Shown here piece after piece: positions 1 through 64,000 of a stretch of 64,000 bases of DNA (position 1 is the stretch's first letter; the number at the start of each line of letters is the position of its first letter). The stretch comes from Phycisphaerales bacterium. Lineage in GTDB: Bacteria; Planctomycetota; Phycisphaerae; Phycisphaerales; UBA1924. Under the pieces are notes generated by a model that was given only the letters and a program-made list of their open reading frames with translations, was not told the DNA's origin and made no database searches. The DNA lies in the NCBI GenBank assembly GCA_029260315.1, contig JAJDDM010000135.1:37510-101509 (forward strand), in the 5' to 3' direction. A program made the position numbers and the translations under genes.

Positions 1-1608
1 ATATCGAAACTTCTCGGTGATCCGGATCTCGACATTCTGGGCGACGGAGTAGGCATTTCCTCGGTTCGGCATCTAAAAGAGCAAGTGAAACGCGCGTCTG
101 AGGCGGGGCTCTCCATATCCTTTGAGCATCTGTCACCAGCCGAGTGGCACTACTTCAAGATGTGGGCGCGATATGCTGGAACAAAGCTCTCCGACCTAGG
201 GTTCTGGGACTTAATTCAAGGCCAGCTCGAGGAAGAGTCGTATCAGTGGGTCGAAGATGGACTGGGGTACCAGACGATTATTGGAACGTGGAATGCAGCG
301 GATGCCATTCCGTGGTTCCTGGCGGATTTTGCTCTCGGAAAGAAACGTGTTCGCAGTGCTGACGGTGACGACGTGGAGGTGAATGTTCAGTACGCGTCCC
401 TTCACGGAGGCATGTCTCGTCTTCCTGAAGCGCTTCGGGCCCTTTTCTTGAAGGAGGCCTGGGCTCCAGCGGGTGCGCACGGTGAGGACTTCCATGTTCG
501 ACTGTATCACTGGCTTACGACAATCCGATGCGAAGACAGCGGCGCGTTCCTATTGACGTTCGAAGAACGACACCAGGACCTGGAATCCCATGGATACGGA
601 CATGTCCTGCGGCCGAGCCCACCTAGAACACGCATGGTCCGGGCCAAGCAAGTGATACTTGCAATGCCACCTGGCGCGATCCGGGAAGTGGCACTGGAAG
701 GACCAGCTCTTGACAGCCTAGACGTGGCGGGCTTCAAGAGTCTACTGGGAACCGTAACATCGCACGACCTTCTGAAGATGTTTATTGTCTACAGCACCCC
801 GTGGTGGTGGGATGGCAACGTCGATACGGAGAGTGCGTCGCTAGGAAGCGTAAGTACGCCTGGCGGCGTGACTGAGTTCTCCGGCTACAGGACCTTTACA
901 TCGCTGCCGCTTCGAATGCTGTACTACCATGGCCCCCAGTCTCAGTTGCACGCAAGTGCATATGGAGAAGTTTCGAACACGCTTCAGCCGCGAATGTCAA
1001 TGATCATGGCCTATTGCGACGCGCGCCATGCGTTGTACTGGGACGCACTAAAATCGAAGCGAGACAACCACGGTGCTTACACTAGCCCGCGCCTAGAAGC
1101 TCAGATTAGAACGCTGCGGCGGGCCAATGCCGAACAACACGCCGAGGCGCAGAAGATTCTTGCCCTTTATGGGGTACCCGAAGCTTTTGCGGACAGAGCA
1201 CACGAACAAGTCTGGCGCCTCCACGAGTATCGAGTCAACCAGAACAGCTTCCAACCAGACCAGATAACGCCGATCGGGCTTCGACGGCGTCCCGTCCCCG
1301 GCTCGGAGGTCATTCTCTACATGAACTGGGGGCGTGCACCATTTTATGGCGGCTGGCACTCGTGGAATGTAGGTGAAGTATCACACATTGTCCGCAGGAA
1401 GGTTGCTCAACCGTTCACTGGGCTCGATCTCTATATCTGTGGTGAAGCATTCTCTAGTGACCAGGGTTGGATCGAGGGGGCGCTCCGCTCCGCGGAGTTG
1501 GTTCTTACGAATTACATGCACATGCCTCCACCCAAGTGGCTTGATAATCTCCAGGACTTGCTCACGAGAGCTCGATACGATACTTTAGAGAGCTACATTA
1601 ATTGGTAG
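1..1608 (+). CDS. Flavin-dependent amine oxidase, 5'-truncated by window edge
   Basis: The reading frame is open from base 1, so the start and probably the N-terminal dinucleotide-binding fold lie outside the window. The visible C-terminal two thirds resemble flavin monoamine/L-amino-acid oxidases: hydrophobic substrate-domain stretches such as KQVILAMPPGAIREV, and near the C-terminus the motif GEAFSSDQGWIEGALRSAE, which in this family contacts FAD and closes the active site. Expected reaction: oxidative deamination of an amine or amino acid with release of H2O2. The gene ends in TAG, 40 bp before a small ORF with a good ribosome site, suggesting a two-gene unit. Base composition is less GC-rich than the chromosomal genes at the right end. 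The substrate cannot be inferred. Confidence 0.7.
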   Translation: MSKLLGDPDLDILGDGVGISSVRHLKEQVKRASEAGLSISFEHLSPAEWHYFKMWARYAGTKLSDLGFWDLIQGQLEEESYQWVEDGLGYQTIIGTWNAADAIPWFLADFALGKKRVRSADGDDVEVNVQYASLHGGMSRLPEALRALFLKEAWAPAGAHGEDFHVRLYHWLTTIRCEDSGAFLLTFEERHQDLESHGYGHVLRPSPPRTRMVRAKQVILAMPPGAIREVALEGPALDSLDVAGFKSLLGTVTSHDLLKMFIVYSTPWWWDGNVDTESASLGSVSTPGGVTEFSGYRTFTSLPLRMLYYHGPQSQLHASAYGEVSNTLQPRMSMIMAYCDARHALYWDALKSKRDNHGAYTSPRLEAQIRTLRRANAEQHAEAQKILALYGVPEAFADRAHEQVWRLHEYRVNQNSFQPDQITPIGLRRRPVPGSEVILYMNWGRAPFYGGWHSWNVGEVSHIVRRKVAQPFTGLDLYICGEAFSSDQGWIEGALRSAELVLTNYMHMPPPKWLDNLQDLLTRARYDTLESYINW

Positions 1609-1648
1609 CGGAGTAGCCGTTTTGTCATTTACTATAAGGAGAGTGTGC

Positions 1649-1855
1649 ATGGGCCCAAATCAGAATGAAATTCCGAGCGGTGGGCAGGAGCGACGAGGGC
1701 CCGTAGGGGCCACCGGGGTGACGCCTGAGGCGGGCGGTGAGGGACATAGGCTCGACGACGAAACGATCGACTTACCTATCAAGCTACCCTATATAGATGA
1801 AGTTGAAGACACCCTTCGCCGCATGTATGCCAGAGCTCACCTATACGAGAAGTAG
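1649..1855 (+). CDS. Small 68-aa protein downstream of the amine oxidase
   Basis: The ATG at 1649 is preceded by AAGGAG at 1636-1641, a good Shine-Dalgarno at proper spacing, which is why I prefer it to the TTG further upstream. The product has a Gly/Pro-rich, probably disordered first half and a more hydrophobic, aromatic second half ending in Arg-Met-Tyr-Ala-Arg-Ala-His-Leu-Tyr. I recognise no family. Its position next to an oxidase would fit a peptide substrate or a small partner subunit, but nothing in the sequence proves either. Confidence 0.5.
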   Translation: MGPNQNEIPSGGQERRGPVGATGVTPEAGGEGHRLDDETIDLPIKLPYIDEVEDTLRRMYARAHLYEK

Positions 1856-1879
1856 TCCTGGCGGCCGGTGGCAAGAGGG

Positions 1880-2245
1880 CATTCCGAGTGTGATTCGGTC
1901 GTAGAGGCGCGTCGCGCTTATGTTGGCGTGTCCGAGCAACATCTGGACGTAGGCGATGTCCGCGTTGTGGTCCAGTGCGTTGGTGGCGGCGGTGGTGCGC
2001 AAAGCGTGCAGGCACAAACCCATCCAAGTGGATGCCGGCAGCCGTGCTGTAGCGCCTGACCATCTTGTAGATCCCGTCCCCAGTGATCCGCCTCGATCAT
2101 CGTTCCGGTGCGGTTGTTCCGCACGGGACGGAAGAGAATTCCGTTGCGGTCCTCCTCATGACCCGCTTCCGGCAGGTAAGCCAGGATGGCCTCCATGCCG
2201 ACTGCGTGAGCACGCACGTAGCGTGTCGTCACGCGGCGCCTAGCA
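1880..2245 (-). pseudogene. Degraded C-terminal part of a tyrosine recombinase
   Basis: Translations of three minus frames together reproduce the C-terminal third of the intact integrase at 10960-12027: TRYVxAH, EAGHx[15 protein letters not shown], the catalytic [11 protein letters not shown] box and the LGHANIS..RLYDR box. At least two frameshifts separate these blocks, and the N-terminal core-binding domain is missing. Similarity stops near 2240, just before the IS110 copy. A short piece of the preceding coding part reappears at about 5149-5185 on the other side of two insertion sequences, consistent with one ancestral integrase broken up by insertions. Confidence 0.8.
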
Positions 2246-2319
2246 GCCCTCTGTGAGAAGGCTCCTTGGGTCAAGGACTTGCATCGGTTGTGTGTTGTCG
2301 CCTTGGCGACGGAGATCAC

Positions 2320-3684
2320 GAGGGCGTCTCGTACCCGCAGGCGTCTGTTCGCACTCTGGGAGGGGCGCTACGTGGCCCCGGTGCATGAGGGGGTCCGTCC
2401 GGTCGGGGCTGCCATCGGTAGGACGAGCTTCAAGCTCAGGGCTGCTATCGCAGTCCCCGGGACCGGGCGGGTTCGAGGAGTCGTGATCGGTGTTCTAAAG
2501 AGCGACTGCAGGGGGGCGGACGCGTCAGTGTGCGGCTCTGGTCACGCAAGGCTCCCAGACGCTGCCCGTCCTCCAGAGGTGGTGCAGCAGACACGCGAGC
2601 TTGCGAGCGACCGCGATGCGGGCCCTCGCCTTGGCGCGTTGAGAGCCCCCGCGGTTGAGTCGCTCGCCGAAGCGCCGCAGGTCGCAGTCCTGACCGAAAG
2701 GGCCCAGGATGTAGCTGGCGGCGTTGACCAGCAGTCGCCTCAAGAGCCGGTCCCCGCGTTTGCTGATGCGGAGTTGGGGCGTCTTGGACCCCGAGGCGTA
2801 CTGCCCGGGTGCGAGCCCGATGTAGTTGCCGACGGTGCGCGACGATGAGAAGCGGTCGGGAGTCTCGAGGGTCGCGGCAAACGCCAAGGCCAGCGTCGGT
2901 CCGACGCCGGGCACCTGGCGCAGCACTTCCGTTTCGGGATGATGCTCCGCCGAGACCTGCTCGATCTGCCGGTCGCAGCGCTTGATCTGCTCGGCGACCT
3001 GCTCGAGGACGGCGAGCACGGGAGCACACACCTCGCGCAGCGGGTCCGGGACATGCACGGCGGCACGTTTGTGGAAGCTCGCCGTCGAGCAGGCCGGGAC
3101 ACGCCCGCCAAACGACTTCACCTGCCCGCGCACCAGGTTCACGAGCTTGGTTCGCGTGCGGACAAGGTGGTCTCGGGCGTGCAACAGCGAGCGACTGACG
3201 CGACACATCTCGCCGCGCAGCTTCACCGGCCGCAGCAGCTCAGGATCCACACGACCGAGCCGAGCGAGCATCCGTGCGTCATTGCGATCGCTCTTCCGAC
3301 CGCTCTGCGAGATCAGTCGCAGCTCGCGAGGATTGGCGACGACCACTTCATGCCCCGCACCACGCACGAGCTCGGCGATCCAGTGCACATGGCCACAGGC
3401 TTCCACCACCACCCGACAAGGCGCCAGGCCATCCATGAGCTTCTGGAGGCCCGCTTGCGTCGTCGCCACCTCGCCTTCCTGCAGCCGCACACCGGCTGCG
3501 CTCACATGGCAGAAACTCGTCCGACGGTCGCCCACATCGAGGCCGACGGTCTCAGTGGCTCGGGGCACGGTGGTAGGCTGGGTCATGGCCGGTCTCCTCT
3601 GATCGCGATGGGGTGAGGTCAGTCCCTCCGATCATGCAGCCCCTCACGGGTGACTGCGCCGGGAGACCGGCCTTCTCACACCAT
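2320..3684 (-). mobile_element. IS110-family insertion sequence (bounds approximate)
   Basis: An IS110-type transposase gene (2525-3586) with about 200 bp of non-coding sequence on its 3' side and about 100 bp on its 5' side. IS110 elements lack terminal inverted repeats, so I cannot fix the ends by eye. The right limit is where the inverted repeat of the neighbouring IS1182-like element begins. IS110/IS1111 elements are known to encode a bridge RNA in a non-coding flank. Hairpin-forming sequence is present on both sides (for example an imperfect GGGGTGAGG / CCCCTCAC pair near 3610-3655, and GAGCTT/AAGCTC near 2428). Confidence 0.55.
2525..3586 (-). CDS. IS110-family DEDD transposase
   Basis: A 353-aa protein with the two IS110 parts. 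The N-terminal RuvC-like DEDD domain shows GLDVG (Asp17), VEACG (Glu62) and KSDRNDA (Asp100, Asp103). The C-terminal Transposase_20 region shows the helix-hairpin-helix stretch VPGVGPTLALA, the VGNYIGLAPGQYASG block and RISKRGDRLLRRLLVNAA. The length is normal and there is no frameshift, so it is probably intact. These enzymes recombine DNA through a Holliday-junction-like intermediate guided by a bridge RNA from the element's own flank. Confidence 0.92.
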   Translation of the reverse strand: MTQPTTVPRATETVGLDVGDRRTSFCHVSAAGVRLQEGEVATTQAGLQKLMDGLAPCRVVVEACGHVHWIAELVRGAGHEVVVANPRELRLISQSGRKSDRNDARMLARLGRVDPELLRPVKLRGEMCRVSRSLLHARDHLVRTRTKLVNLVRGQVKSFGGRVPACSTASFHKRAAVHVPDPLREVCAPVLAVLEQVAEQIKRCDRQIEQVSAEHHPETEVLRQVPGVGPTLALAFAATLETPDRFSSSRTVGNYIGLAPGQYASGSKTPQLRISKRGDRLLRRLLVNAASYILGPFGQDCDLRRFGERLNRGGSQRAKARARIAVARKLACLLHHLWRTGSVWEPCVTRAAH

Positions 3685-5148
3685 CCGTTGAAGAAGTGGT
3701 TCTTCGGGGCGAGTTCATGCGAGCACCCAGCGATATCCGCGTGAGCAGTCGGCGCTGGCGACATCGGCGATGCGCGGCGCGCAGCGACCGAGGAGGTCGA
3801 TGAGTCGGCTCCAGCACGCGATGAGGCGCTCCCACGCGGCCTCGAGGGCCGCGACCGCCCGCCGCGACAGCCCCTTCGGGGTGCCGACTCCGATCAGGCG
3901 CCGCATCATGAGCCCGAGGTTGAAGGCGGCGACGTGCACCAGGTAGCGCTTGGCGATGTTGTCGTGGCCTCGCAGATGCGTTCGTCGCATCGCTCCAGTT
4001 TCGAGGCAGTGGGCGAAGGAGCGTTCGACCAGTTCACCGCGGCGCTTGTGCAGGGCCTTGGCTTTCGCGCGCTGCTGCCGACGACGGTTGCCGTACACCG
4101 CGTCGCGCACGGCCTGCTGCCCGCGCCACCGGCGACGGGGACGCTTCGGCTCGGCGATGTAGGTCCGGATGTCCAGTTCGGTCAGCGTGGTGAGCACGTC
4201 GTTGCTGTGGTAGCCGCGGTCCGCCACGACCTCGGTCGCGGTCTCGCCCGTGGCCTGCTAGAGCTGGTCGTTGGCCTCCGCGAGCGTCTCGTACACGCTG
4301 CTCGTGTCGCCGCGGTCGGCGGGCTGGATCGTCACCGCGGCGATGGCGCCGCTGTCCAGGTCGACCGCGTGCTCGGCCTTGTGGGCCAGGTGCGTGCGGC
4401 CGTCCTTCATCTTCGTGATGCGGGCGTCCGGGTCGTCTGGGGACTCCCAGTCGTCGTTGCTGGCCTTGCCCTTGCGCCCCTTGTCGACGCGCTTTCGGTC
4501 CTCGCGCGTCGGTGTCTCGACGCCGCTCTCCTTGGCCAGTCCCTCCAGGAAGTCCGGGTAGCTCTCGCCCGTGTCGCGCCGCACGATGCTGCGCATCGCC
4601 GCGTTGGCTTCCATGGTCGTCGCGTCGATCCCCACGCGCTTGCCGGCGAGCAGCTTGTGCTCGGACAGCAGCGCCAGCACCCAGGCGAAGACCTCGCGGT
4701 GCGTCTCCAGGTCGAGCATCTGCCGGATGCGACACAGGCTGCTGTGGTCCGGCGTGCGCTCGGTCAGCGGCACGCCGAGGAAGCTCCGCAGCGAGAGGCT
4801 GTCGCGGCAGCGCCAAGCGATCCCGCGCTCGCTGTCCAGGCCCTCGAAATACCCGATCATCAGCATCCGGAAGTACACACCCGGCGGGATGCTCGGCCGG
4901 CCCATCCGCTCGGCGTAGAAAGGCCGGCACTGTTCCTCGACGAAGTCGTCGAAGCCGTGCTTGGTCAGCAGCGCGGACAGACGGTCGTAGAAAGCGTGGC
5001 CTGGCGCCGCGTCGATCCGATCAGCCGGCACGAACAACGCCTCCTGCTGCTCGCGCGCCTTGCGTCCCATCGACATCGTGGGGTCTCCGTGGTCGTCGGC
5101 TCCGTCCTACGTCATGAGGCGCGCGGCGCGGAGCACTTTTTCAACGGG
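3685..5148 (-). mobile_element. IS1182/IS5-like insertion sequence with terminal inverted repeats
   Basis: The left end reads CCGTTGAAGAAGTGG from 3685. The right end, read on the other strand from 5148, gives CCCGTTGAAAAAGTGC. After the leading C these match at 12 of 13 positions, so they are the terminal inverted repeats of one element of about 1.46 kb. The element contains a single DDE transposase gene on the minus strand that is interrupted by a stop codon. I see no target duplication (flanks ACCAT and GCTGC), so a later rearrangement at one end is possible. Confidence 0.75.
3715..5076 (-). pseudogene. DDE transposase interrupted by one in-frame TAG
   Basis: The N-terminal part (from ATG at 5076) has the InsH/DUF772-type domain with RPSIPPGVYFRMLMIGYFEGLDS and RTPDHSSLCRIRQ, followed by the catalytic block GIDATTMEANAA. 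Its frame is closed by TAG at 4258-4260 and then continues in the same frame with VADRGYHSND and the C-terminal region with KALHKRRGELVERSFAHC. A single nonsense change therefore separates two otherwise undamaged halves. This is either an inactivated transposase or one made only by readthrough. Confidence 0.85.
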
Positions 5149-5185
5149 CTGCTAGGCAAGGCTGCCCACCGTCAGCGCCGCGTGG
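5149..5185 (-). pseudogene. Short integrase fragment beyond the IS1182-like element
   Basis: About 35 bp immediately outside the IS right end match the part of the intact integrase gene that encodes AALTVGSLA (near 11388-11418), with roughly 26 of 31 positions identical by eye. It is probably the upstream side of the recombinase relic at 1880-2245. Similarity ends abruptly near 5185. Confidence 0.5.
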
Positions 5186-5851
5186 ACGTGCCTACGGAAC
5201 GGGTTGGCCCGTCCACGCGTCGCAGTGACACACTGGCCGGGCCTTGGTCGATTCACGTCGCGTAGGCGACCTGCCACGTCGACTTCGACGACGACGGGAA
5301 CCTGCCCACCTCGGCGAAGGGCGCCCTGACGACCGAGGAGCAGGCCGAGCATCGTCGGGACGAGTGCGGACGATGTCGAACTGGACCGGGCGACCGGGTG
5401 CGAACCGGCTACACTTAGGTTGTGAAGCCGCGCGGATACAGGCATCGGACGTGGTGACATCCGCGGACATTCGGAGACAAGTGAGGTCACGCCAGAGGCT
5501 TGCGGTGCCTGCAACGAGTGGCCGGGGCTCTGGTGAGAGGACATCTGAGGGCAATCGAGGACCGACGTTCTGGCAGCAAACTGGCAGTCGCACGCCTCCG
5601 CAGATGGCCCGGAGGAGCGGCTGCCGAACCGCCAGCTTGATCGGCGAAGATGCGGCGGGTGGCGCTTCGGCACGGAACGCGCTTGTCGTCCCCTGCCTCG
5701 GCGCTGTTAGGCCTGCCACGGGCTATGGGTCGATGAGGTGGCCCTGTGCGCTCCCAGGGGCGAGGCCGTGTAGGGGGCCCCGGTCAGGCCGGCCTCCTTG
5801 GCCTCCGGCGGGCCCCTAGGCGTAGCAGCGACCATTGGAAGACATTCGGTG
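5186..5851. other. Intergenic stretch, no convincing gene
   Basis: About 660 bp between the insertion-sequence cluster and the defence operon. A + strand segment at about 5275-5418 translates to a protein-like acidic sequence (DFDDDGNLPTSAKGALTTEEQAEH) but has no start, so it looks like a gene fragment. The rest has only overlapping low-quality frames. I see no RNA gene. Confidence 0.4.
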
Positions 5852-5880
5852 TTGCATCTAGATCTCTTCCATTCTAGAAT
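5852..5880 (+). promoter_or_regulatory. Sigma-70-type promoter of the ATPase/subtilase operon
   Basis: TTGCAT at 5852-5857 and TAGAAT at 5875-5880 are separated by exactly 17 bp. Transcription would begin about 7 nt after the -10 box, at or next to the ATG at 5887. No ribosome site lies between them, so the mRNA is probably leaderless. Confidence 0.55.
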
Positions 5881-5886
5881 AGCCAT

Positions 5887-7038
5887 ATGGCGAGCAAAAA
5901 TAGAACAGCCGAGGGCGCAGCGGCAGACGCGGAGGTCATCGGTGAGGATCTCTTCCAACTCGCCCGACTGGCGCTGACTGGCCGAAAGCAAGACGTTCAG
6001 CTCCACATCCGACGCATCGCGAAGCGGTACCGAAAGGCCACGCCAGAGATTGCCGATCGGCTTCAGGATCTTCTGAGGGAGGCGCCAAGCAGGTCCTCTC
6101 CGCTGCGAGGCACAGACGGAGGGGCTTCGGCGCTCCCCGTGGATCTCGATTCTCGGCTGGAGTTGGTGCGCTGCGAGAGCGTTATCGAGCTTGACGCTGA
6201 GCCCATCCTCGATGAGAGGCTCGGCAGCCATCTTCAGCAGGTGGTGGAGGAGAGAAGGCAGCGAGTCCACCTGGATGAGCAAGGTCTCTCGCCAGCGCGT
6301 TCACTGCTGTTCACTGGACCGCCAGGAGTCGGAAAGACGATGGCAGCTCGCTGGGTTGCCCGTGAGCTGCAACTCCCGTTGCTGATCTTAGATCTCTCCG
6401 CCGTTATGAGCAGTTTCCTCGGACGTACGGGAAACAACCTCCGGTTTGTGCTCGACTACGCAAAGAAGATTGAGTGCGTCCTGCTCTTCGACGAGCTCGA
6501 TTCAATCGCGAAGAGACGAGACGACGCAACGGAGATCGGAGAGCTAAAGCGCTTGGTCACAGTTCTACTTCAAGAGATAGATGACTGGCCGTCCAATGGC
6601 CTTCTGATTGCTGCCACAAACCACCCCGAACTCTTAGACCCTGCTGTGTGGCGGCGATTCGATATGGTGTTGGATTTCCCAATGCCAGACGAGGACGCCG
6701 TTGCAGAAGCGGTCAGCCGATTCCTTGATGCAGACTCGAGAGTAGACCCCTTGTGGAGACGCGTGCTTGGAAAGGCTCTTCGAGGCGCGTCGTTCAGCGA
6801 TATCGAACGATGTGCGCTGCATCTTCGGAGAGCGCTAGCGCTCAAGGGTGGCGCAGGGCGTGAAAGTTTCTCTCGTCTCGTCCGCTCACATGTTGAGCCG
6901 CGACCGTGGCAGGAGCGCGTAGAGCTGGCGCGCGAGTTTTCTAAGATGGATGGACTGTCTCAAAGGTTGGTGCACGAACTCACCGGTATCAGCAGAGAAA
7001 AGATCCGAAAGGAAAGCAGGGAAGTCCAAGGGGAGTAG
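5887..7038 (+). CDS. ietA: AAA+ ATPase of an IetAS-type defence system
   Basis: A 383-aa protein with a helical N-terminal part (residues 1-135) and one AAA+ module: Walker A GPPGVGKT (144-151), Walker B LLFDELDSI (199-207), sensor-1 AATN and a WRRF arginine-finger-like segment. It lies 6 bp before a subtilase gene. This ATPase/subtilisin pair matches IetAS (Gao_Iet), shown to protect bacteria against phages (Gao et al. 2020). The ATPase presumably recognises or remodels a phage-related trigger and controls the protease; that mechanism is inference. A leaderless start at ATG 5887 is suggested by the promoter position. Composition is lower in GC than the replicon genes, fitting acquired cargo. 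Confidence 0.82.
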   Translation: MASKNRTAEGAAADAEVIGEDLFQLARLALTGRKQDVQLHIRRIAKRYRKATPEIADRLQDLLREAPSRSSPLRGTDGGASALPVDLDSRLELVRCESVIELDAEPILDERLGSHLQQVVEERRQRVHLDEQGLSPARSLLFTGPPGVGKTMAARWVARELQLPLLILDLSAVMSSFLGRTGNNLRFVLDYAKKIECVLLFDELDSIAKRRDDATEIGELKRLVTVLLQEIDDWPSNGLLIAATNHPELLDPAVWRRFDMVLDFPMPDEDAVAEAVSRFLDADSRVDPLWRRVLGKALRGASFSDIERCALHLRRALALKGGAGRESFSRLVRSHVEPRPWQERVELAREFSKMDGLSQRLVHELTGISREKIRKESREVQGE

Positions 7039-7044
7039 GAGACG

Positions 7045-9285
7045 ATGCCGATAGAAGACCAACCAAACTTCTTGCTCGGGCACGGTGAGCGCCTCGTTGA
7101 GCCTGTCACCATTCAGAGTGGAGGTGGCCCGAGGAAGCTCCCGTACAGCTTTGCGCAGGCACGCGAGCGTTTGGCTCCTCAGGTCGACGCTGCTTCGCAC
7201 TCCCTGGACGCCTTGCCAGACAGCGCGTGCCCAAATGACGAAGTAGTTGGGATCATCACTCTCCACCCACAGTGGCTAGCGAAGAGCTACCACCCAACCG
7301 CACTGCTACGTGAGGTAGGTCTAGAGACGGTTGGAAGCCGTCCAAGAATGGTGAAGCCTGAAAAGTGGACTAAGAAGGGTGAGGTTGAGGAGGCGCCGAG
7401 TACCGAGCTGTTCGTTGCCGGACCGAGAGATGCGTTTCGTGACTGGGCCACCACGCTTCCAGGCTGGTCGCCAGCGACGGATGTTCTGCGCAAAGAACTA
7501 GCGCGCCTAGAAGCTGTAAGGGCCCCTGAGCGCAAGGATCGTGTTCAGAAGATACGCTCGCGAGAACAAGAGCTTGTGCTGGAAGTGGGGTTGCACGGCG
7601 GTCGCGGTGAGTCTGGCCTCTACATTCTGGATGCGTTTCAGAGATTCGTAGAGGGGCTTGGTATGGAGGCAGTTCATGCCAAGAAGTTGTTCGCGGGGCG
7701 CCTCTGCTTCATGCCAGTCTTGGGCGAGCGTTCCAGGCTGAGTGAGCTTTGGAAGTTCTCGTACCTGAGAGTTGTTCGAGAGATGCCGCGGCTTCGACGA
7801 CTCGATTCCGTCCTTCGGTCCGTTTCCGTCCCCGCACCGGGCCCCGTTATTCTCCCCGACGCGGATCCTGTTGATCCTGGGTTGCGTGTGGCGGTGCTGG
7901 ACGGAGGGACACCCAAGGGTGCGGGACTAGAGCGATGGGTTACCCCATACGACGCCAAGGGGGTTGGCGGCGATGTCCCGAAGTACCTCAGTCACGGTGC
8001 GCACGTGAACTCTGCGGTGCTTTTTGGCGCGTTGTCTGCCGAGGAAGGGGCACAGCCATACGCAGCTGTTGACCATTTCCGAGTACTCGACAGCGATTCG
8101 GGCAAGGATGACGAACTCTACGATGTGATGCATCGTGTTCGCGATGTGATGCAGTCGAACAACCACAGTTTCTTCAACCTGAGCATCGGCCCCGAGCTAC
8201 CGGTTGAGGATACGGAAGTGCATGCCTGGACATGCATGCTTGACGAACTACTCGCGGATGGGAATCGACTTGCCGCAGTGGCCGTCGGGAACGGCGGCGA
8301 CCTGGATTCGCAAGCTGGGCACAATCGAGTTCAAGTACCGGCGGACGGAGTCAACGCCCTCTCGGTGGGGTCAGCGGATACGCAGGGTGCGAAGTGGCGG
8401 CGCGCTTGGTACAGCTCAGTGGGTCCGGGTCGGAGTCCGGGCTTGATAAAGCCGGATGTGCTGAGCTTTGGCGGTATCGAGCAAGAGCCTTTCTGGGTTG
8501 TGGACTCCAACTCTCCAGCGAAGCTGTACGGCGCCCTTGGTACGAGCTTCGCGTCGCCTGCCGCGCTGAGGCATGCGCTCGGAATACGTGCGCACTTCCG
8601 TGAGAGTCTGAATCACTTGGCGATTCGAGCGCTCCTCGTTCACTGCGCCGAAGATGCGGATGGCGATCGGCTGCAACATGGGTGGGGGCGGCTGCCCGAC
8701 GAGCTTGACTCATACGTAGTCTGTCCGGATGGAAGTGCTCGAATCGTGTATCAAGGCGAAGTTGAGCCTGGCGGATGGGTTCGGGCTCCCATTCCATTGC
8801 CCGACGGCGACTTGCCCGGGAACGTCCGGATCCGCGCGACCTTCTGCTACGCAACCCGGATAGATCCGAACCACCCGGGTAACTACACGCAGAGCGGCCT
8901 CGTCATTACGTTTCGTCCAAACGATGCGGTATTCGACGAGAAGTCAGAGCATCCCGAGCAACCCAAGTCTAAGTCCTTTTTTAAGCGCGGCGAATACCAA
9001 ACCGAACGGGAGCTACGCCAGGACGCCCTTAAGTGGGAAACGGTGATCCACGCGGACCAAACAAAGCGAGGCCGCGGCCTCAAGAATCCAGTCTTCGACG
9101 TGAACTACCAAGTGCGTGAGGAAGGGCAGACGGTCGCACATGATCGAGCGCTCAAGTATGCGCTTGTCATCACAGTGTCTTCAAAGCGCATCCACGACAT
9201 GTACAACCGTGTGCTGCGCAGGTATCAAAGTCAGCTCCAGCCCTTGCGGCCAGTTGTGAAGATCCCAGTTCGTACACGCATGTGA
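7045..9285 (+). CDS. ietS: S8 subtilisin-like protease of an IetAS-type defence system
   Basis: A 746-aa protein. Residues 1 to about 270 form an N-terminal region seen in large intracellular subtilases. The catalytic domain shows the Asp box AVLDGG (about residue 285), the His box SHGAHVNSAV (about 317) and the Ser box GTSFASPAALRHA (about 501); NLSIG and NGGD lie between. The C-terminal 200 residues form a beta-rich extension. There is no signal peptide, so the enzyme should act in the cytoplasm, as expected for an abortive or surveillance protease. The start lies 6 bp after the ATPase stop, so the two are co-transcribed. All three catalytic residues are present. Confidence 0.83.
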   Translation: MPIEDQPNFLLGHGERLVEPVTIQSGGGPRKLPYSFAQARERLAPQVDAASHSLDALPDSACPNDEVVGIITLHPQWLAKSYHPTALLREVGLETVGSRPRMVKPEKWTKKGEVEEAPSTELFVAGPRDAFRDWATTLPGWSPATDVLRKELARLEAVRAPERKDRVQKIRSREQELVLEVGLHGGRGESGLYILDAFQRFVEGLGMEAVHAKKLFAGRLCFMPVLGERSRLSELWKFSYLRVVREMPRLRRLDSVLRSVSVPAPGPVILPDADPVDPGLRVAVLDGGTPKGAGLERWVTPYDAKGVGGDVPKYLSHGAHVNSAVLFGALSAEEGAQPYAAVDHFRVLDSDSGKDDELYDVMHRVRDVMQSNNHSFFNLSIGPELPVEDTEVHAWTCMLDELLADGNRLAAVAVGNGGDLDSQAGHNRVQVPADGVNALSVGSADTQGAKWRRAWYSSVGPGRSPGLIKPDVLSFGGIEQEPFWVVDSNSPAKLYGALGTSFASPAALRHALGIRAHFRESLNHLAIRALLVHCAEDADGDRLQHGWGRLPDELDSYVVCPDGSARIVYQGEVEPGGWVRAPIPLPDGDLPGNVRIRATFCYATRIDPNHPGNYTQSGLVITFRPNDAVFDEKSEHPEQPKSKSFFKRGEYQTERELRQDALKWETVIHADQTKRGRGLKNPVFDVNYQVREEGQTVAHDRALKYALVITVSSKRIHDMYNRVLRRYQSQLQPLRPVVKIPVRTRM

Positions 9286-9358
9286 TGCAGTGAAGACTTG
9301 CTGGCTCAGGGCCGCCGGCAAGAACTTCTTCACCCGAAGGCCCCACAGGAGTTGCGGA

Positions 9359-9607
9359 ATGAGTAAAAACAAGGAATCGCCGAACTACTGGGTTAGCCCG
9401 ACTGATGACGGTCGCTGGTCTGTGAAGCGCGAAGGCGCCGACCGAGCCGCGAATGTCTTCGACACCCAGAAGGAGGCAAACAGCCGTGCACGAGACCTAG
9501 CCAAGACCTCAGGCGGGGAGCGTATCACGCAGAAGCGCGACGGTACGATCGGAAGTAAGGACTCGTACGGCAACGATCCAAGGAGCCGCAAGGACACAGA
9601 GCACTAG
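9359..9607 (+). CDS. DUF2188-type small protein
   Basis: An 82-aa protein starting at ATG 9359. The repeat-like layout YWVSPTDDGRWSVKREGADRA followed by FDTQKEANSRARDLAK and GERITQKRDGTI matches the DUF2188 fold, a small beta-alpha domain of unknown function common on mobile elements. It follows the subtilase by 73 bp and may belong to the same transcript, but there is no evidence that it takes part in defence. Confidence 0.65.
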   Translation: MSKNKESPNYWVSPTDDGRWSVKREGADRAANVFDTQKEANSRARDLAKTSGGERITQKRDGTIGSKDSYGNDPRSRKDTEH

Positions 9608-9694
9608 CTGTGCTGTCCAGAGACGCTGTTTATCCGGGGCTCCCTGTGATCATGGGGTTTCTTGACGATCTCACTCACACAGGAGAGCCCACGG

Positions 9695-10030
9695 ATGAGG
9701 CTATCTGGTAACGCTCGGAGCACGCTGAGGGCGCGTCTGTTGACGGCGCAACTGGGGGAGGCTGGGTGTTTGCCCACGTCTGCGTTGACGACCACACCAG
9801 TCTCGCGTACGCCGACGTGCTCCGTGACGAGAAAGGCGAGATCGCTGCGGCATTCCTGGAGCGCGCCGTGGCCCTGGGCGCGCGCTTCGCCGCGTGCTCA
9901 CCGACAACGTCAGCTACTACCTGTCGAAGGTCTTTGCAAAGAGCCGCTCGCGGCTCTGTTTCAAGCCTTACCAGGCCCTACGCGCCGCGCAAGCCGAACG
10001 AGACCCAATCAGGCCGGCGCGGCCGAAAGA
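9695..10030 (+). pseudogene. IS481-family transposase relic
   Basis: Pieces of an IS481 transposase can be read in two + frames: an N-terminal GNARSTLRARLL block, then after an internal deletion the catalytic-core blocks VFAHVCVDDHTSLAYADVLRDEKG and, in another frame, VLTDNVSYYLSKVFA, then TRPYAPRKPNE. The family normally has the order NARTTPRGR, VDDHSRLAY, TDNGSxY, TRPYxPxTNGKAER. Frameshifts and deletions make this a dead copy. Confidence 0.7.
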
Positions 10031-10048
10031 AGAACGCGGCAGGCTTTC

Positions 10049-10255
10049 ATGGTCTTTGTCGCTACAATCGGCCTCCTAGTTGGAATTCAGTCTCTCCCGG
10101 AGCTAGTACGGACGATGCACAGTGAAGCGAAGATGGCGCACGAGGTACTTGAAGAAGAAGCAGTTGGAGGAGGGTCTCCTACGCCGAGCACGCCTCCGAC
10201 GCCGATCCCGATCGAGAGCGAGCCGATCGAGAAGGGTGAACCACCTGGAAAGTAA
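10049..10255 (+). CDS. Small membrane-anchored protein, unknown
   Basis: ATG 10049 opens a 68-aa product with one hydrophobic segment at the very N-terminus (VFVATIGLLVGIQSL) and a Pro/Glu-rich tail (TPSTPPTPIPIE). Its start abuts the transposase relic, so the true start is uncertain and it could be a chance frame. No family recognised. Confidence 0.35.
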   Translation: MVFVATIGLLVGIQSLPELVRTMHSEAKMAHEVLEEEAVGGGSPTPSTPPTPIPIESEPIEKGEPPGK

Positions 10256-10371
10256 TCAAGAGAGTCCTGACGCTTGCAGTCCGACGGTGCATCGCACCGT
10301 AAGTAGATAGCAGCACTGCGTTGTCGGAGTAGACGTGAGTCTTTTATAAAGCGCACTTGGGTGCCTTCCCC

Positions 10372-10689
10372 ATGAAGTACGCGGTTCTCGGTGGTGCCGC
10401 ATTCTTGTTTGTTGGCTTATCCCTTGTGGCTAATGCGTCTGAGGTCGCTATACTTGCTATGGCTGCGCCTGGCGTGGCGGCTCTCTCTGCCGCACTCTTT
10501 GCAGTTGTTCAGGACCTTCTTGCGCATGAGCGTGAGGTCCGTTTGCAAGAGTTCTCCTCCCACATGGCCAACACGGCCTTCGACAAGCACGTGGCCTTCT
10601 GCGAGGCATACGTATAGGAATTCCACGGAGCGTTTGAGATTCTATGGCGGGAGGGTGCGAGCAAAGACGCTCCCGGGTGTGCAAGCTGA
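10372..10689 (+). pseudogene. Small two-helix membrane protein with in-frame TAG
   Basis: From ATG 10372 the product has two hydrophobic helices (residues 3-25 and 30-48) and then a cytoplasmic segment with SSHMANTAFDKHVAFCEAYV, a pattern I associate with a family of membrane proteins of unknown function. TAG at 10615-10617 ends the frame, but the same frame continues with EFHGAFEILWREGASKDA, which looks like the natural extension. I therefore treat it as a gene broken by a nonsense mutation. Confidence 0.45.
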
Positions 10690-10959
10690 CCTGCCCCCCC
10701 TGAAACCGGTCCAGAAGCAGAGTGATACTCTGGGCGCTGAATGGAGGCGCCCCCCGTCTCGCCCTCCTGAGCCGCCCTGCGAGCTCGAATAAACGAATGG
10801 ACAGATCAGACGCCGTGCTGTGTTAACGTGGCCGCCAAGGTCCGGGCTTGACGACCTCTAAACTCTAAAGAGGTTTTCGGTAGGCATACGCAATCGTTGC
10901 CTGGATGCGCCTTCGAACGCCGGCCTCCGTGGTGCCGACCTGGTGTTCATCAAAGTCGC
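10690..10959. other. Non-coding gap with insertion-sequence-end-like motif
   Basis: It contains TGACCTGCCCCCCCTGAAA at 10688, resembling the ends of IS3-type elements (TGACCTGCCCCC), but no transposase. Nothing else recognisable. Confidence 0.3.
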
Positions 10960-12027
10960 TCAATAGCTGACTTTGAAGGTGGGGGAGTCCTCGGGCCGCG
11001 CGCGTCTACGGTCATAGAGCCGCGTCGTGCTGATGTTGGCGTGACCGAGCCACATCTGGACGTAGGCGATATCGGCGTTGTGCTCCAGGGCGTTCGTGGC
11101 GGCGGTGGTGCGCAGAGCGTGCAGGCATAACCCGTCCACGTAGACGCCGGCAGCCGTGGCGTAGTGCTTGACCATCTTGTAGATCCCGTCCCCAGTGATC
11201 GCCTCGTTCATCGTTCCGGTGCGGTTGTTCCGCACGGGACGGAACAGAGGGCGCTTGCGGTCCTCGTCATGACCCGCTTCCTGCAGGTAGGTGAGGATCG
11301 CGTCCATGGCGGCCGGGTGGGCGGGCACGTAGCGTGTCCTGGAGCCCTTGCCTTCGACGCGGAAGTGCATCACGCCGCGCCTCTCGGCGAGGCTGCCTAC
11401 CGTCAACGCCGCGAGCTCGCTGCGCCGCAGCGCGTGGAAGAGATACGTTGCGATGATCGCGCGATCGCGCTTCGCCTTCAGGTTTGAGCCTGAGGGTGCG
11501 CGCAGCAGCTTCTTGGCCTGCGCGTCGGACAGCGCCGGGGTCTTGCCCTCGTTGCTGTCCACCGCGGGTCGCTTCACGCCGGCGACCGGGTTGTGCTCAA
11601 CGGCGTTCTCGTTGCAGAGGTAGTCGAACAGCGAAGCGATGGCCGAGAGCTTCCGGCGGATCGTCGCCGGCGCTAGGCCCTGACCCTCGAGCAGACCGCG
11701 CCAGGCGATCAGGTGGGCACGTGTGACCTGGCGCAACTCATCGGGCGCCTCGATCCCGCAGAACGCGATGAAGGCCTCGACATCGCTATGGTAGGCCCGG
11801 CGAGTGTTCGGATTGTCGATGTTAGCGAGCCAGGTCAGTGCGGCCGGGACGTCCGAGAGTTGGTGGAACTGCTCGGCCGAGAGCAGCCTCGGCCCCGTCA
11901 GCGCCAGCTCGCCGTCGCGCGAAGCCCGTGTTTGCTCTCCCGCACTCGCCTTCGAGGGCAGAATGGGCACGTTGCGAGGCCCGTCGGTGCCGCTCCTATC
12001 GTTGTTGCTGTCGCCGCTTTTCAGCAT
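10960..12027 (-). CDS. Tyrosine recombinase / integrase (XerC/D-like)
   Basis: A 355-aa product. The N-terminal SAM-like core-binding domain (about residues 60-150) is followed by the catalytic domain: first Arg in [12 protein letters not shown], the HxxR box [20 protein letters not shown] and the nucleophile in RLYDRR. I place the start at ATG 12027, preceded by GAGAGGGGG, because longer frames would begin inside the promoter. A dif-like 28-bp site (12046-12073) overlaps the promoter, so the recombinase probably acts there and may repress its own transcription. A frameshifted paralogue lies at 1880-2245. Confidence 0.92.
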
Positions 12028-12045
12028 CCCCCTCTCGCTTCTTGA

Positions 12046-12073
12046 AGTATTGATAATGTATTTTATCAATATT
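12046..12073. repeat. dif-like recombination site upstream of integrase 1
   Basis: The left arm is AGTATTGATAA, the spacer TGTATT and the right arm TTATCAATATT; the arms are inverted repeats at 10 of 11 positions. Arm length, the 6-bp spacer and the ATAA...TTAT inner edges are those of Xer dif sites (the E. coli dif spacer is TGTATA). A second site with the same inner arms lies at 36232-36259 beside the other integrase. Confidence 0.7.
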
Positions 12074-12078
12074 GACAA
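12050..12078 (-). promoter_or_regulatory. Promoter of integrase 1, overlapping the dif-like site
   Basis: On the minus strand TTGTCA (12078-12073) and TATCAA (12055-12050) are 17 bp apart, with the start codon about 23 bp further on. The -10 box lies inside the left arm of the recombination site, so binding of the recombinase would block its own promoter. Confidence 0.5.
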
Positions 12079-12765
12079 GTGGGGGTCTTGTTCGGTTGAT
12101 GATCCGCCAGTAATGGGTCCCGATCTTATCTATAGGCAAGACCTGCCGGCCGCGCTTCCACCACGAGCTTCTCCAGATCGACCTCCCGTTCCCAATACCG
12201 TTAGTGCCCTAACTAGAAGGGCAACGGTGGTGGTTGCAAACGACCCTCTTCAGCGCCTGAGTAGTCAGCTAGTGGTTTCATTGCTTGGCCTTCCCCGAGC
12301 GTCGCGTCGCGACCGTCCGGCTCACGTTTGCAAGGTTCATCACGAAGCTCTTCAGCCATTCGTAACCAGCGTGACGCGTTTCTTGGGAAGGAAACGGCAA
12401 ACAACGCGATTGTGCGCCTCTCACTCGTGACCAGGTGTCAGGATGCCGGTGCTCGAGTGAGCACGCCGCTGGCGGTGGCCTCTCCTGAGGCGAGCTTTCC
12501 GCCCTCCCCTACCCTGACCACAGGCGAAGCCCGTTGGCCGCGTGGGCACCGCCGTGCAGGCTCTGAGAGGACCCGTGCAGCCCGACCCGCTGCGCTCTGT
12601 CAACGAATCGGGCGTCTTGCTCTGGCGTAGAGGTAGGAAGGATGGATCCATGGTTGCCTCCATGCATGTGTGGCAAGAAGAAGCGATGCAGGCCTACAGC
12701 ACGCCATGTGTGGAAGCCCCCTTGCATCGTGCTCTGATTCGTGGCATCGATCGCCTCAGGGAATC
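12079..12765. other. Region upstream of parA without a convincing gene
   Basis: A minus frame at 12213-12404 (containing ASRWLRMAEELRDEP) might be a gene fragment but has no recognisable domain. Near parA there are short palindromes, ATGGATCCAT at 12639-12648 and two TGTGTGG copies near 12666 and 12708, that could serve as a partition site. I cannot show that they do. Confidence 0.35.
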
Positions 12766-13488
12766 ATGAGTCGATGCATGCTCACACTTGCTTACTTCAA
12801 CCAGAAGGGAGGCGTCGGAAAGACGACGTCGGCCGTGCACCACGCGGTGCGCCTCAGCCAGCGCGGCCTCAACACAGCGCTGGTTGACGTGGACCGCCAG
12901 CGCCACGCTTCGCGCTGGGTCGAGGCGTCACCGTTCGGCGTGACTGCCCACTACGTGTCACCTCAGGAGCTCTCGGAATCGATCCGTCACCAGGTCGCGA
13001 AGGGGGAGAACCCAAGTGCCCTGCCAGACGCAGGCGCCTTCGACGTCATAGTGATCGATGCCCCTGGGCAGCTCGACGTCGCCAAGCCCGTCTTGCTCGT
13101 TGCGGATGTCGCGGTGATTCCGTGCGTCCCAAGCCCCGACGATGTGAACTCCACCATCGAAACGCTGATGGCCATCCAGCGTGTGCGACAGAAGCGTCAG
13201 GGAAGGCCGTACCCGATCGTGTTCCTGAATCGCGCTGACCGTCGGAGCAAACTCGGTCGGGAGAGCGGCCTGCTCGTCGCGGAGTTCGAGAGGGTGGGGG
13301 TGCCAGTCTGCACGGCGACGCTCCCACATCGGGCGGCGTTCGCCAGAGCCCGAGACGCTGACACGGTGGTGGGGGCGGTGCGCTTTGGCAGGAAAGCCGC
13401 GAGGGAAATGGATGCCGTATTTGAGGAGATCGAAGCCTATGGAAGAGACAAGACCGAGTCTGGCGGCCCGAGCCGGCGTGCAGCTTGA
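12766..13488 (+). CDS. parA: ParA-type partition ATPase
   Basis: A 240-aa deviant Walker-A ATPase: FNQKGGVGKTT near the N-terminus (KGGVGKTT about residues 14-21), Asp in ALVDVDRQRHASRW and Walker B DVIVIDAPGQ. It lacks an N-terminal HTH, so it is the short ParA type that segregates plasmids with a small DNA-binding partner. The start is ATG 12766 or ATG 12778; no strong ribosome site decides between them. The 3' end overlaps the next gene by about 50 bp, and repA follows, giving a compact par-rep cassette. Confidence 0.88.
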   Translation: MSRCMLTLAYFNQKGGVGKTTSAVHHAVRLSQRGLNTALVDVDRQRHASRWVEASPFGVTAHYVSPQELSESIRHQVAKGENPSALPDAGAFDVIVIDAPGQLDVAKPVLLVADVAVIPCVPSPDDVNSTIETLMAIQRVRQKRQGRPYPIVFLNRADRRSKLGRESGLLVAEFERVGVPVCTATLPHRAAFARARDADTVVGAVRFGRKAAREMDAVFEEIEAYGRDKTESGGPSRRAA

Positions 13489-13822
13489 GGCCGTGGACAT
13501 GAAGCTGACGGACATCGACGAGCTCCTCCGCGACGAGGATGACCTGCAAGGGAAGAGCGAGGCTCCCGAGCCGCTGCCAAAGGTCGCCAAGCGGCGCATC
13601 CCGAAGCCGACGTCGCCCAAGCCTGAGCCCAGCCCCGCCGCCGAAACGAAGTACAAGCAACTGAGCTTCTACGTGTCGCGCGAAGAGTACTTCGCCCTTC
13701 GCACCGCGAGTGTCGACCGGGAGGGCCGAGGCAAAGAGCCTTTCGGCCACGAGAAGATGGCTCGTGCGGCGCTCCGCGCCTGGCTCTCAGCCCGGGGGTA
13801 TCTCGACAAGAAGGCGGCGTGA
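13439..13822 (+). CDS. Small ParB-like/partition partner or copy-control protein
   Basis: A 127-aa protein that overlaps the end of parA and the first bases of repA (GTGA overlap). Residues 1-65 are charged and Pro/Lys-rich; the last 65 (KQLSFYVSREEYFALRTASV ... ALRAWLSARGYL) look like a ribbon-helix-helix DNA-binding domain. The place between parA and repA is typical for the centromere-binding partner of a short ParA. No sequence family is certain. Confidence 0.6.
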   Translation: MEETRPSLAARAGVQLEAVDMKLTDIDELLRDEDDLQGKSEAPEPLPKVAKRRIPKPTSPKPEPSPAAETKYKQLSFYVSREEYFALRTASVDREGRGKEPFGHEKMARAALRAWLSARGYLDKKAA

Positions 13823-14727
13823 CGAAGGAGCTCACCCCGAGAGAAGAGCGCTTGGTGGCTGCCGCCACCGACATCCGATCGCGGCCACCAGGCCCGAAAG
13901 AGACAGCGTTCCTGACCCGCTTCCTCGTCCAGGCAACGCTCCCGCATCGCCAGCCCAAGGGCAACCCATCCGAGTGGTACCGGGTGAACGGCCACTACAC
14001 GCTGGCCATCCGCCCTGGGTTCACGCAGGACCGCAAAACCCGCGACCGCACCTGGCTCGGCTACCCGTCGGGGTCGATTCCAAGGCTGCTGATGTTCTGG
14101 ACGACGACGGAGGCTCTGCGCACGGGCTCCCGGAAGCTCCACATGGGGAGCAGCCTGAGCGAGTTCATGCGAGAGCTGGGGCTCAATCCTCGAAACGGCC
14201 GCGGCGAGCGCTCCGACGCGCACCGCCTGCGCCTGCAGATGGAGCGGCTCTTTCGGGCCACGATCAGCTTCGAGTACGCCGACAACACCACCCGGCGCTG
14301 GTGCGACATGCAGGTGGCCCCCGAAGGAGAGCTCTGGTGGGACCCACGGCGCCCCGACGAGGTCACGCTCTGGGACAGCTGGCTCCTGCTCGGCGAACGC
14401 TTCTACGAAGCCATCGTGGGTGCTCCCATCCCGCTCGATGTGCGCGCGCTCCGGGAGCTCAAGAGCTCGCCCCTGGCTCTCGACCTCTACGCCTGGCTCA
14501 CCTACAAGACCTACCAGGTGAGCAAGACCGACCGGCCCCAGCGAGTGTCGTGGAACCAGCTACTTGCACAGCTCGGAGCCGACTACAGCTCGCCGAAGGA
14601 TTTCGCAAAGAAGGCCCGTCATGCCCTGCAGCGCATTCGCCCGGTCTACCCCGGGCTGTCCCTTCGGGACTTCCCCGGAGGGCTCATCGTCCGGCCCGGA
14701 CGAACCGCCATCCCCAACGCCCGGTAA
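13819..14727 (+). CDS. repA: Plasmid replication initiator RepA (RepA_C family)
   Basis: A 302-aa protein matching the plasmid-encoded RepA family: WLGYPSGSIPRLLMFWTTTEAL, then ELGLxxRNGRGER with HRLRLQMERLFRATISFEY, and the C-terminal PLDVRALRELKSSPLALDLYAWLTYKTYQ winged-helix block, followed by VSWNQLLAQLGADYSS. The GTG start overlaps the previous stop. Such proteins bind iterons and recruit DnaA/DnaB. The downstream DnaA box and iteron-like repeats support an iteron-controlled replicon. It is full length and undamaged, so the replicon may still be functional. Confidence 0.85.
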   Translation: MTKELTPREERLVAAATDIRSRPPGPKETAFLTRFLVQATLPHRQPKGNPSEWYRVNGHYTLAIRPGFTQDRKTRDRTWLGYPSGSIPRLLMFWTTTEALRTGSRKLHMGSSLSEFMRELGLNPRNGRGERSDAHRLRLQMERLFRATISFEYADNTTRRWCDMQVAPEGELWWDPRRPDEVTLWDSWLLLGERFYEAIVGAPIPLDVRALRELKSSPLALDLYAWLTYKTYQVSKTDRPQRVSWNQLLAQLGADYSSPKDFAKKARHALQRIRPVYPGLSLRDFPGGLIVRPGRTAIPNAR

Positions 14728-14747
14728 GAGCACGAGGTCCGCCGAGC

Positions 14748-14766
14748 GAGCCCCTTCTCGGGGCTC
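14748..14766 (+). terminator. Terminator-like hairpin after repA
   Basis: GAGCCCC (14748-14754) and GGGGCTC (14760-14766) pair perfectly around a TTCTC loop, followed by CTTTG. It lies 21 bp after the repA stop. Confidence 0.6.
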
Positions 14767-14773
14767 CTTTGCC

Positions 14774-14930
14774 TGTGGATAACCCTGTGGAAGAGCAGCA
14801 TTCCGCTGAGATGAAACGGTCCACCTCGGAGGCCCCGTGAAGCCGGGCACTTGCGGGAGCGCTGAGACGAAATGGTCCCCCGACTGAGATGAAATGGTCC
14901 CCCCTTCCTATAGATACCTATAGAAGATCC
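14774..14930. other. oriV: Probable replication origin: DnaA box plus three iterons
   Basis: TGTGGATAA at 14774-14782 is the exact complement of a consensus DnaA box. Three near-identical repeats of the form TGAGAYGAAAYGGTCC start at 14807, 14863 and 14885; the last two are spaced 22 bp (two helical turns). An A/T-richer piece with a duplicated CCTATAGA follows (14907-14924). The order initiator gene, DnaA box, iterons, easily melted DNA is that of iteron plasmids. Confidence 0.7.
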
Positions 14931-15208
14931 TGTAGTAAGGGCTGTGGGAAGCGGGAGAGAGCTTCGCGCGTCTCGGGAAGGCCAAGCCGAGAATGCGTGG
15001 AGAGGTGGGTGGAGAATCTCTCTGTCCGGGAAACCCTGACCGTGATAGGTGAGCCTCTTGTAGGCCGATGGGTCTACCCGTGCTCGGTGGATGCCAGACA
15101 GGCACCGCCTTGCACCTTTGAGATGGGACAGCAGCACCCAGGAAGTCTGGCTTACCGGCCAGGTGAAGGGCTGCGGGTTCACCACCCGCAACTGCCGCTG
15201 GACCCGTA

Positions 15209-15243
15209 GAGCCGGATGCCGCGAGAGTGGCTTGTCCGTGCTC
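15209..15243 (+). ncRNA. Group II intron domain V-like hairpin
   Basis: A 35-nt hairpin. The 5' strand GAGCCGGAUG pairs with the 3' strand UGUCCG-U-GCUC (one extra U); a 2-nt CU bulge follows on the 3' side, then a 4-bp CCGC/GUGG helix closed by GAGA. This is the domain V plan: 10-bp lower helix starting G-AGC, two-base bulge, 4-bp upper helix, GNRA loop. The segment after it (15244-15276) can form an 8-bp stem like domain VI but without a clear bulged A. No intron-encoded reverse transcriptase is present. Confidence 0.4.
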
Positions 15244-16602
15244 GAGGGAGGCTTGTCGGAGTAACCCTTTCTCACCGTCCTCCGCTGTTCCCGTAAGGCC
15301 GCATAAGGAGTTTCCTGCGGCAGGGTGTTTGGACAGATAAAGACCAATCCCGACATTCGATCCCATAGCCAAGTGCCTTGAAGAAGGGCGACCGGGAAAG
15401 ACCTGGAAGGCGGCTCGAGAGAGCAACCGACCAGGCTGTGATGGTTGAAGGTGGTGAGTGGGGGAGGTCCCCCACGAATCCCCCTGCGGGGTCAGGACCG
15501 AAGCTCTCTTGGAAGAGCAAGATCGGGTGGAAGACTCGTGAGGTTCGGGCAACGCAAGCCGGCGTCGGGAGTGGCGAGGTCCGCAAGGGCCCGTCCCGGG
15601 TGATGACGACACTCGGGTATCGCGCTACAAAGGAGGCTCTGGTCTCCCCAAAACGCGAACGCGAAGAGCTCAACGATGAAAGGCCCGCAAGGGCTTGCCG
15701 GTCAGCACCATCGGAGACGGTGCCGAACCGCGAAAAGCGGTATGCGATGGGTAAGGGGATGCTTCTTGCTTCGATCCCCCGAAATCGAGGGCCAGTCTGG
15801 CTCTCGTAAACGACGTCTTGGGCGGGAGCCTTCGACGTACGCATGACGCCTGAGGGGTCTCCCCTCTAGCGACGTGACCGATGGAGTGACAACCAGCACT
15901 AACCGGGGAACCACGGCAGCAGCCGGTGTGGTGACCGGTGCCCAGAGACGTCTTCTGGGTGCTTGAAACGCTGTCGTGGGGGAGTAGGCCCCAACTAGAA
16001 GCGGGCCCTCGATGGACGAGGGCTCGGCGGTGACTGGAGGGAAGCCTCCAGCGGGAGCAGTCTTGCTCCCGTGCGGCAAGGCCGTCGCATCCCGTTCGTG
16101 TGCCAGCGGGTGGTGCCGGGCACGTGGAACGACGACGAAAGGGGTGACGGGTCGTAGGCCCGTCTCAAAGGTGCACTGACGAGAGGAGGGGAGACTCTCC
16201 TCCCGTCAGCGCGAAAGAACTCGCGGTCGATGCCGCGAGAGAAGAAGGGCTCTGGCGAGCTTGTGTTCTCTCGCATCACGCGTCCCGAGTACGGAGGAGG
16301 TTACCACCAGAGGCCCGGAGCGTGGGGGGGACCCACGTCTCAGAGCGGTCTCTGGTGAAGAGGTTTGCGCAACACCTATGGAGTTGCGCAACAGCAACAT
16401 GCTGAAGCAGGTCGCGCGTGAACTTGCAAAGCAGGAAAGGAGGGCGAGAAGTGCGTTGTGGGGGCCTGTGAGCCACGTGGTGGCACGATCTGATGCCGAC
16501 TGCGGGTCTGGGTCCCCTGGAGACAGCCTCGGGGTCGTGAGGAGCTCTGTGCTCCTTGCGGCCTCGAGGTGGCTCTCATGCTGGAGAGAGGTTGCGGCGA
16601 AA

Positions 16603-16627
16603 GGGAGCCCGCCGAAAAGAGGCTCCC
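16603..16627 (+). terminator. Strong hairpin at the 3' end of the structured RNA
   Basis: GGGAGCC and GGCTCCC pair perfectly around an 11-nt A-rich loop, 39 bp before the next start codon. It could terminate or cap the structured RNA; no T-run follows, so termination would be atypical. Confidence 0.45.
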
Positions 16628-16665
16628 ACCATCACGGAGGGGGATGAGCAAGGACGAGGGCGAAG

Positions 16666-17343
16666 ATGGGGAGAGGGACGTATCGGTTTGAAGCGGCTTC
16701 GGTCGAGGGCTTCGTGCAACAGCTCGCGGCGGGGTACATGCCGCACGGGTACTGGTTCTACGTCCGGGGCAGGATCCCGGAGCGGAAACCCGTCGAAGCG
16801 GTCGACCGAAAGCTCCTTCGTCGCTACGAGGTCGCGATGTCGCCTTGGCAGCGGGTCCGAAGGAGGCGCCGGGCACTGGAGCGTCGTGAGCCGGCGCCGG
16901 CGAGCGTGCAGTACCTGAGGCTCGATCGAACGTTCGTTCTGTTGGCCACGCACGGTCATCACCAGCTCTTTGAGGATGAAGCCAGGGCCTTGAAGGACTT
17001 CCGAAGGGCGCCGCTTCGCTTCGGGGGCTACTCGATCGCGCTGCGAGGAGGGCGAGCCTCGGTCCGGATCGAGGACGAGCAGTTCAAGGTGGTTCGAGCG
17101 GCGTTCACCGACCAGGCGCTGAGGCTCCCAGTGGAGCAGTTGGGACGAGCGTTTCGGGAGTTGCCGTTCGTGCCCTACGCGCCCGTGAGACGGCAGCTCT
17201 TCCGGCTCCTTCGAGCGGTGAACGAGCGACGGAAGATCGCGGGGCTCGAGGAGGTGCCGCCGATCTGGCTGCAGCTCAAGCGAAAGCCGGTGCCGGTCTT
17301 TCGAGATGAGGGCATCAGCAGGAGGAAGAGTGTTTGTTTCTAG
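16666..17343 (+). CDS. Basic 225-aa protein following the structured RNA, unknown
   Basis: ATG 16666 follows GGACGAGGGCGAAG. The product is strongly basic, with Arg clusters (RVRRRRRALERRE at about 63-75). Conserved-looking blocks are GYMPHGYWFYVRGRIPE, VQYLRLDRTFVLLATHGHH, APLRFGGYSIALRGG, RELPFVPYAPVRRQLFRLLRAVNERRK and WLQLKRKP. I recall similar uncharacterised proteins, often in many copies, in planctomycete genomes, but cannot verify this here. There is no nuclease, RT or transposase motif. Basic charge plus position 39 bp after a 1.7-kb structured RNA suggests an RNA-binding partner; this is inference. A small membrane protein gene overlaps its 3' end. Confidence 0.6.
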   Translation: MGRGTYRFEAASVEGFVQQLAAGYMPHGYWFYVRGRIPERKPVEAVDRKLLRRYEVAMSPWQRVRRRRRALERREPAPASVQYLRLDRTFVLLATHGHHQLFEDEARALKDFRRAPLRFGGYSIALRGGRASVRIEDEQFKVVRAAFTDQALRLPVEQLGRAFRELPFVPYAPVRRQLFRLLRAVNERRKIAGLEEVPPIWLQLKRKPVPVFRDEGISRRKSVCF

Positions 17344-17512
17344 GGCAGGAATGATCGTCGGAGGAGTGCTCGGTGTCAGCGTCGGGCTTGCTGCGGAATC
17401 GATGGGAGCGCTCTCGGCTGTCGCCCTTGGGCTGCTCGGGGCAAGTGTGGGTGCCGGCTTTGGAATCGTGGCACCCATCGTCGTGATCGTCTGGGTGTTG
17501 CGCTTTGCGTAG
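17330..17512 (+). CDS. Small Gly-rich membrane protein
   Basis: A 60-aa product starting at GTG 17330, preceded by GGAGGA at 17321-17326 and overlapping the previous gene by 14 bp. Two hydrophobic Gly/Ala-zipper helices (MIVGGVLGVSVGLAAES and LLGASVGAGFGIVAPIVVIVWVL) make up nearly the whole protein. It resembles glycine-zipper peptides, holin-like or toxin-like membrane proteins, but no family is certain. Translational coupling with the upstream basic protein is likely. Confidence 0.5.
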   Translation: MFVSRAGMIVGGVLGVSVGLAAESMGALSAVALGLLGASVGAGFGIVAPIVVIVWVLRFA

Positions 17513-17562
17513 CGTCTTCGGCTCGGTTGCCTTTCGGATGCAATCCGTGCCAGTGTTGCCCC

Positions 17563-17991
17563 ATGGGCCGCATCATCGCTTCCGTCACCGTTGAGAACCT
17601 CCACCAGGAAGGCGCATCGTTTCGCTGCGATGCCTTGGTCGACACCGGCGCGGCGTTTCTTGTGCTGCCGAACGCCTGGCGAGAGCGCCTCGGGAAGCTC
17701 GACCTATCTCGGAAGGTGGAGATCGAGTTAGGCGACCAAAGCGTCCGATCGGGCGAGGTCTGTGGCCCCGTGAAGATTCAGATCGAAGGCTTCGACGCCT
17801 TCTCGGGAGAGGTGCTCTTCATCGACATGGAACCGGCCGGAGGGCGGTATGACCCGCTGCTTGGATACGTTCCACTCGAGCAGAGCCAGGTCGCCGTGGA
17901 CATGGTGGGACACCGCTTGGTGCCCGTGCGCCGCGTGGATCTCAAAGTGGTAGTGCTTGAAGGGGCCGATTTCACTGGCTCGACCCCATAG
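17563..17991 (+). CDS. Retropepsin-like aspartyl protease domain protein
   Basis: A 142-aa single-domain protein from ATG 17563. The catalytic motif is DALVDTGAAFLVLP (Asp-Thr-Gly about residue 25), followed by a flap region and the second conserved stretch RYDPLLGYVPLEQ (ILG-like Leu-Leu-Gly). These are the landmarks of the bacterial clan AA retropepsin-like proteases, which work as dimers. There is no signal or transmembrane segment. It lies downstream of the small membrane protein by 50 bp. Substrate unknown. Confidence 0.8.
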   Translation: MGRIIASVTVENLHQEGASFRCDALVDTGAAFLVLPNAWRERLGKLDLSRKVEIELGDQSVRSGEVCGPVKIQIEGFDAFSGEVLFIDMEPAGGRYDPLLGYVPLEQSQVAVDMVGHRLVPVRRVDLKVVVLEGADFTGSTP

Positions 17992-18000
17992 CCAGAACCC

Positions 18001-18285
18001 TCAGTACTCATCCGGAAGGAGCACCGTCGTCACCGATCGGTCCGCTTCCGTGATGATCCAGAACTTGGTGCCCTGCTTCGTGCGATAGGCCGAGAGGAGC
18101 CGAGTCTCTTGACGAAGAGCCGCATCATTGGCGGCCTTGTCCTCATCATCCAACTCGCCCCAATCTCCACGAGCGTGACGGGCGATGGCCGTCACCAACT
18201 CGTCGGATGGGACCTCTGCCAGCGCCCCTGGTGTCGTGAGGAGCCGGCCCAACACGAAGTGGACAGAAAACCTGTCGGAGACCAC
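18001..18285 (-). CDS. Conserved small plasmid-associated protein, unknown
   Basis: A 94-aa product. GTG 18285 is chosen because GGAGGA (18296-18291) lies at correct spacing; the frame stays open upstream. The N-terminal LGRLLTTPGAL and the C-terminal SAYRTKQGTKFWIITEADRSVTTVLLPDEY form a layout I associate with a widespread small family on plasmids and integrative elements, sometimes mis-named as a restriction subunit. Function unknown; the acidic middle (DWGELDDEDKAANDAA) suggests interaction with DNA-binding partners or DNA mimicry. Confidence 0.6.
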   Translation of the reverse strand: MVSDRFSVHFVLGRLLTTPGALAEVPSDELVTAIARHARGDWGELDDEDKAANDAALRQETRLLSAYRTKQGTKFWIITEADRSVTTVLLPDEY

Positions 18286-18415
18286 GTGATTCCTCCAAAT
18301 GAGACCTTGTGCGTGCTCCACCCGCAGTGGGAAGAGCAGTCACAAGGCCTTGAGGAAGAGAGCGAGGCCTCTACACGTGCTTAGATCGAATCGTGTGTCG
18401 ATGGCAAGGACTGGC

Positions 18416-19873
18416 CTACCAGTCGTGTTCGACCAGAGACTGAATGTACGTGGCCGCGGAAGCAATGGCCCCTGCGACGTGTCGAAGAGGCTCCTGGCAG
18501 TGAACGCCGTCGATGGTCAAGAAGTTGTAGCCCACACCGCCGTCCTCAAGTCCGTCGAGGTCCGGGCACCTCGGCATCCGGTAGAAGTCCAGTGGTATGC
18601 CTGCGCGGTCAAGCCCAGTGGCGAGAGGTGTTCCCGGGAGTACCGTCTCGACATTTGGGTAGAAGCCCGCGACCGTCGTGCCCTGTTCGAGGACTTCTTC
18701 ACAGAGTCCCACGGTTTCTCGAACTGTCTCTGCCGTCTCCAGAAGCGCGCCTTCTGTCGAGAGAGCGCCAAACATGAGCGACAACCCAACACGAAGTTCG
18801 GCTCGCCGGAGCCACTTGAGCCTCTCGAGAAGGAGGTTCCTCGTAAGCGCCGGTTTGCCGACGCTGCTTAGGATTGCTGCGGCACCGCTTTCCACACCGG
18901 TGTAGACGTATCGGCAGCCATGGTGGGCGAGAAGTTGCACGGTCCTCTCCGACAGCATCGGCAGGTACACCTGGCATCCCCACTCAACACCGAGGCGACT
19001 CAGCATCGGAAGGAGGGTGGTCCGAACGTGCGTCGTCGTCGGGAAGATGCTGTCTTGGAAGTAGACCGAGTGGCCGGGCCTTGAGGCGCAGAGTTCCTCC
19101 AGCCAGTCGAAGCGCTGCTGAACGAGCACGCGCCCGTCGGGCGAGGCTTCGCTGCAGAAGATGCAACGCCCGTACGGACAGCCCCTGCTGATCATGACGG
19201 GCAGGGTGGATCCAGAAGCGAAGGCAGTGAACTCGATGTGCTGATCCGTCACTGGACGGTCGGGGATCTCTCCGAAGGACAAGGGGCCACCGTCTAGGTC
19301 AAGATGCGGCGTGGAGAGAGGCCACCAAGGGCTCGTGAGTCTCACCCGTCCCGCTGGAGGAGGCCTCTTCGCCAAGGAGGCAGGAAGCGACTCGCAAAAC
19401 CGCTGGGGGGGCGAACCGTGCTCGACGTATTGGGGCAGAAGCCACCCGAGAGCGTGCTCCGCGTCTCCCGCGATCGAGAGATCGATTCCGGATATGCTCC
19501 CGGCCATCTTCTGCGGGCAGTCGTCTTCGTGAGGTCCTCCGGCTAGGAGCAGGACTCGGTCGCCGGCTTCCTCGCGGATGGTTGCAACGACTCGAGCTGC
19601 CTCCTCAATTGCGGCCGTCGATGTGGACACGCACACAACGCGGAGTGAACCTCCGCGCGCGAGCGATCGGAGCTCGGCGTAGAACTCCTCGCTCGCGCCT
19701 CGTGGGTCGAGGTATCCGACTTGCTCGTCGGCGTCGGCGAGTGCGGGGAGAGCGAGGGCGACCGCGGAGAGGAGGCTGCCTGGCATGCCCTCGAACTTTA
19801 GCGTGCCTGGGTAGGGGGCATGGATCAGCAGGATGGACGTCTGAGTTGTTGCTTCTTGGAGTGTGTCGACCAT
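18416..19873 (-). CDS. Radical SAM protein with B12-binding-like N-terminal domain
   Basis: A 485-aa protein from ATG 19873. Residues about 10-150 form a Rossmann-like domain (ILLIHAPYP, CVSTSTAAIE, LLLAGGPHED) of the kind found in B12-binding radical SAM enzymes. The cluster motif SRGCPYGRCIFCSE (Cys232, Cys237, Cys240; C-x4-C-x2-C) is followed by a TIM-barrel with YFQDSIF, YTGVESGAA and GLSLMFGAL. The substrate is unknown; B12 radical SAM enzymes commonly methylate or rearrange unactivated carbon. The gene is divergent from an XRE regulator, with operator palindromes starting 3 bp from its start codon, so it is probably controlled by that regulator. Confidence 0.85.
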   Translation of the reverse strand: MVDTLQEATTQTSILLIHAPYPGTLKFEGMPGSLLSAVALALPALADADEQVGYLDPRGASEEFYAELRSLARGGSLRVVCVSTSTAAIEEAARVVATIREEAGDRVLLLAGGPHEDDCPQKMAGSISGIDLSIAGDAEHALGWLLPQYVEHGSPPQRFCESLPASLAKRPPPAGRVRLTSPWWPLSTPHLDLDGGPLSFGEIPDRPVTDQHIEFTAFASGSTLPVMISRGCPYGRCIFCSEASPDGRVLVQQRFDWLEELCASRPGHSVYFQDSIFPTTTHVRTTLLPMLSRLGVEWGCQVYLPMLSERTVQLLAHHGCRYVYTGVESGAAAILSSVGKPALTRNLLLERLKWLRRAELRVGLSLMFGALSTEGALLETAETVRETVGLCEEVLEQGTTVAGFYPNVETVLPGTPLATGLDRAGIPLDFYRMPRCPDLDGLEDGGVGYNFLTIDGVHCQEPLRHVAGAIASAATYIQSLVEHDW

Positions 19874-19876
19874 GGC

Positions 19877-19938
19877 GCAGACAATTGTCTGCGCTAGCGG
19901 CGTTGCAGACAACTGTCTGTAGCTCAGTTGTCTGCAAC
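19877..19938. promoter_or_regulatory. Operator palindromes between radical SAM gene and XRE regulator
   Basis: GCAGACAATTGTCTGC at 19877-19892 is a perfect 16-bp palindrome. GCAGACAACTGTCTGT at 19905-19920 is a near copy. In addition GTTGCAGACAACTG (19902-19915) is the exact inverse of CAGTTGTCTGCAAC (19925-19938). Repeated AGACAAYTGTCT units covering both starts are what an autoregulated XRE repressor would bind. Confidence 0.7.
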
Positions 19939-19954
19939 GCAGCACGCTGCCGAA

Positions 19955-20194
19955 GTGGCAGAACGGAAGAAGATCTCGCTGGAGCAGGCGTTTGGCCTGG
20001 TGGTGAGGGAGCGCCGGCTCCGGCTAGGCCTCTCGCAGGAGGCGCTCGCGTTCGAGGCCGACCTCCACCGGACGTACATCAGCATGCTCGAGCGCGGACT
20101 CCGGGTTCCTTCGCTCGCCACGATCGCCCTCTTGGCGGAGGCCTTGGGAACGCGAGCGAGCACTCTGGTAGCCGAGGCCGAGGGCACATCCTAG
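19955..20194 (+). CDS. XRE-family transcriptional regulator
   Basis: A 79-aa single-domain lambda-repressor-like protein from GTG 19955; a TTG at 19928 would place the start inside an operator half-site. The HTH reads LGLSQEALAFEADLHRTYISMLERGLRVPSLATIALLAEALG, very close to the controller (C) proteins of restriction-modification systems and similar small repressors. Likely binds the palindromes to its left and regulates itself and the divergent radical SAM gene. Confidence 0.85.
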   Translation: MAERKKISLEQAFGLVVRERRLRLGLSQEALAFEADLHRTYISMLERGLRVPSLATIALLAEALGTRASTLVAEAEGTS

Positions 20195-20265
20195 GCGCGT
20201 GCAATCCGTGGGTCGGCCGACATTCCGAGGCCGAACTCTCCCTCTAGACAGATGCTCGCTATCGC

Positions 20266-20961
20266 GTGTATGGCTCTCTCATGGGAGGGAGAGCATCACC
20301 GTGGTATCCGCTGACGTCGAACGAGACGCAGGTCGCACTCGCTGTTGCAGGTCTGCTTGGGACAGCTCTGGAGGTTTCCGGGCTCCCGCTTTCTGTTGTG
20401 GTTGCGAGCATTGCGAGCTTTCTCGGAATCGCCTACTTCGCGGGCTTCCTTGCTCGAGCGGCGAGTAGCCAGTTCGCGTTCGTTGAGCATGCTGCACGAG
20501 GAGGCGCTGGGTACCTTCCGTACTTCCGGCGTGCTCGAAAGAGCCTCCTGTTGATCCATGTTGACGACGACCCGCCAGTGCCGGAGCTCACGGGGCTCTA
20601 TGCGACGCTCCTCGAGAAAGGCGTGGAGATCAGGCGTCTCATCATCCGGAGGCCGGAGGCCCTCCCGGAGGCGTACGACTGGGTGGGCCGCCTTGAGCCG
20701 CACCCTCGCCTTATCCAGCGTGAAGTCCCGCCCCCCGAGGCGGCTCTTGGCGCGCTGAGCTTCGCGATCGTTGACGAGAGCACGGTCTTGATTGCCGTGC
20801 CGGATGTCTCCGCAACAGAGGCCGCCCCGTACTCATCGGGGTTCTTTCTGAGGCACCTTCTCGTGGTGGACGACGCGCGCGTGGCGGCAGCCTTTGTGCG
20901 TGTGCACGAGTTGCTGTGGAAGCGCGGGCAAGGCCTTCCAGCGGCAGTGCTTCCTGGCTGA
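20266..20961 (+). CDS. Membrane-anchored protein with C-terminal globular domain, unknown
   Basis: About 231 aa (GTG 20266, or ATG 20281). A hydrophobic hairpin at about residues 25-65 (VALAVAGLLGTALEV and LSVVVASIASFLGIAYFAGFLARA) is followed by a soluble domain with SLLLIHVDDDPP, GVEIRRLIIRR and SFAIVDESTVLIAVPD. The alternation is reminiscent of a phospholipase D-like or sensor domain, but no HKD motif is present. No function assigned. Confidence 0.6.
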   Translation: MYGSLMGGRASPWYPLTSNETQVALAVAGLLGTALEVSGLPLSVVVASIASFLGIAYFAGFLARAASSQFAFVEHAARGGAGYLPYFRRARKSLLLIHVDDDPPVPELTGLYATLLEKGVEIRRLIIRRPEALPEAYDWVGRLEPHPRLIQREVPPPEAALGALSFAIVDESTVLIAVPDVSATEAAPYSSGFFLRHLLVVDDARVAAAFVRVHELLWKRGQGLPAAVLPG

Positions 20962-21045
20962 ACGCCATACGGCGTTCGGAACCCCAAGCGAATCCCGCTG
21001 GCTTCATCAGGAGTTTGTCTGCCCACCCCCGATGGAGTCAGAGGC

Positions 21046-21378
21046 ATGGCCGGGACGTACGTGCTGAAGAAGGCCTCAAATGGCCAGTACATGTTCAACT
21101 TGCTCGCCGGCAATCACGAGGTGATCCTGACCAGCGAGCTCTACGTGTCGAAGAGTGGTGCCCAGAACGGGATCGAGTCGGTGCGAACCAACTCGCCGCA
21201 TGACTCGCGATACGATCGTCGAACGGCGACGTCCGGAGCGCCCTACTTCGTGCTGAAGGCGGCCAACCACGAGATCATTGGAAAGAGCGAGATGTACTCC
21301 TCGGCCACCGCCATGGAGACGGGCATCCAGTCCGTCAAGACGAATGGGCCGACGGCGGCGGTGAAGGACGCCACCTGA
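21046..21378 (+). CDS. DUF1508 (YegP-like) protein with two repeats
   Basis: A 110-aa protein made of two copies of the DUF1508 unit: GQYMFNLLAGNHEVILTSE ... GIESVRTN and YFVLKAANHEIIGKSE ... GIQSVKTN. This is the normal size and arrangement of YegP-like proteins. Their cellular role is unresolved. Confidence 0.85.
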   Translation: MAGTYVLKKASNGQYMFNLLAGNHEVILTSELYVSKSGAQNGIESVRTNSPHDSRYDRRTATSGAPYFVLKAANHEIIGKSEMYSSATAMETGIQSVKTNGPTAAVKDAT

Positions 21379-21584
21379 GGCCCTGCCGACCAAGGCCACG
21401 AGCGCCTTCTCGACGGCGGTGAGTTCGTTGGCCGTAGATGTGCTGTCGCTCTCGCCGCGACACATGGCGCTGGCCGACCCGCAGAAGTTGGCCGGGTTGT
21501 TGCCGTGACGGCGCGTATTCCTTGTGGGCGCATCACAGCGCTGGATGGTCGTCTTGCTGCGGCACGTCCAGCGGGGGAAGAGCC

Positions 21585-21959
21585 ATGGTCTCACGGTATC
21601 GCGCTTCGCTCCTCTGCTTGGCGGGAGCAGCCACGCTCCTCACTCTCGGCTGGGGCGATGGCAGCCGCAGGGATCAACCGCAGGCCATGCCATGCGCCGG
21701 GGAGAAGATGCGAAGCACCGCTGACGGCCGTTGTCCCGCCCATCAGGAGACCCTCGTCAGGAAGGCGCTGGCGGTTCCCTGCGGTGCGGCCACCTGGGCG
21801 AGCGCTGCCTATGGCGAGGCGCGGGAAGCGCACTTCCCCTACGGAGCGGCCGGACGGGACCCCGCGACTGGACGAGGCGTCGCAACGCTCCGCCTTCGAA
21901 CGTGTGCGGGGTGCACGTCGGCGGAGAGAGCCTGGCTCGCGGCTTCCAGAGGGGACTGA
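21585..21959 (+). CDS. Small secreted Cys-containing protein, unknown
   Basis: ATG 21585 is preceded by GGGGGAAG. The 124-aa product begins with a typical signal peptide (MVSRYRASLLCLAGAATLLTLG) and contains six cysteines after it (CAGEK, CPAHQ, PCGAA, CAGCTS), suggesting a disulphide-bonded exported protein. No family recognised. The gene abuts the convergent regulator gene. Confidence 0.5.
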   Translation: MVSRYRASLLCLAGAATLLTLGWGDGSRRDQPQAMPCAGEKMRSTADGRCPAHQETLVRKALAVPCGAATWASAAYGEAREAHFPYGAAGRDPATGRGVATLRLRTCAGCTSAERAWLAASRGD

Positions 21960-21981
21960 GGGGTCCTCGTTCCCGGAGGAC

Positions 21982-22248
21982 CTACAGCGGCCGAATGCGC
22001 TTTGCGGGCTTGTCCCTCGCCAACTCGTACTGGGACTTGTAGCGCATCCACGTCTCGGGCTTCTGCTTGAGAGCCCCGGCGATGCGCCAGGCCATGTCGG
22101 CGTGGAGATCGCGTTCCCCGGCGAGGAAGTACGCAAGGCAGCGTCGAGAGATGCCGATCCACTCGGCGAACTCCGTCTGGGTGACGCCGACGTGTTCGAG
22201 CTGCAGCCGGAGTCTCGCGCCCGGATGTGGCGGACGACGTGCGGGCAT
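21982..22248 (-). CDS. HigA-like XRE antitoxin, orphan
   Basis: An 88-aa protein with the HigA layout: HPGARLRLQLEHVGVTQTEFAEWIGISRRCLAYFLAGERDLHADMAWRIAGALKQKPETWMRYKSQYELA. HigA proteins normally follow a HigB RelE-fold toxin. Here no toxin is found on either side, and a second HigA-like gene lies directly upstream on the same strand. Confidence 0.8.
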   Translation of the reverse strand: MPARRPPHPGARLRLQLEHVGVTQTEFAEWIGISRRCLAYFLAGERDLHADMAWRIAGALKQKPETWMRYKSQYELARDKPAKRIRPL

Positions 22249-22327
22249 TCAGAAACTCCCGAGGGGCCCCCCGCCCCATAGGAAGCGTACGTCCCTCCGG
22301 TGCCAGCGGGATGTGACGTTTCCCATG

Positions 22328-22663
22328 CTAGGAGCGATCCGTAGCCGCAGCACCGGAAGCAGACTCCCCGTTCTTCTTCAGTTGTGGCAACGCTCTGATG
22401 GGCCGAAGCGAGCCGTGTCGGGCCAGATCGTAGAGATTCTGCGTGTGGAGCCACTCAGCAGCGTCCTCACCCAAGGCACCCGCGATGCGCCAGGCCATGT
22501 CCGGCGTGAGCGACCGCTGGCACCCCACGAGGTAGGCGAGTGCTCGTCGGCTCACACCGATGTGCTGAGCGAAGGCCGTCTGCGAGATGCCGAGGTCGTC
22601 GAGCCGTCGTCGTAGACGCTCTCCGGGGTGCGCGTGCTTGCGGCGTGCATTCGCGTTCTTCAT
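22328..22663 (-). CDS. Second HigA-like XRE protein in tandem
   Basis: A 111-aa product from ATG 22663. The HTH region (HPGERLRRRLDDLGISQTAFAQHIGVSRRALAYLVGCQRSLTPDMAWRIAGALG) is a clear paralogue of the neighbour at 21982-22248, with about half the residues identical by eye, plus an extra Lys/Ser/Ala tail. Tandem duplication without toxins points to regulators rather than a working toxin-antitoxin pair. Confidence 0.75.
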   Translation of the reverse strand: MKNANARRKHAHPGERLRRRLDDLGISQTAFAQHIGVSRRALAYLVGCQRSLTPDMAWRIAGALGEDAAEWLHTQNLYDLARHGSLRPIRALPQLKKNGESASGAAATDRS

Positions 22664-23147
22664 GGCCCCTCTCCAGCGGACCGCGTCCGTTCCTATAAGC
22701 GGGAAGAACAGCGGAGATGTGAGCGCGCTCCGCGAAAAAAAAGGCGTGCACAATTCTCGCGCACGTGTCGACGGCTGACGAGGCGCCCTTCTTCCCGTTA
22801 GGCGGGACACCTCCTGGCGCACGGAATAGGGCGTGCGCACACGTCTTGCGAATTCGCACACGCACGAGCACAGCGGCAGTGAGGTTGTGGCGTCGCGCGA
22901 AGTGAGAACAAGACGTGCATCACAACCGGGTTGACGCCCTTCGGAGGAGCTCGTACCCCGGAGTGCATCGGAAGGGAGGTTGCCCTTGAGCGACAAGGGA
23001 CCACTCGCAGCGGGCTTGGCAGCGCACCGAGTAGAGCGAACACGCTCCTCGGCACGCCGCACGGCGACCTTCTGGGAGCGCCGCTATGTGCTGAAGCACT
23101 TTCGTAGCTGTAGCAACGACACACTGTCGAGGGGCAGCGAGCTGCCC
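22664..23147. other. Regulatory gap between HigA-like genes and glycosyltransferase operon
   Basis: About 480 bp. It contains a perfect palindrome TGCGAATTCGCA (22847-22858) and several GCGCACAC/GTGTGCGC-like half-sites around 22835-22865. These could be operators for the HigA-like regulators and hold the promoters of both flanking units. The + frame extends upstream to 22980 but codes for low-complexity Arg/Ser sequence, so I start the gene later. Confidence 0.4.
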
Positions 23148-25811
23148 ATGTCCGAAGTCGTGGCGGTCCTCGAGTCGAACAAGGCCACGCGATCTCTCGG
23201 CGACGAAAACCGCATCCGCAAGGCCAGATCGGTCGAGCCACCGCTGATGCTGACGCCCCGCGTCGTGCTGGACCGGGCGACGATGCTCGACACGCGTGTG
23301 CTAGGCCGCAGGGACGCCTGGTGCCTTGGCGCGATGTTCGTGCTGTCGTTGATGCTGTACGCTGGCACCGCGGCCACCACCGTCACCGGCGAAGATGCCG
23401 GCGAACTCCTTGGTGCAGCCCACGGTCTCGGGGTACCTCACCCGCCCGGCTATCCGCTCTGGACGCTGCTGGGCCATGCCCTGGACCGGGGGCTGCCCTT
23501 CGGGACGGCCGCATGGCGCATCACGCTGGTCTCCGGGCTTTTCTCGGCCCTCGCGAACACGCTGCTGCTGGCGCTGTGCCTGAAGACGCTCAAGAGCCGG
23601 CTCGCCGCCGTGACGGCCGCGGGCCTCTTCGCGGTCTCGCTTACACACTGGACGCAGGCCGTGATCCCGGAGGTCTACGGCCTCAACACCTTCTTCGTCG
23701 CGGCGTGTGCGCTGCTCCTCGTTCGCCTCGCCGAGAAGCCGACCCCGGGGCGCTTGCTGGCCCTCGCTGTGGTCTCGGGCCTTGCACTGACCAACCACAC
23801 CACGGCCCTGGCCACGACTGTCCTCTGTGCCGTCGGAGCAGTCCTCGTTGCCCCGAGGCTGTTCCGTCGTCCCCTCGTCGCCGGGGGTGCGCTGGCTCTC
23901 TGCCTCGCACCCCTGGCGCTCTACCTGCTGCTGCCGGTCTTCTCGGCGAGTGACCCATACGTCGACTGGGGCAACCCCGAGACGACGAGTGCACTCTGGG
24001 AGCACGTGAGCCGGCAACAGTACGCGGGCTCGGAGCGCGATCAGCAAGCCGTCGCCGCCGACTACGGCAGCTACCTCAAGCGCCTCGGGCTGCTGGCCTC
24101 GTCGATGACGGAGCAGTTCGGAGGACCGTGGGTGATCGCGTTTGCGATCGTCGGCTTCTACGTGCTGCTGGTCCGGCAGACGGGGCTGTGGCTCTACCTG
24201 ATGGCCTCGGGGTATCTGTGCTCGGTGGCGATCACGCAGCTCACGGCGTACTCGTTCGACCGCGAGCACATCTACGCCAACCAGATCTTCTTCATCCCGG
24301 CGTGGCTCACGCTCGCGTGGTTGGTGGGCGGCGGCATCGACGGCGTGCTCTGGTTGGTCCGCCAGGCGTCGGCACTCTCGCCCCGCACCGTGCAGCGGGT
24401 CGCTGCCGCGGCGTGTGTGGCTCTGCTGGCCTACCCCGCGTGGAGTCACTACCCCCAAGCGGATCGCTCAGAGACCAGGCTCATCGCTGACTACGGTAAG
24501 GCGCTTCTCGACGCGATGGACGAAGGCGCGCTGTATTTCCCGGCTTCCGACCACAGCACTTTTGCGGTCATGTACTGGCAGGGCGTCGAGGGCTACCGGA
24601 CCGACATCGTTATCGCCGACAAGTACGGCCGTTTCGAGCGCGACCTCGTCGAGCCGTTCATCGACGACACCGACCGCCAACACCTCAACGAGGCCACCAG
24701 CTACGACGAGCAACGTCGACGCGTCGAAGCGCTGCTCATCGAACGCTGGCCGGGCCCGGTGTACTTCGCGAACAAGCGCGCAATGGACGATCTGCCCGAG
24801 CTCCGCTGCGAGCCTCGGGGGCCGCTGTTCGAGATCATGGCCGCCGAGGAAGCCGAGGCGTGGTGGCAGCCCGGCGAAGAAGGCGAGCTATCGGCGGGCC
24901 TGGCCTTCTGGAGCCGGTTTGACCACCTCGACCTCGAGGACGAGCGCGAGGGACTCGACTTCACCGTGCAGATGGTGCGCGGGGACCTGCGCTACCTCCG
25001 CGGCTTCGCCCACGTGCGAGCCGGTGACCTCGATGGCGCGGTCGCCGAGTGGTCAATGATCGAGGCTGACCTCGCGCCACTCAAGCAGCTGTTCAACAAC
25101 ATCGGCTCGGCCCTGGCCGATCACGACCGGCTCCCCGAGGCCCTCACGTTCTACGAGCGGGCCCTCTCCGAAGACCCCGAGTACGTCCTGGGGCTCCGCA
25201 ACAAGGCCTCGGTCCACGTCAACCTCGGCCAGCTCTCCTCGGCCATCGGGCTGTACGAGCGCATGCTCACCGTTGACCCCGGGCACCGTGACGCGAGGCT
25301 GAAGCTCGCGGATCTCCTCGAGCAGCAAGGTCGCCCCTCCGAGGCGCTGTATCACCTCGAGGCGTTGGCGCTCGCCGACCTGAGGGACCCCGTCCCTTGG
25401 AAGCTCGCCGGTGGCGTGCTGCTTCGAGGGGGTGACCTCGCCAAGGCCGAGGACGCGTTCGCCGAGGCGCTGGAGCGGGCTCCGCACGATGATGAGCTTG
25501 CCGAGCGGCTCCAGTTCCTCCGCAGTGGCGCGGCGCTCCTGGCGCAGCAGGCTGTGCCCGACATCCCCGCTGCCGCCGACCCGCTGTTTGACCCGTTCGG
25601 GGATCCCCTCTCGGATGACTTCGGCGCGGCCCTCTCGGGGCCGCCCCAGGCGCCGGGCGCTCGCGCACCCACTCTCCCCGATCCCACGCCGCGCCTTCCG
25701 GCACCGGGCGGTCTGACACGACCGCCCGGTGTCCCCACCGGCCCAGCAGCCCTTTCGAGCCCACACGGTCTCTCCCCGATCGTCGGCTCTCTTCCCTCGG
25801 GGAGTCCGTGA
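23148..25811 (+). CDS. DUF2723 (GT117-type) membrane mannosyltransferase-like protein with TPR domain
   Basis: 887 aa from ATG 23148. After about 50 residues come at least ten transmembrane helices with the DUF2723 signature TGEDAGELLGAAHGLGVPHPPGYPLW and the loop LTHWTQAVIPEVYGLNTF. A periplasmic part follows, then tetratricopeptide repeats (about residues 630-800) and a Pro-rich tail. DUF2723 proteins use polyprenyl-phosphate sugars to glycosylate proteins or lipids outside the cytoplasm. The next gene encodes a polyprenyl-phosphate mannose synthase-like enzyme, its expected donor source. The genes overlap (TGATG), so they are one operon. Confidence 0.82.
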   Translation: MSEVVAVLESNKATRSLGDENRIRKARSVEPPLMLTPRVVLDRATMLDTRVLGRRDAWCLGAMFVLSLMLYAGTAATTVTGEDAGELLGAAHGLGVPHPPGYPLWTLLGHALDRGLPFGTAAWRITLVSGLFSALANTLLLALCLKTLKSRLAAVTAAGLFAVSLTHWTQAVIPEVYGLNTFFVAACALLLVRLAEKPTPGRLLALAVVSGLALTNHTTALATTVLCAVGAVLVAPRLFRRPLVAGGALALCLAPLALYLLLPVFSASDPYVDWGNPETTSALWEHVSRQQYAGSERDQQAVAADYGSYLKRLGLLASSMTEQFGGPWVIAFAIVGFYVLLVRQTGLWLYLMASGYLCSVAITQLTAYSFDREHIYANQIFFIPAWLTLAWLVGGGIDGVLWLVRQASALSPRTVQRVAAAACVALLAYPAWSHYPQADRSETRLIADYGKALLDAMDEGALYFPASDHSTFAVMYWQGVEGYRTDIVIADKYGRFERDLVEPFIDDTDRQHLNEATSYDEQRRRVEALLIERWPGPVYFANKRAMDDLPELRCEPRGPLFEIMAAEEAEAWWQPGEEGELSAGLAFWSRFDHLDLEDEREGLDFTVQMVRGDLRYLRGFAHVRAGDLDGAVAEWSMIEADLAPLKQLFNNIGSALADHDRLPEALTFYERALSEDPEYVLGLRNKASVHVNLGQLSSAIGLYERMLTVDPGHRDARLKLADLLEQQGRPSEALYHLEALALADLRDPVPWKLAGGVLLRGGDLAKAEDAFAEALERAPHDDELAERLQFLRSGAALLAQQAVPDIPAAADPLFDPFGDPLSDDFGAALSGPPQAPGARAPTLPDPTPRLPAPGGLTRPPGVPTGPAALSSPHGLSPIVGSLPSGSP

Positions 25812-26647
25812 TGAGCATCCTCCGACCACTGGTCGTCTTGCCGACCTACAACGAGCGCGCAAGCCTCCCGCCGCTGCTCGCACAGATCCTGCGCACGGTG
25901 CCCGCAGCGGAGGTCCTGGTCGTCGACGACGACTCACCGGACGGCACCGGCGAGTGGGCCGATGACCAGGCCGTGAGTGAGCCTCGGCTGCACGTGATCC
26001 ATCGCCCCGGGAAACAGGGGCTCGGCTCGGCCTACATGCGGGGCTTCGCGTGGGGGCTGGAGCAGGGCTTTGACGTGCTAGTCGAGATGGATGCTGACGG
26101 CAGCCACCGCCCGCGGTACCTGCCCGATCTGCTGCGCAAGGTCGAGGACGGTGCCGATCTCGCCATCGGTAGCCGCTGGGTCGAGGGCGGCGGCACTGTC
26201 GGCTGGCCGTTCTCGCGGTTGGTGATGAGCAAGGTCAGCAACTTCATCGCCGAGACCGTGCTGCACATGCACGTGAAGGACGCGACCGCAGGTTTCCGTG
26301 CGTACCGGGCCGAGGTGCTACGGGCGATCGACTTCACGTCCATCGAGGCGGAAGGGTACGCCTTCCAGATCGAGGGGCTGTTCCGGGTCTGGCGCTACGG
26401 CGGGCGAATCGAAGAGACCCCGATCACGTTTACGGACAGGATCTGCGGGTCGAGCAAGATCAGCCGGGTCGAGGTGCTCGGTGCGATGACCACGCTGGGG
26501 CGCCTGTGGATCTCGAAGCGCCGGACAGGGCTGCACCCGGTGAAGTCCCTGGGCGAGGTCCCGAGGGCCGCCAAGACGGCCTCTCGGTCTGCAAAGCCCC
26601 GCGAGGTGGCCCGCAGAGAAGCCACCGTGGAGGCCGTTCACCGATGA
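25811..26647 (+). CDS. Polyprenyl-phosphate mannosyltransferase-like GT2
   Basis: A 278-aa GT2 enzyme: LVVLPTYNERASLPPLL, EVLVVDDDSPDGTGEWAD, GLGSAYMRGFAWGLE, the metal-binding VEMDADGSH and GSRWVEGGGTVGWP. This is the dolichol/polyprenol-phosphate mannose synthase pattern, without C-terminal transmembrane helices. It would load a sugar, probably mannose, onto polyprenyl phosphate for the DUF2723 enzyme encoded upstream. Start and stop overlap both neighbours. Confidence 0.85.
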   Translation: MSILRPLVVLPTYNERASLPPLLAQILRTVPAAEVLVVDDDSPDGTGEWADDQAVSEPRLHVIHRPGKQGLGSAYMRGFAWGLEQGFDVLVEMDADGSHRPRYLPDLLRKVEDGADLAIGSRWVEGGGTVGWPFSRLVMSKVSNFIAETVLHMHVKDATAGFRAYRAEVLRAIDFTSIEAEGYAFQIEGLFRVWRYGGRIEETPITFTDRICGSSKISRVEVLGAMTTLGRLWISKRRTGLHPVKSLGEVPRAAKTASRSAKPREVARREATVEAVHR

Positions 26648-27786
26648 CGGAGCGCCTTCGCATCCTGCTGCTCAACGAGCGGTGCCACCGAAACCCCCTC
26701 GCGGGCGGTGCCGAGGTGCACCTCTTCGAGGTCTTCGGGCGGCTGGTCGAGCAGGGATGCGAGGCGGAGCTTCTGTGCTGTGGATTTGACCAGGCAGAAG
26801 CTCGGGACGAGCACCGCGGCGTCACGATCACGCGCGTCGGATCGCGGCTGTCCTACTACCGCCATGTCGCCGGCGAAGTGCGGCGGCGTGCGAACGCCGG
26901 GTGCATCGACCTGATCGTCGAGGCCCACAACAAGGTGCCGTTCCTCACGCCGCTGTACACCCGGGTGCCGGTGCTCGTGGTGCACCACCACCTGCACGGA
27001 ATCGCGGCCTTCGGGCAGGTGAGTCTGCCCATCGCACTCGGATCCTACGCCCTGGAGCAGCTCATCCCGCTCGTGTACCGCCAGGCCCCGATCATCACGA
27101 TCAGCAGCAGCTCCAAGGTCGACCTGGTGCGGCGAGGGTTGCCCGAGAGCCACATCGACGTGGTGCCGTGCGGGATCGATCGCGCGTTGCATCAGCCCGC
27201 CGATCCTGAGGGGAGGGCGCCGCTCGTCGTCTCGGTGGGGCGCCTCGAGCCTTACAAGATTATCGACTTGCTTATCAGGGCCATCGCGTTTGTCGCGAAG
27301 GAGATGCCGGACGCGCCGCTCAAGATCCTCGGCCGCGGTCAAGACCGCATGCGCCTTGAGGCACTGGCGCGGCGACTTGATCTGACGGAGGCAGTGACCT
27401 TCCCCGGCTTCGTTGACGACGAGACGAAGGTGGCTCACCTGCAGCAGGCTGCCGCGCTGGTCCAGTGCTCGAAGAAGGAAGGCTGGGGTCTCACCGTCAC
27501 CGAGGCCAACGCTTGTGGCACGCCGGTCATTGCCACCGATGTCCCGGGTCTCGCCGACTCGGTCCAAGACGGCGTCACCGGCCTGCTCGTCCGCAAGGCT
27601 GCACCCGGCCCTCTGGCGGCCGCGATGTTGCGCCTGCTCACCGACCCTGCCTACCGCGTGCGCCTGGCCCATCGGGCCGAGGCGTGGTCGCGGGGCTTCA
27701 GCTGGGACGCCGCGGCGTCCCACATCCACGAGGCGGCGCTCCGCGCTGCCCACCGCCAAACCACCCCTGCGTTTGTTCCTGCGTGA
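26644..27786 (+). CDS. GT4-family glycosyltransferase
   Basis: A 380-aa GT-B enzyme: N-terminal NPLAGGAEVHLFEVFGRL, the linker SVGRLEPYKIIDLLI, and the C-terminal donor-binding KKEGWGLTVTEANACGTPVIATDVPGLADSVQDGVTGLLV typical of GT4. ATG 26644 overlaps the preceding stop (ATGA), completing a three-gene glycosylation operon. It ends 18 bp before the RHS gene, which has its own strong ribosome site and may be co-transcribed. Confidence 0.88.
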   Translation: MTERLRILLLNERCHRNPLAGGAEVHLFEVFGRLVEQGCEAELLCCGFDQAEARDEHRGVTITRVGSRLSYYRHVAGEVRRRANAGCIDLIVEAHNKVPFLTPLYTRVPVLVVHHHLHGIAAFGQVSLPIALGSYALEQLIPLVYRQAPIITISSSSKVDLVRRGLPESHIDVVPCGIDRALHQPADPEGRAPLVVSVGRLEPYKIIDLLIRAIAFVAKEMPDAPLKILGRGQDRMRLEALARRLDLTEAVTFPGFVDDETKVAHLQQAAALVQCSKKEGWGLTVTEANACGTPVIATDVPGLADSVQDGVTGLLVRKAAPGPLAAAMLRLLTDPAYRVRLAHRAEAWSRGFSWDAAASHIHEAALRAAHRQTTPAFVPA

Positions 27787-27804
27787 TCTGAAAAAGGAGG
27801 ACTG

Positions 27805-30800
27805 ATGTCCACCTACACCTGCCGCCGTCTGTCCCGCAACGTGATCTACCTGCTCGTGGTGCTGCTGGCCTTGCCTCCGGGGTGGATGAGTTCGGCGATG
27901 GCGGCGTCGCGCACCGCGACGTTCACGCACGACACGGACATGGAGACGTTCCGGAACCCGAGCTTCAGCTCGGGGGGAACGAACCGGTTCCTGTACACGC
28001 ACAACCCGAAGGCGCTGGTGGCTGGCGGCGGCGACAACTTTGCCAACCCAAGTGCTCGCGGAGTCCGTGGCGGTGCTGAGCCGGCGACGCTGTGGCTTCC
28101 GAACGACGGCCGGTTGCAGTGGTCGGCCATCGATATGGTGCTGCCTGGCGTGGGCTCCAGCCTCTCTTTCCAGCGCATCTACCGCGGCACGGTAAGCGCC
28201 TACGACGGCCCCTTGGGCAACCGCTGGGATTTCAACTGGAACGTGCGCCTGTACGAAGACGGCAACAACGACATCACGGCCTACGAGATGGGCCGCTTCG
28301 ATGTCTACGACGAGGTCTCGGGGAACTACACCGAGCCGGCGTACCGCTACGACACAATGGCGAAGAGTGGGGGCGAGGTCACGCGGACAGACAAGTGGGG
28401 CAGCGAGGAGATCTTTGAGGCGGACGACCCGTCGGGGTGGTACCGGATCAAGTCGATCGAGGATCTGAACAGCAACACGATCACGTTCGCGTACGACTCG
28501 GCGGGAAACAACAGCAACCTGACCAAGGTGACCGACACCCTGGGCCAGGACGCGACGCTGAGCTACGACACGAGCGACCGGCTGACGAAGATCGCTGACC
28601 ACGCGAGCCGGGAGTGGATCTACGGCTACGACGCGAGCGCCAACCTGACCTCGGTGCGCACACCGACAGTGGACGAGACGGGGACCGACCACGACTTCAC
28701 AAGCGGGAAGACGACGACATACGAGTACGACACGAGTGACCGGCTGACGGAGCTGTTTCGCCCGGAGGACGGAGCGACGGGGACGTACCGCTGGTACTAC
28801 GACAGCGCGGGGGCGATCACGTCGGTGCGCAGCAACGGCAACGCGCAGTCGATCAGCTACGACGACGACAACAACCGGATGACGGTGACGCGGCGCGAGG
28901 GCGAGCGGCTCGAGTACCGCTACGACAACAGCAACCGGATCACCGAGCGTTACGTGCACTATAGCGGTGGCAGCTGGCAGACCGACTTCGCGTACGACGC
29001 GCAGTCGGAGGTGACCGATGTGACCTTCCCGAACGGGAACATCGTGTCCTACACATACAGCGCTGACGGGGACGTGACCCAGGTGGCACTGAGCCGGACG
29101 AGCAGCGACACCTCGCCCATCGAGTGGGACTACACGTACACAACGAACAGCCGGCTCTCGACGCTGACGGACCCCAACGGGAAGCTGTGGGACTACGACT
29201 ACGACGCCAACGAGAACCTGATCACGAAGACCTGGCCGAGCGTGACGCTGCCGAGCGGGATCGCGACGACGGACAAGAACGGCAACGCGGTGAACGACGG
29301 CACGATCCTCCAGTCCTGGACCGTGAACAGCTCGGGGCAGGTGACCGAGGCCACCGACTCGTATCGGGCGAAGACGAAGTACGAGTACAGCACGGTGAAC
29401 AGCAACAGCGCGTACCTGACGAAGGTGACGCGAGACAGCGCGGTGGGAGGGCTGGCGCTAGCGACGACCTACGCGTACGACGGTGTGGGCAACGTGACCT
29501 CGGTGACGGACCCGAACGGGAACGTGACGACGTCCACGGTGAACGACCTGAACCAGACGATCCTGGCGATCGAGCCGGGGTCGGTGACGCGCGAGACCTA
29601 CTACGACAAGAACGACCGGGTGACGAAGGTCGAGCTCTCGAACGACACCGACGTGGGGAACGGCCTCTTCGTCGTCGACCAGGCTTACGACCAGATCGAC
29701 AACCTCACCCGTGTGATCGAAGACGAGACGGACACGGCGCGCCTCACGACGGCGTACGCCTTCGACAAGAACGACCGACTGACGAAGACGACGAGCCCCG
29801 ATGGTGACGAGGTGGTCTACGACTACGACGAGCGGGACCTGCGGCTGACGGTGACGCGGGAGGCTCCCTCGGGGACCGACGCGATCACGATCTACAAGTA
29901 CGACAACAACGGGAACCGCACCACGTCGAAGGACCCTCTGGGCAACGAGACGATCTCGGCGTATGACGGCCTGGACCGGGTGACGAAGGTGACCCAGGCG
30001 GAAGGCAACTACCGCGAGCTGGTTTACGACGACGCGGGGAACGTGGTCACCTCGACCTCGAAGAACAGCACCAACACGATGCTGGCGCGGACGGTGACGG
30101 CCTACGACGAGGCGAACCGTGCCTACAAGACGGAGAAGCTGGCGAAGAAGGCGGACCTGTCGACGAGCCTCGGGGACGGCTTGCAGACGAAGACGATCTG
30201 GCGGGATGAGCGCGGGTCGGTGCTGGAGTACCAGGACGATGTCTGCGGCTGCAACCTCTACGAGTACGTCTACGACTCGGTGGGAAGGCGTGTGACGACC
30301 AAGGACCCGATGGGAGCGACGGACGCCACGCGGAACCTGGTGCTCACGGAGTACGACAAGAACGGCAACGTGACCAAGACGACGCGCGAGGACCGCACTC
30401 AGGACAGCGGGATCGAGGCGAGCAAGGACATCGTGGACGAGCGGGTCTACGACGCCCGTAATCGCAGCATCACACGGCGTGAGCGGACCGGTCCGTCGAC
30501 GACGTTGGACACGGTCTACCACTACGGCCTGCGAGACCAGGTCACCAAGACTGTCGATGATGAGGGCAACGAGATCCGCCTCGAGTACAACGAGCAGCTG
30601 TGGAAGACGAAGGAGACGCTGGAGAACGGTGCGGCGGACGTGGTGACGGAGTACACCTACGACGACGACGGGAACCTGGTGACCTACAAGGCGAAGAACG
30701 CCACGACGGGGGACCAGTCGACGATCTACACCTACGACGACCTGGACCGGCTGGTGACGACAGAGTGGCCTGACACCGGCAAGCTGATCCAGACCTACGA

Positions 30801-32907
30801 CGCGGCGTCGAACCGGATCAGCACGACGGACCCGAACACGACGGTGGTCGTGTGTGCCTACGACGACAACAACCGGCTGACCAACAAGACGATGACGCTG
30901 GCGAGTGGCGTGCTCGGCAACGACGACATCGACTACGGCTACGATGGTCTGAACCGGGTGACCTCGATCGATGCGGCCGAGGGTGTGAGCTTTGCGTCCG
31001 TCGTTGAGCGGACCTACAACACCCTCGGGCACATCGAGACCGAGAAGCAGGTCATCGACGGGTACGCCTCCGGGGCGGGCCGGACGATCACCTACGACTG
31101 GGACGTGTCGGGGCAGAAGACGGGGATGACGCTGCCCGTCTCTGGAGATGTGGTGACCTACACCCGGGACGCTCTGGACCGAGCGGACAAGATCTCGCTG
31201 GAGACGACGGAAGTCGTCGATTACGCCTTCAACGGCAAGAGGGTGATCGAAAAGGCGATGCCGGGTAGCTCTGGTGAGTACACGTACGACACGTACGGGC
31301 GCCTGACGGAGATCCACCACAAGGACACTTCGTCGAGCAACACGCTCGCGAAGTTCGTGTACGGGTACGATGACGCGCACCAGATCATCAGCCAGGACAA
31401 GCACTTCTACGACGATGTCGAGAACACCCGGATGACGGGACGCACGATCGATCTCGGGGACCAGTACGGCTACGACGGCGCGAAGCGCCTCGTGACGGTG
31501 CTGCGTGGTGTGGCGACGGCAGACATCGACACGGCGCTGGCGACGAACGTCACCAACGGCGACTACAACGACCTGGCGGACTACACCTACGATCCGACGG
31601 GGAACCGGACCACGCTCGATGTGACGCCTCAGGGCGGCTCGGCGGACACGACGGCGTACGCCCACAACAAGGTCAACGAGATGACGACCGAGGACGGGAC
31701 GACGCAGGTCTACGACGCCAACGGGAACAGCTCGGGGCCGAGCGGGTCGGAGGACTACAGCTACGACTTCCAGAACAACCTGGCGGAGTACGACCCGTCA
31801 GGGGACACCGGGTGGGAGTGGCACTTCGACGGGCTCGGGCGGCGGATCCAGCGCGACAACTACGAGACCGGTCGTGGGCAGCGGTTCTACTACGACGGGA
31901 TCCATGTCGTCGAGCAGGTGCTGTGGGCCAACAGCACCGAGACGCACACGAAGCAGTTTGTGTACGAGGAGTCGATCGACGAGCTGCTGAGCTACGTGAA
32001 CCTCGGGCCCAACCCGGACGTGGAGTACTACGCGCACGGTGATCGGCTGGGGAGTGTAGTGCTGCTCGTCGAGGACGACGGGGACATCGCCGAGAGCTAC
32101 AGGTATCAGGAGTTTGGGGTCACCGACATCATCGACAGCAGCTTCCTGGTCAAGACGACACAGCCGCACCTGTCGTCTGTGGGGAACCCGTATCGGTACA
32201 CGGGAAGGCGGCAGGACCGGCAGATGGGGGCGGCGGCTGATGACGATTGGTACTACAACCGGGCCCGTGAGATGCGCGCCAGGGTTGGGAGATTCCAGCA
32301 GATGGATCCCGCCGGCTATGTCGATGGGGCGAGTGGCTATGTGTACGTCGCCAACGGTCCAGTCATGAATACGGATCCCACAGGGCGGATGATCGGGACG
32401 GGGCCGTCGCTCGGTTGCGGGCCCAACTGCGGGACGACCGGCGCGAGCCCTAGTGCCGGCCGGGTGATTCCGCCAACTCCTCCGAGCGGGACAATCCCAA
32501 GTGACTGCGGGCCGATTCCTCCACTGAGCTTGGTGTTTAATTTCCATTGGTCTTGCAATGGTCCCTCGGGAGTACCGGCCTGCACGTGCAATTTCAACCT
32601 CCCACCAAACCCCACTCCCGACATGTTTGTCGACGTGGGGCCGGCCCCCACATGGACGGCTGCCGGGTGCAGTTTCGAGCTCAAAAGCTCTATCCACGTT
32701 CCGGCGCATGTGTGTGTGGGGCTCACGGCGCCCCACCTGGGATGCAAGGTGATAGAAGGTGTCTTCTGGACGCTCTCCTACACATGTACCGGAACGTTCA
32801 ATTGCGGCGGGCTCGAGTACCCTTCATCGCCCAAGAAGGGGACGTTTATTCTCGACACGTGCGTTGCGAACAGCGGCTTGATCCTGCAGGTTCCCTTCTT
32901 GCCGTAG
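27805..32907 (+). CDS. Secreted RHS/YD-repeat protein, 1,700 aa
   Basis: ATG 27805 follows AAAAAGGAGG. A signal peptide (YLLVVLLALPPGWMSSAMA) is followed by a DUF6531-like N-terminal region (MVLPGVGSSLSFQRIYRG). Then come many YD repeats of the form YxYDxxGNxxxxxDxxG (about residues 210-1440), which form a hollow shell. The RHS core ends with RYTGRRQDRQMG ... RARVGRFQQMDPAGYVDGASGYVYVANGPVMNTDPTGR at about 1470-1527. The last 170 residues are variable and Cys-rich (CGPNCG, CTCNF, TCTGTFNCGG). Such C-termini are often effectors; this one has no recognised toxin fold and no immunity gene follows. It may be glycosylated by the upstream operon (inference). Confidence 0.88.
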   Translation: MSTYTCRRLSRNVIYLLVVLLALPPGWMSSAMAASRTATFTHDTDMETFRNPSFSSGGTNRFLYTHNPKALVAGGGDNFANPSARGVRGGAEPATLWLPNDGRLQWSAIDMVLPGVGSSLSFQRIYRGTVSAYDGPLGNRWDFNWNVRLYEDGNNDITAYEMGRFDVYDEVSGNYTEPAYRYDTMAKSGGEVTRTDKWGSEEIFEADDPSGWYRIKSIEDLNSNTITFAYDSAGNNSNLTKVTDTLGQDATLSYDTSDRLTKIADHASREWIYGYDASANLTSVRTPTVDETGTDHDFTSGKTTTYEYDTSDRLTELFRPEDGATGTYRWYYDSAGAITSVRSNGNAQSISYDDDNNRMTVTRREGERLEYRYDNSNRITERYVHYSGGSWQTDFAYDAQSEVTDVTFPNGNIVSYTYSADGDVTQVALSRTSSDTSPIEWDYTYTTNSRLSTLTDPNGKLWDYDYDANENLITKTWPSVTLPSGIATTDKNGNAVNDGTILQSWTVNSSGQVTEATDSYRAKTKYEYSTVNSNSAYLTKVTRDSAVGGLALATTYAYDGVGNVTSVTDPNGNVTTSTVNDLNQTILAIEPGSVTRETYYDKNDRVTKVELSNDTDVGNGLFVVDQAYDQIDNLTRVIEDETDTARLTTAYAFDKNDRLTKTTSPDGDEVVYDYDERDLRLTVTREAPSGTDAITIYKYDNNGNRTTSKDPLGNETISAYDGLDRVTKVTQAEGNYRELVYDDAGNVVTSTSKNSTNTMLARTVTAYDEANRAYKTEKLAKKADLSTSLGDGLQTKTIWRDERGSVLEYQDDVCGCNLYEYVYDSVGRRVTTKDPMGATDATRNLVLTEYDKNGNVTKTTREDRTQDSGIEASKDIVDERVYDARNRSITRRERTGPSTTLDTVYHYGLRDQVTKTVDDEGNEIRLEYNEQLWKTKETLENGAADVVTEYTYDDDGNLVTYKAKNATTGDQSTIYTYDDLDRLVTTEWPDTGKLIQTYDAASNRISTTDPNTTVVVCAYDDNNRLTNKTMTLASGVLGNDDIDYGYDGLNRVTSIDAAEGVSFASVVERTYNTLGHIETEKQVIDGYASGAGRTITYDWDVSGQKTGMTLPVSGDVVTYTRDALDRADKISLETTEVVDYAFNGKRVIEKAMPGSSGEYTYDTYGRLTEIHHKDTSSSNTLAKFVYGYDDAHQIISQDKHFYDDVENTRMTGRTIDLGDQYGYDGAKRLVTVLRGVATADIDTALATNVTNGDYNDLADYTYDPTGNRTTLDVTPQGGSADTTAYAHNKVNEMTTEDGTTQVYDANGNSSGPSGSEDYSYDFQNNLAEYDPSGDTGWEWHFDGLGRRIQRDNYETGRGQRFYYDGIHVVEQVLWANSTETHTKQFVYEESIDELLSYVNLGPNPDVEYYAHGDRLGSVVLLVEDDGDIAESYRYQEFGVTDIIDSSFLVKTTQPHLSSVGNPYRYTGRRQDRQMGAAADDDWYYNRAREMRARVGRFQQMDPAGYVDGASGYVYVANGPVMNTDPTGRMIGTGPSLGCGPNCGTTGASPSAGRVIPPTPPSGTIPSDCGPIPPLSLVFNFHWSCNGPSGVPACTCNFNLPPNPTPDMFVDVGPAPTWTAAGCSFELKSSIHVPAHVCVGLTAPHLGCKVIEGVFWTLSYTCTGTFNCGGLEYPSSPKKGTFILDTCVANSGLILQVPFLP

Positions 32908-33000
32908 GGACCTGTTGCCTGCTCTTCGGGTTACTCCCCTCTGCATCCTGCGGTATTCTCACCCATGAGCTAGGCTGTGTCAGTCGTGAAGGAGGTAGCT

Positions 33001-34749
33001 GTGACGAACCAGATGAACGTCCTACAGGCCTTGGGGATCGCCGTACTCTCCGCTTCAGCGTTGGCGGGCAGCGTGATCCATGTGGATACCGAAGCCGCCG
33101 GAGCCGAGACTGGCCAGTCCTGGCAGCACGCCTTCACCGATCTCCAGGACGCGCTGGCGATCGCCACCTTCGGGGACCAGGTGTGGGTGGCCGAGGGTAC
33201 GTACAAGGCAGACTCAGGGACACTGGATGGGACACTGTCCTTCATGATCCCCGACGGCGTCGAGGTGTACGGCGGCTTCGATGGCACCGAGACGCAGCTC
33301 GCCCAGCGCAATCCCGACACGCACGTCGTCGTCCTGGATGGAGACCTGCTCGGCGACGACGACCCCGACGACATCCAGACCACCATCGACAACACTTGGC
33401 GTCTGGTCCTGTTCGACTCGGTGGGCCCTGAGACTCTCTTTGACGGGTTCACCGTAACGCGAGGTGTTAACAGAAGTCCGAGCGGCCCCCCCAAGCAGCA
33501 CGCTACCGGCCTCACTGTGATCTCGGGAAACCCCCTGATTCGCAACTGCGTCGTGACGAGTAACATCGGATCGCTCGGACCCGGCGGATTGGCCATGAAA
33601 GGCGACGCCCACTCAATCAAGGTCGTCGACTGCGCGTTCACCAAGAACTGCAACGCCGGCAGCGGTGGTGTGACCCAGGTGGCCAACGACTGGCAGGTGA
33701 CCTTCGTCAACTGTGTCTTTCGGGACAATACGACGCCTACAGATGCTGCGGTTGCTGCCGTGGCAGCGGGGGGGCGTGCTGTCTTCGTCAACTGCGATAT
33801 CACCGGCAACTACATCAATGTCTTCTCAAGCGGTGCCCTTTCCGCGGGCTTCGGGCCTGCTTGGCTTGAACTCTACAACTGCACAGTCACGGAGAACTCC
33901 GCGGGCGCACTCGGTGAAGGTGGGGCTGTTGTAGTCTCCGATGGAGCGACGCTGATCGTCAGGAACAGCATCCTCTGGGGCAACCACGCCCCCGACGCGG
34001 ACCCCACGGAAACGCAGATCGGGAAGTTCGGGAATGCCACGATTGATGTCCAGCAGAGCTGCATCGAAGCGCCGGCCGGGACCTTCGGCCCTGACAACAT
34101 CTACGTCGACCCGCTCTTCGCCAACGTCCTTGGGCCCGACGGTCTCGCCGGTACGGAAGACGACGCGATCGAGCTGCTCTTCGGCTCGCCCTGCATTGAC
34201 GCTGGCGACGACGCCCTGGTCCCGGCGGACGTGGCGGACCTGGACGGAGACGGCGACACGGCCGAGCCGGTTCCGATCGACCTGGCGGGCGCTCCGCGCC
34301 TCACCGACGTGCCTTTCGCCACCGACGGTGGGCAGGGCGCTGTCGACATGGGCTGCTACGAGCACTCCGCGTCGGTGGCGGCTCCTTGGGCCGACCAGGG
34401 CCAGGCGCTCGCAGGCTCCGGCGGTATTGAACCCGTGCTAGCGGCGGACGGTCCGCTGTCGTCGGGATCGACGGCGACGATGCTGATCGCTGAGGGGAGC
34501 CCAGCGTCGGCGGCCGTGCTGGTTCTCGGCCTGTCGGCCATCTCGTTGCCGTTCAAGGGCGGCGTTCTCGTGCCCTCACCCGACATCACGATCGGGGCCA
34601 CGCTGGATGGGCTCGGTGAAATGCTGCTGGTCGGTTCGATCGGCGAGACTCCGCCGGGCGCCAGCTTCTACCTTCAAGCGTGGGTCGCGGACCCCGGCGC
34701 ACCGCAGGGCTTCTCGGCGACCAATGCGGTGATGGGGACGACGCCGTAG
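33001..34749 (+). CDS. Secreted right-handed beta-helix (choice-of-anchor Q-like) protein
   Basis: 582 aa from GTG 33001, chosen because AAGGAGG lies at 32988-32994. Signal peptide (LQALGIAVLSASALAG), then VIHVDTEAAGAETGQSWQHAFTDLQDAL and VAEGTYKAD, the usual opening of planctomycete parallel-beta-helix proteins. Repeated turns such as GNPLIRNCVVTSN, VVDCAFTKN and ELYNCTVTENS follow. The final 130 residues form a beta-sandwich-like domain (LVLGLSAISLPFKGG ... ATNAVMGT). Likely an exported surface or matrix protein; substrate unknown. Confidence 0.8.
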   Translation: MTNQMNVLQALGIAVLSASALAGSVIHVDTEAAGAETGQSWQHAFTDLQDALAIATFGDQVWVAEGTYKADSGTLDGTLSFMIPDGVEVYGGFDGTETQLAQRNPDTHVVVLDGDLLGDDDPDDIQTTIDNTWRLVLFDSVGPETLFDGFTVTRGVNRSPSGPPKQHATGLTVISGNPLIRNCVVTSNIGSLGPGGLAMKGDAHSIKVVDCAFTKNCNAGSGGVTQVANDWQVTFVNCVFRDNTTPTDAAVAAVAAGGRAVFVNCDITGNYINVFSSGALSAGFGPAWLELYNCTVTENSAGALGEGGAVVVSDGATLIVRNSILWGNHAPDADPTETQIGKFGNATIDVQQSCIEAPAGTFGPDNIYVDPLFANVLGPDGLAGTEDDAIELLFGSPCIDAGDDALVPADVADLDGDGDTAEPVPIDLAGAPRLTDVPFATDGGQGAVDMGCYEHSASVAAPWADQGQALAGSGGIEPVLAADGPLSSGSTATMLIAEGSPASAAVLVLGLSAISLPFKGGVLVPSPDITIGATLDGLGEMLLVGSIGETPPGASFYLQAWVADPGAPQGFSATNAVMGTTP

Positions 34750-34754
34750 GCCTG

Positions 34755-34922
34755 TACCTGCCGAAGAGCCCGGCTGGGCCAGCGCTCACCTATCTCGACA
34801 ACGACGCCGAGCGGGCGCTGCGGCACGTTGTGACCGGCCGCAAGAACTAGCTGTTTCTTGGCAGCCCGCGCGCTGGCGAGGTGGGGGCCAGGCTCTTTTC
34901 GCTGATCGCGAGCTGTAAGTGA
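34755..34922 (+). pseudogene. IS66 transposase C-terminal fragment with in-frame TAG
   Basis: The + frame reads DNDAERALRHVVTGRKN, then TAG at 34848-34850, then LFLGSPRAGEVGARLFSLIASCK. In IS66 transposases this region is normally DNxxERALRxxxxGRKNWLFAGS...AAxxxSLIxTCK, so TAG replaces the conserved Trp (TGG to TAG). Only the end of the gene is present. Confidence 0.75.
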
Positions 34923-34964
34923 CCCGCCCCCACGGTTCATACCACTCCCTATACTAGTCCACGA

Positions 34965-36104
34965 CTAGATGGGCACCTTGTGCGAGGCCCCTTGCTTCGT
35001 TGAGCGCCTTCTCTTGTCGTAGACCTGAGTCACCGTCACGTGCTTGTGGCCGAGGAGCTCCTGCACCGCTCGAATGTCCTCTCCGGCATCGAGGAGCAGC
35101 GTCGCGGTCGTGGCCCGCAGCGAGTGGGGCGAGTAGATGCACCGCTTGGCCGTCGTACCGTCCTCGAGCACGTGCTCACTCATCGAGCGCGGTAGTGCCT
35201 CCAGGTAGCCCTGCAGCAAGCGGTACATGCTCGCGAGGCTTATCGACCGCCCTGCGAGTTTCCGGCTGCGTGGGCTTCCTCGAGGCCGAAACAGGGGTCC
35301 ACTGGTCAGGCCCGCCGCACGGATGTGCTCGCAGATCGCGTCCGCCGCGACGACGTTGATGCCGATCGTGCGCTTAGACTTGCCGCGTCCCTTCTCCTGA
35401 ATGTGAACGCGTGGATCCTCGTCGTCGTCCACGAAGTCCGGCACCGTGAGCCTGCAGCCAGTCCCGATGCGGGCTCCCGAATAGAGGTAGAAGGCGAGGA
35501 TGGCGCGATCGCGATGAGCGAGCGCGTCCTCGCCCTGGGGAAGCGCTCGAAGTTGCCGCGCCCGCGTGGCTGAGAGCGCCTCGGTGGGGGTCCTCGGTGC
35601 CTGGGACAGTCGACTGATGAACTGGCTGTGGGCGGGGTTTGCGACGGTGATGGGGAGCCGCCCTTCGGCCGCCGCCTCGCGCATGAACCGGTAGAACCCC
35701 GAGACGGACGAGATGCGCCGGTTCAGGGTGTTCGGGGCCAGGTCCCGTTCCCCGTCCATCCAGTCACGCCAGGCCTGGACCTCGGGCACGGTCGCCTGCA
35801 GCAGCCGCCAGGAATCCTCGGGCCAACGCAGCCCGAGAAACTCGACGAAGTCCATCACGTCGCGCCGGTAGGCGCGCTGGGTGTGCGGGCTGGTGCGCCG
35901 CGCGATCCAGGCCTCGAACATCGCCGCCACCGACAGGTAGAAGCGCCCGACGCGTTCCTTGACGACCCCGGTGGCGTGCCCAAGCAGGACAGGCGGGAGA
36001 CCCTCAAGGTCCTCGTCAGCGAGCTCCCCGAGGGCCAGATTCAGCTCCGGGAGGCGGGCTTTCGAGGCGGAATCGGCCCCCTCAGGGGGCTCTCGATGGC
36101 TCAC
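34965..36104 (-). CDS. Second tyrosine recombinase / integrase
   Basis: 379 aa, start ATG 36104 with an in-frame TGA two codons upstream. N-terminal core-binding domain with SPHTQRAYRRDVMDFVEFLG. Catalytic residues: Arg in LYSGARIGTG, Lys in KGRGKSKRT, HSLRATTATLLLD, LGHKHVTVTQ and the nucleophile in VYDKRR. It is only distantly related to integrase 1. A dif-like site of the same design lies 128 bp upstream (36232-36259). Gene orientation and site position mirror those of integrase 1. Confidence 0.92.
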   Translation of the reverse strand: MSHREPPEGADSASKARLPELNLALGELADEDLEGLPPVLLGHATGVVKERVGRFYLSVAAMFEAWIARRTSPHTQRAYRRDVMDFVEFLGLRWPEDSWRLLQATVPEVQAWRDWMDGERDLAPNTLNRRISSVSGFYRFMREAAAEGRLPITVANPAHSQFISRLSQAPRTPTEALSATRARQLRALPQGEDALAHRDRAILAFYLYSGARIGTGCRLTVPDFVDDDEDPRVHIQEKGRGKSKRTIGINVVAADAICEHIRAAGLTSGPLFRPRGSPRSRKLAGRSISLASMYRLLQGYLEALPRSMSEHVLEDGTTAKRCIYSPHSLRATTATLLLDAGEDIRAVQELLGHKHVTVTQVYDKRRRSTKQGASHKVPI

Positions 36105-36231
36105 GGGGCGTCCGAGCCTCTGCGGAGGACCCGGACGGTCAGGTCGCCCTGAGCTTCGGTCCAGAGCTCGCCCGAGGCGAGCCGGAGCCCCGGTTTACTA
36201 CCCGATGCCCAGCTCCCCCATCGGGCTTCTT

Positions 36232-36259
36232 GTGAATGATAACCTATTTTATCAGTCAC
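36232..36259. repeat. dif-like recombination site upstream of integrase 2
   Basis: Left arm GTGAATGATAA, spacer CCTATT, right arm TTATCAGTCAC; the arms are inverted at 10 of 11 positions. It shares TGATAA, the TATT half of the spacer and TTATCA with the site at 12046-12073 and has the same orientation; the two spacers differ only in their first two bases. It stands out as A/T-rich in GC-rich surroundings. Confidence 0.7.
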
Positions 36260-36524
36260 TACAACCGCGATGGGGGAGGCCAGTATCAGGACCCAAGACC
36301 AGGTCACCCAGCTCGGTGATCCGTAGGCTGGCGCTCGAACAGGCCCGTAAGCAAAGGCAGCAATGGGCCGCTCCTCCAGCTCGCGCCGAAAAGCCAGACG
36401 CTGCCTGGCCTCTCTCGGGCCCGCTTTCTGACGGAAACGCGCTCACTTCTATAGCGAATGCACGAGGCTCATCAGCTACGGTGTGCTCGACAGCACTCCG
36501 AAGTCCGAGACGGACCCGAACGCC

Positions 36525-37199
36525 ATGCGCACCACGATTCCCGATGACCTGGCCGCGGCCTTTCCCCAGTCAGTCCTCGACGCCTTCGTCGGGGCGTTGC
36601 GAGCGCTCTACGACAACATCCCAACCTCGGATGAGTTCGCGGGGTTCGACAACACGTGTTTCGGGCTCGCGCTGTACCGCATGGCGCCAGAGGAACTTCG
36701 GCCCGCCCTCAGATCCGAGGGGCACAGCCTCAAGGTTCGCTCCGAGGACAATGCGTGGGTCTATGAGCTCGACGGCGTCACCTTCAGCTGCCAGCGCGTG
36801 GGATCAACCAGTGACGTGGAGATCAGGCGAGCCTTTCCACGAAACTACCGCGCCCCCCTTCACGGCATGTACGGCAATGACGCGATGGGGGCGTGGCTCC
36901 CGTTCCCTGGGCTTGACCGAGATCGGGAAGCGTCGTCGGATGCACCAGCGCCGCTTGTGCTCGCCCACGTCGGCAACGAAGAGGACGGCCTTCTGGCCGC
37001 GTACTTGTGTCAACCGCGGTGGGTGGAGAATGGGCACATTCGTAGCTGGGGGTTCGCGGTGCCCCTACTCGAGTGTTCGGGAGGCACTGGTGTGGCGTCG
37101 GCGCGTGGAGGCCCGGCGCCGGATGTTCCGCCGGCTGAGCAGATTGGCAGGGCGGCCGTGCGCCGCAAGAGCCGCCTCGCCGAAGAGGGGGCTGAGTGA
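36525..37199 (+). CDS. Partner protein of an XRE-ImmA/IrrE pair, unknown
   Basis: About 224 aa from ATG 36525 (GTG 36483 also possible). It reads as a soluble alpha/beta protein: VGALRALYDNIPTSDEFAGFDNTCFGLALYRM, VTFSCQRVGSTSD, ... LVLAHVGNEEDGLLAAYLCQP ... GFAVPLLE, then a Pro/Ala-rich basic tail. I recall this kind of gene directly upstream of XRE-ImmA genes in many genomes, as a toxin-antitoxin- or defence-like pair (RosmerTA-like is one possibility). The GTGA overlap with the next gene indicates strict co-expression. Activity unknown. Confidence 0.6.
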   Translation: MRTTIPDDLAAAFPQSVLDAFVGALRALYDNIPTSDEFAGFDNTCFGLALYRMAPEELRPALRSEGHSLKVRSEDNAWVYELDGVTFSCQRVGSTSDVEIRRAFPRNYRAPLHGMYGNDAMGAWLPFPGLDRDREASSDAPAPLVLAHVGNEEDGLLAAYLCQPRWVENGHIRSWGFAVPLLECSGGTGVASARGGPAPDVPPAEQIGRAAVRRKSRLAEEGAE

Positions 37200-38257
37200 G
37201 CGCGAACGGCACTCGAGCGCTGCCGCAGCGCATTACCCTTGCGCGCGAACTGCGCGGCCTCACGAAGACCGAACTCGCACATCGGATCAACAAGACGCCA
37301 GGCGCTATCTCTCATTTCGAGCAGGGTCGAACTCAGCCGGATGCTGCGACGCTTGGAGCGTTGTCGCTGTGCCTGGGAGTCCCCGTCGAGTTCTTCCGCC
37401 AGCCTCTCCAAACACAGCGCCTCGCGCTCGAAGAGTGCCACTTTCGAAGTCTGCGATCGGCCTCTCAGCGTGAACGTAGGCAGCTCCTCGCCTTTGGGAC
37501 ACTGCTTTGTGAGCTAGCTAGAAAACTCGAGCGCGATGTGGAGCTGCCGGAGTTCGATCTCGAACCTCAACCCGTCGCAGATGGAGAGGGGATCGAGGAG
37601 CGAGCGTTAGAGGTGCGCCGTTCCTGGGGGCTTGGAGATGGCCCGATCCTCGAGCCGATCCGGCTCCTCGAACAGCGCGGTGTCATCGTGAGCCTTGTTC
37701 CCGAGGCGTGTATGCGTGTCGACGCATTCTCGGGGTGGCAGGCTGGCCGCCCGTTCGTGTTCCTCTTGGGGGGCAGCCAGCCGAGCCGGTCGCGCTTCGA
37801 TGCGTCCCACGAGCTCGGGCACCTAGTCATGCACACCGACGTGGTGCCAGGTGATCGCCAAACCGAGCGCGAAGCCGACCGTTTCGCAGGCGCGTTCCTG
37901 CTTCCGAAGGAGGGCTTCCTTCGAGACTGGCACGGACGAAGGCCGCGACTTCGAGACTTCTACGAGATGAAGGCGCACTGGAGGGTCTCCGCCGCGGCAC
38001 TGATTCGTCGCGCTTACGATCTCGGCTGCATCAGCCAGTCGTCCTACCATCGGCTCTTCAGGCATCGCGCGGCCAGCCGTGACCAGTGGATTGGCGCGAA
38101 TGAGCTGGAGCTCGAGGGTCCGTCCATGCTTGCGCAAGCCATAGAGTCCTCGAAGCTGTTGTTGCTCGAAGTGGGAGAGAGTCTTGGATTGCGGGTACCG
38201 GACGTCGCGTCGCTCTTGGTTGGACAACTAGGTGCGCGCATCGACCAGGCTGAATGA
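37196..38257 (+). CDS. XRE regulator fused to ImmA/IrrE metallopeptidase
   Basis: 353 aa. Residues about 10-65 are an XRE HTH (LTKTELAHRINKTPGAISHFEQGRTQPDAATLGALS). A linker follows, and then the DUF955/ImmA domain with the zinc motif SHELGHLVMH and the downstream EREADRFAGAFLLP, both intact. Proteins of this kind cleave or sense a repressor or partner protein after damage or infection. Coupled to the 224-aa partner just upstream by a 4-bp overlap, it is probably the controlling component of that pair. Confidence 0.85.
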   Translation: MSANGTRALPQRITLARELRGLTKTELAHRINKTPGAISHFEQGRTQPDAATLGALSLCLGVPVEFFRQPLQTQRLALEECHFRSLRSASQRERRQLLAFGTLLCELARKLERDVELPEFDLEPQPVADGEGIEERALEVRRSWGLGDGPILEPIRLLEQRGVIVSLVPEACMRVDAFSGWQAGRPFVFLLGGSQPSRSRFDASHELGHLVMHTDVVPGDRQTEREADRFAGAFLLPKEGFLRDWHGRRPRLRDFYEMKAHWRVSAAALIRRAYDLGCISQSSYHRLFRHRAASRDQWIGANELELEGPSMLAQAIESSKLLLLEVGESLGLRVPDVASLLVGQLGARIDQAE

Positions 38258-38449
38258 CGCACTGTGCGACCGGGCCCGGTGTGATAAGGAACCACGGTGA
38301 GGGAGTCGGAGAACGGCGGTTCAGACGCAGGCTTCAACAGCTTCGACAAAAACGTAGGCGGCATGCTGCGTCTAGTCAGCCACGACCAGGGTGTTGCCAT
38401 CGATTTCGGCCCTCGGAGGCGGTCGCGCCCGATTGAGGCCGGTAATCGG

Positions 38450-38615
38450 TCAACCGTAAGACGGCGGCCGTGCTGCTGCTGCTCGGTGGCGGAGGCCTGG
38501 ACACCCTCTCGCGCGAGCTGGGCGCGACGGCCGCCACGCGGTCGAGCTGGCGTGAGGGCTTCCGGGCGGCCGGGCTAAAGACGCGCAAGCCGTCGCGAGA
38601 CCGACGGGGCTCTAG
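38450..38615 (+). pseudogene. Fragment of a transposase-type HTH protein
   Basis: The + frame reads RKTAAVLLLLGGGGLDTLSRELGATAATRSSWREGFRAAGLKTRKP before a stop. It matches the N-terminal HTH of IS3-like OrfA transposases (order: leu-rich helix, DLETVSRELGV, LxxWRDAFLAAG). No other part of the element is present. The surrounding 38258-38698 holds nothing else recognisable. Confidence 0.55.
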
Positions 38616-38698
38616 TTGCTCGCCTGGATGTTCAGCTACTGCGGGCAATCAGGGCGAGAAGTTGAACAGCGCCACCGCGACGACGAAGCCCTGCGTCA

Positions 38699-39988
38699 CT
38701 AGTCGGTCAAGTACTCCCTGTTCAGTTGCACATCCCTTTTCTCAAGCTCCTGATAGAACATGCGAAGGTTCGGGTTTCTGGCGAGGACTCCCCGCCTCCG
38801 AATGAAACGGAACACCTTTGAGCCGAGGTGGTGATGCGTGTGGATGAACCGAGACGTCCGAGTGCGCGCGCGAAGACACAGGGAATGCGTGGATACCACC
38901 GGTGCACTTCGGACGCGAATTCCCTCAAGCAGGAGCGACTCAGTGACTCCACTGGCTACCAAGAACGCCTCCTCTTGACCCCGCATGGGGACCATGTCGC
39001 CTGCCCGCATCACCGGGTGTGTGGCGGACGTGCGTAGGTCTGTTGGTGGCGCTCCAAGCTGCTCGCCGCTCGTCAGCGGGATCGCCAGGAAGCCGCCGAA
39101 CGTCGCGCGAGCCGCGGTCGCGATCTGAATCGCGTGCGTCCGTCGAACCACGCCAAGGAACGCGTCAATCCCAAAGCTCGGGATGAACACCTCAAGGCAT
39201 GCCGCCACAGATGAGCCATTGAACGCTCTGGCACGAGAGTGCTTGTTCAGGTGGGGAATGATCCGCTGTCTTGTGAAGTCGTCGCGACCGCAGGTCGCCA
39301 GTGTAACAAGGGACCCACTGCCGAGTACTGCGCAGATCAACGTGATGAGGCGCTCGACGAGCTCCTCAAGCTTAGGCGCGTTGCTTGCCAGTCGCCATCG
39401 CGACTCACCGCCAACACTGGGATCGTTGTTGAACAAGTCGCCGGTGTTCAGTAGCTCCGCTGACAGCCCCTCGGGAGACTCTTCCAGGGTTGGATTCGTT
39501 GCGACCACAAGGTAGTGCCGGCTGACGCCTTCATCTTCGTCGACGAACGAGCCCGGCGGGCCTCCGGCCAGGATCGAGAGCGATCCCGCGTCGAGCCCTC
39601 GGAGCAAAGCGCCCATCCCGTCAACCGGGCTGATCACGAAGTCGAGGTCCCACGACCCATCCGTCGGAGCGCTCCCGAAGTAACCCTCAACGGCGGCGTG
39701 TTTCTCGAATTCTGCCCAAATCTCGGCCTTAGGGCCGAGGCCATCATCCTGTCGCCGCCTGAGATCCACGAAGTCGCGCGGATCACGGTGGACAAAGCGG
39801 CCGCGACAATGCGCATGGGACAGGTAGCCGAGCATCGCGGATACCGCGATCTGCACCCCCACCGGCTCGTGACGGTTGCCACCGACTGTCGCGAACAAAG
39901 CCGCCAGAATGGCCGACTGGTCCGTCGCGCGCCCGAGGTGTAGGTCGTGAAGCAGGACTGCTTGTGGCTGTTCCGCCATTCTCTGCAC
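38699..39988 (-). CDS. 429-aa protein of unknown function
   Basis: Soluble, no signal peptide. A block near residues 115-150 (WDLDFVISPVDGMGALLRGLDAGSLSILAGG) recalls the metal-binding DPxDG motif of the inositol/fructose-bisphosphatase superfamily, but other family motifs are missing, so I do not assign it. The C-terminal part has a His-rich stretch (FIHTHHHLGSKVF). The gene stands alone between a transposase relic and a divergent small gene. Confidence 0.55.
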   Translation of the reverse strand: MQRMAEQPQAVLLHDLHLGRATDQSAILAALFATVGGNRHEPVGVQIAVSAMLGYLSHAHCRGRFVHRDPRDFVDLRRRQDDGLGPKAEIWAEFEKHAAVEGYFGSAPTDGSWDLDFVISPVDGMGALLRGLDAGSLSILAGGPPGSFVDEDEGVSRHYLVVATNPTLEESPEGLSAELLNTGDLFNNDPSVGGESRWRLASNAPKLEELVERLITLICAVLGSGSLVTLATCGRDDFTRQRIIPHLNKHSRARAFNGSSVAACLEVFIPSFGIDAFLGVVRRTHAIQIATAARATFGGFLAIPLTSGEQLGAPPTDLRTSATHPVMRAGDMVPMRGQEEAFLVASGVTESLLLEGIRVRSAPVVSTHSLCLRARTRTSRFIHTHHHLGSKVFRFIRRRGVLARNPNLRMFYQELEKRDVQLNREYLTD

Positions 39989-40250
39989 CCCGAGTCGTGC
40001 CGTTCACACCCAGCCAATGGCCGGGAGGATGTGCAAATCTTCCAGAGCCCCTCCCCCTTCTTGGCGGAAACATTCTGGCCTAATCGCAGTTCGAGGTGCC
40101 AGGAAACTAGCCGAACGGCTGCGTTCAAGGCGTGGAGATCTCGAGCGGAAGCAAGAGAATCCCTGAAACTTCTTGGGACCTCCCCCCCCCGGCGGCGTTG
40201 TTCGGGTGCATGGAGCGCGAAGAATCCCACATCATTCGGAGAGGAGTCCC

Positions 40251-40508
40251 GTGAATGCCGCCCACCAGGACGACCTAAACAAACTCGTTGGCGCCTTCCT
40301 GGATTACCTCCACGGAAGAGCCGCGACGCCACCAGATCAGCTGCTGAAAGTTGCCCGGACTCCTGCGGCCCGTCAGAGACTTCTGCAGGAAATGGAAGAC
40401 ATCGCAGCGGTACTGGGCTTTCTTGTGCTGCCCGACGTAGGCGCGGTCCGTGCCTTGATTCCGGAGCCGACTCGGCTGCAGCGCCTGTTGAGCCTGAGCG
40501 ACAACTGA
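40251..40508 (+). CDS. Small 85-aa protein upstream of sigma-like gene
   Basis: GTG 40251 follows GGAGAGGAG. The product is mostly helical (DDLNKLVGAFLDYLHGRAATPPDQLLKVARTPAARQRLLQEMEDIAAVLGFLVLPD). It precedes a sigma-70-like gene by 106 bp in the same direction. A regulatory partner such as an anti-sigma factor is possible but not shown. Confidence 0.55.
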   Translation: MNAAHQDDLNKLVGAFLDYLHGRAATPPDQLLKVARTPAARQRLLQEMEDIAAVLGFLVLPDVGAVRALIPEPTRLQRLLSLSDN

Positions 40509-40614
40509 GCGTCCCCCACGACGCCGGGCTTTTCTTGGGGCAGCGGCCGCCGTGCGGCGTTGTGTCACTGCGTCCATTGCGTCCCAGTAACCAACCCCGT
40601 GGAGGGCCCTGCCC

Positions 40615-41766
40615 ATGGATTCCCTTGGCCACAACGTTCAGGAGATGGTGCCCGGCATGGCTGCGTTGGCGTGCCGGCTCGCGGGACTGCCCCCGGCGGA
40701 AGCAGTTGGGCTCGGGCGAAGGGCAGAGCGGGCAGTCTTGGCGCGACTCAGGGGCAACCGCAGGCTGGTGAAGAGGTGCCGGAACGCCCTACACCTGAGA
40801 CCGTTGGTCTGGAGCGCGCTGTGGAGCATCCTGCGGCGAGACAGAAGCATTGTCCGCATCAGCGAGTGCTTGATGGGAATGGTGGAGATGGTCTGCGACA
40901 TGGAGCACTGCCCGCACGCAGACGGTGAGGACGCCGCGCAGGACGTCACGCTCCGTGTCGTGGAACGCCTTGAGTCGGACCGCGAGCTGGCCCAAAGTCT
41001 CGAGGACCCGGATCAGCTCCGGGCATACCTCTGGACGGCGTTGCGCCACGAGATCAGAACCGTCCATCGCGGTCGCCGGCGCGAGGCGTCACGGATGAAC
41101 CGGTTGATCCGACGCGCCGCCCCCCCGACTTGGGTCTTCAGCGGGGTCAATCCAGAGTCTACCGCGCACAGCGATACCGACTCGGCGCTGTGGGATTGGA
41201 AACGCGTCAATGGCGTGCGCAAGAAGCTTCGCCGCGGGGGCGATGCTGAGTTCAGGCTGGACGTGATCTTGACGGGATTCAATCCTACCGACACGACGGA
41301 GTGGCGTCACTTTTACGCTGGCGCCGAGCCGCTTCGCAAGGCCGTCTCGATGGCAGCGCTGGACGAATGCCAGGACGACCTGGAAGGCAGCTTCTGGACG
41401 TCAGTGCGGAGTATCAACTGGAGGGCGCGCCAGCCCGTCAGCCGTGTGCTCTACGACGATGACTTGGCCGTGGACATCGTGGAGCGGAGTCGCGTGTTCC
41501 GTGAGCGCCGGGGGATGAAGAAGTACAAGAAGGCCGTGTGCAAGCTCGCGACTGCGGAGCTGATGCTCTTCGACATGTACATGCGGGACACTCCGCTTGA
41601 TCACATCGTGAGCGAGATGCACAAGGCTGCTCGCCCGGGTGATGGTGCGGAGGACGCCGTAGCTGTGCTCAGCGAGTCTGATCGCCACGACGTCGAGGAG
41701 GAGGTCGCTCGCCTCACTCGTCGGCTCCGTCTTGCCTTCCCGGCGGGATACCGAGTTCCGTCGTAG
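40615..41766 (+). CDS. Sigma-70-like protein, divergent
   Basis: 383 aa. Residues about 95-160 (HADGEDAAQDVTLRVVERLESDRELAQSLEDPDQLRAYLWTALRHEIRTVHRGRRR) match sigma-70 region 2: the acidic DAAQDV core-binding helix and the RAYLWTALRHE -10-recognition helix followed by a basic run. The C-terminal 200 residues do not show a standard region 4; only a late helix (DHIVSEMHKAARPGD) might serve. It could be a specialised plasmid sigma factor or a sigma-derived regulator. A strong hairpin terminator lies 160 bp downstream. Confidence 0.6.
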   Translation: MDSLGHNVQEMVPGMAALACRLAGLPPAEAVGLGRRAERAVLARLRGNRRLVKRCRNALHLRPLVWSALWSILRRDRSIVRISECLMGMVEMVCDMEHCPHADGEDAAQDVTLRVVERLESDRELAQSLEDPDQLRAYLWTALRHEIRTVHRGRRREASRMNRLIRRAAPPTWVFSGVNPESTAHSDTDSALWDWKRVNGVRKKLRRGGDAEFRLDVILTGFNPTDTTEWRHFYAGAEPLRKAVSMAALDECQDDLEGSFWTSVRSINWRARQPVSRVLYDDDLAVDIVERSRVFRERRGMKKYKKAVCKLATAELMLFDMYMRDTPLDHIVSEMHKAARPGDGAEDAVAVLSESDRHDVEEEVARLTRRLRLAFPAGYRVPS

Positions 41767-41927
41767 TTGTCACTTCCAACTGACTTGGCGCGGGCGAAGC
41801 CCAGAGCGAAGGGCGTCCTAGTTCGCAAACTACTGACACAAGGCCCGAGATGTGCGTGCGGGCCAGTCCACAACACGGCATGGTGGCGGGCGGGAAGGTG
41901 CAGCGGCCACTTGCAACCAGAGAGTGA

Positions 41928-41947
41928 GGAAGAGCGATTGCTCTTCC
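41928..41947. terminator. Bidirectional terminator-like hairpin
   Basis: GGAAGAGC and GCTCTTCC pair perfectly around GATT between two convergent genes. It sits inside a wider inverted repeat, GCGGCCACTTG (41903-41913) with CAAGTGGCCGC (42024-42034). Confidence 0.6.
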
Positions 41948-42046
41948 CCCAACAACCTCACGGATTAACCGGTGCGAAGGCACAGGAACCCAGGTGACTG
42001 TGACTCCGCCGGTACATACCTGACAAGTGGCCGCTACGCAAGACCA

Positions 42047-43513
42047 TCAACGTACCACAGGAGTCGACCGAAGGAAAAGCTCCTCGGCGGAGGGCTGGCG
42101 GAACGTCGCGAGCGGTACGAAGGGATGAGGCGCACTTGCGATGTGCATCGTCATGCCGTCGGTAATCTGGCTTGTAAGAGAGAGAGACGTGTTTGACTTC
42201 CCGGCTCCGCCGTACCGGTCGTATTCCGTCATGACCCATGCGGCGACCTGATCGCGAAGCACCGGGAGGCTCCAGTACCTGATCATCTGTACGGCGAGCT
42301 TGTGAAAGTAGGCGGCGGAGATCTCCAGTTCGCGGGGAGAGAGGGCGCCGTCACGAATGACAAGCACCTGGTCCGCGGCCGGACGCACGCTGAGGAGTTG
42401 TTTCGGTAGTGGATGCTCATCCGTGAACATCAAGTGAAGAGGGGAGAGGCGCTCTTCCGTGCGAATGGCCCAGAGCTGAGGGTGTGTCGCGGCGAGATAG
42501 CACCGGCCCCGCAGATGCCGCCCAAGCAAGAGGGCGAGTGAGGCCGAAATGGACGGAGTGTCGGAGACAAGCTCGCGGATCTCATGCCCGGCAAAGCCCA
42601 AGTACTCGAGGAGGGCGTGCAGGAAGATCGCGGTAGGAGTGTTTGGCTCACACAGGATCGTTGATGGCTCACCCGACGGCCCGGGGCGTCGGAGCTCCTC
42701 CGCGAGCCACTTCTTGGCCTCTGGCCACGTGCCTGTAGTCGCCTTGTGCGAGCGAGTCGTTGCTCGGTGCTGGTCTCCGCTCTGGTGTCCGCATTGCTTG
42801 ACCCGGTGAAATCCCGACACGGTCGTATCGTGCTGCTGTTGTTGGTCCAGACCGATGAGGGCGAAGGTGGCCGGCTTGAGTTCGAGCGACCACTTGTTCA
42901 GGACGAGGAGCCGGAATCCAGGGTCTCGTGAGTGGGCCTCTGTTTCGAGCTTCTGCGCATAGTCGAGCGGCAGAAGGCCGAAGGGCGCCTTCGCAAGACC
43001 CACATCGGGGCGCGTTGTGTCGGTGCCGGCGAGGATGAGGCTGACGAACCGTGCCGGGCGCAGGAACCAATCGGCATAGACTAGGTGCTGATGGGCAGCG
43101 CTGCGCGAGTCCTTGAGCCCAAGGAGTCCTCCTTGTGTCAACTGCGTCGCGTTGGCGTGTGCGGCCCATCGAAAGAAACACGCGTATGGGGCGATCGGGC
43201 CGAAGACCGTAGGAAGGCGGCTGAACGGAAACGGGAAGGCGTCGCGCTGTGCGTCGTCGAGCTGAGTGGTGACCAAGCGGTTGAGTTCGCCAACCGCGAG
43301 ACCCAAGGACTCGGCCAGCGCGTTCAAGGTCTTGAGGGTGGGGACGCGTCCCCCCGTGAGGAGGCCGCTGATGGTCGTCTCGGAGACCCCGGTCTCGGCA
43401 GCCCATGCCTTTTGTGTGCCGAACCGATCGATGCCCTCCTGGGGCCAGCGGGCTCGCAGGACGGCCGCGGCGGCAACCTCGGTTGCAGAGGGCTTGTTGC
43501 CTCGACGCGCCAT
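42047..43513 (-). CDS. Large protein with N-terminal XRE domain, unknown
   Basis: 488 aa. Residues about 25-85 form an HTH (GTQKAWAAETGVSETTISGLLTGGRVPTLKTLNALAESLGL). The rest is a 400-residue domain with no recognised motif (blocks ACFFRWAAHAN, HLVYADWFLRPARFVSLILAG, LCEPNTPTAIFLHALLEYLGF, DQVLVIRDGALSPRELEISAAYF). A sensor or effector domain controlled by a phage-repressor-like head is plausible. Nested inverted repeats about 50-90 bp upstream of its start suggest autoregulation. Confidence 0.6.
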   Translation of the reverse strand: MARRGNKPSATEVAAAAVLRARWPQEGIDRFGTQKAWAAETGVSETTISGLLTGGRVPTLKTLNALAESLGLAVGELNRLVTTQLDDAQRDAFPFPFSRLPTVFGPIAPYACFFRWAAHANATQLTQGGLLGLKDSRSAAHQHLVYADWFLRPARFVSLILAGTDTTRPDVGLAKAPFGLLPLDYAQKLETEAHSRDPGFRLLVLNKWSLELKPATFALIGLDQQQQHDTTVSGFHRVKQCGHQSGDQHRATTRSHKATTGTWPEAKKWLAEELRRPGPSGEPSTILCEPNTPTAIFLHALLEYLGFAGHEIRELVSDTPSISASLALLLGRHLRGRCYLAATHPQLWAIRTEERLSPLHLMFTDEHPLPKQLLSVRPAADQVLVIRDGALSPRELEISAAYFHKLAVQMIRYWSLPVLRDQVAAWVMTEYDRYGGAGKSNTSLSLTSQITDGMTMHIASAPHPFVPLATFRQPSAEELFLRSTPVVR

Positions 43514-43561
43514 CTGGAATCTCCGGGGGCAATTCCCCTTGTATCGCCTCTAAAGCGCAAC

Positions 43562-43605
43562 GGCTTGCAAGGAATTCCGCGGAATACCGAGGAAAAGTGC
43601 AAGCC
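43562..43605. promoter_or_regulatory. Nested inverted repeats upstream of the large XRE gene
   Basis: The perfect palindrome ATTCCGCGGAAT (43574-43585) is enclosed by GGCTTGCA (43562-43569) and its inverse TGCAAGCC (43598-43605). The arrangement fits an operator for the XRE protein encoded 49 bp away. Confidence 0.5.
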
Positions 43606-44247
43606 ACTGCGTAGGTGAAATCCGCCTATGCCGGAACGGGGGGATTGACGGCTCCCGGCATCTCGCGTTCACTCGGCTAGCGTGGCTGGGTTTCCCCCCA
43701 GCCGCGACTGACCACCCCCGAACCCAGAATCCCCCATGACGGGCCTCCGCCAATCGGTGGGCTGGCGGCCGTCGGGCAGCTAGGCAAAGGAGCCTGAGCA
43801 TGCTCGCGGCGGCCGGCCTTGAATGGGCCGTAAGCCGCCGACTCTCACGAGGGCAAAGCGCCCTCGGCGGAGGGCGTGTGCATTCGGGGGTCCCCCGGGC
43901 CCGAAGACCCTGGGAACGGGGCGGCGGCCGTTCGTCGGCGGCGCCGTCCTGTCTCCCAAGGGGAGGCCCGCGGGGCCCCCATTCCCTGAGCCTACGAAGG
44001 TTCCGGCACTCGGTGCAAGAAGGGGCCGTCACCCCGCTTGGTGTTTCAGTAAGCGCTCGTTTGGAAGGCCATTGGTACGCGGGGGATGGCGGGGCGAGTT
44101 GCCTCGAAGAGCGCGGGGGAGAGTTCGGCAGTTGGCCCTCGGCGAGCGAGGGATCGCAGCTGCTCTATCGCGCGGCGGCTCCATGCACGACGTGTTGTCA
44201 CGGTGGCCGCATTCCCAGTCAACCTAACCCGCAACGGAGTTGCTAGC
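43606..44247 (+). other. Gene-free, hairpin-rich interval
   Basis: No frame is convincing. Several perfect hairpins occur: GGCTGGG/CCCAGCC near 43686-43706, GAGGGC/GCCCTC near 43850-43865, CGGGGG/CCCCCG near 43887-43899 and CTCCC/GGGGAG near 43953-43965. The sequence is very GC-rich, so part of this may be chance; a structured RNA is possible. Confidence 0.35.
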
Positions 44248-44802
44248 ATGCCACGCCCCGATCCCGAAGTACTCCGCTTCGCCGAGCTCCCACTGCAGTT
44301 TCTCGCAGAACGATGTTTGCACGAGGAACGCGCACTAGAGTTGACGGCACAGGTCGTTCACTACGCCTATCCCGGTGGTGCCGGCCGGGCGAGAGCACGG
44401 CCAGTTCCCGCGGTTGTGACGGTGGCCGAACGTCGACGGCCGATGGCTGAGGCTCCAGACCTCTTGCAGGTGAGAGCGCACGCCTTTCTGACCGAACAGA
44501 TGACCGATGCCGAACTCCGAGGTGTCACACGATTGCAGCAGGACGGCCTGCCGCGCGCGAGATTGCTGCAGCATGCTGCGCGCCGCTCCGCTCTCAGTGC
44601 AGCGGACTACGTGCTGCAGCGTTTCTCGGAGAGCAGGGCGCTTCCCGAGCCCTTCTTGCTCGGGTTCCTCGGAGGCCTCGGCTTCTTCCCAGCATGCCGG
44701 CTCGACGAGGTTCCGAAGGGGACTCTCTATTCCAACGTTCACCGAGTCTGGAAGAACTATCTGGGCCTGAAAGAGTGGCTCGAACGGGATGAGCCGCTGT
44801 AG
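44248..44802 (+). CDS. 184-aa protein, unknown
   Basis: ATG 44248. An Arg-rich middle (GGAGRARARPVPAVVTVAERRRP) is followed by helical segments (ADYVLQRFSESRALPEPFLLGFLGGLGFFPACRL) and an aromatic C-terminus (VWKNYLGLKEWLERDE). No domain recognised. Same direction as the next gene, 65 bp away. Confidence 0.5.
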   Translation: MPRPDPEVLRFAELPLQFLAERCLHEERALELTAQVVHYAYPGGAGRARARPVPAVVTVAERRRPMAEAPDLLQVRAHAFLTEQMTDAELRGVTRLQQDGLPRARLLQHAARRSALSAADYVLQRFSESRALPEPFLLGFLGGLGFFPACRLDEVPKGTLYSNVHRVWKNYLGLKEWLERDEPL

Positions 44803-44867
44803 GCCCGAGGGGCGTGGGCGCCGGCCAAAGTGCAAGGCCGGGTAACCGAGAGTGGTAAGAGCAAGTG

Positions 44868-45530
44868 ATGTTGACGGGCAAAACAATGGAGCTTTCCCCT
44901 ATGAGCAACCGCAGTGGTATCTACGCAGTGATTTCCATCATCTCAGACGATGGCCGCGGCAAGGCCGCCCGCTTTTGCAGCTATCTCTTCGAGGAGGACC
45001 ACCGGGTCAACATCGAGCAAAGCCAAGGGTGTGCCATGGGGAGTAAGTTCGTCTCGTCCGTGCTGGTGTCTGGCGCTAGGGATGCGGTACGGCGCATTCA
45101 ACGAGAACTCGAGCATGGAGCAGCCCTCAAGGACTTCTCGCCGCGAGTCACGGAGGCAGAGCTGGCAGAAGCGCGGGAAGAGTTCGTTTACTCCGTGCAG
45201 TTGGAACGAGAGGACGAGGCGGGGCTCCTGGCGGAACTCACGGAACTAATGCAGGAGTTCGCGGACATTCGAGGACTCGCCGCAGGGGCTTACAGTGCAG
45301 CTTGCACTGGTCTTCGGTTGTTCCGCGTGGACCTGAAGGTGGCGATGCCTGATCTTGTCTCGGTGGGTGCACTGATCAGCGCTGTGACGCAGCTGAGGCG
45401 CGAAGGCTGGGACGTTGTTGGCTTCGACCCCCTCGAAGAGCTGGAAGGTGGATGCAACGTGAGCCGAAGCGAGAGCCCCGCGTTGGAGGTCGCGGCGGCA
45501 CAAGCGTGCGAGCGTGTGACGGAGAACTAG
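44868..45530 (+). CDS. ACT-domain-like regulatory protein
   Basis: About 220 aa (ATG 44868, or ATG 44886/44901). Two tandem ACT-like halves: GIYAVISIISDDGRGKAARFCSYLFEEDHRVNIEQSQGC and EFVYSVQLEREDEAGLLAELTELMQEFADIRGLAAGAY, each followed by a hydrophobic strand (VSSVLVSG; RVDLKVAMP). The layout resembles GcvR-type proteins, which bind amino acids or partner proteins. Ligand unknown. Confidence 0.55.
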   Translation: MLTGKTMELSPMSNRSGIYAVISIISDDGRGKAARFCSYLFEEDHRVNIEQSQGCAMGSKFVSSVLVSGARDAVRRIQRELEHGAALKDFSPRVTEAELAEAREEFVYSVQLEREDEAGLLAELTELMQEFADIRGLAAGAYSAACTGLRLFRVDLKVAMPDLVSVGALISAVTQLRREGWDVVGFDPLEELEGGCNVSRSESPALEVAAAQACERVTEN

Positions 45531-45651
45531 GCAACGTCAGCGCGCGTGTGCAAGCTGCAAGCTGCGCGAGGCCCAGACTTCTTTCGATGCTGCGGGCACA
45601 GGGCCCGTTGCCGACCACGAACGAGTTGGCTCGGATCGAAAGAAGGCGAAG

Positions 45652-46071
45652 ATGGATCAGGCAGCGTTTCGTAGGAAGTTTGGTGAGGCGTTCGGCCTCA
45701 CGCTTGAACAGCGTCACAACGTGCTCCTCGGTGGTGCCAAGGAAGGGTTCGCACAGCTCAGTCTCGGCTACCGGATCGGCGGAACAGGATACGTGCTGTT
45801 CGAAGCGAGCCTCCAGCCGCTGAGCGCGTACGCGTCGGAAGTAACGCAGAGCAAGGCAAGGGTCGAAGCCCGCCTCAAGCTGCTGCTGGAAGCGGAGGCG
45901 CAGATCCAGCGCGCCGAGTCCTCGGTGGAGCACCTCCGCGACTCGGGCTTCAAGCTCCGCAAGCCCAAGGCCGCGAAGGCGAAGGCCCAGCTCGACGCGA
46001 AGGGGGCGGAGAAAAGGGACCGTCCGGCGGATGCGTCCAGGCCTCCCGCTGACCCCGCTGCCGGAGCCTGA
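45652..46071 (+). CDS. Coiled-coil-like protein opening the mobilisation operon
   Basis: 139 aa. An N-terminal globular part (FGLTLEQRHNVLLGGAKEGFAQLSLGYRIGGTGYVLFEASLQP) is followed by a long helix (VEARLKLLLEAEAQIQRAESSVEHLRDSG) and a Lys/Ala/Pro-rich tail. It ends 3 bp before the protease gene. No family recognised; the position suggests a role with the downstream mobilisation genes. Confidence 0.5.
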   Translation: MDQAAFRRKFGEAFGLTLEQRHNVLLGGAKEGFAQLSLGYRIGGTGYVLFEASLQPLSAYASEVTQSKARVEARLKLLLEAEAQIQRAESSVEHLRDSGFKLRKPKAAKAKAQLDAKGAEKRDRPADASRPPADPAAGA

Positions 46072-46074
46072 GAC

Positions 46075-46656
46075 ATGCGACATCTTCTGGCGACGCTGGG
46101 TCTTGTCCTCGGCGTCCTGAACTTCGTCGGAAACGCCCCTGTCCTTACCTCGATTGCCGACGAGGGGGTCTTCGTGGAGAGGCTCCACCGCTGGTGCGAG
46201 GCGGAGCTGGCGGGGGCCCCCGTCATGCAACGCATGGACGAGCTGCTCATGGCGGCCTTGGTCGCCCCGAAGGCGACGGAGGAACAGCGCCAAGCGCAGT
46301 ACATCGATTGTGCACAAGCGCTCGTCAACGTCGTCTACCGCGAGCTGCAGTGGGCAAACCCGCCACGCGTGTTTCAGCTCTCGCCGGAAGAGAGGCGCGG
46401 TGTCCACGGGCGCTACTACTTTGAGACCCACACGATCGGTCTTGAGCCCAACGCGCTGGTGCGCACGGTGCTGCACGAGATCGCCCACGCCGCAACGCCG
46501 AGGCAGGGTCATGGTCGCGATTGGCTGGCGGTTCACATCCACCTCCTGGCGGAGCGCATCCCGGGCAAGACACGGGAGTCGCTCGCACAGAGCGCACGGC
46601 GCTACGGCTTGCCCGTAGTGGACTCCCGAGACGAGTGGAACGCGTTGCTGCGGTAG
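46075..46656 (+). CDS. SprT-like zinc metallopeptidase
   Basis: 193 aa with a short hydrophobic N-terminus (LLATLGLVLGVLNFVGN) and the SprT zinc motif VLHEIAHAATPRQGHGRDWLAVHI (HExxH plus a downstream His). SprT/Spartan proteases can degrade proteins crosslinked to DNA. On a mobile element one could imagine removal of covalent relaxase-DNA adducts, but that is inference. Tightly packed between neighbours in the operon. Confidence 0.75.
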   Translation: MRHLLATLGLVLGVLNFVGNAPVLTSIADEGVFVERLHRWCEAELAGAPVMQRMDELLMAALVAPKATEEQRQAQYIDCAQALVNVVYRELQWANPPRVFQLSPEERRGVHGRYYFETHTIGLEPNALVRTVLHEIAHAATPRQGHGRDWLAVHIHLLAERIPGKTRESLAQSARRYGLPVVDSRDEWNALLR

Positions 46657-46671
46657 AGGCAGCGCACCTTC

Positions 46672-46872
46672 GTGTTCGACGTTCTCTTCAACGAGAGACA
46701 CCCCATGGACTGGGAACAGCACTGGCACTTGTTCCGCGAGGCCTCTGCAAGGACCGCCTACCTCAGCGTGGTGCTCTACGCGTTAACCGGGGCGGCCGCG
46801 CTGCTCCTCGCCGCGCTGGGCAACGCACTCGGCGGGCTGATCGAGGACGCCTGGCGTCGCCGGCACCGCTGA
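46672..46872 (+). CDS. Small membrane protein
   Basis: 66 aa from GTG 46672 (or 55 aa from ATG 46705). One strong transmembrane helix with Gly/Ala zipper (YALTGAAALLLAALGNALGGLI) and a basic C-terminus. Encoded between the SprT-like and GrpE-like genes; unknown role. Confidence 0.45.
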   Translation: MFDVLFNERHPMDWEQHWHLFREASARTAYLSVVLYALTGAAALLLAALGNALGGLIEDAWRRRHR

Positions 46873-46921
46873 CCAGCCTGCCCGTAAACGCAACGGTTTC
46901 ATCGCCATCAAGGAGATCATC

Positions 46922-47443
46922 TTGAAGCTTCGCAGCTCTCACAGTCCGCGCCGGCGCCGCCGGCCGGTGCCGACGATTCCCAACGTGCACGAACGCCTCA
47001 CCGCTCTGGAGACAGCGCATCAGCAGCTCCGAGTGAAGCTCATCGCCGCCGAGGAACTCATCGCTGTCGGCGGAGATGCCCCGCCGCGCACCGAGCTCCT
47101 CGGTTCCGAGCTCGAGCACCGCCTGATCGAGGCTCTCGACCTCGTCCGCGAGGCACTTCGTAGCCGAGACGGCGACAAGGCCGCACTCCTCGCTCTCTAC
47201 TGGACCGTGAGGGCGGCGCTCGAGGCGGCGGGTCTCCGGGTGGAGTTCCCGAAGACGTTCCGGGCCGCGTCGGTGAAGGCGGAGGTCGTGGTGCCGACGA
47301 GTGAACCGGCACGCCACCGCACGATCCAGCGAGTCCTCAAGCCCGGGATCATCCGTGAGGCGGGGAGTGGGCCCGTGCTCCTTCGCCCGGCGGCCGTCGA
47401 GCTGCTCTGCTTCGCGGAGAGCGGGGAAGGGAGGGACGCATGA
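46922..47443 (+). CDS. GrpE-like nucleotide exchange factor
   Basis: 173 aa from TTG 46922. A basic N-terminus and a coiled segment (VHERLTALETAHQQLRVKLIAAEELI) lead into a helical bundle and a small C-terminal beta domain (VEFPKTFRAASVKAEVVVPTSEPARHRTIQRVLKPGIIREAGSGPVLLRPAAVELLC). The order and the IxxVLKPGxxxxxxPVLLRPAxVEL pattern resemble GrpE. Assignment is helped by the directly following Hsp70 gene, with which it overlaps by 4 bp (ATGA). Confidence 0.55.
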   Translation: MKLRSSHSPRRRRRPVPTIPNVHERLTALETAHQQLRVKLIAAEELIAVGGDAPPRTELLGSELEHRLIEALDLVREALRSRDGDKAALLALYWTVRAALEAAGLRVEFPKTFRAASVKAEVVVPTSEPARHRTIQRVLKPGIIREAGSGPVLLRPAAVELLCFAESGEGRDA

Positions 47444-48930
47444 CCGTCTCCTTCGGCGTGGACCTCGGGAACTGCACCTGCCAGGCGGCGTTCCTCAACA
47501 GGGACGGGCGGCCCGTTGATGTCCGCAGCGAGATCGGAGCGACGACGATCCCCTCGGCACTGCTGTTCACGGGGAGCGAGGTGCTGCTCGGCTCCGAGGC
47601 CGAGAACAGCCGGCTCCTCGAACCCGACGGGTTCGTCCAGAACTGGAAGCGCTACCTCGGCGATGTCAGCTGGGCCTTCCAGACGCCCGCCGGCAAGGGC
47701 CTCACCGCCCGGGACCTCCACGCGCTGATGCTGAAGCAACTCATCGCGGACGCCGAGCGCTGCGCAGGAGAGGGAATCACGGACCTGATGCTGACCATCC
47801 CCGCGAACGCCACCGATGCCGAGCGCCGTGCGATGCACGAGGTGGCGCAGCAGGCCGGCGTCAGGCTCCAGGGCCTGCTCCATGAACCGACGGCCGCGTG
47901 TCTCGCCTACGGGGCTGAGCGCCCCCAGGGTCGCCCCATCCTCGTCTACGACCTCGGAGGCGGGACCTTCGACTGCTCCATCGTGATGTTCCAGGGCGAT
48001 CGCGCCGACGTCCTCGCCACCGAGGGCATCGCGCGCCTGGGCGGGAACGACCTCCGCGAGGTCCTCGTGGAGATGGGCTTGGAGCGCTTCGAGGACGAGC
48101 ACGGCTTCCGGCCGTCGACGGACGAGCACCGGCTGTTCCTCCAGGAGCTGGTGTCGAAGGCGGAGGCGGCCAAGCAGTCGCTGAGCGCCAGGAAGGAGAG
48201 CACCATCGCGGCGAGCCTGGAAGGCAAGAGCCTCATCCGGAAGGTCACGCGGGAGGAGTACGAGGCGTTCGTCCGCCCGCTCCTCGAGCCCTCGGTGGCC
48301 TGCTGCGAGACCGCGCTCCAGGCCGCCGGTCTCGGTTGGGCCGAGGTGGACGTGCTGCGCGTGGGTGGCGCTTCGCTCACGCCGCTGGTGTCGCAGTTGT
48401 TGCGCGAGGCGTCGGGCAAGGAGCCCAAGCTCGCGCCCGACCCCCAGCACGCCGTGGCCCACGGGGCGTCGCTCGAAGCGGCGCGCAGGCTGACGGAGGG
48501 AGGCGAGACCCCGACGATGGGGGGCGCCTCGATCCTCCCGCCGCGGCTCTTCACGCTGACGGACGTGGCGCCGCACCCGCTCGGGTGTCTCGCGATCAGC
48601 AAGGAGACGGGCGAGGAGCGCTGCGTGGTCTTCGTGGAGAAGAACACGTCCCTCCCGGCGGCCCGAGACGACGTCTTCGACCTGCAGGTCCAGGGCCAGA
48701 CGGAGGCTCAGATCGTGGTGGCCCAGGGTGAAGAAGACGCCCCGGTCGAGGCGTGCCACCTCATCGGCGAAGTGACCTTGCCCCTCGACCCCACCGGCCC
48801 GGTCGCACGGCGGGTGAAGGTCACCTACCGCTACACGATCGACGGCATGGTCGACGTCACCGCCCTCGATACCTACTCGGGAGAGAGCGCGACGATCCGA
48901 CTGAGCGCGGCGGGACAGGAGGAAAGCTGA
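47440..48930 (+). CDS. Hsp70/DnaK-family chaperone lacking the lid domain
   Basis: 496 aa. The actin-like ATPase shows GVDLGNCTCQ at the N-terminus, PANATDAERRAMHEVAQQAGV, LLHEPTAACLAYG, VYDLGGGTFDCSIV and VLRVGGASLTPLVSQLL. A substrate-binding beta domain follows (DVAPHPLGCLAISKETGE ... FVEKNTSLPA ... YRYTIDGMVDVTALDTYSGE). The protein ends there, so the helical lid of about 100 residues and the EEVD-like tail are absent. No J-protein gene is near. Overlaps with GrpE-like and vWA genes show a tightly coupled trio. Confidence 0.88.
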   Translation: MTVSFGVDLGNCTCQAAFLNRDGRPVDVRSEIGATTIPSALLFTGSEVLLGSEAENSRLLEPDGFVQNWKRYLGDVSWAFQTPAGKGLTARDLHALMLKQLIADAERCAGEGITDLMLTIPANATDAERRAMHEVAQQAGVRLQGLLHEPTAACLAYGAERPQGRPILVYDLGGGTFDCSIVMFQGDRADVLATEGIARLGGNDLREVLVEMGLERFEDEHGFRPSTDEHRLFLQELVSKAEAAKQSLSARKESTIAASLEGKSLIRKVTREEYEAFVRPLLEPSVACCETALQAAGLGWAEVDVLRVGGASLTPLVSQLLREASGKEPKLAPDPQHAVAHGASLEAARRLTEGGETPTMGGASILPPRLFTLTDVAPHPLGCLAISKETGEERCVVFVEKNTSLPAARDDVFDLQVQGQTEAQIVVAQGEEDAPVEACHLIGEVTLPLDPTGPVARRVKVTYRYTIDGMVDVTALDTYSGESATIRLSAAGQEES

Positions 48931-49574
48931 TGGTGTTGGAGCGCGCGAGAAGGGCCATGGAGTTCGTGCTGGGGTCGTCGAGGACGGCTCCCGCTGCTGC
49001 TCGGGTGGAGCCCGGAAGAGAGTTCTCCGTCCTGGTCCTCGACGAGTCGGGGAGTATGGCGAACGACGACTACCCTCCGTGTCGGCTGCGGGCGGCGGAC
49101 CAGGCCGCTCGGGGTTTCGTGGCGGCGAAGGACAAGCAGGCTCCTCGGGACCGTGTCGGCGTCGTCTCGTTCAGCGATCGAGCGAAGCAGGTCCTCCCGC
49201 CCATGGAGGTCGGGGATGCCCTCACGTGCTGGGGGCAGGTCGAGGCGATCGGACCCGGCGGGATCACTTGTCTCGAGGCCGGACTCCGAGCCGCCGAGGC
49301 GATGCTGGTCGAGGCGGAGGCGGAGGAGAGCCAGCGCATCGTCCTGCTCACCGACGGCTGGGGCGGCGACCCGAGCGTGTTCGCCGCGGAGCTCAAGGAC
49401 CAAGGCGTGGTCATCGACGTGGTGGGGATCGGAGGCGAGCCCACCGCCGTGAACGAGGCCGTGCTCCGGGAGGTCGCTTCGACCGTGAACGGCGAGTCCC
49501 GCTACCGCTTCATCCGCGATGCCGAGGCCCTCCGCGAGCACTTCCAGGTGCTCGCGCGCGGGATCGTGAAGTAG
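48930..49574 (+). CDS. von Willebrand factor A (vWA) domain protein
   Basis: 214 aa from ATG 48930, overlapping the Hsp70 stop (TGATG). Full vWA domain: MIDAS motif VLVLDESGSMAND (DxSGS), the conserved Thr in GPGGITCLEAGL and RIVLLTDGWGGD. No signal or membrane segment, so it is cytoplasmic. vWA proteins act as metal-dependent adaptors. With GrpE-like and Hsp70 partners this resembles the chaperone/vWA groupings reported in conflict and stress gene clusters, here placed directly before relaxase genes. Confidence 0.88.
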   Translation: MVLERARRAMEFVLGSSRTAPAAARVEPGREFSVLVLDESGSMANDDYPPCRLRAADQAARGFVAAKDKQAPRDRVGVVSFSDRAKQVLPPMEVGDALTCWGQVEAIGPGGITCLEAGLRAAEAMLVEAEAEESQRIVLLTDGWGGDPSVFAAELKDQGVVIDVVGIGGEPTAVNEAVLREVASTVNGESRYRFIRDAEALREHFQVLARGIVK

Positions 49575-49594
49575 TTCCCGGGAGGACGTCCCAG

Positions 49595-49921
49595 GTGGCC
49601 AAGGGCAACTCACCGACGGTGGAGTTTCGGCTGCGGGAGCCGCTCTACACGCTGCTGCGTGAGCGGATGCTCGCCGCCGCCGAGGTGGAGGGGGAGGCCT
49701 ACAGCCCGGGGACCTTTGCGCGGCGCCTGGTGGTTGCGGCGCTTCGCCACGAGCACGAAGAGGAAGTCGCGCGAAGACTCGTGGCCGTGGAGGCCGAGCT
49801 GCAGCAACTCCGTGCCGATCTCGCGACGACCCTCGAAGTGCTCCTCACCAACGTCGCCAGCGTCTCGGCGGACGAGGCGCAGGGCTTCGTCGACACCTAC
49901 CTCCGAGGCGGCGGTGCTTAG
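49595..49921 (+). CDS. Relaxosome accessory-like small protein
   Basis: 108 aa from GTG 49595, preceded by GGGAGG. An N-terminal ribbon-helix-helix-like segment (SPTVEFRLREPLYTLLRERMLAAAEVEGEAYSPGTFARRLVVAAL) is followed by a coiled coil (EEEVARRLVAVEAELQQLRADLATTLEVLL). Position directly before, and 8-bp overlap with, the relaxase gene fit a TraK/TrwA/MobC-type accessory DNA-binding protein. Confidence 0.6.
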   Translation: MAKGNSPTVEFRLREPLYTLLRERMLAAAEVEGEAYSPGTFARRLVVAALRHEHEEEVARRLVAVEAELQQLRADLATTLEVLLTNVASVSADEAQGFVDTYLRGGGA

Positions 49922-52439
49922 CCTCGCGAAGCTGGCCCCGGGCCAAGAGGGCTATCACATCCGTGAGGCCCGGCGGGACTACTACCTGGAAGGCGGGGAG
50001 CCCGAGGGTCGGTGGCTTGGCAGGGGAGCCGCCTCGCTCGGGCTCACGGACCGGGTCGAAGAGAGTGCCTTCCGCTATCTCTTTCGCGGGTTCTCGCCCG
50101 ACGGCAGCCAACCCCTCGGTCAGCACCAGCACTATCGGGACGGCAGGAAGCGCCAGCCGGGCTGGGATCTCTGCTTCAGCGCGCCAGGCAGCGTCAGTGC
50201 GTACTGGTCCCAGCTCCCTGCGGACGAGCGCGAGGCGATCCAGCGCGCCCACTTCCAAGCTGTGCGGGCGACGCTCGCCTACACCGAGGCCACCGGTGCC
50301 TTCGGGCGACGGGGGAAGGGAGGAGCCGAGATCGAGCGAGTCGGCCTCGTCATCGCCGCCTTCGAGCACAGCACGAGCCGCGCTCAAGATCCCCAGCTCC
50401 ATACCCACGCCTTGGTCCTGAATCTCGGCGCGCGCGCCGATGGGACCTTCGGAACCATCCGAAGCCGTAACCTCTACCAGCTGAAGATGACGCTCGGCGC
50501 GCTGTATCGAGCCGAGCTGGCGCGCCGTCTCCGGGCGCTCGGTCTTCCGCTCGAACCCGCCGAGCACGGCTTTCGGATCCGAGGTGTCCCACGCCGACTC
50601 GAGGAGGTCTTCTCCACGCGCCGGGCTCAAATCGTCGCCGCCATGGAAGCGCGCGGTGCCGAGGGCGCCAAGGCCGCCGAGCACATCGCGCTCACGACCC
50701 GGATTGCGAAGGGACGCGTCGCCCGCTCGGAGCTCTTTCGGCAATGGCGAAGGGTGGGCGAAGAGCTCGGCTTCTCGATGGAGCAGGTCAACCGCTCGGC
50801 CGAGCAGCCGCTCTCAACACGGGAGCACCGGGAAAGCGTTCGCGTTTCCGTCGAGGCCGCGGTGGACGAACTGAAGGAGACTCGGGCCTCCTTCGCAGAG
50901 CACGATGTCCTACGGGAATCGGCGATGAGGCTTGCGGCCGACGGTGCCTCGCTCGCGGCCCTCGCCGGGGTGACCAAGGAGGTGCTCGTCGCGTCCGATG
51001 AGGTCGTCACGCTCGCCGCTCAGAATGGCTACGAGCAGTTCGCCGCGAAGGCAAACGTCGCCCAGCAGGAGGGGCTCAGCCGGGCGGCCGAGGCTCTCCA
51101 TGGGCGATGCGGCCACACCGTCCGCGACAAGCACGTTGAGCGCGCGCTGTCCCAGTACAAGGACCTCACCGAAGAGCAGCGCTCCCTCGTCCGGGACCTC
51201 GCCGCCTCTTCCTCCGATCTCACGTGTCTCACCGGGACCGCGGGCACGGGGAAGACGACCGTCCTCGCGGCAAGCGCCGCGGCCTGGCGGAGGCAAGGCT
51301 TCCACGTCCTCGGCGTGGCCACGACGCCAAGCAGCGTTGAGAGCCTCGGGACCGCCGCCGGGATCGAGAGCCTCACGGTGGGCTCGTTCCTCTACCGGCA
51401 GAGTCGCCCCCTACTGCACGCGGTTGACCACCACCGCCGACAGATCGGCCGGGCGCTCTCCGGCAAGCGCACTCACCGACTTCCCCGCGTCCGGCTCACC
51501 GAGAAAACGGTGCTTGTCGTCGACGACGCCGAGCTCCTCGGAGCCGGAGCGATGGGGAGGATCCTGGGCGCCGCGGAGCGGAGAGGCGCCAAGGTGGTTC
51601 TCGCGGGTGACCTCCGACCTGGCGCTTCCCACGACCTCCGAGGGCCGTTCGAAGCTCTCTGGGAGCGCGTCGGGGGGCCGACGCTCACCGGCCCCCAACG
51701 CTTCCGCCACCGTTGGATGGAGGCGGCTGTGGGGCAGCTGGCTGCCGGCGACGGCGAGGCGGCGCTCACCGAGTTCGCGCGGAGGGGTTACCTCCACGTC
51801 GCCGACTCCCGAGTCGAGGCCATGGACGCGCTCGTCTCTGCTTGGGGCAAGGCACGCGGTCGAGACCCCAGTGCGTCCCTCATGATCGCGACCCGCAAGG
51901 ACCTCCGCGACGAGTTGAACCGCCGAGCCCAGGCCCTCCGGCGACGCCGCGGGGAGCTGGGAATCCGCTCGGTGCGTGTCGGTGAGGTCTCGCTCCGAGC
52001 CCACGATCGAGTGCGCTTCACGCATGCGAGTCCGTCGCTCGGGATCGCGAGCGGGGAGTTCGGGACGGTGGAGCGGATCGAGGGGCGGGGACTGCTCCGC
52101 ACCCCGCTCGTCACGGTCCGCCTCGACCGCGAGGAGCGTCGCGGCCTCTTCCACGTCCCTGTGCGGGTGACCTTCCTGGCCGAGAAGCACAGTGCCCTGG
52201 AGCTGGCCTACGCCGTCGAGGCCCACGGCCTCACTGTCGATCGGGCCTTCGTGCTCACCGAGAGGCCGGTGAGTCAGGACCGGGCGCTCACCTACCACGA
52301 GCTGTCTCGCGCCCGAGAAGAGACCCACGTGTTCGCCGAGCAGCAGGTCCTCCGTGAGGACCTGGCTGAGCTCGCCCGACGCGTGGCGGACGAGCAGCAA
52401 GCACACGCCCGGTGCCGGGCCGTGCACCAGCAGATCTGA
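49914..52439 (+). CDS. MobF-family conjugative relaxase/helicase (TrwC/TraI-like)
   Basis: 841 aa from GTG 49914. Relaxase domain: LAPGQEGYHIREARRDYYLEGGEPEGRWLGRGAASLGL with tyrosines near residues 13-23, and the three-His metal site in DPQLHTHALVLN. The C-terminal SF1 helicase starts with LTEEQRSLVRDLA and Walker A LTGTAGTGKTT, followed by VLVVDDAELLGAGAM and the late AYAVEAHGLTVDRAFVL block. The enzyme nicks oriT, stays covalently bound and unwinds the strand for transfer. It is shorter than F TraI, like TrwC. Coupled to its accessory gene by overlap and to the coupling protein 18 bp on. Confidence 0.93.
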   Translation: MLSLAKLAPGQEGYHIREARRDYYLEGGEPEGRWLGRGAASLGLTDRVEESAFRYLFRGFSPDGSQPLGQHQHYRDGRKRQPGWDLCFSAPGSVSAYWSQLPADEREAIQRAHFQAVRATLAYTEATGAFGRRGKGGAEIERVGLVIAAFEHSTSRAQDPQLHTHALVLNLGARADGTFGTIRSRNLYQLKMTLGALYRAELARRLRALGLPLEPAEHGFRIRGVPRRLEEVFSTRRAQIVAAMEARGAEGAKAAEHIALTTRIAKGRVARSELFRQWRRVGEELGFSMEQVNRSAEQPLSTREHRESVRVSVEAAVDELKETRASFAEHDVLRESAMRLAADGASLAALAGVTKEVLVASDEVVTLAAQNGYEQFAAKANVAQQEGLSRAAEALHGRCGHTVRDKHVERALSQYKDLTEEQRSLVRDLAASSSDLTCLTGTAGTGKTTVLAASAAAWRRQGFHVLGVATTPSSVESLGTAAGIESLTVGSFLYRQSRPLLHAVDHHRRQIGRALSGKRTHRLPRVRLTEKTVLVVDDAELLGAGAMGRILGAAERRGAKVVLAGDLRPGASHDLRGPFEALWERVGGPTLTGPQRFRHRWMEAAVGQLAAGDGEAALTEFARRGYLHVADSRVEAMDALVSAWGKARGRDPSASLMIATRKDLRDELNRRAQALRRRRGELGIRSVRVGEVSLRAHDRVRFTHASPSLGIASGEFGTVERIEGRGLLRTPLVTVRLDREERRGLFHVPVRVTFLAEKHSALELAYAVEAHGLTVDRAFVLTERPVSQDRALTYHELSRAREETHVFAEQQVLREDLAELARRVADEQQAHARCRAVHQQI

Positions 52440-52457
52440 GACCGAAAGGAGGGGCCG

Positions 52458-54404
52458 ATGGCCCTGTTCCCGATCGATGCGAAGCGCGACCCGGGGGTCT
52501 GCCTCCTCGGCAAGCTCTTCGTGACGCCCCTGCACCTATGGGTGGCCTTCCCTTGGATCGGGACCATCGTCGCCCTTGTCGCGCAGCAGGGGAGGACCGG
52601 AACGGGCCTCTGGTATCTCTTTGGAGGTCTGACCGCGATCTGGTCATGGCGCTTTCAGAGCAAGCTCTTCACCCGTCCCACTGGGTTCTTGCGGCTCACG
52701 GGCCGGTGTCTCCTCAGCTTCCCACTCCGGCTCATGGCCGCCTACTTCGTGGCGGCCCTCGTCACAAGCCGCAGCAACTCCTTTCTCGGCCTGGTCAGCT
52801 GGTACGTGGCGATGCGCATCCCCGACTGGATCGCACGCGTCTTCGCCAAGACGGAATCCCTGGTGCGCGGAGAGACGCTGTCGACCCGACGAGAGGTCGA
52901 GCGCAAGGTGCGCAAGAGCGAAAGCAAGGCCCCCCGGACGAAAGAACGCTACGCCTGGGGCGGCTTGCTGGTGTCGGGCGAAGTGGCCGCTCCGCACTTC
53001 GCCCTCGTAGGTACCACAGAGAGCGGCAAGACCGTGCTCCTTCGGTGCTTGATGGACACCGTCTTCCGCTCTCGCAAGGGGAAGCCCGCTCACCGCGCGT
53101 TGGTCTACGACCCCAAGGCGGACATGTACCCGATCCTTGGCGGTCTTGGGATCGCGGAAGAGCACATCGTCGTTCTCAATCCCTTCGATCGGCGCTCGGT
53201 CGCCTGGGATCTCGCTGCCGACATCACGAGCGACGCCGAAGCGCGGGAGCTCGCGGCCATCTTGATTCCCGAGGATCGCGACTCGAAGAACCCTTACTTC
53301 GTTCAGTCAACGCAGGATGTCGTCCGCGCCTTGATGCTGGGCTTCCACGAGACCGCGCCCGGCGCCTGGACGCTGAACGATGTGATCGAGGCCACGAGCA
53401 GCCTCTCCAACCTGCAAGCCGCGCTGTCGGTGTCCGACGAAGGAAGGGCGCTGTTCGACATCTACTTCAAGCAGGAAGGCCCCGCGGCCGGGAACATCTT
53501 CAGCACTCTGCGTACCAAGATCGGCCCTTACGCCACGATCGGAAGGCTCTGGGCGAGAGCGTCACGTAAGCTGAGCCTGGCGCAATGGGTCGAAGACCGA
53601 TCGCTCCTGATCCTCGGCTGCGAGGACGCTCACGCCAGCGCCCTCGACCCGATCAACCGGGCCATCTTCCGGCGCGTCTCGGAGCTCGCGCTTTCACGAG
53701 AGGAGGGACGCGAGGATCTCACGTGGTTCTTCCTCGACGAGGTCCGCGCGGCGAAGAAACTCGATGGGCTCTTGGAGCTTCTGGTCAAGGGCCGCTCGAA
53801 GGGGACGCGCGTGGTGCTGGGGTTCCAGGACGTGCAGGGGCTCCGAGACGTCTACGGCAGGGAGAGGGCCGACGAGATGATCGGCCAGTGCGGAAACGTC
53901 GCCGTGCTTCGCCTCACCAACCCCGAGACGATGGAGTGGGCCTCCAAGCTCCTGGGGAAGTACGAGTACAACCAACAGTCGACGAGCACATCGCACGGGA
54001 ACCACGGCGGAAGCAGCAGCGTCACAACGTCGCTTGCAAGACGGGACGCGGTCATGCCGGCAGAGTTCCGTGCGTTTCCGCCTGTCGGTCCTGCGAACGG
54101 CCTGACGGGGATCTTCACGCTGCCCGGTGTCGAAGCCTGGGGTGGCAAGAGCGACCCGGTGCCGTGGAGCTTCGTGAAGCGGTATCTGCGCAAGCCCGCA
54201 CGAGTGGCGGGAGTCGAGAGACGTCCGCCCGAGGAGCAGTCACGCGTGCCGTGGACAGCGGCGGACAGGGTCCGCCTGAAGCTCCCGTCGGTCCCAACGG
54301 GCGCAAGCGCGACGTCGTCGCAACCGGCTCCCGCGCGCTCCCCGAAGCCCGTCGTGAACCCCGTGACAACCCTCACGCCTCCGGCTCGGCGCAAAGCGCC
54401 ATGA
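52458..54404 (+). CDS. Type IV coupling protein (VirD4/TraD-like)
   Basis: 648 aa, with AAAGGAGG before ATG 52458. The N-terminal 110 residues are hydrophobic (membrane anchor). The ATPase domain has Walker A GTTESGKT (185-192), DPKADMYPILGGLG, and Walker B TWFFLDEVRAAKKL with KGRSKGTRVVLGFQDVQGL and IGQCGNVAVLRLTN. A disordered Pro/Ser tail follows. It would pump relaxase-DNA complexes into a type IV secretion channel. No mating-pair genes occur in the window, so either another plasmid supplies them or they lie further left. Confidence 0.88.
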   Translation: MALFPIDAKRDPGVCLLGKLFVTPLHLWVAFPWIGTIVALVAQQGRTGTGLWYLFGGLTAIWSWRFQSKLFTRPTGFLRLTGRCLLSFPLRLMAAYFVAALVTSRSNSFLGLVSWYVAMRIPDWIARVFAKTESLVRGETLSTRREVERKVRKSESKAPRTKERYAWGGLLVSGEVAAPHFALVGTTESGKTVLLRCLMDTVFRSRKGKPAHRALVYDPKADMYPILGGLGIAEEHIVVLNPFDRRSVAWDLAADITSDAEARELAAILIPEDRDSKNPYFVQSTQDVVRALMLGFHETAPGAWTLNDVIEATSSLSNLQAALSVSDEGRALFDIYFKQEGPAAGNIFSTLRTKIGPYATIGRLWARASRKLSLAQWVEDRSLLILGCEDAHASALDPINRAIFRRVSELALSREEGREDLTWFFLDEVRAAKKLDGLLELLVKGRSKGTRVVLGFQDVQGLRDVYGRERADEMIGQCGNVAVLRLTNPETMEWASKLLGKYEYNQQSTSTSHGNHGGSSSVTTSLARRDAVMPAEFRAFPPVGPANGLTGIFTLPGVEAWGGKSDPVPWSFVKRYLRKPARVAGVERRPPEEQSRVPWTAADRVRLKLPSVPTGASATSSQPAPARSPKPVVNPVTTLTPPARRKAP

Positions 54405-54410
54405 GAAAGC

Positions 54411-54510
54411 ACTGTCGACAAACTGTCGACGTTGCGCACAAGGCCCGCATGGGCCGCGGGGCGCTCTTCACGCCCTCTCGAAGAGTGGGCGTGTCTGCAC
54501 CTTGGTGCAT
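54411..54510. other. Repeat-rich gap after coupling protein gene, oriT candidate
   Basis: Direct repeats ACTGTCGAC at 54411-54419 and 54422-54430. Hairpin CACGCCC (54469-54475)/GGGCGTG (54487-54493) overlaps an alternative CTCTTC/GAAGAG pairing. A further GCACC/GGTGC hairpin is at about 54497. Such arrays near relaxase genes often form the transfer origin; no nick consensus is recognisable. Confidence 0.35.
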
Positions 54511-54606
54511 CGGGTGTGAAGCTTTTTGGGCTCTCTCAGGGAGGGGTGGTCGGGCGGTGCAGGACGTCAGAGGGAGGGGCCGCTCACCGACCCTTCGAGC
54601 GCTGCC

Positions 54607-54843
54607 ATGAAGGATGAGACGAGGAGTGGAAACAGAGGAGCCAGCCCCGGTGACCGAGAGGTCGCGGCGGAGCGGATGCTCACGGTGCGCGATCTGGCCG
54701 AGCTGCTCTCGGTGCACACGCGGTCCATCCGACGCTGGGTCTCAGAGGGCGAACTCCCTCCGCCGATCAAGATCGGCGGCTCTCTCCGGTGGAAGCCGGC
54801 GCGCATTCAGGAGTGGATTCAGGAGAAGGAGGAAGAGCAGTGA
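54607..54843 (+). CDS. Excisionase/AlpA-like helix-turn-helix protein
   Basis: 78 aa from ATG 54607. After a charged N-terminus, the winged-helix excisionase-type domain MLTVRDLAELLSVHTRSIRRWVSEGELPPPIKIGGSLRWKPARIQEWIQEKEEE is complete. Members of this family direct excision or control integrase expression on integrative elements. It lies about 1.2 kb from the tRNA-end boundary, which supports such a role. Confidence 0.8.
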   Translation: MKDETRSGNRGASPGDREVAAERMLTVRDLAELLSVHTRSIRRWVSEGELPPPIKIGGSLRWKPARIQEWIQEKEEEQ

Positions 54844-54884
54844 GCACTCTCCACAAAGGCAAGAGCGCCTTGCGCTGCGTGCTG

Positions 54885-54964
54885 CCGTCTTCGTTCGTCG
54901 CTGTCGGGGTCAACCCTCGGGAGGCCGCAAGGCCGAAGGCCCCGACAGTGGGGGGCGAAGACGG
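54885..54964 (+). ncRNA. Candidate structured RNA after excisionase-like gene
   Basis: Nested perfect helices: 54885-54893 with 54956-54964 (9 bp), 54901-54909 with 54940-54948 (9 bp), and an inner GGCC-GCAA-GGCC hairpin (54923-54934). Two consecutive 9-bp perfect helices and a GNRA loop in 80 nt are unlikely by chance. The wider 54844-55101 has no convincing gene. It might be a regulatory RNA or attenuator, or overlap a short coding frame from GTG 54840. Confidence 0.5.
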
Positions 54965-55101
54965 TAAGCGCTACGGGCACGGCAGGATCCTCTTCAGCTC
55001 TGCCGGATCGTCTCGGAGCGAGAGGGGTCTTGGGTGCATGGATGATGGCCGGGGGCAGGAAAGCGCCGCCGACCCGGCGTGCGGGCCGACGGCAGAGTGC
55101 G

Positions 55102-55341
55102 CTAGGCGTTCGACTCGGTCGCCTGCGCCTGCTCGCAGATCCAGGTGTGCGCCTGGTCCGCGACCTTCGCGGCGAGCAGAAGGTCATCGCGCCCAAGGCT
55201 CTGGGTGCGCTTCCATTCCTCGCCGTCCTTGTAGACGCGCGCGAGGTTCACGTTGAAGAACGTGCCGCTGTCCGATGCGTTGCGCCAGATGGTCGCCGTG
55301 ATGCGACCGATGCGGATTTCGTGTGCGGGTCTCTGTGTCAT
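55102..55341 (-). CDS. Small conserved element-associated protein
   Basis: 79 aa from ATG 55341, with AAGGAG (minus strand, about 55354-55349). The product is a compact beta-rich domain: HEIRIGRITATIWRNASDSGTFFNVNLARVYKDGEEWKRTQSLGRDDLLLAAKVADQAHTWI. I associate this pattern with small proteins common on plasmids and integrative elements of planctomycetes and proteobacteria; function unknown. Confidence 0.65.
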   Translation of the reverse strand: MTQRPAHEIRIGRITATIWRNASDSGTFFNVNLARVYKDGEEWKRTQSLGRDDLLLAAKVADQAHTWICEQAQATESNA

Positions 55342-55500
55342 GTCTTTCTCCTTTGTGAGGGTTGACGTTTCGTCTGTTCACTCACGGCTGACAGACAAAC
55401 TCAGCCCCACAGAAGGCGGGAGACGGCTGGCGGGGACCTGCACTAGTGCGCTCGGGTGTCATGCGAGAGCGCAAGAGCTACGGGCGGTTCGAGACCTGAC

Positions 55501-55788
55501 ATGATCAGTCTGGACGAACAACTGGTGGGCCTATCCGACGTGCCTGGCATGCTGCCTTCGATCGGCGGTAAGCGGGTGCACAGGGCCACCGTGTACCGCT
55601 GGGTGCAGCGAGGCATCCGTGGCCATCGACTAGAGGCGCTGTGTGTCGGTGGGCGGCGGGTGACCTCGAGGCAGGCGCTTGACCGGTTCTTCCAGGCCCT
55701 GACGGGGGAACCGTACGAGCTAGAAGAGCGTGAGCCAGAGAGGAGCGCAACAGATGCGAGGCGGCTGGCTGATCGGTACGGCCTGTGA
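55501..55788 (+). CDS. DUF1580-like helix-turn-helix protein
   Basis: 95 aa from ATG 55501. ISLDEQLVGLSDVPGMLPSIGGKRVHRATVYRWVQRGIRGHRLEALCVGGRRVTSRQALDRFF matches the DUF1580 family, essentially known from planctomycetes: a MerR/excisionase-like HTH with a GGRRxTSxxALxRF end. Probably a DNA-binding protein of the element. It is one of the best taxonomic pointers in the window. Confidence 0.75.
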   Translation: MISLDEQLVGLSDVPGMLPSIGGKRVHRATVYRWVQRGIRGHRLEALCVGGRRVTSRQALDRFFQALTGEPYELEEREPERSATDARRLADRYGL

Positions 55789-55997
55789 CGACCACGTCAC
55801 GCGGCGCGGCTGTCGGGAGACCTACCGGTTTTTACCGGCTTGGTGAGCGGAGCACCGCGACGCGTGGGCTGAATCCGTGCATCGGTGCGACCCCTTGCGA
55901 CAACGAGGCGGTCGAGTAGAATGCCGCAAGTCTTGGGTTTCCTGGCGCTTACGACCGCGCGTCGCCCGAGTTCAGGTGTTCTGTCACGCTGGAAGTC
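55789..55997. other. Element end between last gene and tRNA remnant
   Basis: About 200 bp with no gene and no upstream half of a tRNA that would pair with the acceptor strand at 56015-56021 (a GAGGGTG would be required). It therefore belongs to the inserted element. Confidence 0.45.
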
Positions 55998-56025
55998 GAG
56001 GGTTCGAGTCCCTTCACCCTCGCCA
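55998..56025 (+). tRNA. 3' end of a tRNA gene (attachment site remnant)
   Basis: GAGGG (55998-56002), loop TTCGAGT, CCCTT (56010-56014) form a regular T-arm with G53-T-T-C-G-A. CACCCTC (56015-56021) is the acceptor 3' strand, then discriminator G and encoded CCA (56023-56025). The 5' acceptor, D-arm and anticodon arm are absent upstream. This is the usual product of integration into a tRNA 3' end. Discriminator G suggests serine or aspartate, not decided. Confidence 0.75.
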
Positions 56026-56540
56026 TTCGCGGTTGGGGTGGCGGCAGGCCGACGTCAGGCGCCCCTGCCCGCGACGGGCAGAGCGGTCTCGATCGTCGAG
56101 GAGCGCAGCCGCTCCCGGATTCCCCCAAGGAAGGTCGACGGGGGGCCGTCGAGCGGGTGCGCGCGCTTCCACCAGTTCGTGCCCTGGTGCGTCGCGACCT
56201 GCCTCTCGTGCCGACGGCTCGCGGCGGACCGGCACGGCGTCCTACGCGAGTCACGCCCGTCCGGTTCGAGCCAACGCGTCGGAGCGCATGGAGCACGCGA
56301 CTCGAACGCTGCGCGAGCTGTACGGCACGACGCCACGGCGGCGCCCGGCGTCTCTGGGCCGTGGCGTCTCAAACGCGTTCGCAATCACTTGATCCGCACT
56401 GATCTCGCCGTGGTGCGGGTCGGCGAGATCGTGCAGGAGCTCGAGCCGCTCCCGATTGCGGGCTCCCGTGCATACTCGGTCGTTCCACTCGCTCTCGGCG
56501 GGCGCTCGAAGCGATACGTGGACACCACCTGGAGGAGAGC
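56026..56540 (+). other. Leader region of mgtE with two strong hairpins
   Basis: GACGCCACGG (56329-56338)/CCGTGGCGTC (56359-56368) and GATCTCGCC (56401-56409)/GGCGAGATC (56422-56430) are perfect helices; a weaker GAGCCGC/GCGGGCTC pair follows near 56441-56463. The first may terminate upstream transcription, the others lie in the mgtE leader. The M-box magnesium riboswitch consensus is not recognisable. Confidence 0.45.
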
Positions 56541-57866
56541 ATGAACGAAGCGCAGCCGACGGAGCGCGAGGGACTGATCCCTCTGATCCTGAGTTTCGTG
56601 CGTGACGACCCGGTGATCGCTGCTCACCACATCGACGTCCTCGATGAGGAGCACGCCATGCAGGTCCTGGGATCGCTCCCAGTCAAGGACCTGACCGCCG
56701 TCCTCGCGCATCTCGATCCCACCTTCGTCTCGAGGCTCGTGCTCGCGGTCGCACCGGAGCGGATCGTACCGCTGCTGGAACGCGGCGGCAGCGACGTCTG
56801 CGCATCCGTTCTCTTGACGCTTCCGGAGGCGGGTCGGGCTTCGTTCCTGGACTCGATGTCGGCGGAGCTGCGCGAGCAGATCGAGGAATACTTGACCTAT
56901 CCGGAGGACAGTGCCGGGCGCGTCATGAAGACCGACTATGCGTCGTTCCACATCGACCACACGGTCGGGCACGTCGTTACCAAGCTCAGGGACCGAGCCG
57001 GAACCCGGAGGGCCCCCTCGAACGTGTACGTGGTTGACGGCGCCGGCAAGCTCTCGGGTGTCATCAGCATGCGCGACCTGGTCATCGCGAGCGACGAAAC
57101 GCCCCTGCGGAATCTGATGATCTCCGATCTCCTCACCGTCGGCCCTTTCGACACGAAGAGCGAAGCGTTCCAGATCCTGTCCGGCAAGGGGTTCACCTCC
57201 TTGCCGGTGGTGGATTCGCAGTACCGGATGCTCGGCGTCGTTCGCGCGACCAACCTGCTTGTCGACGCCCAGGAGTCGGCCGCCCAGGACATCCAGAAAC
57301 TGTTCGGCGTTCCCAAGGACGAAGTCACCTTCTCCCCGATCGGTTTCAGCCTGAGGAAGCGGCTGCCTTGGCTCCACATCAACCTGGCCACCGCCTTCGC
57401 GGCAGCGTCGGTCGTGGCGTTGTTCGAGGGCATCATCGCGAAGATCACCGTTCTCGCCGTCTACCTCCCCGTGGTCGCCGGGCAGGGAGGGAACGCCGGA
57501 GCCCAGTCGCTCGCCGTGGTGATGCGCGGCCTGGTCATGCGTGAGATCCCTCCCCATGCCGTGCGCCGCATGCTGACCAAGGAAGGCGTGATCGGGGTCA
57601 TCAACGGGGCCGTGATCGGCCTGGTCACCGCCCTCATCGCCTGGATGTGGAACGGCAAGCCCTACCTCGGCCTGGTCATCGGCCTGGCGATGATCGTGAA
57701 TCTCGCCGTCGCGGGCATCGCCGGGGCTGCGATCCCGATCACGATGAAACGACTCGGACTGGATCCCGCGCAGTCGTCGAGCATCGTGCTCACGACCGTC
57801 ACGGACGTCGTGGGCTTCTTCGCCTTCCTCGGCTTCGCCGTCGTGTTCCAGAATCAGCTCATGTGA
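56541..57866 (+). CDS. mgtE: MgtE-family magnesium transporter
   Basis: 441 aa, GGAGGAG before ATG 56541. Order as in MgtE: N-terminal superhelical domain with [25 protein letters not shown], two CBS domains ([46 protein letters not shown]) and five transmembrane helices with [22 protein letters not shown], the pore signature. Imports Mg2+; the cytoplasmic domains gate the pore by Mg2+ binding. Full length; first gene on the chromosomal side of the junction. Confidence 0.93.
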
Positions 57867-58435
57867 CTCGCGGTCGGACCGCCGACCCGCTACCGAGACC
57901 GCGGGCACGGGGCGCGGCCGTCGGTGGGGGCCGTCGCGAGACCCGGCGAGACCCAGACCCGGCGAGACCCAGGGAGAGCCCCGCGAGAACCCCGCGAGGC
58001 GTCGATCCGGGCCCTGGTGATGTCCCTCTCTCCGGATTCCGGGCGGCGAGGGGCGCCGTGGGCCGTGGCCGTGCCGGGACCAGAGGTCGACGACGAATGC
58101 GGCCCGGGCCGCCCGATTTCGCCCGTCGAGCCACCCCGACGGTCCGTTCCGGCGGGCCGGCGGCCCGGTGGCGCCTCCGCTGCCTCATTGACACGGGGGT
58201 CTCGGAGCGCCAATGTTCATGGCCTGTAGGGAGGGGCGGAGTCGCCTTTCCATGGTGTCCAGGGGCTACCCGGGCGGTCGCGAGACCCTCCGATGTTCCT
58301 GGTCGCCACGCCCGGCCGGAGCCCGAACTCCGGACCTCGGCAGGGCATCACGACGCGGGGGTCTCCTCCGCGAATCTCATGGCCTCTTCCGTCTGCAAAC
58401 TGGCGAGGGGTCACCGTTACATAGGAACGCAGCAC
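57867..58435. other. Gap upstream of cold-shock gene
   Basis: About 570 bp of very GC-rich DNA. A tandem run of GGCGAGACCCAG-like units (about 57940-57975) is present. The 3' part probably holds the cold-shock gene's promoter and a long leader. No gene supported. Confidence 0.4.
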
Positions 58436-58642
58436 ATGCGCAGCACTGGCACCGTCAAGTGGTTCAACGAGACCAAGGGTTTCGGCTTCATCACCCCCGA
58501 GGACAACAGCAAGGATTGCTTTGTCCATCACACCGGCATCCAGGGTGATGGTTTCAAGACCCTGAACGAGGGCGAGCGCGTCGAGTTCGACATTGTCGAA
58601 GGCGCCAAGGGCCCGGCGGCCGAGAACGTCGTCCGCCTCTAG
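58436..58642 (+). CDS. Cold-shock domain protein
   Basis: 68 aa from ATG 58436, AGGAA 9 bp upstream. [33 protein letters not shown] contains RNP1 (KGFGFI) and RNP2-like (CFVHH) motifs; normal CspA-family length. It binds single-stranded nucleic acid as an RNA chaperone. Followed by a strong terminator. Confidence 0.92.
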
Positions 58643-58659
58643 TCGGCTCGCCGACCTCA

Positions 58660-58700
58660 GCGGGGCCGCTCCTTTCCCAGGGGCGGCCCCGCTCGTGTTT
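58660..58700 (+). terminator. Intrinsic terminator of the cold-shock gene
   Basis: GCGGGGCCGC (58660-58669) and GCGGCCCCGC (58683-58692) pair perfectly, then TCGTGTTT follows. Confidence 0.8.
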
Positions 58701-58731
58701 CACCCCGACTCTTCTCCTGGAACCACAGCCC

Positions 58732-59016
58732 ATGGCGCGCACCTCCTACAGCTACGAGAAGTTCATGCGGGAGAAGAAGAAGGCGGAGAAGAAGAAGCAG
58801 CGCGAGGAAGACAAGCGCGCGCGTCTGCTCGCCAAGAAGGACGGTGAGGGCGGGGCACCGGTGGTGGACGGAGCCGACGTCGACGCGGATGGTGACGACA
58901 CCGACCGCGCCGCCACCGACGGGGACACCGGCATCGAGGGTGTCGAGGACGCGGCTCCTCGCGCCGAGAGCGACACGCCTCCCGGTGCTGGCGGCGAGAC
59001 CGCGCCCGACGCCTAG
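58732..59016 (+). CDS. Small Lys-rich then acidic protein
   Basis: 94 aa. YSYEKFMREKKKAEKKKQREEDKRARLLAKKDGEGG is a highly charged basic helix; the rest is acidic and disordered (DGADVDADGDDTDR). The basic part occurs in small conserved proteins encoded near cold-shock genes; function unknown. The stop falls at the start of a short tandem repeat (GACGCCTAGGACGCG x2, 59008-59037). Confidence 0.6.
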   Translation: MARTSYSYEKFMREKKKAEKKKQREEDKRARLLAKKDGEGGAPVVDGADVDADGDDTDRAATDGDTGIEGVEDAAPRAESDTPPGAGGETAPDA

Positions 59017-59088
59017 GACGCGTCCGACGCCTAGGACGCGCCCGACGCGCCCGGCCCGCGCGACGCCGGCGGGCCCCCTGCGTCGGAC

Positions 59089-59640
59089 CTAGAGTCCGAT
59101 GCCCCCGTTCCAGACCGGGCCGTTGGGTCCGATGCCCACGCCGGCGTGCGGCTTGAACCAGCCGCCGCTCTTGACCACCACACCGCGGAACCGCGCGGGC
59201 GGTCCGGCGAACGGGATGCCGGCGCTGTCGATCAGGGTCCAGTCCATGTAGAGCGCGGTCAGGTCCAGCTCCTGCGGGGGCAGCGCGAAGGCGATCTCGA
59301 AGGAACGGCGCCCGCTGACGGTGGAGGCCGACGCCGATTCATCCGGCACGAGCCGCGCCGAGCCGAGGTCGTGCAGGTCACCGGTGGCCAGGGTCGTGGC
59401 GCTCGGGTCGATGACCAGGAAGTCGGCGTCACTGCCGGCCACCAGGAAGCGCGCGCGCAGCTCGGGCTGCTCCCCGTCGTCGTTGATCCCGGTGATCTGG
59501 ATGCGCACCTGCACGTCCGTCCCGACCACCGAGAAGGGCTGCTGGCCCTGGGCGTCGAACTTGAGGCTGGTGCTCGAGCAACCGGGCAGGAGCAGCAGGA
59601 CCACGCCCAGGGCGATCGGGGCGGCGAGGCGGAGTGGCAT
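59089..59640 (-). CDS. Lipoprotein, unknown
   Basis: 183 aa from ATG 59640. Signal peptide with lipobox (PLRLAAPIALGVVLLLLPGCSS, Cys about 20) directs lipidation. The mature part is beta-rich (VVGTDVQVRIQITGINDDGEQPELRARFLVAG ... SFEIAFALPPQELDLTALYMDWTLIDSAG) and ends in a Gly-rich tail. No family recognised. Confidence 0.7.
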   Translation of the reverse strand: MPLRLAAPIALGVVLLLLPGCSSTSLKFDAQGQQPFSVVGTDVQVRIQITGINDDGEQPELRARFLVAGSDADFLVIDPSATTLATGDLHDLGSARLVPDESASASTVSGRRSFEIAFALPPQELDLTALYMDWTLIDSAGIPFAGPPARFRGVVVKSGGWFKPHAGVGIGPNGPVWNGGIGL

Positions 59641-59716
59641 GACGATCTCCGAGGGTGGAGCGCCCATTGTGCCCGACCCGGCGGGGGCGGCGGCGCTGAC
59701 GATTCGTTCGGACCGC

Positions 59717-60751
59717 TCAGAATCCGTCGCACCAGCGGTACGCGTCGATCACGGCGCGCTCGCCTTCGGGACCCCCGCGCGAGTTGCCGTGCTCCATGCC
59801 GAGGATGCCCGTGTAGCCCTTGGCATGGATGTGGCCGAACACGTTGCGATAGTGGATCTCACCGGTGGTCGGCTCGTTGCGTCCGGGGTTGTCGCCGATC
59901 TGGAAGTAGGCGATCTCGTCCCAGGCCTTGTCGATGTTGGGGATCAGGTTCCCCTCGGCGATCTGCTGGTGGTAGAGGTCGTCGAGGATCTTCACGGCCG
60001 GGCTGCCGACCGCCTTGCAGATCGCGTAGGCCTGCGGGATGCGCGAGAGGAACATGCCCGGGTGGTCGCGCCACGGGTTGAGCGGCTCGAGCACCATGAC
60101 CCGCTCGTGCGGCTCGAAGATCGCCGCGCCACGCTTCAACATCTCGATGGCGTGCGCGGTCTGGTACTCCATCTCCAGGCGCGGCTCGAGGTCGCCGAGC
60201 ACCACGGTCATCCAGGTCGCGTTCACGCGTCGCGCGACGTCGACGGCGGCGGTGAGATCGGCGAGGAAGTTCTCCAGGTGCGCCGGGTCGCCGCTGCTGA
60301 AGCTGCGCTTGCCGAACGCCGTGCCGAAGTTGGCGACGAACACCCCCATGCGCATGTCGTGCTGCTCGAGCGCGGCGGCGATGCGCTCCTGTTCCTCGAT
60401 GGAACGGCCGGCCATGCCGTTGTCCTCGATCGCGGTGAAGCCCTCCTCGGCCATGAAGGTGATCTGGTCCACGGGATCGTCGCCGGCGTGATGCCGGAAC
60501 ATGCCGAAGTGCGGCGCGTAGGCCATGCGGAAGCGCTCGCCGCGACGCAGACGACCGAGCTCGGCGGCTTCGGCGCGCGGGACGGCCGTGAGCAGGCGCC
60601 CGGCGGCGGCGGCCGGAGCGGCGAGCAGCGCGGCGCCGACCGTGCCCAGCGCAGTGGCGGTACCGCCCAGGAAGCGGCGTCGAGCGAGGGACGCGTCGGG
60701 GGAGGGGGCGCGTGACCCCTGCGCGGATCGCGTCGTGGGACGGCGGGACAT
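59717..60751 (-). CDS. Tat-exported hydroxypyruvate isomerase-like TIM-barrel protein
   Basis: 344 aa from ATG 60751, GAGGAGGAG upstream. N-terminal twin-arginine signal (ARRRFLGGTATALGTVGAALLAAPAAAA). The barrel matches the xylose isomerase-like/Hyi family: GFTAIEDNGMAG, VMVLEPLNPWRDHPGMFL, VKILDDLYHQQIAEGNLI, HIHAKG and GYTGILGMEHGNS carry the metal-binding Glu, Asp and His. Substrate uncertain. Divergent from the haem protein gene with 82 bp between. Confidence 0.88.
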   Translation of the reverse strand: MSRRPTTRSAQGSRAPSPDASLARRRFLGGTATALGTVGAALLAAPAAAAGRLLTAVPRAEAAELGRLRRGERFRMAYAPHFGMFRHHAGDDPVDQITFMAEEGFTAIEDNGMAGRSIEEQERIAAALEQHDMRMGVFVANFGTAFGKRSFSSGDPAHLENFLADLTAAVDVARRVNATWMTVVLGDLEPRLEMEYQTAHAIEMLKRGAAIFEPHERVMVLEPLNPWRDHPGMFLSRIPQAYAICKAVGSPAVKILDDLYHQQIAEGNLIPNIDKAWDEIAYFQIGDNPGRNEPTTGEIHYRNVFGHIHAKGYTGILGMEHGNSRGGPEGERAVIDAYRWCDGF

Positions 60752-60833
60752 GGGAGCTCCTCCTCGCGTCGGGGGCCGCAAGCTAACACGCGGCCGCGGC
60801 CGGGTCCTCGACGTCGGGTACGATCCGCCGATC

Positions 60834-63800
60834 GTGTCCCCGTTCCGACTCCCAGCCCGACTCCCGCTCCGGCTCGCGGTGCTGGCGTGCCTGTCGACCT
60901 GCCTGCCGGCGCCGAGCGCCTGCGCGCATGACGAGTCCCCCGCGCCGCTCTGGATCTGGGGCGACGGGACCGGCGCAAAGCGCGAGACGATCCACTTTCG
61001 ACGCGTCTTCGACGTCCCCGGCGACGTGGTCTCGGCGGAACTCGTCGGGACCTGCGACAACGCCTGGGTCGCCTACCTCGACGGCGAGGAGGTCGCCGGC
61101 GGCGACACGTGGTGGGAGCCGTCGGCCGAGGACCTGACCGAGGTCCTTTCCGGAGTCGGCGCGGGGCCGCATGTGCTCGCCGTGAGCGCGTCGAACGAGG
61201 GCGGCCCGGCCGGGCTGGTGCTGCGCCTCGCTTTCGTGGTCGAGACCGACGCGGGAACGGAGACTCGCGAGGTCGTCAGTGACGGCGCGTGGCGCTGGTC
61301 GCGCGCGCCGGCCGCGGGCTGGACCGATCCCGGCTTCGAACCCGCGCCGTGCATCGGCACGCTCGGCGTGCCGGACGACCCCGCGGCGCGCTGGTGCCCG
61401 GTGACCGCTCTCGGCCCGCTGGGCACCGAGCCCTGGACGCGCATCGACGCCGAGGCCCTCGCGACGACCGACGAGGTCCGCCCCTCACGCGTCACGCCCG
61501 CCGAGCGCATCACCGTGCCCGAGGGTTTCGCCGTCGAGCTGCTGCACACGGCCACGCGCGGGCAGGGCTCGTGGGTCGCCCTCGCCCATGGCCCCGGCGG
61601 GGACCTCTTCGTCAGCGACCAGGGCGACGCGGGCCTGTTCCGCATCGACGTGTCCACGCAGCCGGTGCGCGTCGAGCCCGTGGAGGTCGACATCAGCGGT
61701 GCCCAGGGCCTGCTCTGGGCCGACGGTGGGCTCTACGTGGTCGCACACGGCGCGGACGAGCGTGGCCTCTACAAGCTGACCGACACCGACGGCGACGGGC
61801 GCCTCGATGACGCGCGCCTGCTCCGAGCGCTCGGCGGCGGCCACGGCGAACACGGCTGGCACGCGGTGCTGCTCGGTCCCGACGGCCGCTCGCTCTACGT
61901 GGTCGCCGGGAACCAGACGGCGCCGACCGCGCTGTCGTCGTCGCGGGTGCCACCGGTCTGGGGCGAGGACCAACTGCTCCCGCGTCTGCCCGACGCCGGC
62001 GGCTTCATGGTCGAGGACCAGGCGCCGGGCGGGTGCATCTACCGGGTGAGCCTCGACGGCACCGCGTGGGAGCTGATCTCCAGCGGCTACCGCAACCCGT
62101 ACGACGCCGCCTTCGACGAGCGCGGCGACCTCTACACCTTCGACGCCGACATGGAGTGGGACCTCAACACGCCCTGGTATCGCCCGACACGCGTGTGTCT
62201 GGTCTCGAGCGGAAGCGAGTACGGCTGGCGCAATGGTTCGGGCAAGTGGCCGGCCCACCACGCCGACAGTCTCCCGGCCGTGCTCGACGTCGGCGTGGGA
62301 TCACCGGTGGGCGTGACCTTCGGGGTGGGCACCAGCTTCCGCGAGCCGTGGCGCAGTGCCCTGTTCCTGGGCGACTGGAGCTACGGTCGCGTGTACGCCG
62401 CCCACCTGCGGCCGAGCGGCGCCGCGGCCACGGGTGAACTCGAGCTGTTCATGTCGGGCGCCCCCTTGCCGGTCACCGATCTCGTCGTGCACCCCGACGG
62501 CGGGCTCTACTTCACCACGGGCGGGCGCGGCGTGCCGTCCGGCCTCTACCGCGTGCGCGATGAGGGTCGCGCGGGGAGCGCGAGCCCGAGTGCGGCCGCG
62601 AGCCCGAGCCCGAGCTCGGTCGCGGCCACGGCCACGGGCCCGGTCGCGGCCACGGGCCCGGGCGCTGATGCCTCCCGCCGCGCCCGGCTCGCACTGGAAG
62701 CGTTCCACGGTCGCGCGGACCCGGCCGCCGTGGACCTCGCCTGGGCGCGGCTCGGAGACGCCGATCGCTTCCTGCGCTTCGCCGCCCGGACCGCGCTGGA
62801 GTGGCAGCCCGTCGAGACCTGGCGTGAGCGCGCCCTGACCGAGGACGATCCGGCCACGGCGCTCGGCGCGCTGATCGCCTTGGCGCGCGTGAGCGGTGCG
62901 GATCCCGAGCACCGGGGCCCGCTCGACGCGACCGCCGCGCTCTTCGCCGACGGGGCCTTCGCGGCCTTCGCGGCCACGCGGGACGGTGACGGCGGCCTCG
63001 ATCGACAACGCGCGGCCCTGCTCGGCGCCTTGACGCGGCTGCCCTGGGCGGAGCTCGACGAGACCGGTCGCCTCGACCTGCTGCGCGCCCATGCGCTCAC
63101 GTTCACTCGCCTCGGCCCTCCCGACGAGGCCGAGCGCACCACCCTGGCCGCGCGGTTCACGCCGCGCTTCCCGTCCGGGAGCCCGGCCCTCGACGCGGAG
63201 CTGTGCGCACTGCTCGTGTTCCTCGGGGCGCCCGAGGTCGTCGAGCGCGGCCTGACGGTCGTCCAGCGGTCACCGACGCAGGAGGAGCAGATCGCGCTGA
63301 TGGCCTCGTTGCGGCTGGCCAGGACAGGCTGGACGCCGGCCTTGCGCGAGGACTACTTCGCCTGGTTCCCGCGCGCCCACGGCTACGGCGGTGGCGCGAG
63401 CTTCGCGGGCTTCCTGCGCGAGATTCGCGACGACGCCCTCGAGGGTCTCTCGGACCCGGAACGCGAAGCGCTGCGCGCGATCCTGCAGGCGGCACCCATC
63501 GCCTCGACCGAGGTCGCCCTGCAGGGCGAGCTGGCCGGCCGCACCGACGCGCGGACCTGGACCCTGCGCGCGCTCGCTCCGGGGCTCGACGCGCGGCTCG
63601 CGCAGCGGGACTTCGGTCGCGGGCGCAGGCTGTTCGGGGCGGCGGGCTGCTTCGCGTGTCATCGCATCGCGGGCGAGGGCGGCGCGGTCGGCCCCGACCT
63701 CACCGGGTCGGCCGGGCGCTTCTCGCCGACCGACGTGCTCGAGGCCGTCCTGGAGCCCAGCCGCGTCGTGAGCGATCAGTACCGGCGCGTGACCCTGCGC

Positions 63801-64000
63801 ACCCACGACGGCGAGGTGGTCACCGGACTGATCGTCAACCTCGTCGGGGAGACGGTCCACGTCGGCACGGACATGTTCCGGCCGTCGGTCACGACCGTCG
63901 TGGACCTGCGCGAGGTGGAGTCGATGGAGCCCTCGTCGGTCTCGGCCATGCCCGAGGGTCTGCTCGCGTTGCTCACGCGCGACGAGATCGACGACCTGGT
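60834..64000 (+). CDS. PVC-type secreted dehydrogenase-like protein with CxxCH haem domain, 3'-truncated
   Basis: At least 1,055 aa from GTG 60834, continuing past the window. Signal peptide ([22 protein letters not shown]), an N-terminal jelly-roll-like part, then an NHL/beta-propeller dehydrogenase-like domain (about residues 220-570: [53 protein letters not shown]). A low-complexity Ala/Ser/Pro linker precedes a HEAT-like helical region, then the C-terminal haem domain [32 protein letters not shown] (CFACH about residue 940). This domain order is characteristic of planctomycetes and verrucomicrobia. Probably a periplasmic electron-transfer sugar dehydrogenase (inference). Confidence 0.9.
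   Translation, partial: [1055 protein letters not shown]

Follow-up and report, generated by a model that had tools for sequence, protein, structure and literature searches.

Positions 15172–16148 of the 64,000-nucleotide stretch of Phycisphaerales DNA analysed here (the window) contain the core of an RNA with the order P2-D5-D6-3'SS-[19 nt]-5'SS-D1-D2-D3. Our main reading, to which we give a probability of roughly 0.8, is that this is an RNA of the circularly permuted (CP) group II ribozyme class, predicted to back-splice into a 19-nt circle and a branched RNA, and that the protein encoded at 16666–17343 is likely a catalytically dead relative of maturases that aids folding. The domain order, the covariation, the EBS1-IBS1 pairing, the P2-D2 pseudoknot, the linkage of RNA and gene, and the predicted fold of the protein were established directly in this work (Table 1).

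Table 1. Positions of the CP group II unit and its context in the window.
Feature	Position	Strand	Remarks
RepA-type plasmid replication initiator gene (context)	13819–14727	+	PF04796 (RepA_C), E 8.9e-30
Three 20-nt iterons (context)	14806–14903	+	After the RepA_C gene
P2 hairpin, loop TCACC(A) complementary to D2 loop	15172–15190	+	Exact complement of 15927–15934; covaries among loci
Domain 5: AGC near base, GAGA tetraloop, 2-nt UU bulge	15208–15243	+	
Domain 6, predicted branch-point A at 15360, predicted 3' splice site after 15366	15246–15366	+	Branch point assigned as in group II introns
19-nt linker AGCCAAGTGCCTTGAAGAA between the reversed splice sites, the predicted RNA circle	15367–15385	+	Last six nt are IBS1
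Predicted 5' splice site (GGGCG) and domain 1	15386–15906	+	Basal helix 15392–15395/15903–15906
EBS1 hairpin within D1	15754–15780	+	EBS1 15767–15772 (TGCTTC); 5/6 pairs with IBS1
Domain 2	15911–15979	+	Loop 15927–15934 pairs with P2
Domain 3 (named by position)	15984–16148	+	Helix 15984–15992/16141–16148
Variable D4-position region and leader of downstream gene	16149–16665	+	Conservation falls after ~16150; lowest folding z-scores of the stretch
H-type pseudoknot	16595–16627	+	CGGCG-AAA-GGGAGCC-CGCCG-AAAAGA-GGCTCCC; last nt 38 nt upstream of start codon; variant of the GGCTT.../GCC element
acpG-like gene, 225 aa	16666–17343	+	Likely degenerate group II maturase

An initial annotation had described the region as a run of perfect hairpins, and this description holds: there are 50 perfect hairpins of at least 5 bp in 14943–16640 as compared to 37.9 ± 3.6 in dinucleotide shuffles (0/200 as high). 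The neighbouring genes have no clear excess over shuffles (18 vs 16.0 ± 2.4 in repA and 16 vs 18.0 ± 2.3 in acpG). The stretch also appears to be free of genes, as had been supposed. Seven of the 13 ORFs listed there were compared with Pfam and none of the seven had a match, and over D1–D3 (alignment columns 1–880) only 55 of 253 indels relative to 12 relatives were multiples of three, so there is no conserved reading frame in these domains. The iterons ahead of the stretch are present as claimed, and strong covariation among homologues bears out the proposal that a plasmid-type replicon here carries a large, structured non-coding RNA. Local folding energy was low on both strands (mean z of –2.53 on the + strand and –2.57 on the – strand); because these values are nearly equal, it is the comparative evidence and not folding energy by itself that singles out the + strand. 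Outside the unit, a tyrosine recombinase (PF00589, E 1.8e-22) is encoded at 10960–12078 on the – strand, upstream of the replication genes, and just 3' of the unit an ORF at 17563–17988 on the + strand matches an aspartyl protease (PF13650, E 1.6e-5, 26.0 bits against a cut-off of 24.3 bits).

A DNA search of 101 genomes gave seven places that match both the D5-like part and the other conserved block, and in all seven the D5-like part lies ~0.4 kb upstream. The downstream ORF has 1899 relatives at E ≤ 1e-3 among 3877 candidates; Pfam domains were found neither in the ORF itself nor in the 120 of these relatives that were listed. Scanning genome contigs yielded 140 relatives, from which 80 loci were kept, and the set was then extended with plasmids from Planctomycetes bacterium K2D, Calothrix, and Leptolyngbya boryana. 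The 80 loci are mostly from Planctomycetota, with others from bins of Verrucomicrobia, Acidobacteria, Nitrospira, Nitrospinaceae, Fimbriimonadaceae, and Thermoleophilia, and from Thiocystis violacea DSM 208. Some of the bin labels may be misassigned, and the host range rests more safely on the named strains. The genome from which the window comes is itself planctomycete, with an RpoB piece 77% identical to a Phycisphaeraceae bin, the nearest among 13 genomes compared. The hosts of CP group II RNAs named in the text of the earlier description are Thermus, Firmicutes, and Proteobacteria (Roth et al. 2021, PMC8637638), whereas those found here are Planctomycetota, Verrucomicrobia, Cyanobacteria, and others. 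The RNA belongs to a class already known, and its hosts here are absent from this text. Three units of CP RNA and AcpG-like gene (L039, L044, and L064) are in records of one genome, isolate SCN18_30_10_14_R2_B_71_11, which therefore has multiple copies.

To read the core, D5, D6, the 3' site, a short linker, and the 5' site were sought as a pattern, which succeeded in 51 of 71 loci. Some picks among these 51 were wrong (for instance D5 of L059 and the 5' site of L069 and L070) and were corrected by R1, a model built here without the Polaromonas sequence considered below. In a D5/D6 alignment of 32 sequences (A7), 99.2% of cells are paired and two-sided changes occur in 18 of 23 pairs. For D1–D3 there are 148 consensus pairs in 13 sequences, 97 of which have two-sided changes. 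All 23 of the listed D5/D6 pairs are standard in the window, where D5 has AGC at its base, five pairs up to a 2-nt bulge, and a tetraloop. D6 has a bulged A near the 3' splice site, A15360, which is the seventh nucleotide from that site and stands in a column (A97 of the first row) that is invariant in the 32 sequences; by analogy, it is predicted to be the branch-point nucleophile. In D6 of the window (15246–15366) and of many siblings, an internal loop is flanked on each side by AGUAAUC or a near variant of it. D5 and D6 lie upstream of D1–D3 on the same strand, and this permuted order recurs among sibling loci; the canonical group II order D1-D2-D3-D4-D5-D6 was not found at the window.

The splice sites are also reversed (NU ... 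GGGCG), and the linker of 19 nt between them is within the 15–86 nt range for CP RNAs. Covariation links the EBS1 loop (GCTTCT-NNNTTC) to the six nucleotides that precede the 5' site. At the last three positions of this pairing, 85 of 120 were paired in 40 of 71 loci as compared to 50.1 ± 5.4 after shuffling (0/20,000 as high); the other 31 loci had no 5' site with an EBS candidate or no clear EBS hairpin. A similar result was obtained when duplicates were removed (32 loci), with 66 of 96 paired vs 39.0 ± 4.9 (0/20,000). The P2 hairpin, upstream of D5, contains a sequence exactly complementary to the D2 loop in 29 of 45 places vs 9.6 ± 2.5 when shuffled (0/20,000), in a comparison that dropped 34 of 79 places with no match to the D2 motif and in which the motif itself restricts the variable positions. 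The combinations of P2 and D2 loops were CATCA/TGATG (10), TACCA/TGGTA (10), CACCA/TGGTG (7), and TATCA/TGATA (2), with mismatched combinations in four places and no such P2 motif in 12. This pseudoknot is named as unique to CP group II RNAs, and pseudoknots of P1 with the 3' end and of D3 with D1 as more restricted among them, in the text of PMC8637638. The window shares with the ribozymes described there (the 'T-large' RNAs) the order D5-D6-D1-D2-D3-D4, the reversed splice sites with their NU and GGGCG signatures, the short linker, the EBS1-IBS1 pairing, the P2-D2 pseudoknot, and a position near a plasmid origin (Roth et al. 2021, PMC8637638).

It is improbable, but worth considering, that the window holds a decayed copy of a CP group II RNA that has lost splicing. 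Its D6 has a long insertion, one of the six EBS1-IBS1 pairs is missing, and its R1 score of 78.2 bits is among the lower ones, with only L092, L085 (cut by the locus end), L031, L055, and L030 below it. Against such decay are the standard pairs throughout the listed part of D5/D6, the exact P2-D2 complement, and the intact ORF of the acpG-like gene.

R1 found the CP RNA of Polaromonas plasmid pPNAP05 (E 4.3e-6, 34.2 bits), which was reported to be active and to form a 32-nt circle (PMC8637638, as given in its text). The splice rule used for the window returns a circle of 32 nt in Polaromonas, the same as the published length. In the region past the Polaromonas 5' site, at 344 nt, there is a perfect complement to the final six nucleotides of the linker, although a 6-mer in 700 nt may match by chance. 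The Thermus pTT8 RNA was not found in the R1 scan. The Polaromonas plasmid has ParA, a small ORF, and TrfA (L169, 11708–13754, – strand), the order of parA, small ORF, and repA in the window; the CP RNA sits elsewhere on that plasmid than this block.

As a second control we applied R1 to loci of canonical group II RTs from the same phylum, where 16 of 30 had a match at E ≤ 1 with scores of 15.9–37.1 bits; the scores in AcpG loci were 41.5–103.6 bits. Because R1 scores canonical introns about as high as the Polaromonas RNA, it is domain order and splice sites rather than score that separate CP from canonical RNAs. Of 20 such RT loci scanned with Rfam, seven had both an R1 match and a hit to a D1–D4 family, and in all seven D1–D4 is upstream of the RT match and D5–D6 downstream, which is the canonical order. 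These data bear on the idea that the window has a canonical group II intron, or fragments of one, inserted in this order by chance. The Rfam label of its D5–D6 part as Intron_gpII is in keeping with that idea, but the seven canonical loci with both hits have the two parts on opposite sides of the RT match, the permuted order of the window recurs in siblings, and the P2-D2 pseudoknot is a CP feature. We consider a canonical intron very improbable.

Less credible still is the proposal in the initial annotation of a giant non-coding RNA class unrelated to introns, to which we give almost no weight. In its favour, the window has no Rfam match at the gathering threshold. ARAGORN found nothing in the window. 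The claim that known classes are absent did not survive a cmscan in E-value mode, which gives Intron_gpII at 15207–15366 (32.2 bits, E 5.9e-4, below its cut-off of 40). In related loci this family is above the cut-off at the same place in nine of 16 scanned, a confident hit to a known class being what the annotation itself had said would count against it; Thermus pTT8 is among the seven without such a hit. The unusual size was not upheld either. Conservation fades after ~16150, so the apparent giant is a core of ~980 nt plus a leader, and ~980 nt is close to the average of ~900 nt stated for CP group II RNAs in the text of PMC8637638. The stretch falls into two parts, the conserved core and, ahead of the ORF, a poorly conserved leader (16149–16665); the nested unit that had been pointed out at 16306–16356 is in this leader, as are the lowest folding z-scores. 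The poor conservation beyond ~16150 argues against a new giant class, and this proposal is refuted in the main by the D5/D6 covariation, the P2-D2 pairing, the Rfam matches of siblings, the detection of the Polaromonas RNA by R1, and the correct length of its circle under the splice rule.

The CP group II RNA is linked to the downstream gene in both directions of search. Starting from the ORF, an R1 match was found upstream on the same strand in 63 of the 67 loci that have at least 1498 nt upstream (13 of the 80 loci have less). The exceptions are L026, L028, L035, and L078, where no R1 match was found. Twenty-eight of the 67 loci helped to build R1; among the 39 outside model building, 35 match. 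The R1 match is mostly 1.0–2.2 kb before the ORF, with ~3.0 kb in L054 and a match cut by the locus end in L085. Starting from the RNA, R1 found 16 places in 13 genomes (150 relatives scanned), and besides the window an AcpG profile match lies 0.8–1.4 kb downstream on the same strand in 13 of 15; the other two are at a contig edge, so that all 13 testable loci have the ORF after the RNA. Like AcpG, the window protein is thus encoded beside a CP group II RNA. In nearly all loci tested here the gene is 3' of the RNA and shares its strand, whereas the text of PMC8637638 describes many RNAs without one, a variable orientation, and a gene divergent from the RNA in T. thermophilus. The unit of permuted ribozyme, conserved leader, and dead maturase-like protein is a variant that almost always includes the protein. 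In one of the 13 RNA-first loci (L157, genome G014, 3500–3757) only the C-terminal part of AcpG is downstream, and the gene is possibly decaying. The window's genome has a second, diverged CP group II RNA with an AcpG-like gene (L166, contig 191, 2860–2954). Calothrix plasmid5 (L024) has two R1 matches, at 637–740 and 2788–2882, ~2.1 kb apart, and the sole tblastn match to AcpG in that locus comes after the second.

Ahead of the gene there is a second conserved element. The pattern GGC-UU(n)-[7–10 bp]-GCC-(n)A-[stem] occurs in 60 of 95 loci, 46–121 nt before the start of the ORF match, and describes an H-type pseudoknot with a GGC/GCC stem, a U-rich first loop, and a last loop that ends in A. 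There are 47 distinct stem sequences; since the searches demand pairing, this diversity is not an independent test of covariation. The pattern was found in 1 of 4750 shuffled leaders and in 31 of 6038 tiles of whole loci, which include the true copies. The strict signature misses 35 of 95 loci, including the window, whose variant was seen by a looser search; this search returned 71 of 95 loci at a score of at least 11 as compared to 12 of 95 when shuffled. No Rfam family reached its gathering threshold over the pseudoknot in 16 loci. The conserved pseudoknot is a further difference between the present loci and the published CP group II ribozymes. By analogy with the D4 leader of maturase genes, the pseudoknot is a likely candidate for the AcpG site or an operator.

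The new part of our account relative to published CP RNAs is the reading of the protein. For AcpG, no known homology or function is reported, and IEP genes are said never to have been observed in or near CP RNAs, in the text of PMC8637638. Our literature searches found AcpG alongside a group II intron, or TTHC007, in that paper only, and no paper joining circularly permuted group II intron, reverse transcriptase, and planctomycetes. The window protein is a remote relative of Thermus AcpG (TTHC007), with a profile similarity of 84.8–86.6% (single-comparison E values of 4.5e-6 to 6.5e-6), and in the models their helices and strands follow a similar order. The similarity is visible to profiles only; neither the ORF nor its K2D homologue had a BLASTP match to Thermus AcpG. 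A search of PDB sequences with the AcpG-like profile gave nothing better than E 0.4, and Pfam and NCBIfam gave only scattered weak matches on 82 members, each in at most six members, which we took as chance.

We modelled the window's family and that of Thermus AcpG with AlphaFold from separate alignments. For both models the first-ranked chain in Foldseek, among 350,542 chains, is a group II intron RNP protein, and in VIA group II RTs are at the top of the best 1000 chains listed for both families. We take the chains at VIA ranks 1–31 of the window protein to be all RTs or RT-related (AbiA, Prp8, telomerase), and the order of elements in AcpG presumably fits an RT palm and thumb. When compared with group II maturases and RTs (8t2r, 6me0, and 8fli), residues 1–208 of the AcpG-like protein are predicted to form this palm and thumb, which are seen in the predicted fold and not in sequence profiles at significance. 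The gene follows D3, as D4 does in a group II RNA, so it lies where the intron's protein gene would be in the unpermuted circle (after D3 and before D5). By contrast, the protein has 225 aa vs 388–458 residues in those chains, the aligned part of 8t2r begins at about residue 100, leaving its N-terminal part without a matched AcpG counterpart, and YADD is lost without significant sequence similarity. The match to the RT-like domain of Prp8, a huge multidomain spliceosomal protein, is weaker than that to group II maturases.

In hhalign against 25 group II RTs, the best local match of the window's family is in the expected register (YADD hairpin, RT7, thumb) but is not significant (score 21.8, P 0.065; 60 shuffled profiles reach up to 24.6). 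The score of a merged AcpG profile was reached by 1 of 100 shuffles, and the Thermus family matches the same RTs over 38 N-terminal columns, also without significance. The maturase reading therefore rests on predicted structure. The proposed register, which comes from a non-significant match, puts the AcpG hairpin QYLR-xxR-FFVLLA on the RT hairpin VRYADDFVVL; with this same caveat, the position of the first D of YADD is R in 74 of 82 family members and D in one. Because the fold models best resemble group II maturases and YADD is gone, AcpG is likely a degenerate, catalytically dead relative of group II intron maturases, an origin that the structural models suggest. It is also possible, though unlikely, that the RNA is a CP group II RNA and AcpG an unrelated small protein, similar to an RT palm and thumb in fold only, that works for the plasmid or as a regulator of the RNA. 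This is less easily squared with two separately modelled families that both have a group II intron RNP protein at Foldseek rank 1, with the group II RTs that head the best 1000 VIA chains listed for each, or with the register of the best, though non-significant, local profile match of the window's family.

If splicing proceeds as in the published CP group II RNAs, the 2' oxygen of A15360 would attack the 5' splice site before G15386 and the freed 3' end of the linker would then attack the 3' splice site after U15366. The products would be a released 19-nt RNA circle and the branched RNA left behind. From its fold and the position of its gene, AcpG may act like a maturase in binding D1 and the leader at the D4 position, with the pseudoknot before the start codon as a putative binding or regulatory site. 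The branched RNA with AcpG might persist as an open-ended RNP that recognises nucleic acids via EBS1, like an excised lariat RNP; such an EBS-guided branched RNP as the biological output is the least certain step, and we propose it with low confidence. According to the text of PMC8637638, CP group II ribozymes make RNA circles in vitro and have no known role.

A broader proposal, for which we see about even odds, is that AcpG is a miniaturised, catalytically dead maturase that acts as a pure RNA scaffold for permuted ribozymes, a bacterial counterpart of Prp8, and holds its RNA via a triple-helix-like pseudoknot ahead of the start codon. The unit would then be a domesticated retroelement without reverse transcription or mobility that keeps an RNA-guided branched RNP in at least five phyla. 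Should AcpG be a dead maturase, a likely job for it would follow, with RNA binding and splicing at lower Mg2+ as the predictions, and the CP class would count as a domesticated group II retroelement and not as a stray rearrangement. The linkage of the two components (63 of 67 and 13 of 13 testable loci) makes this a system for studying RNA and protein together, for which Tautonia sociabilis GM2012, Thiocystis violacea DSM 208, Calothrix sp. NIES-4101, and Leptolyngbya boryana are named strains.
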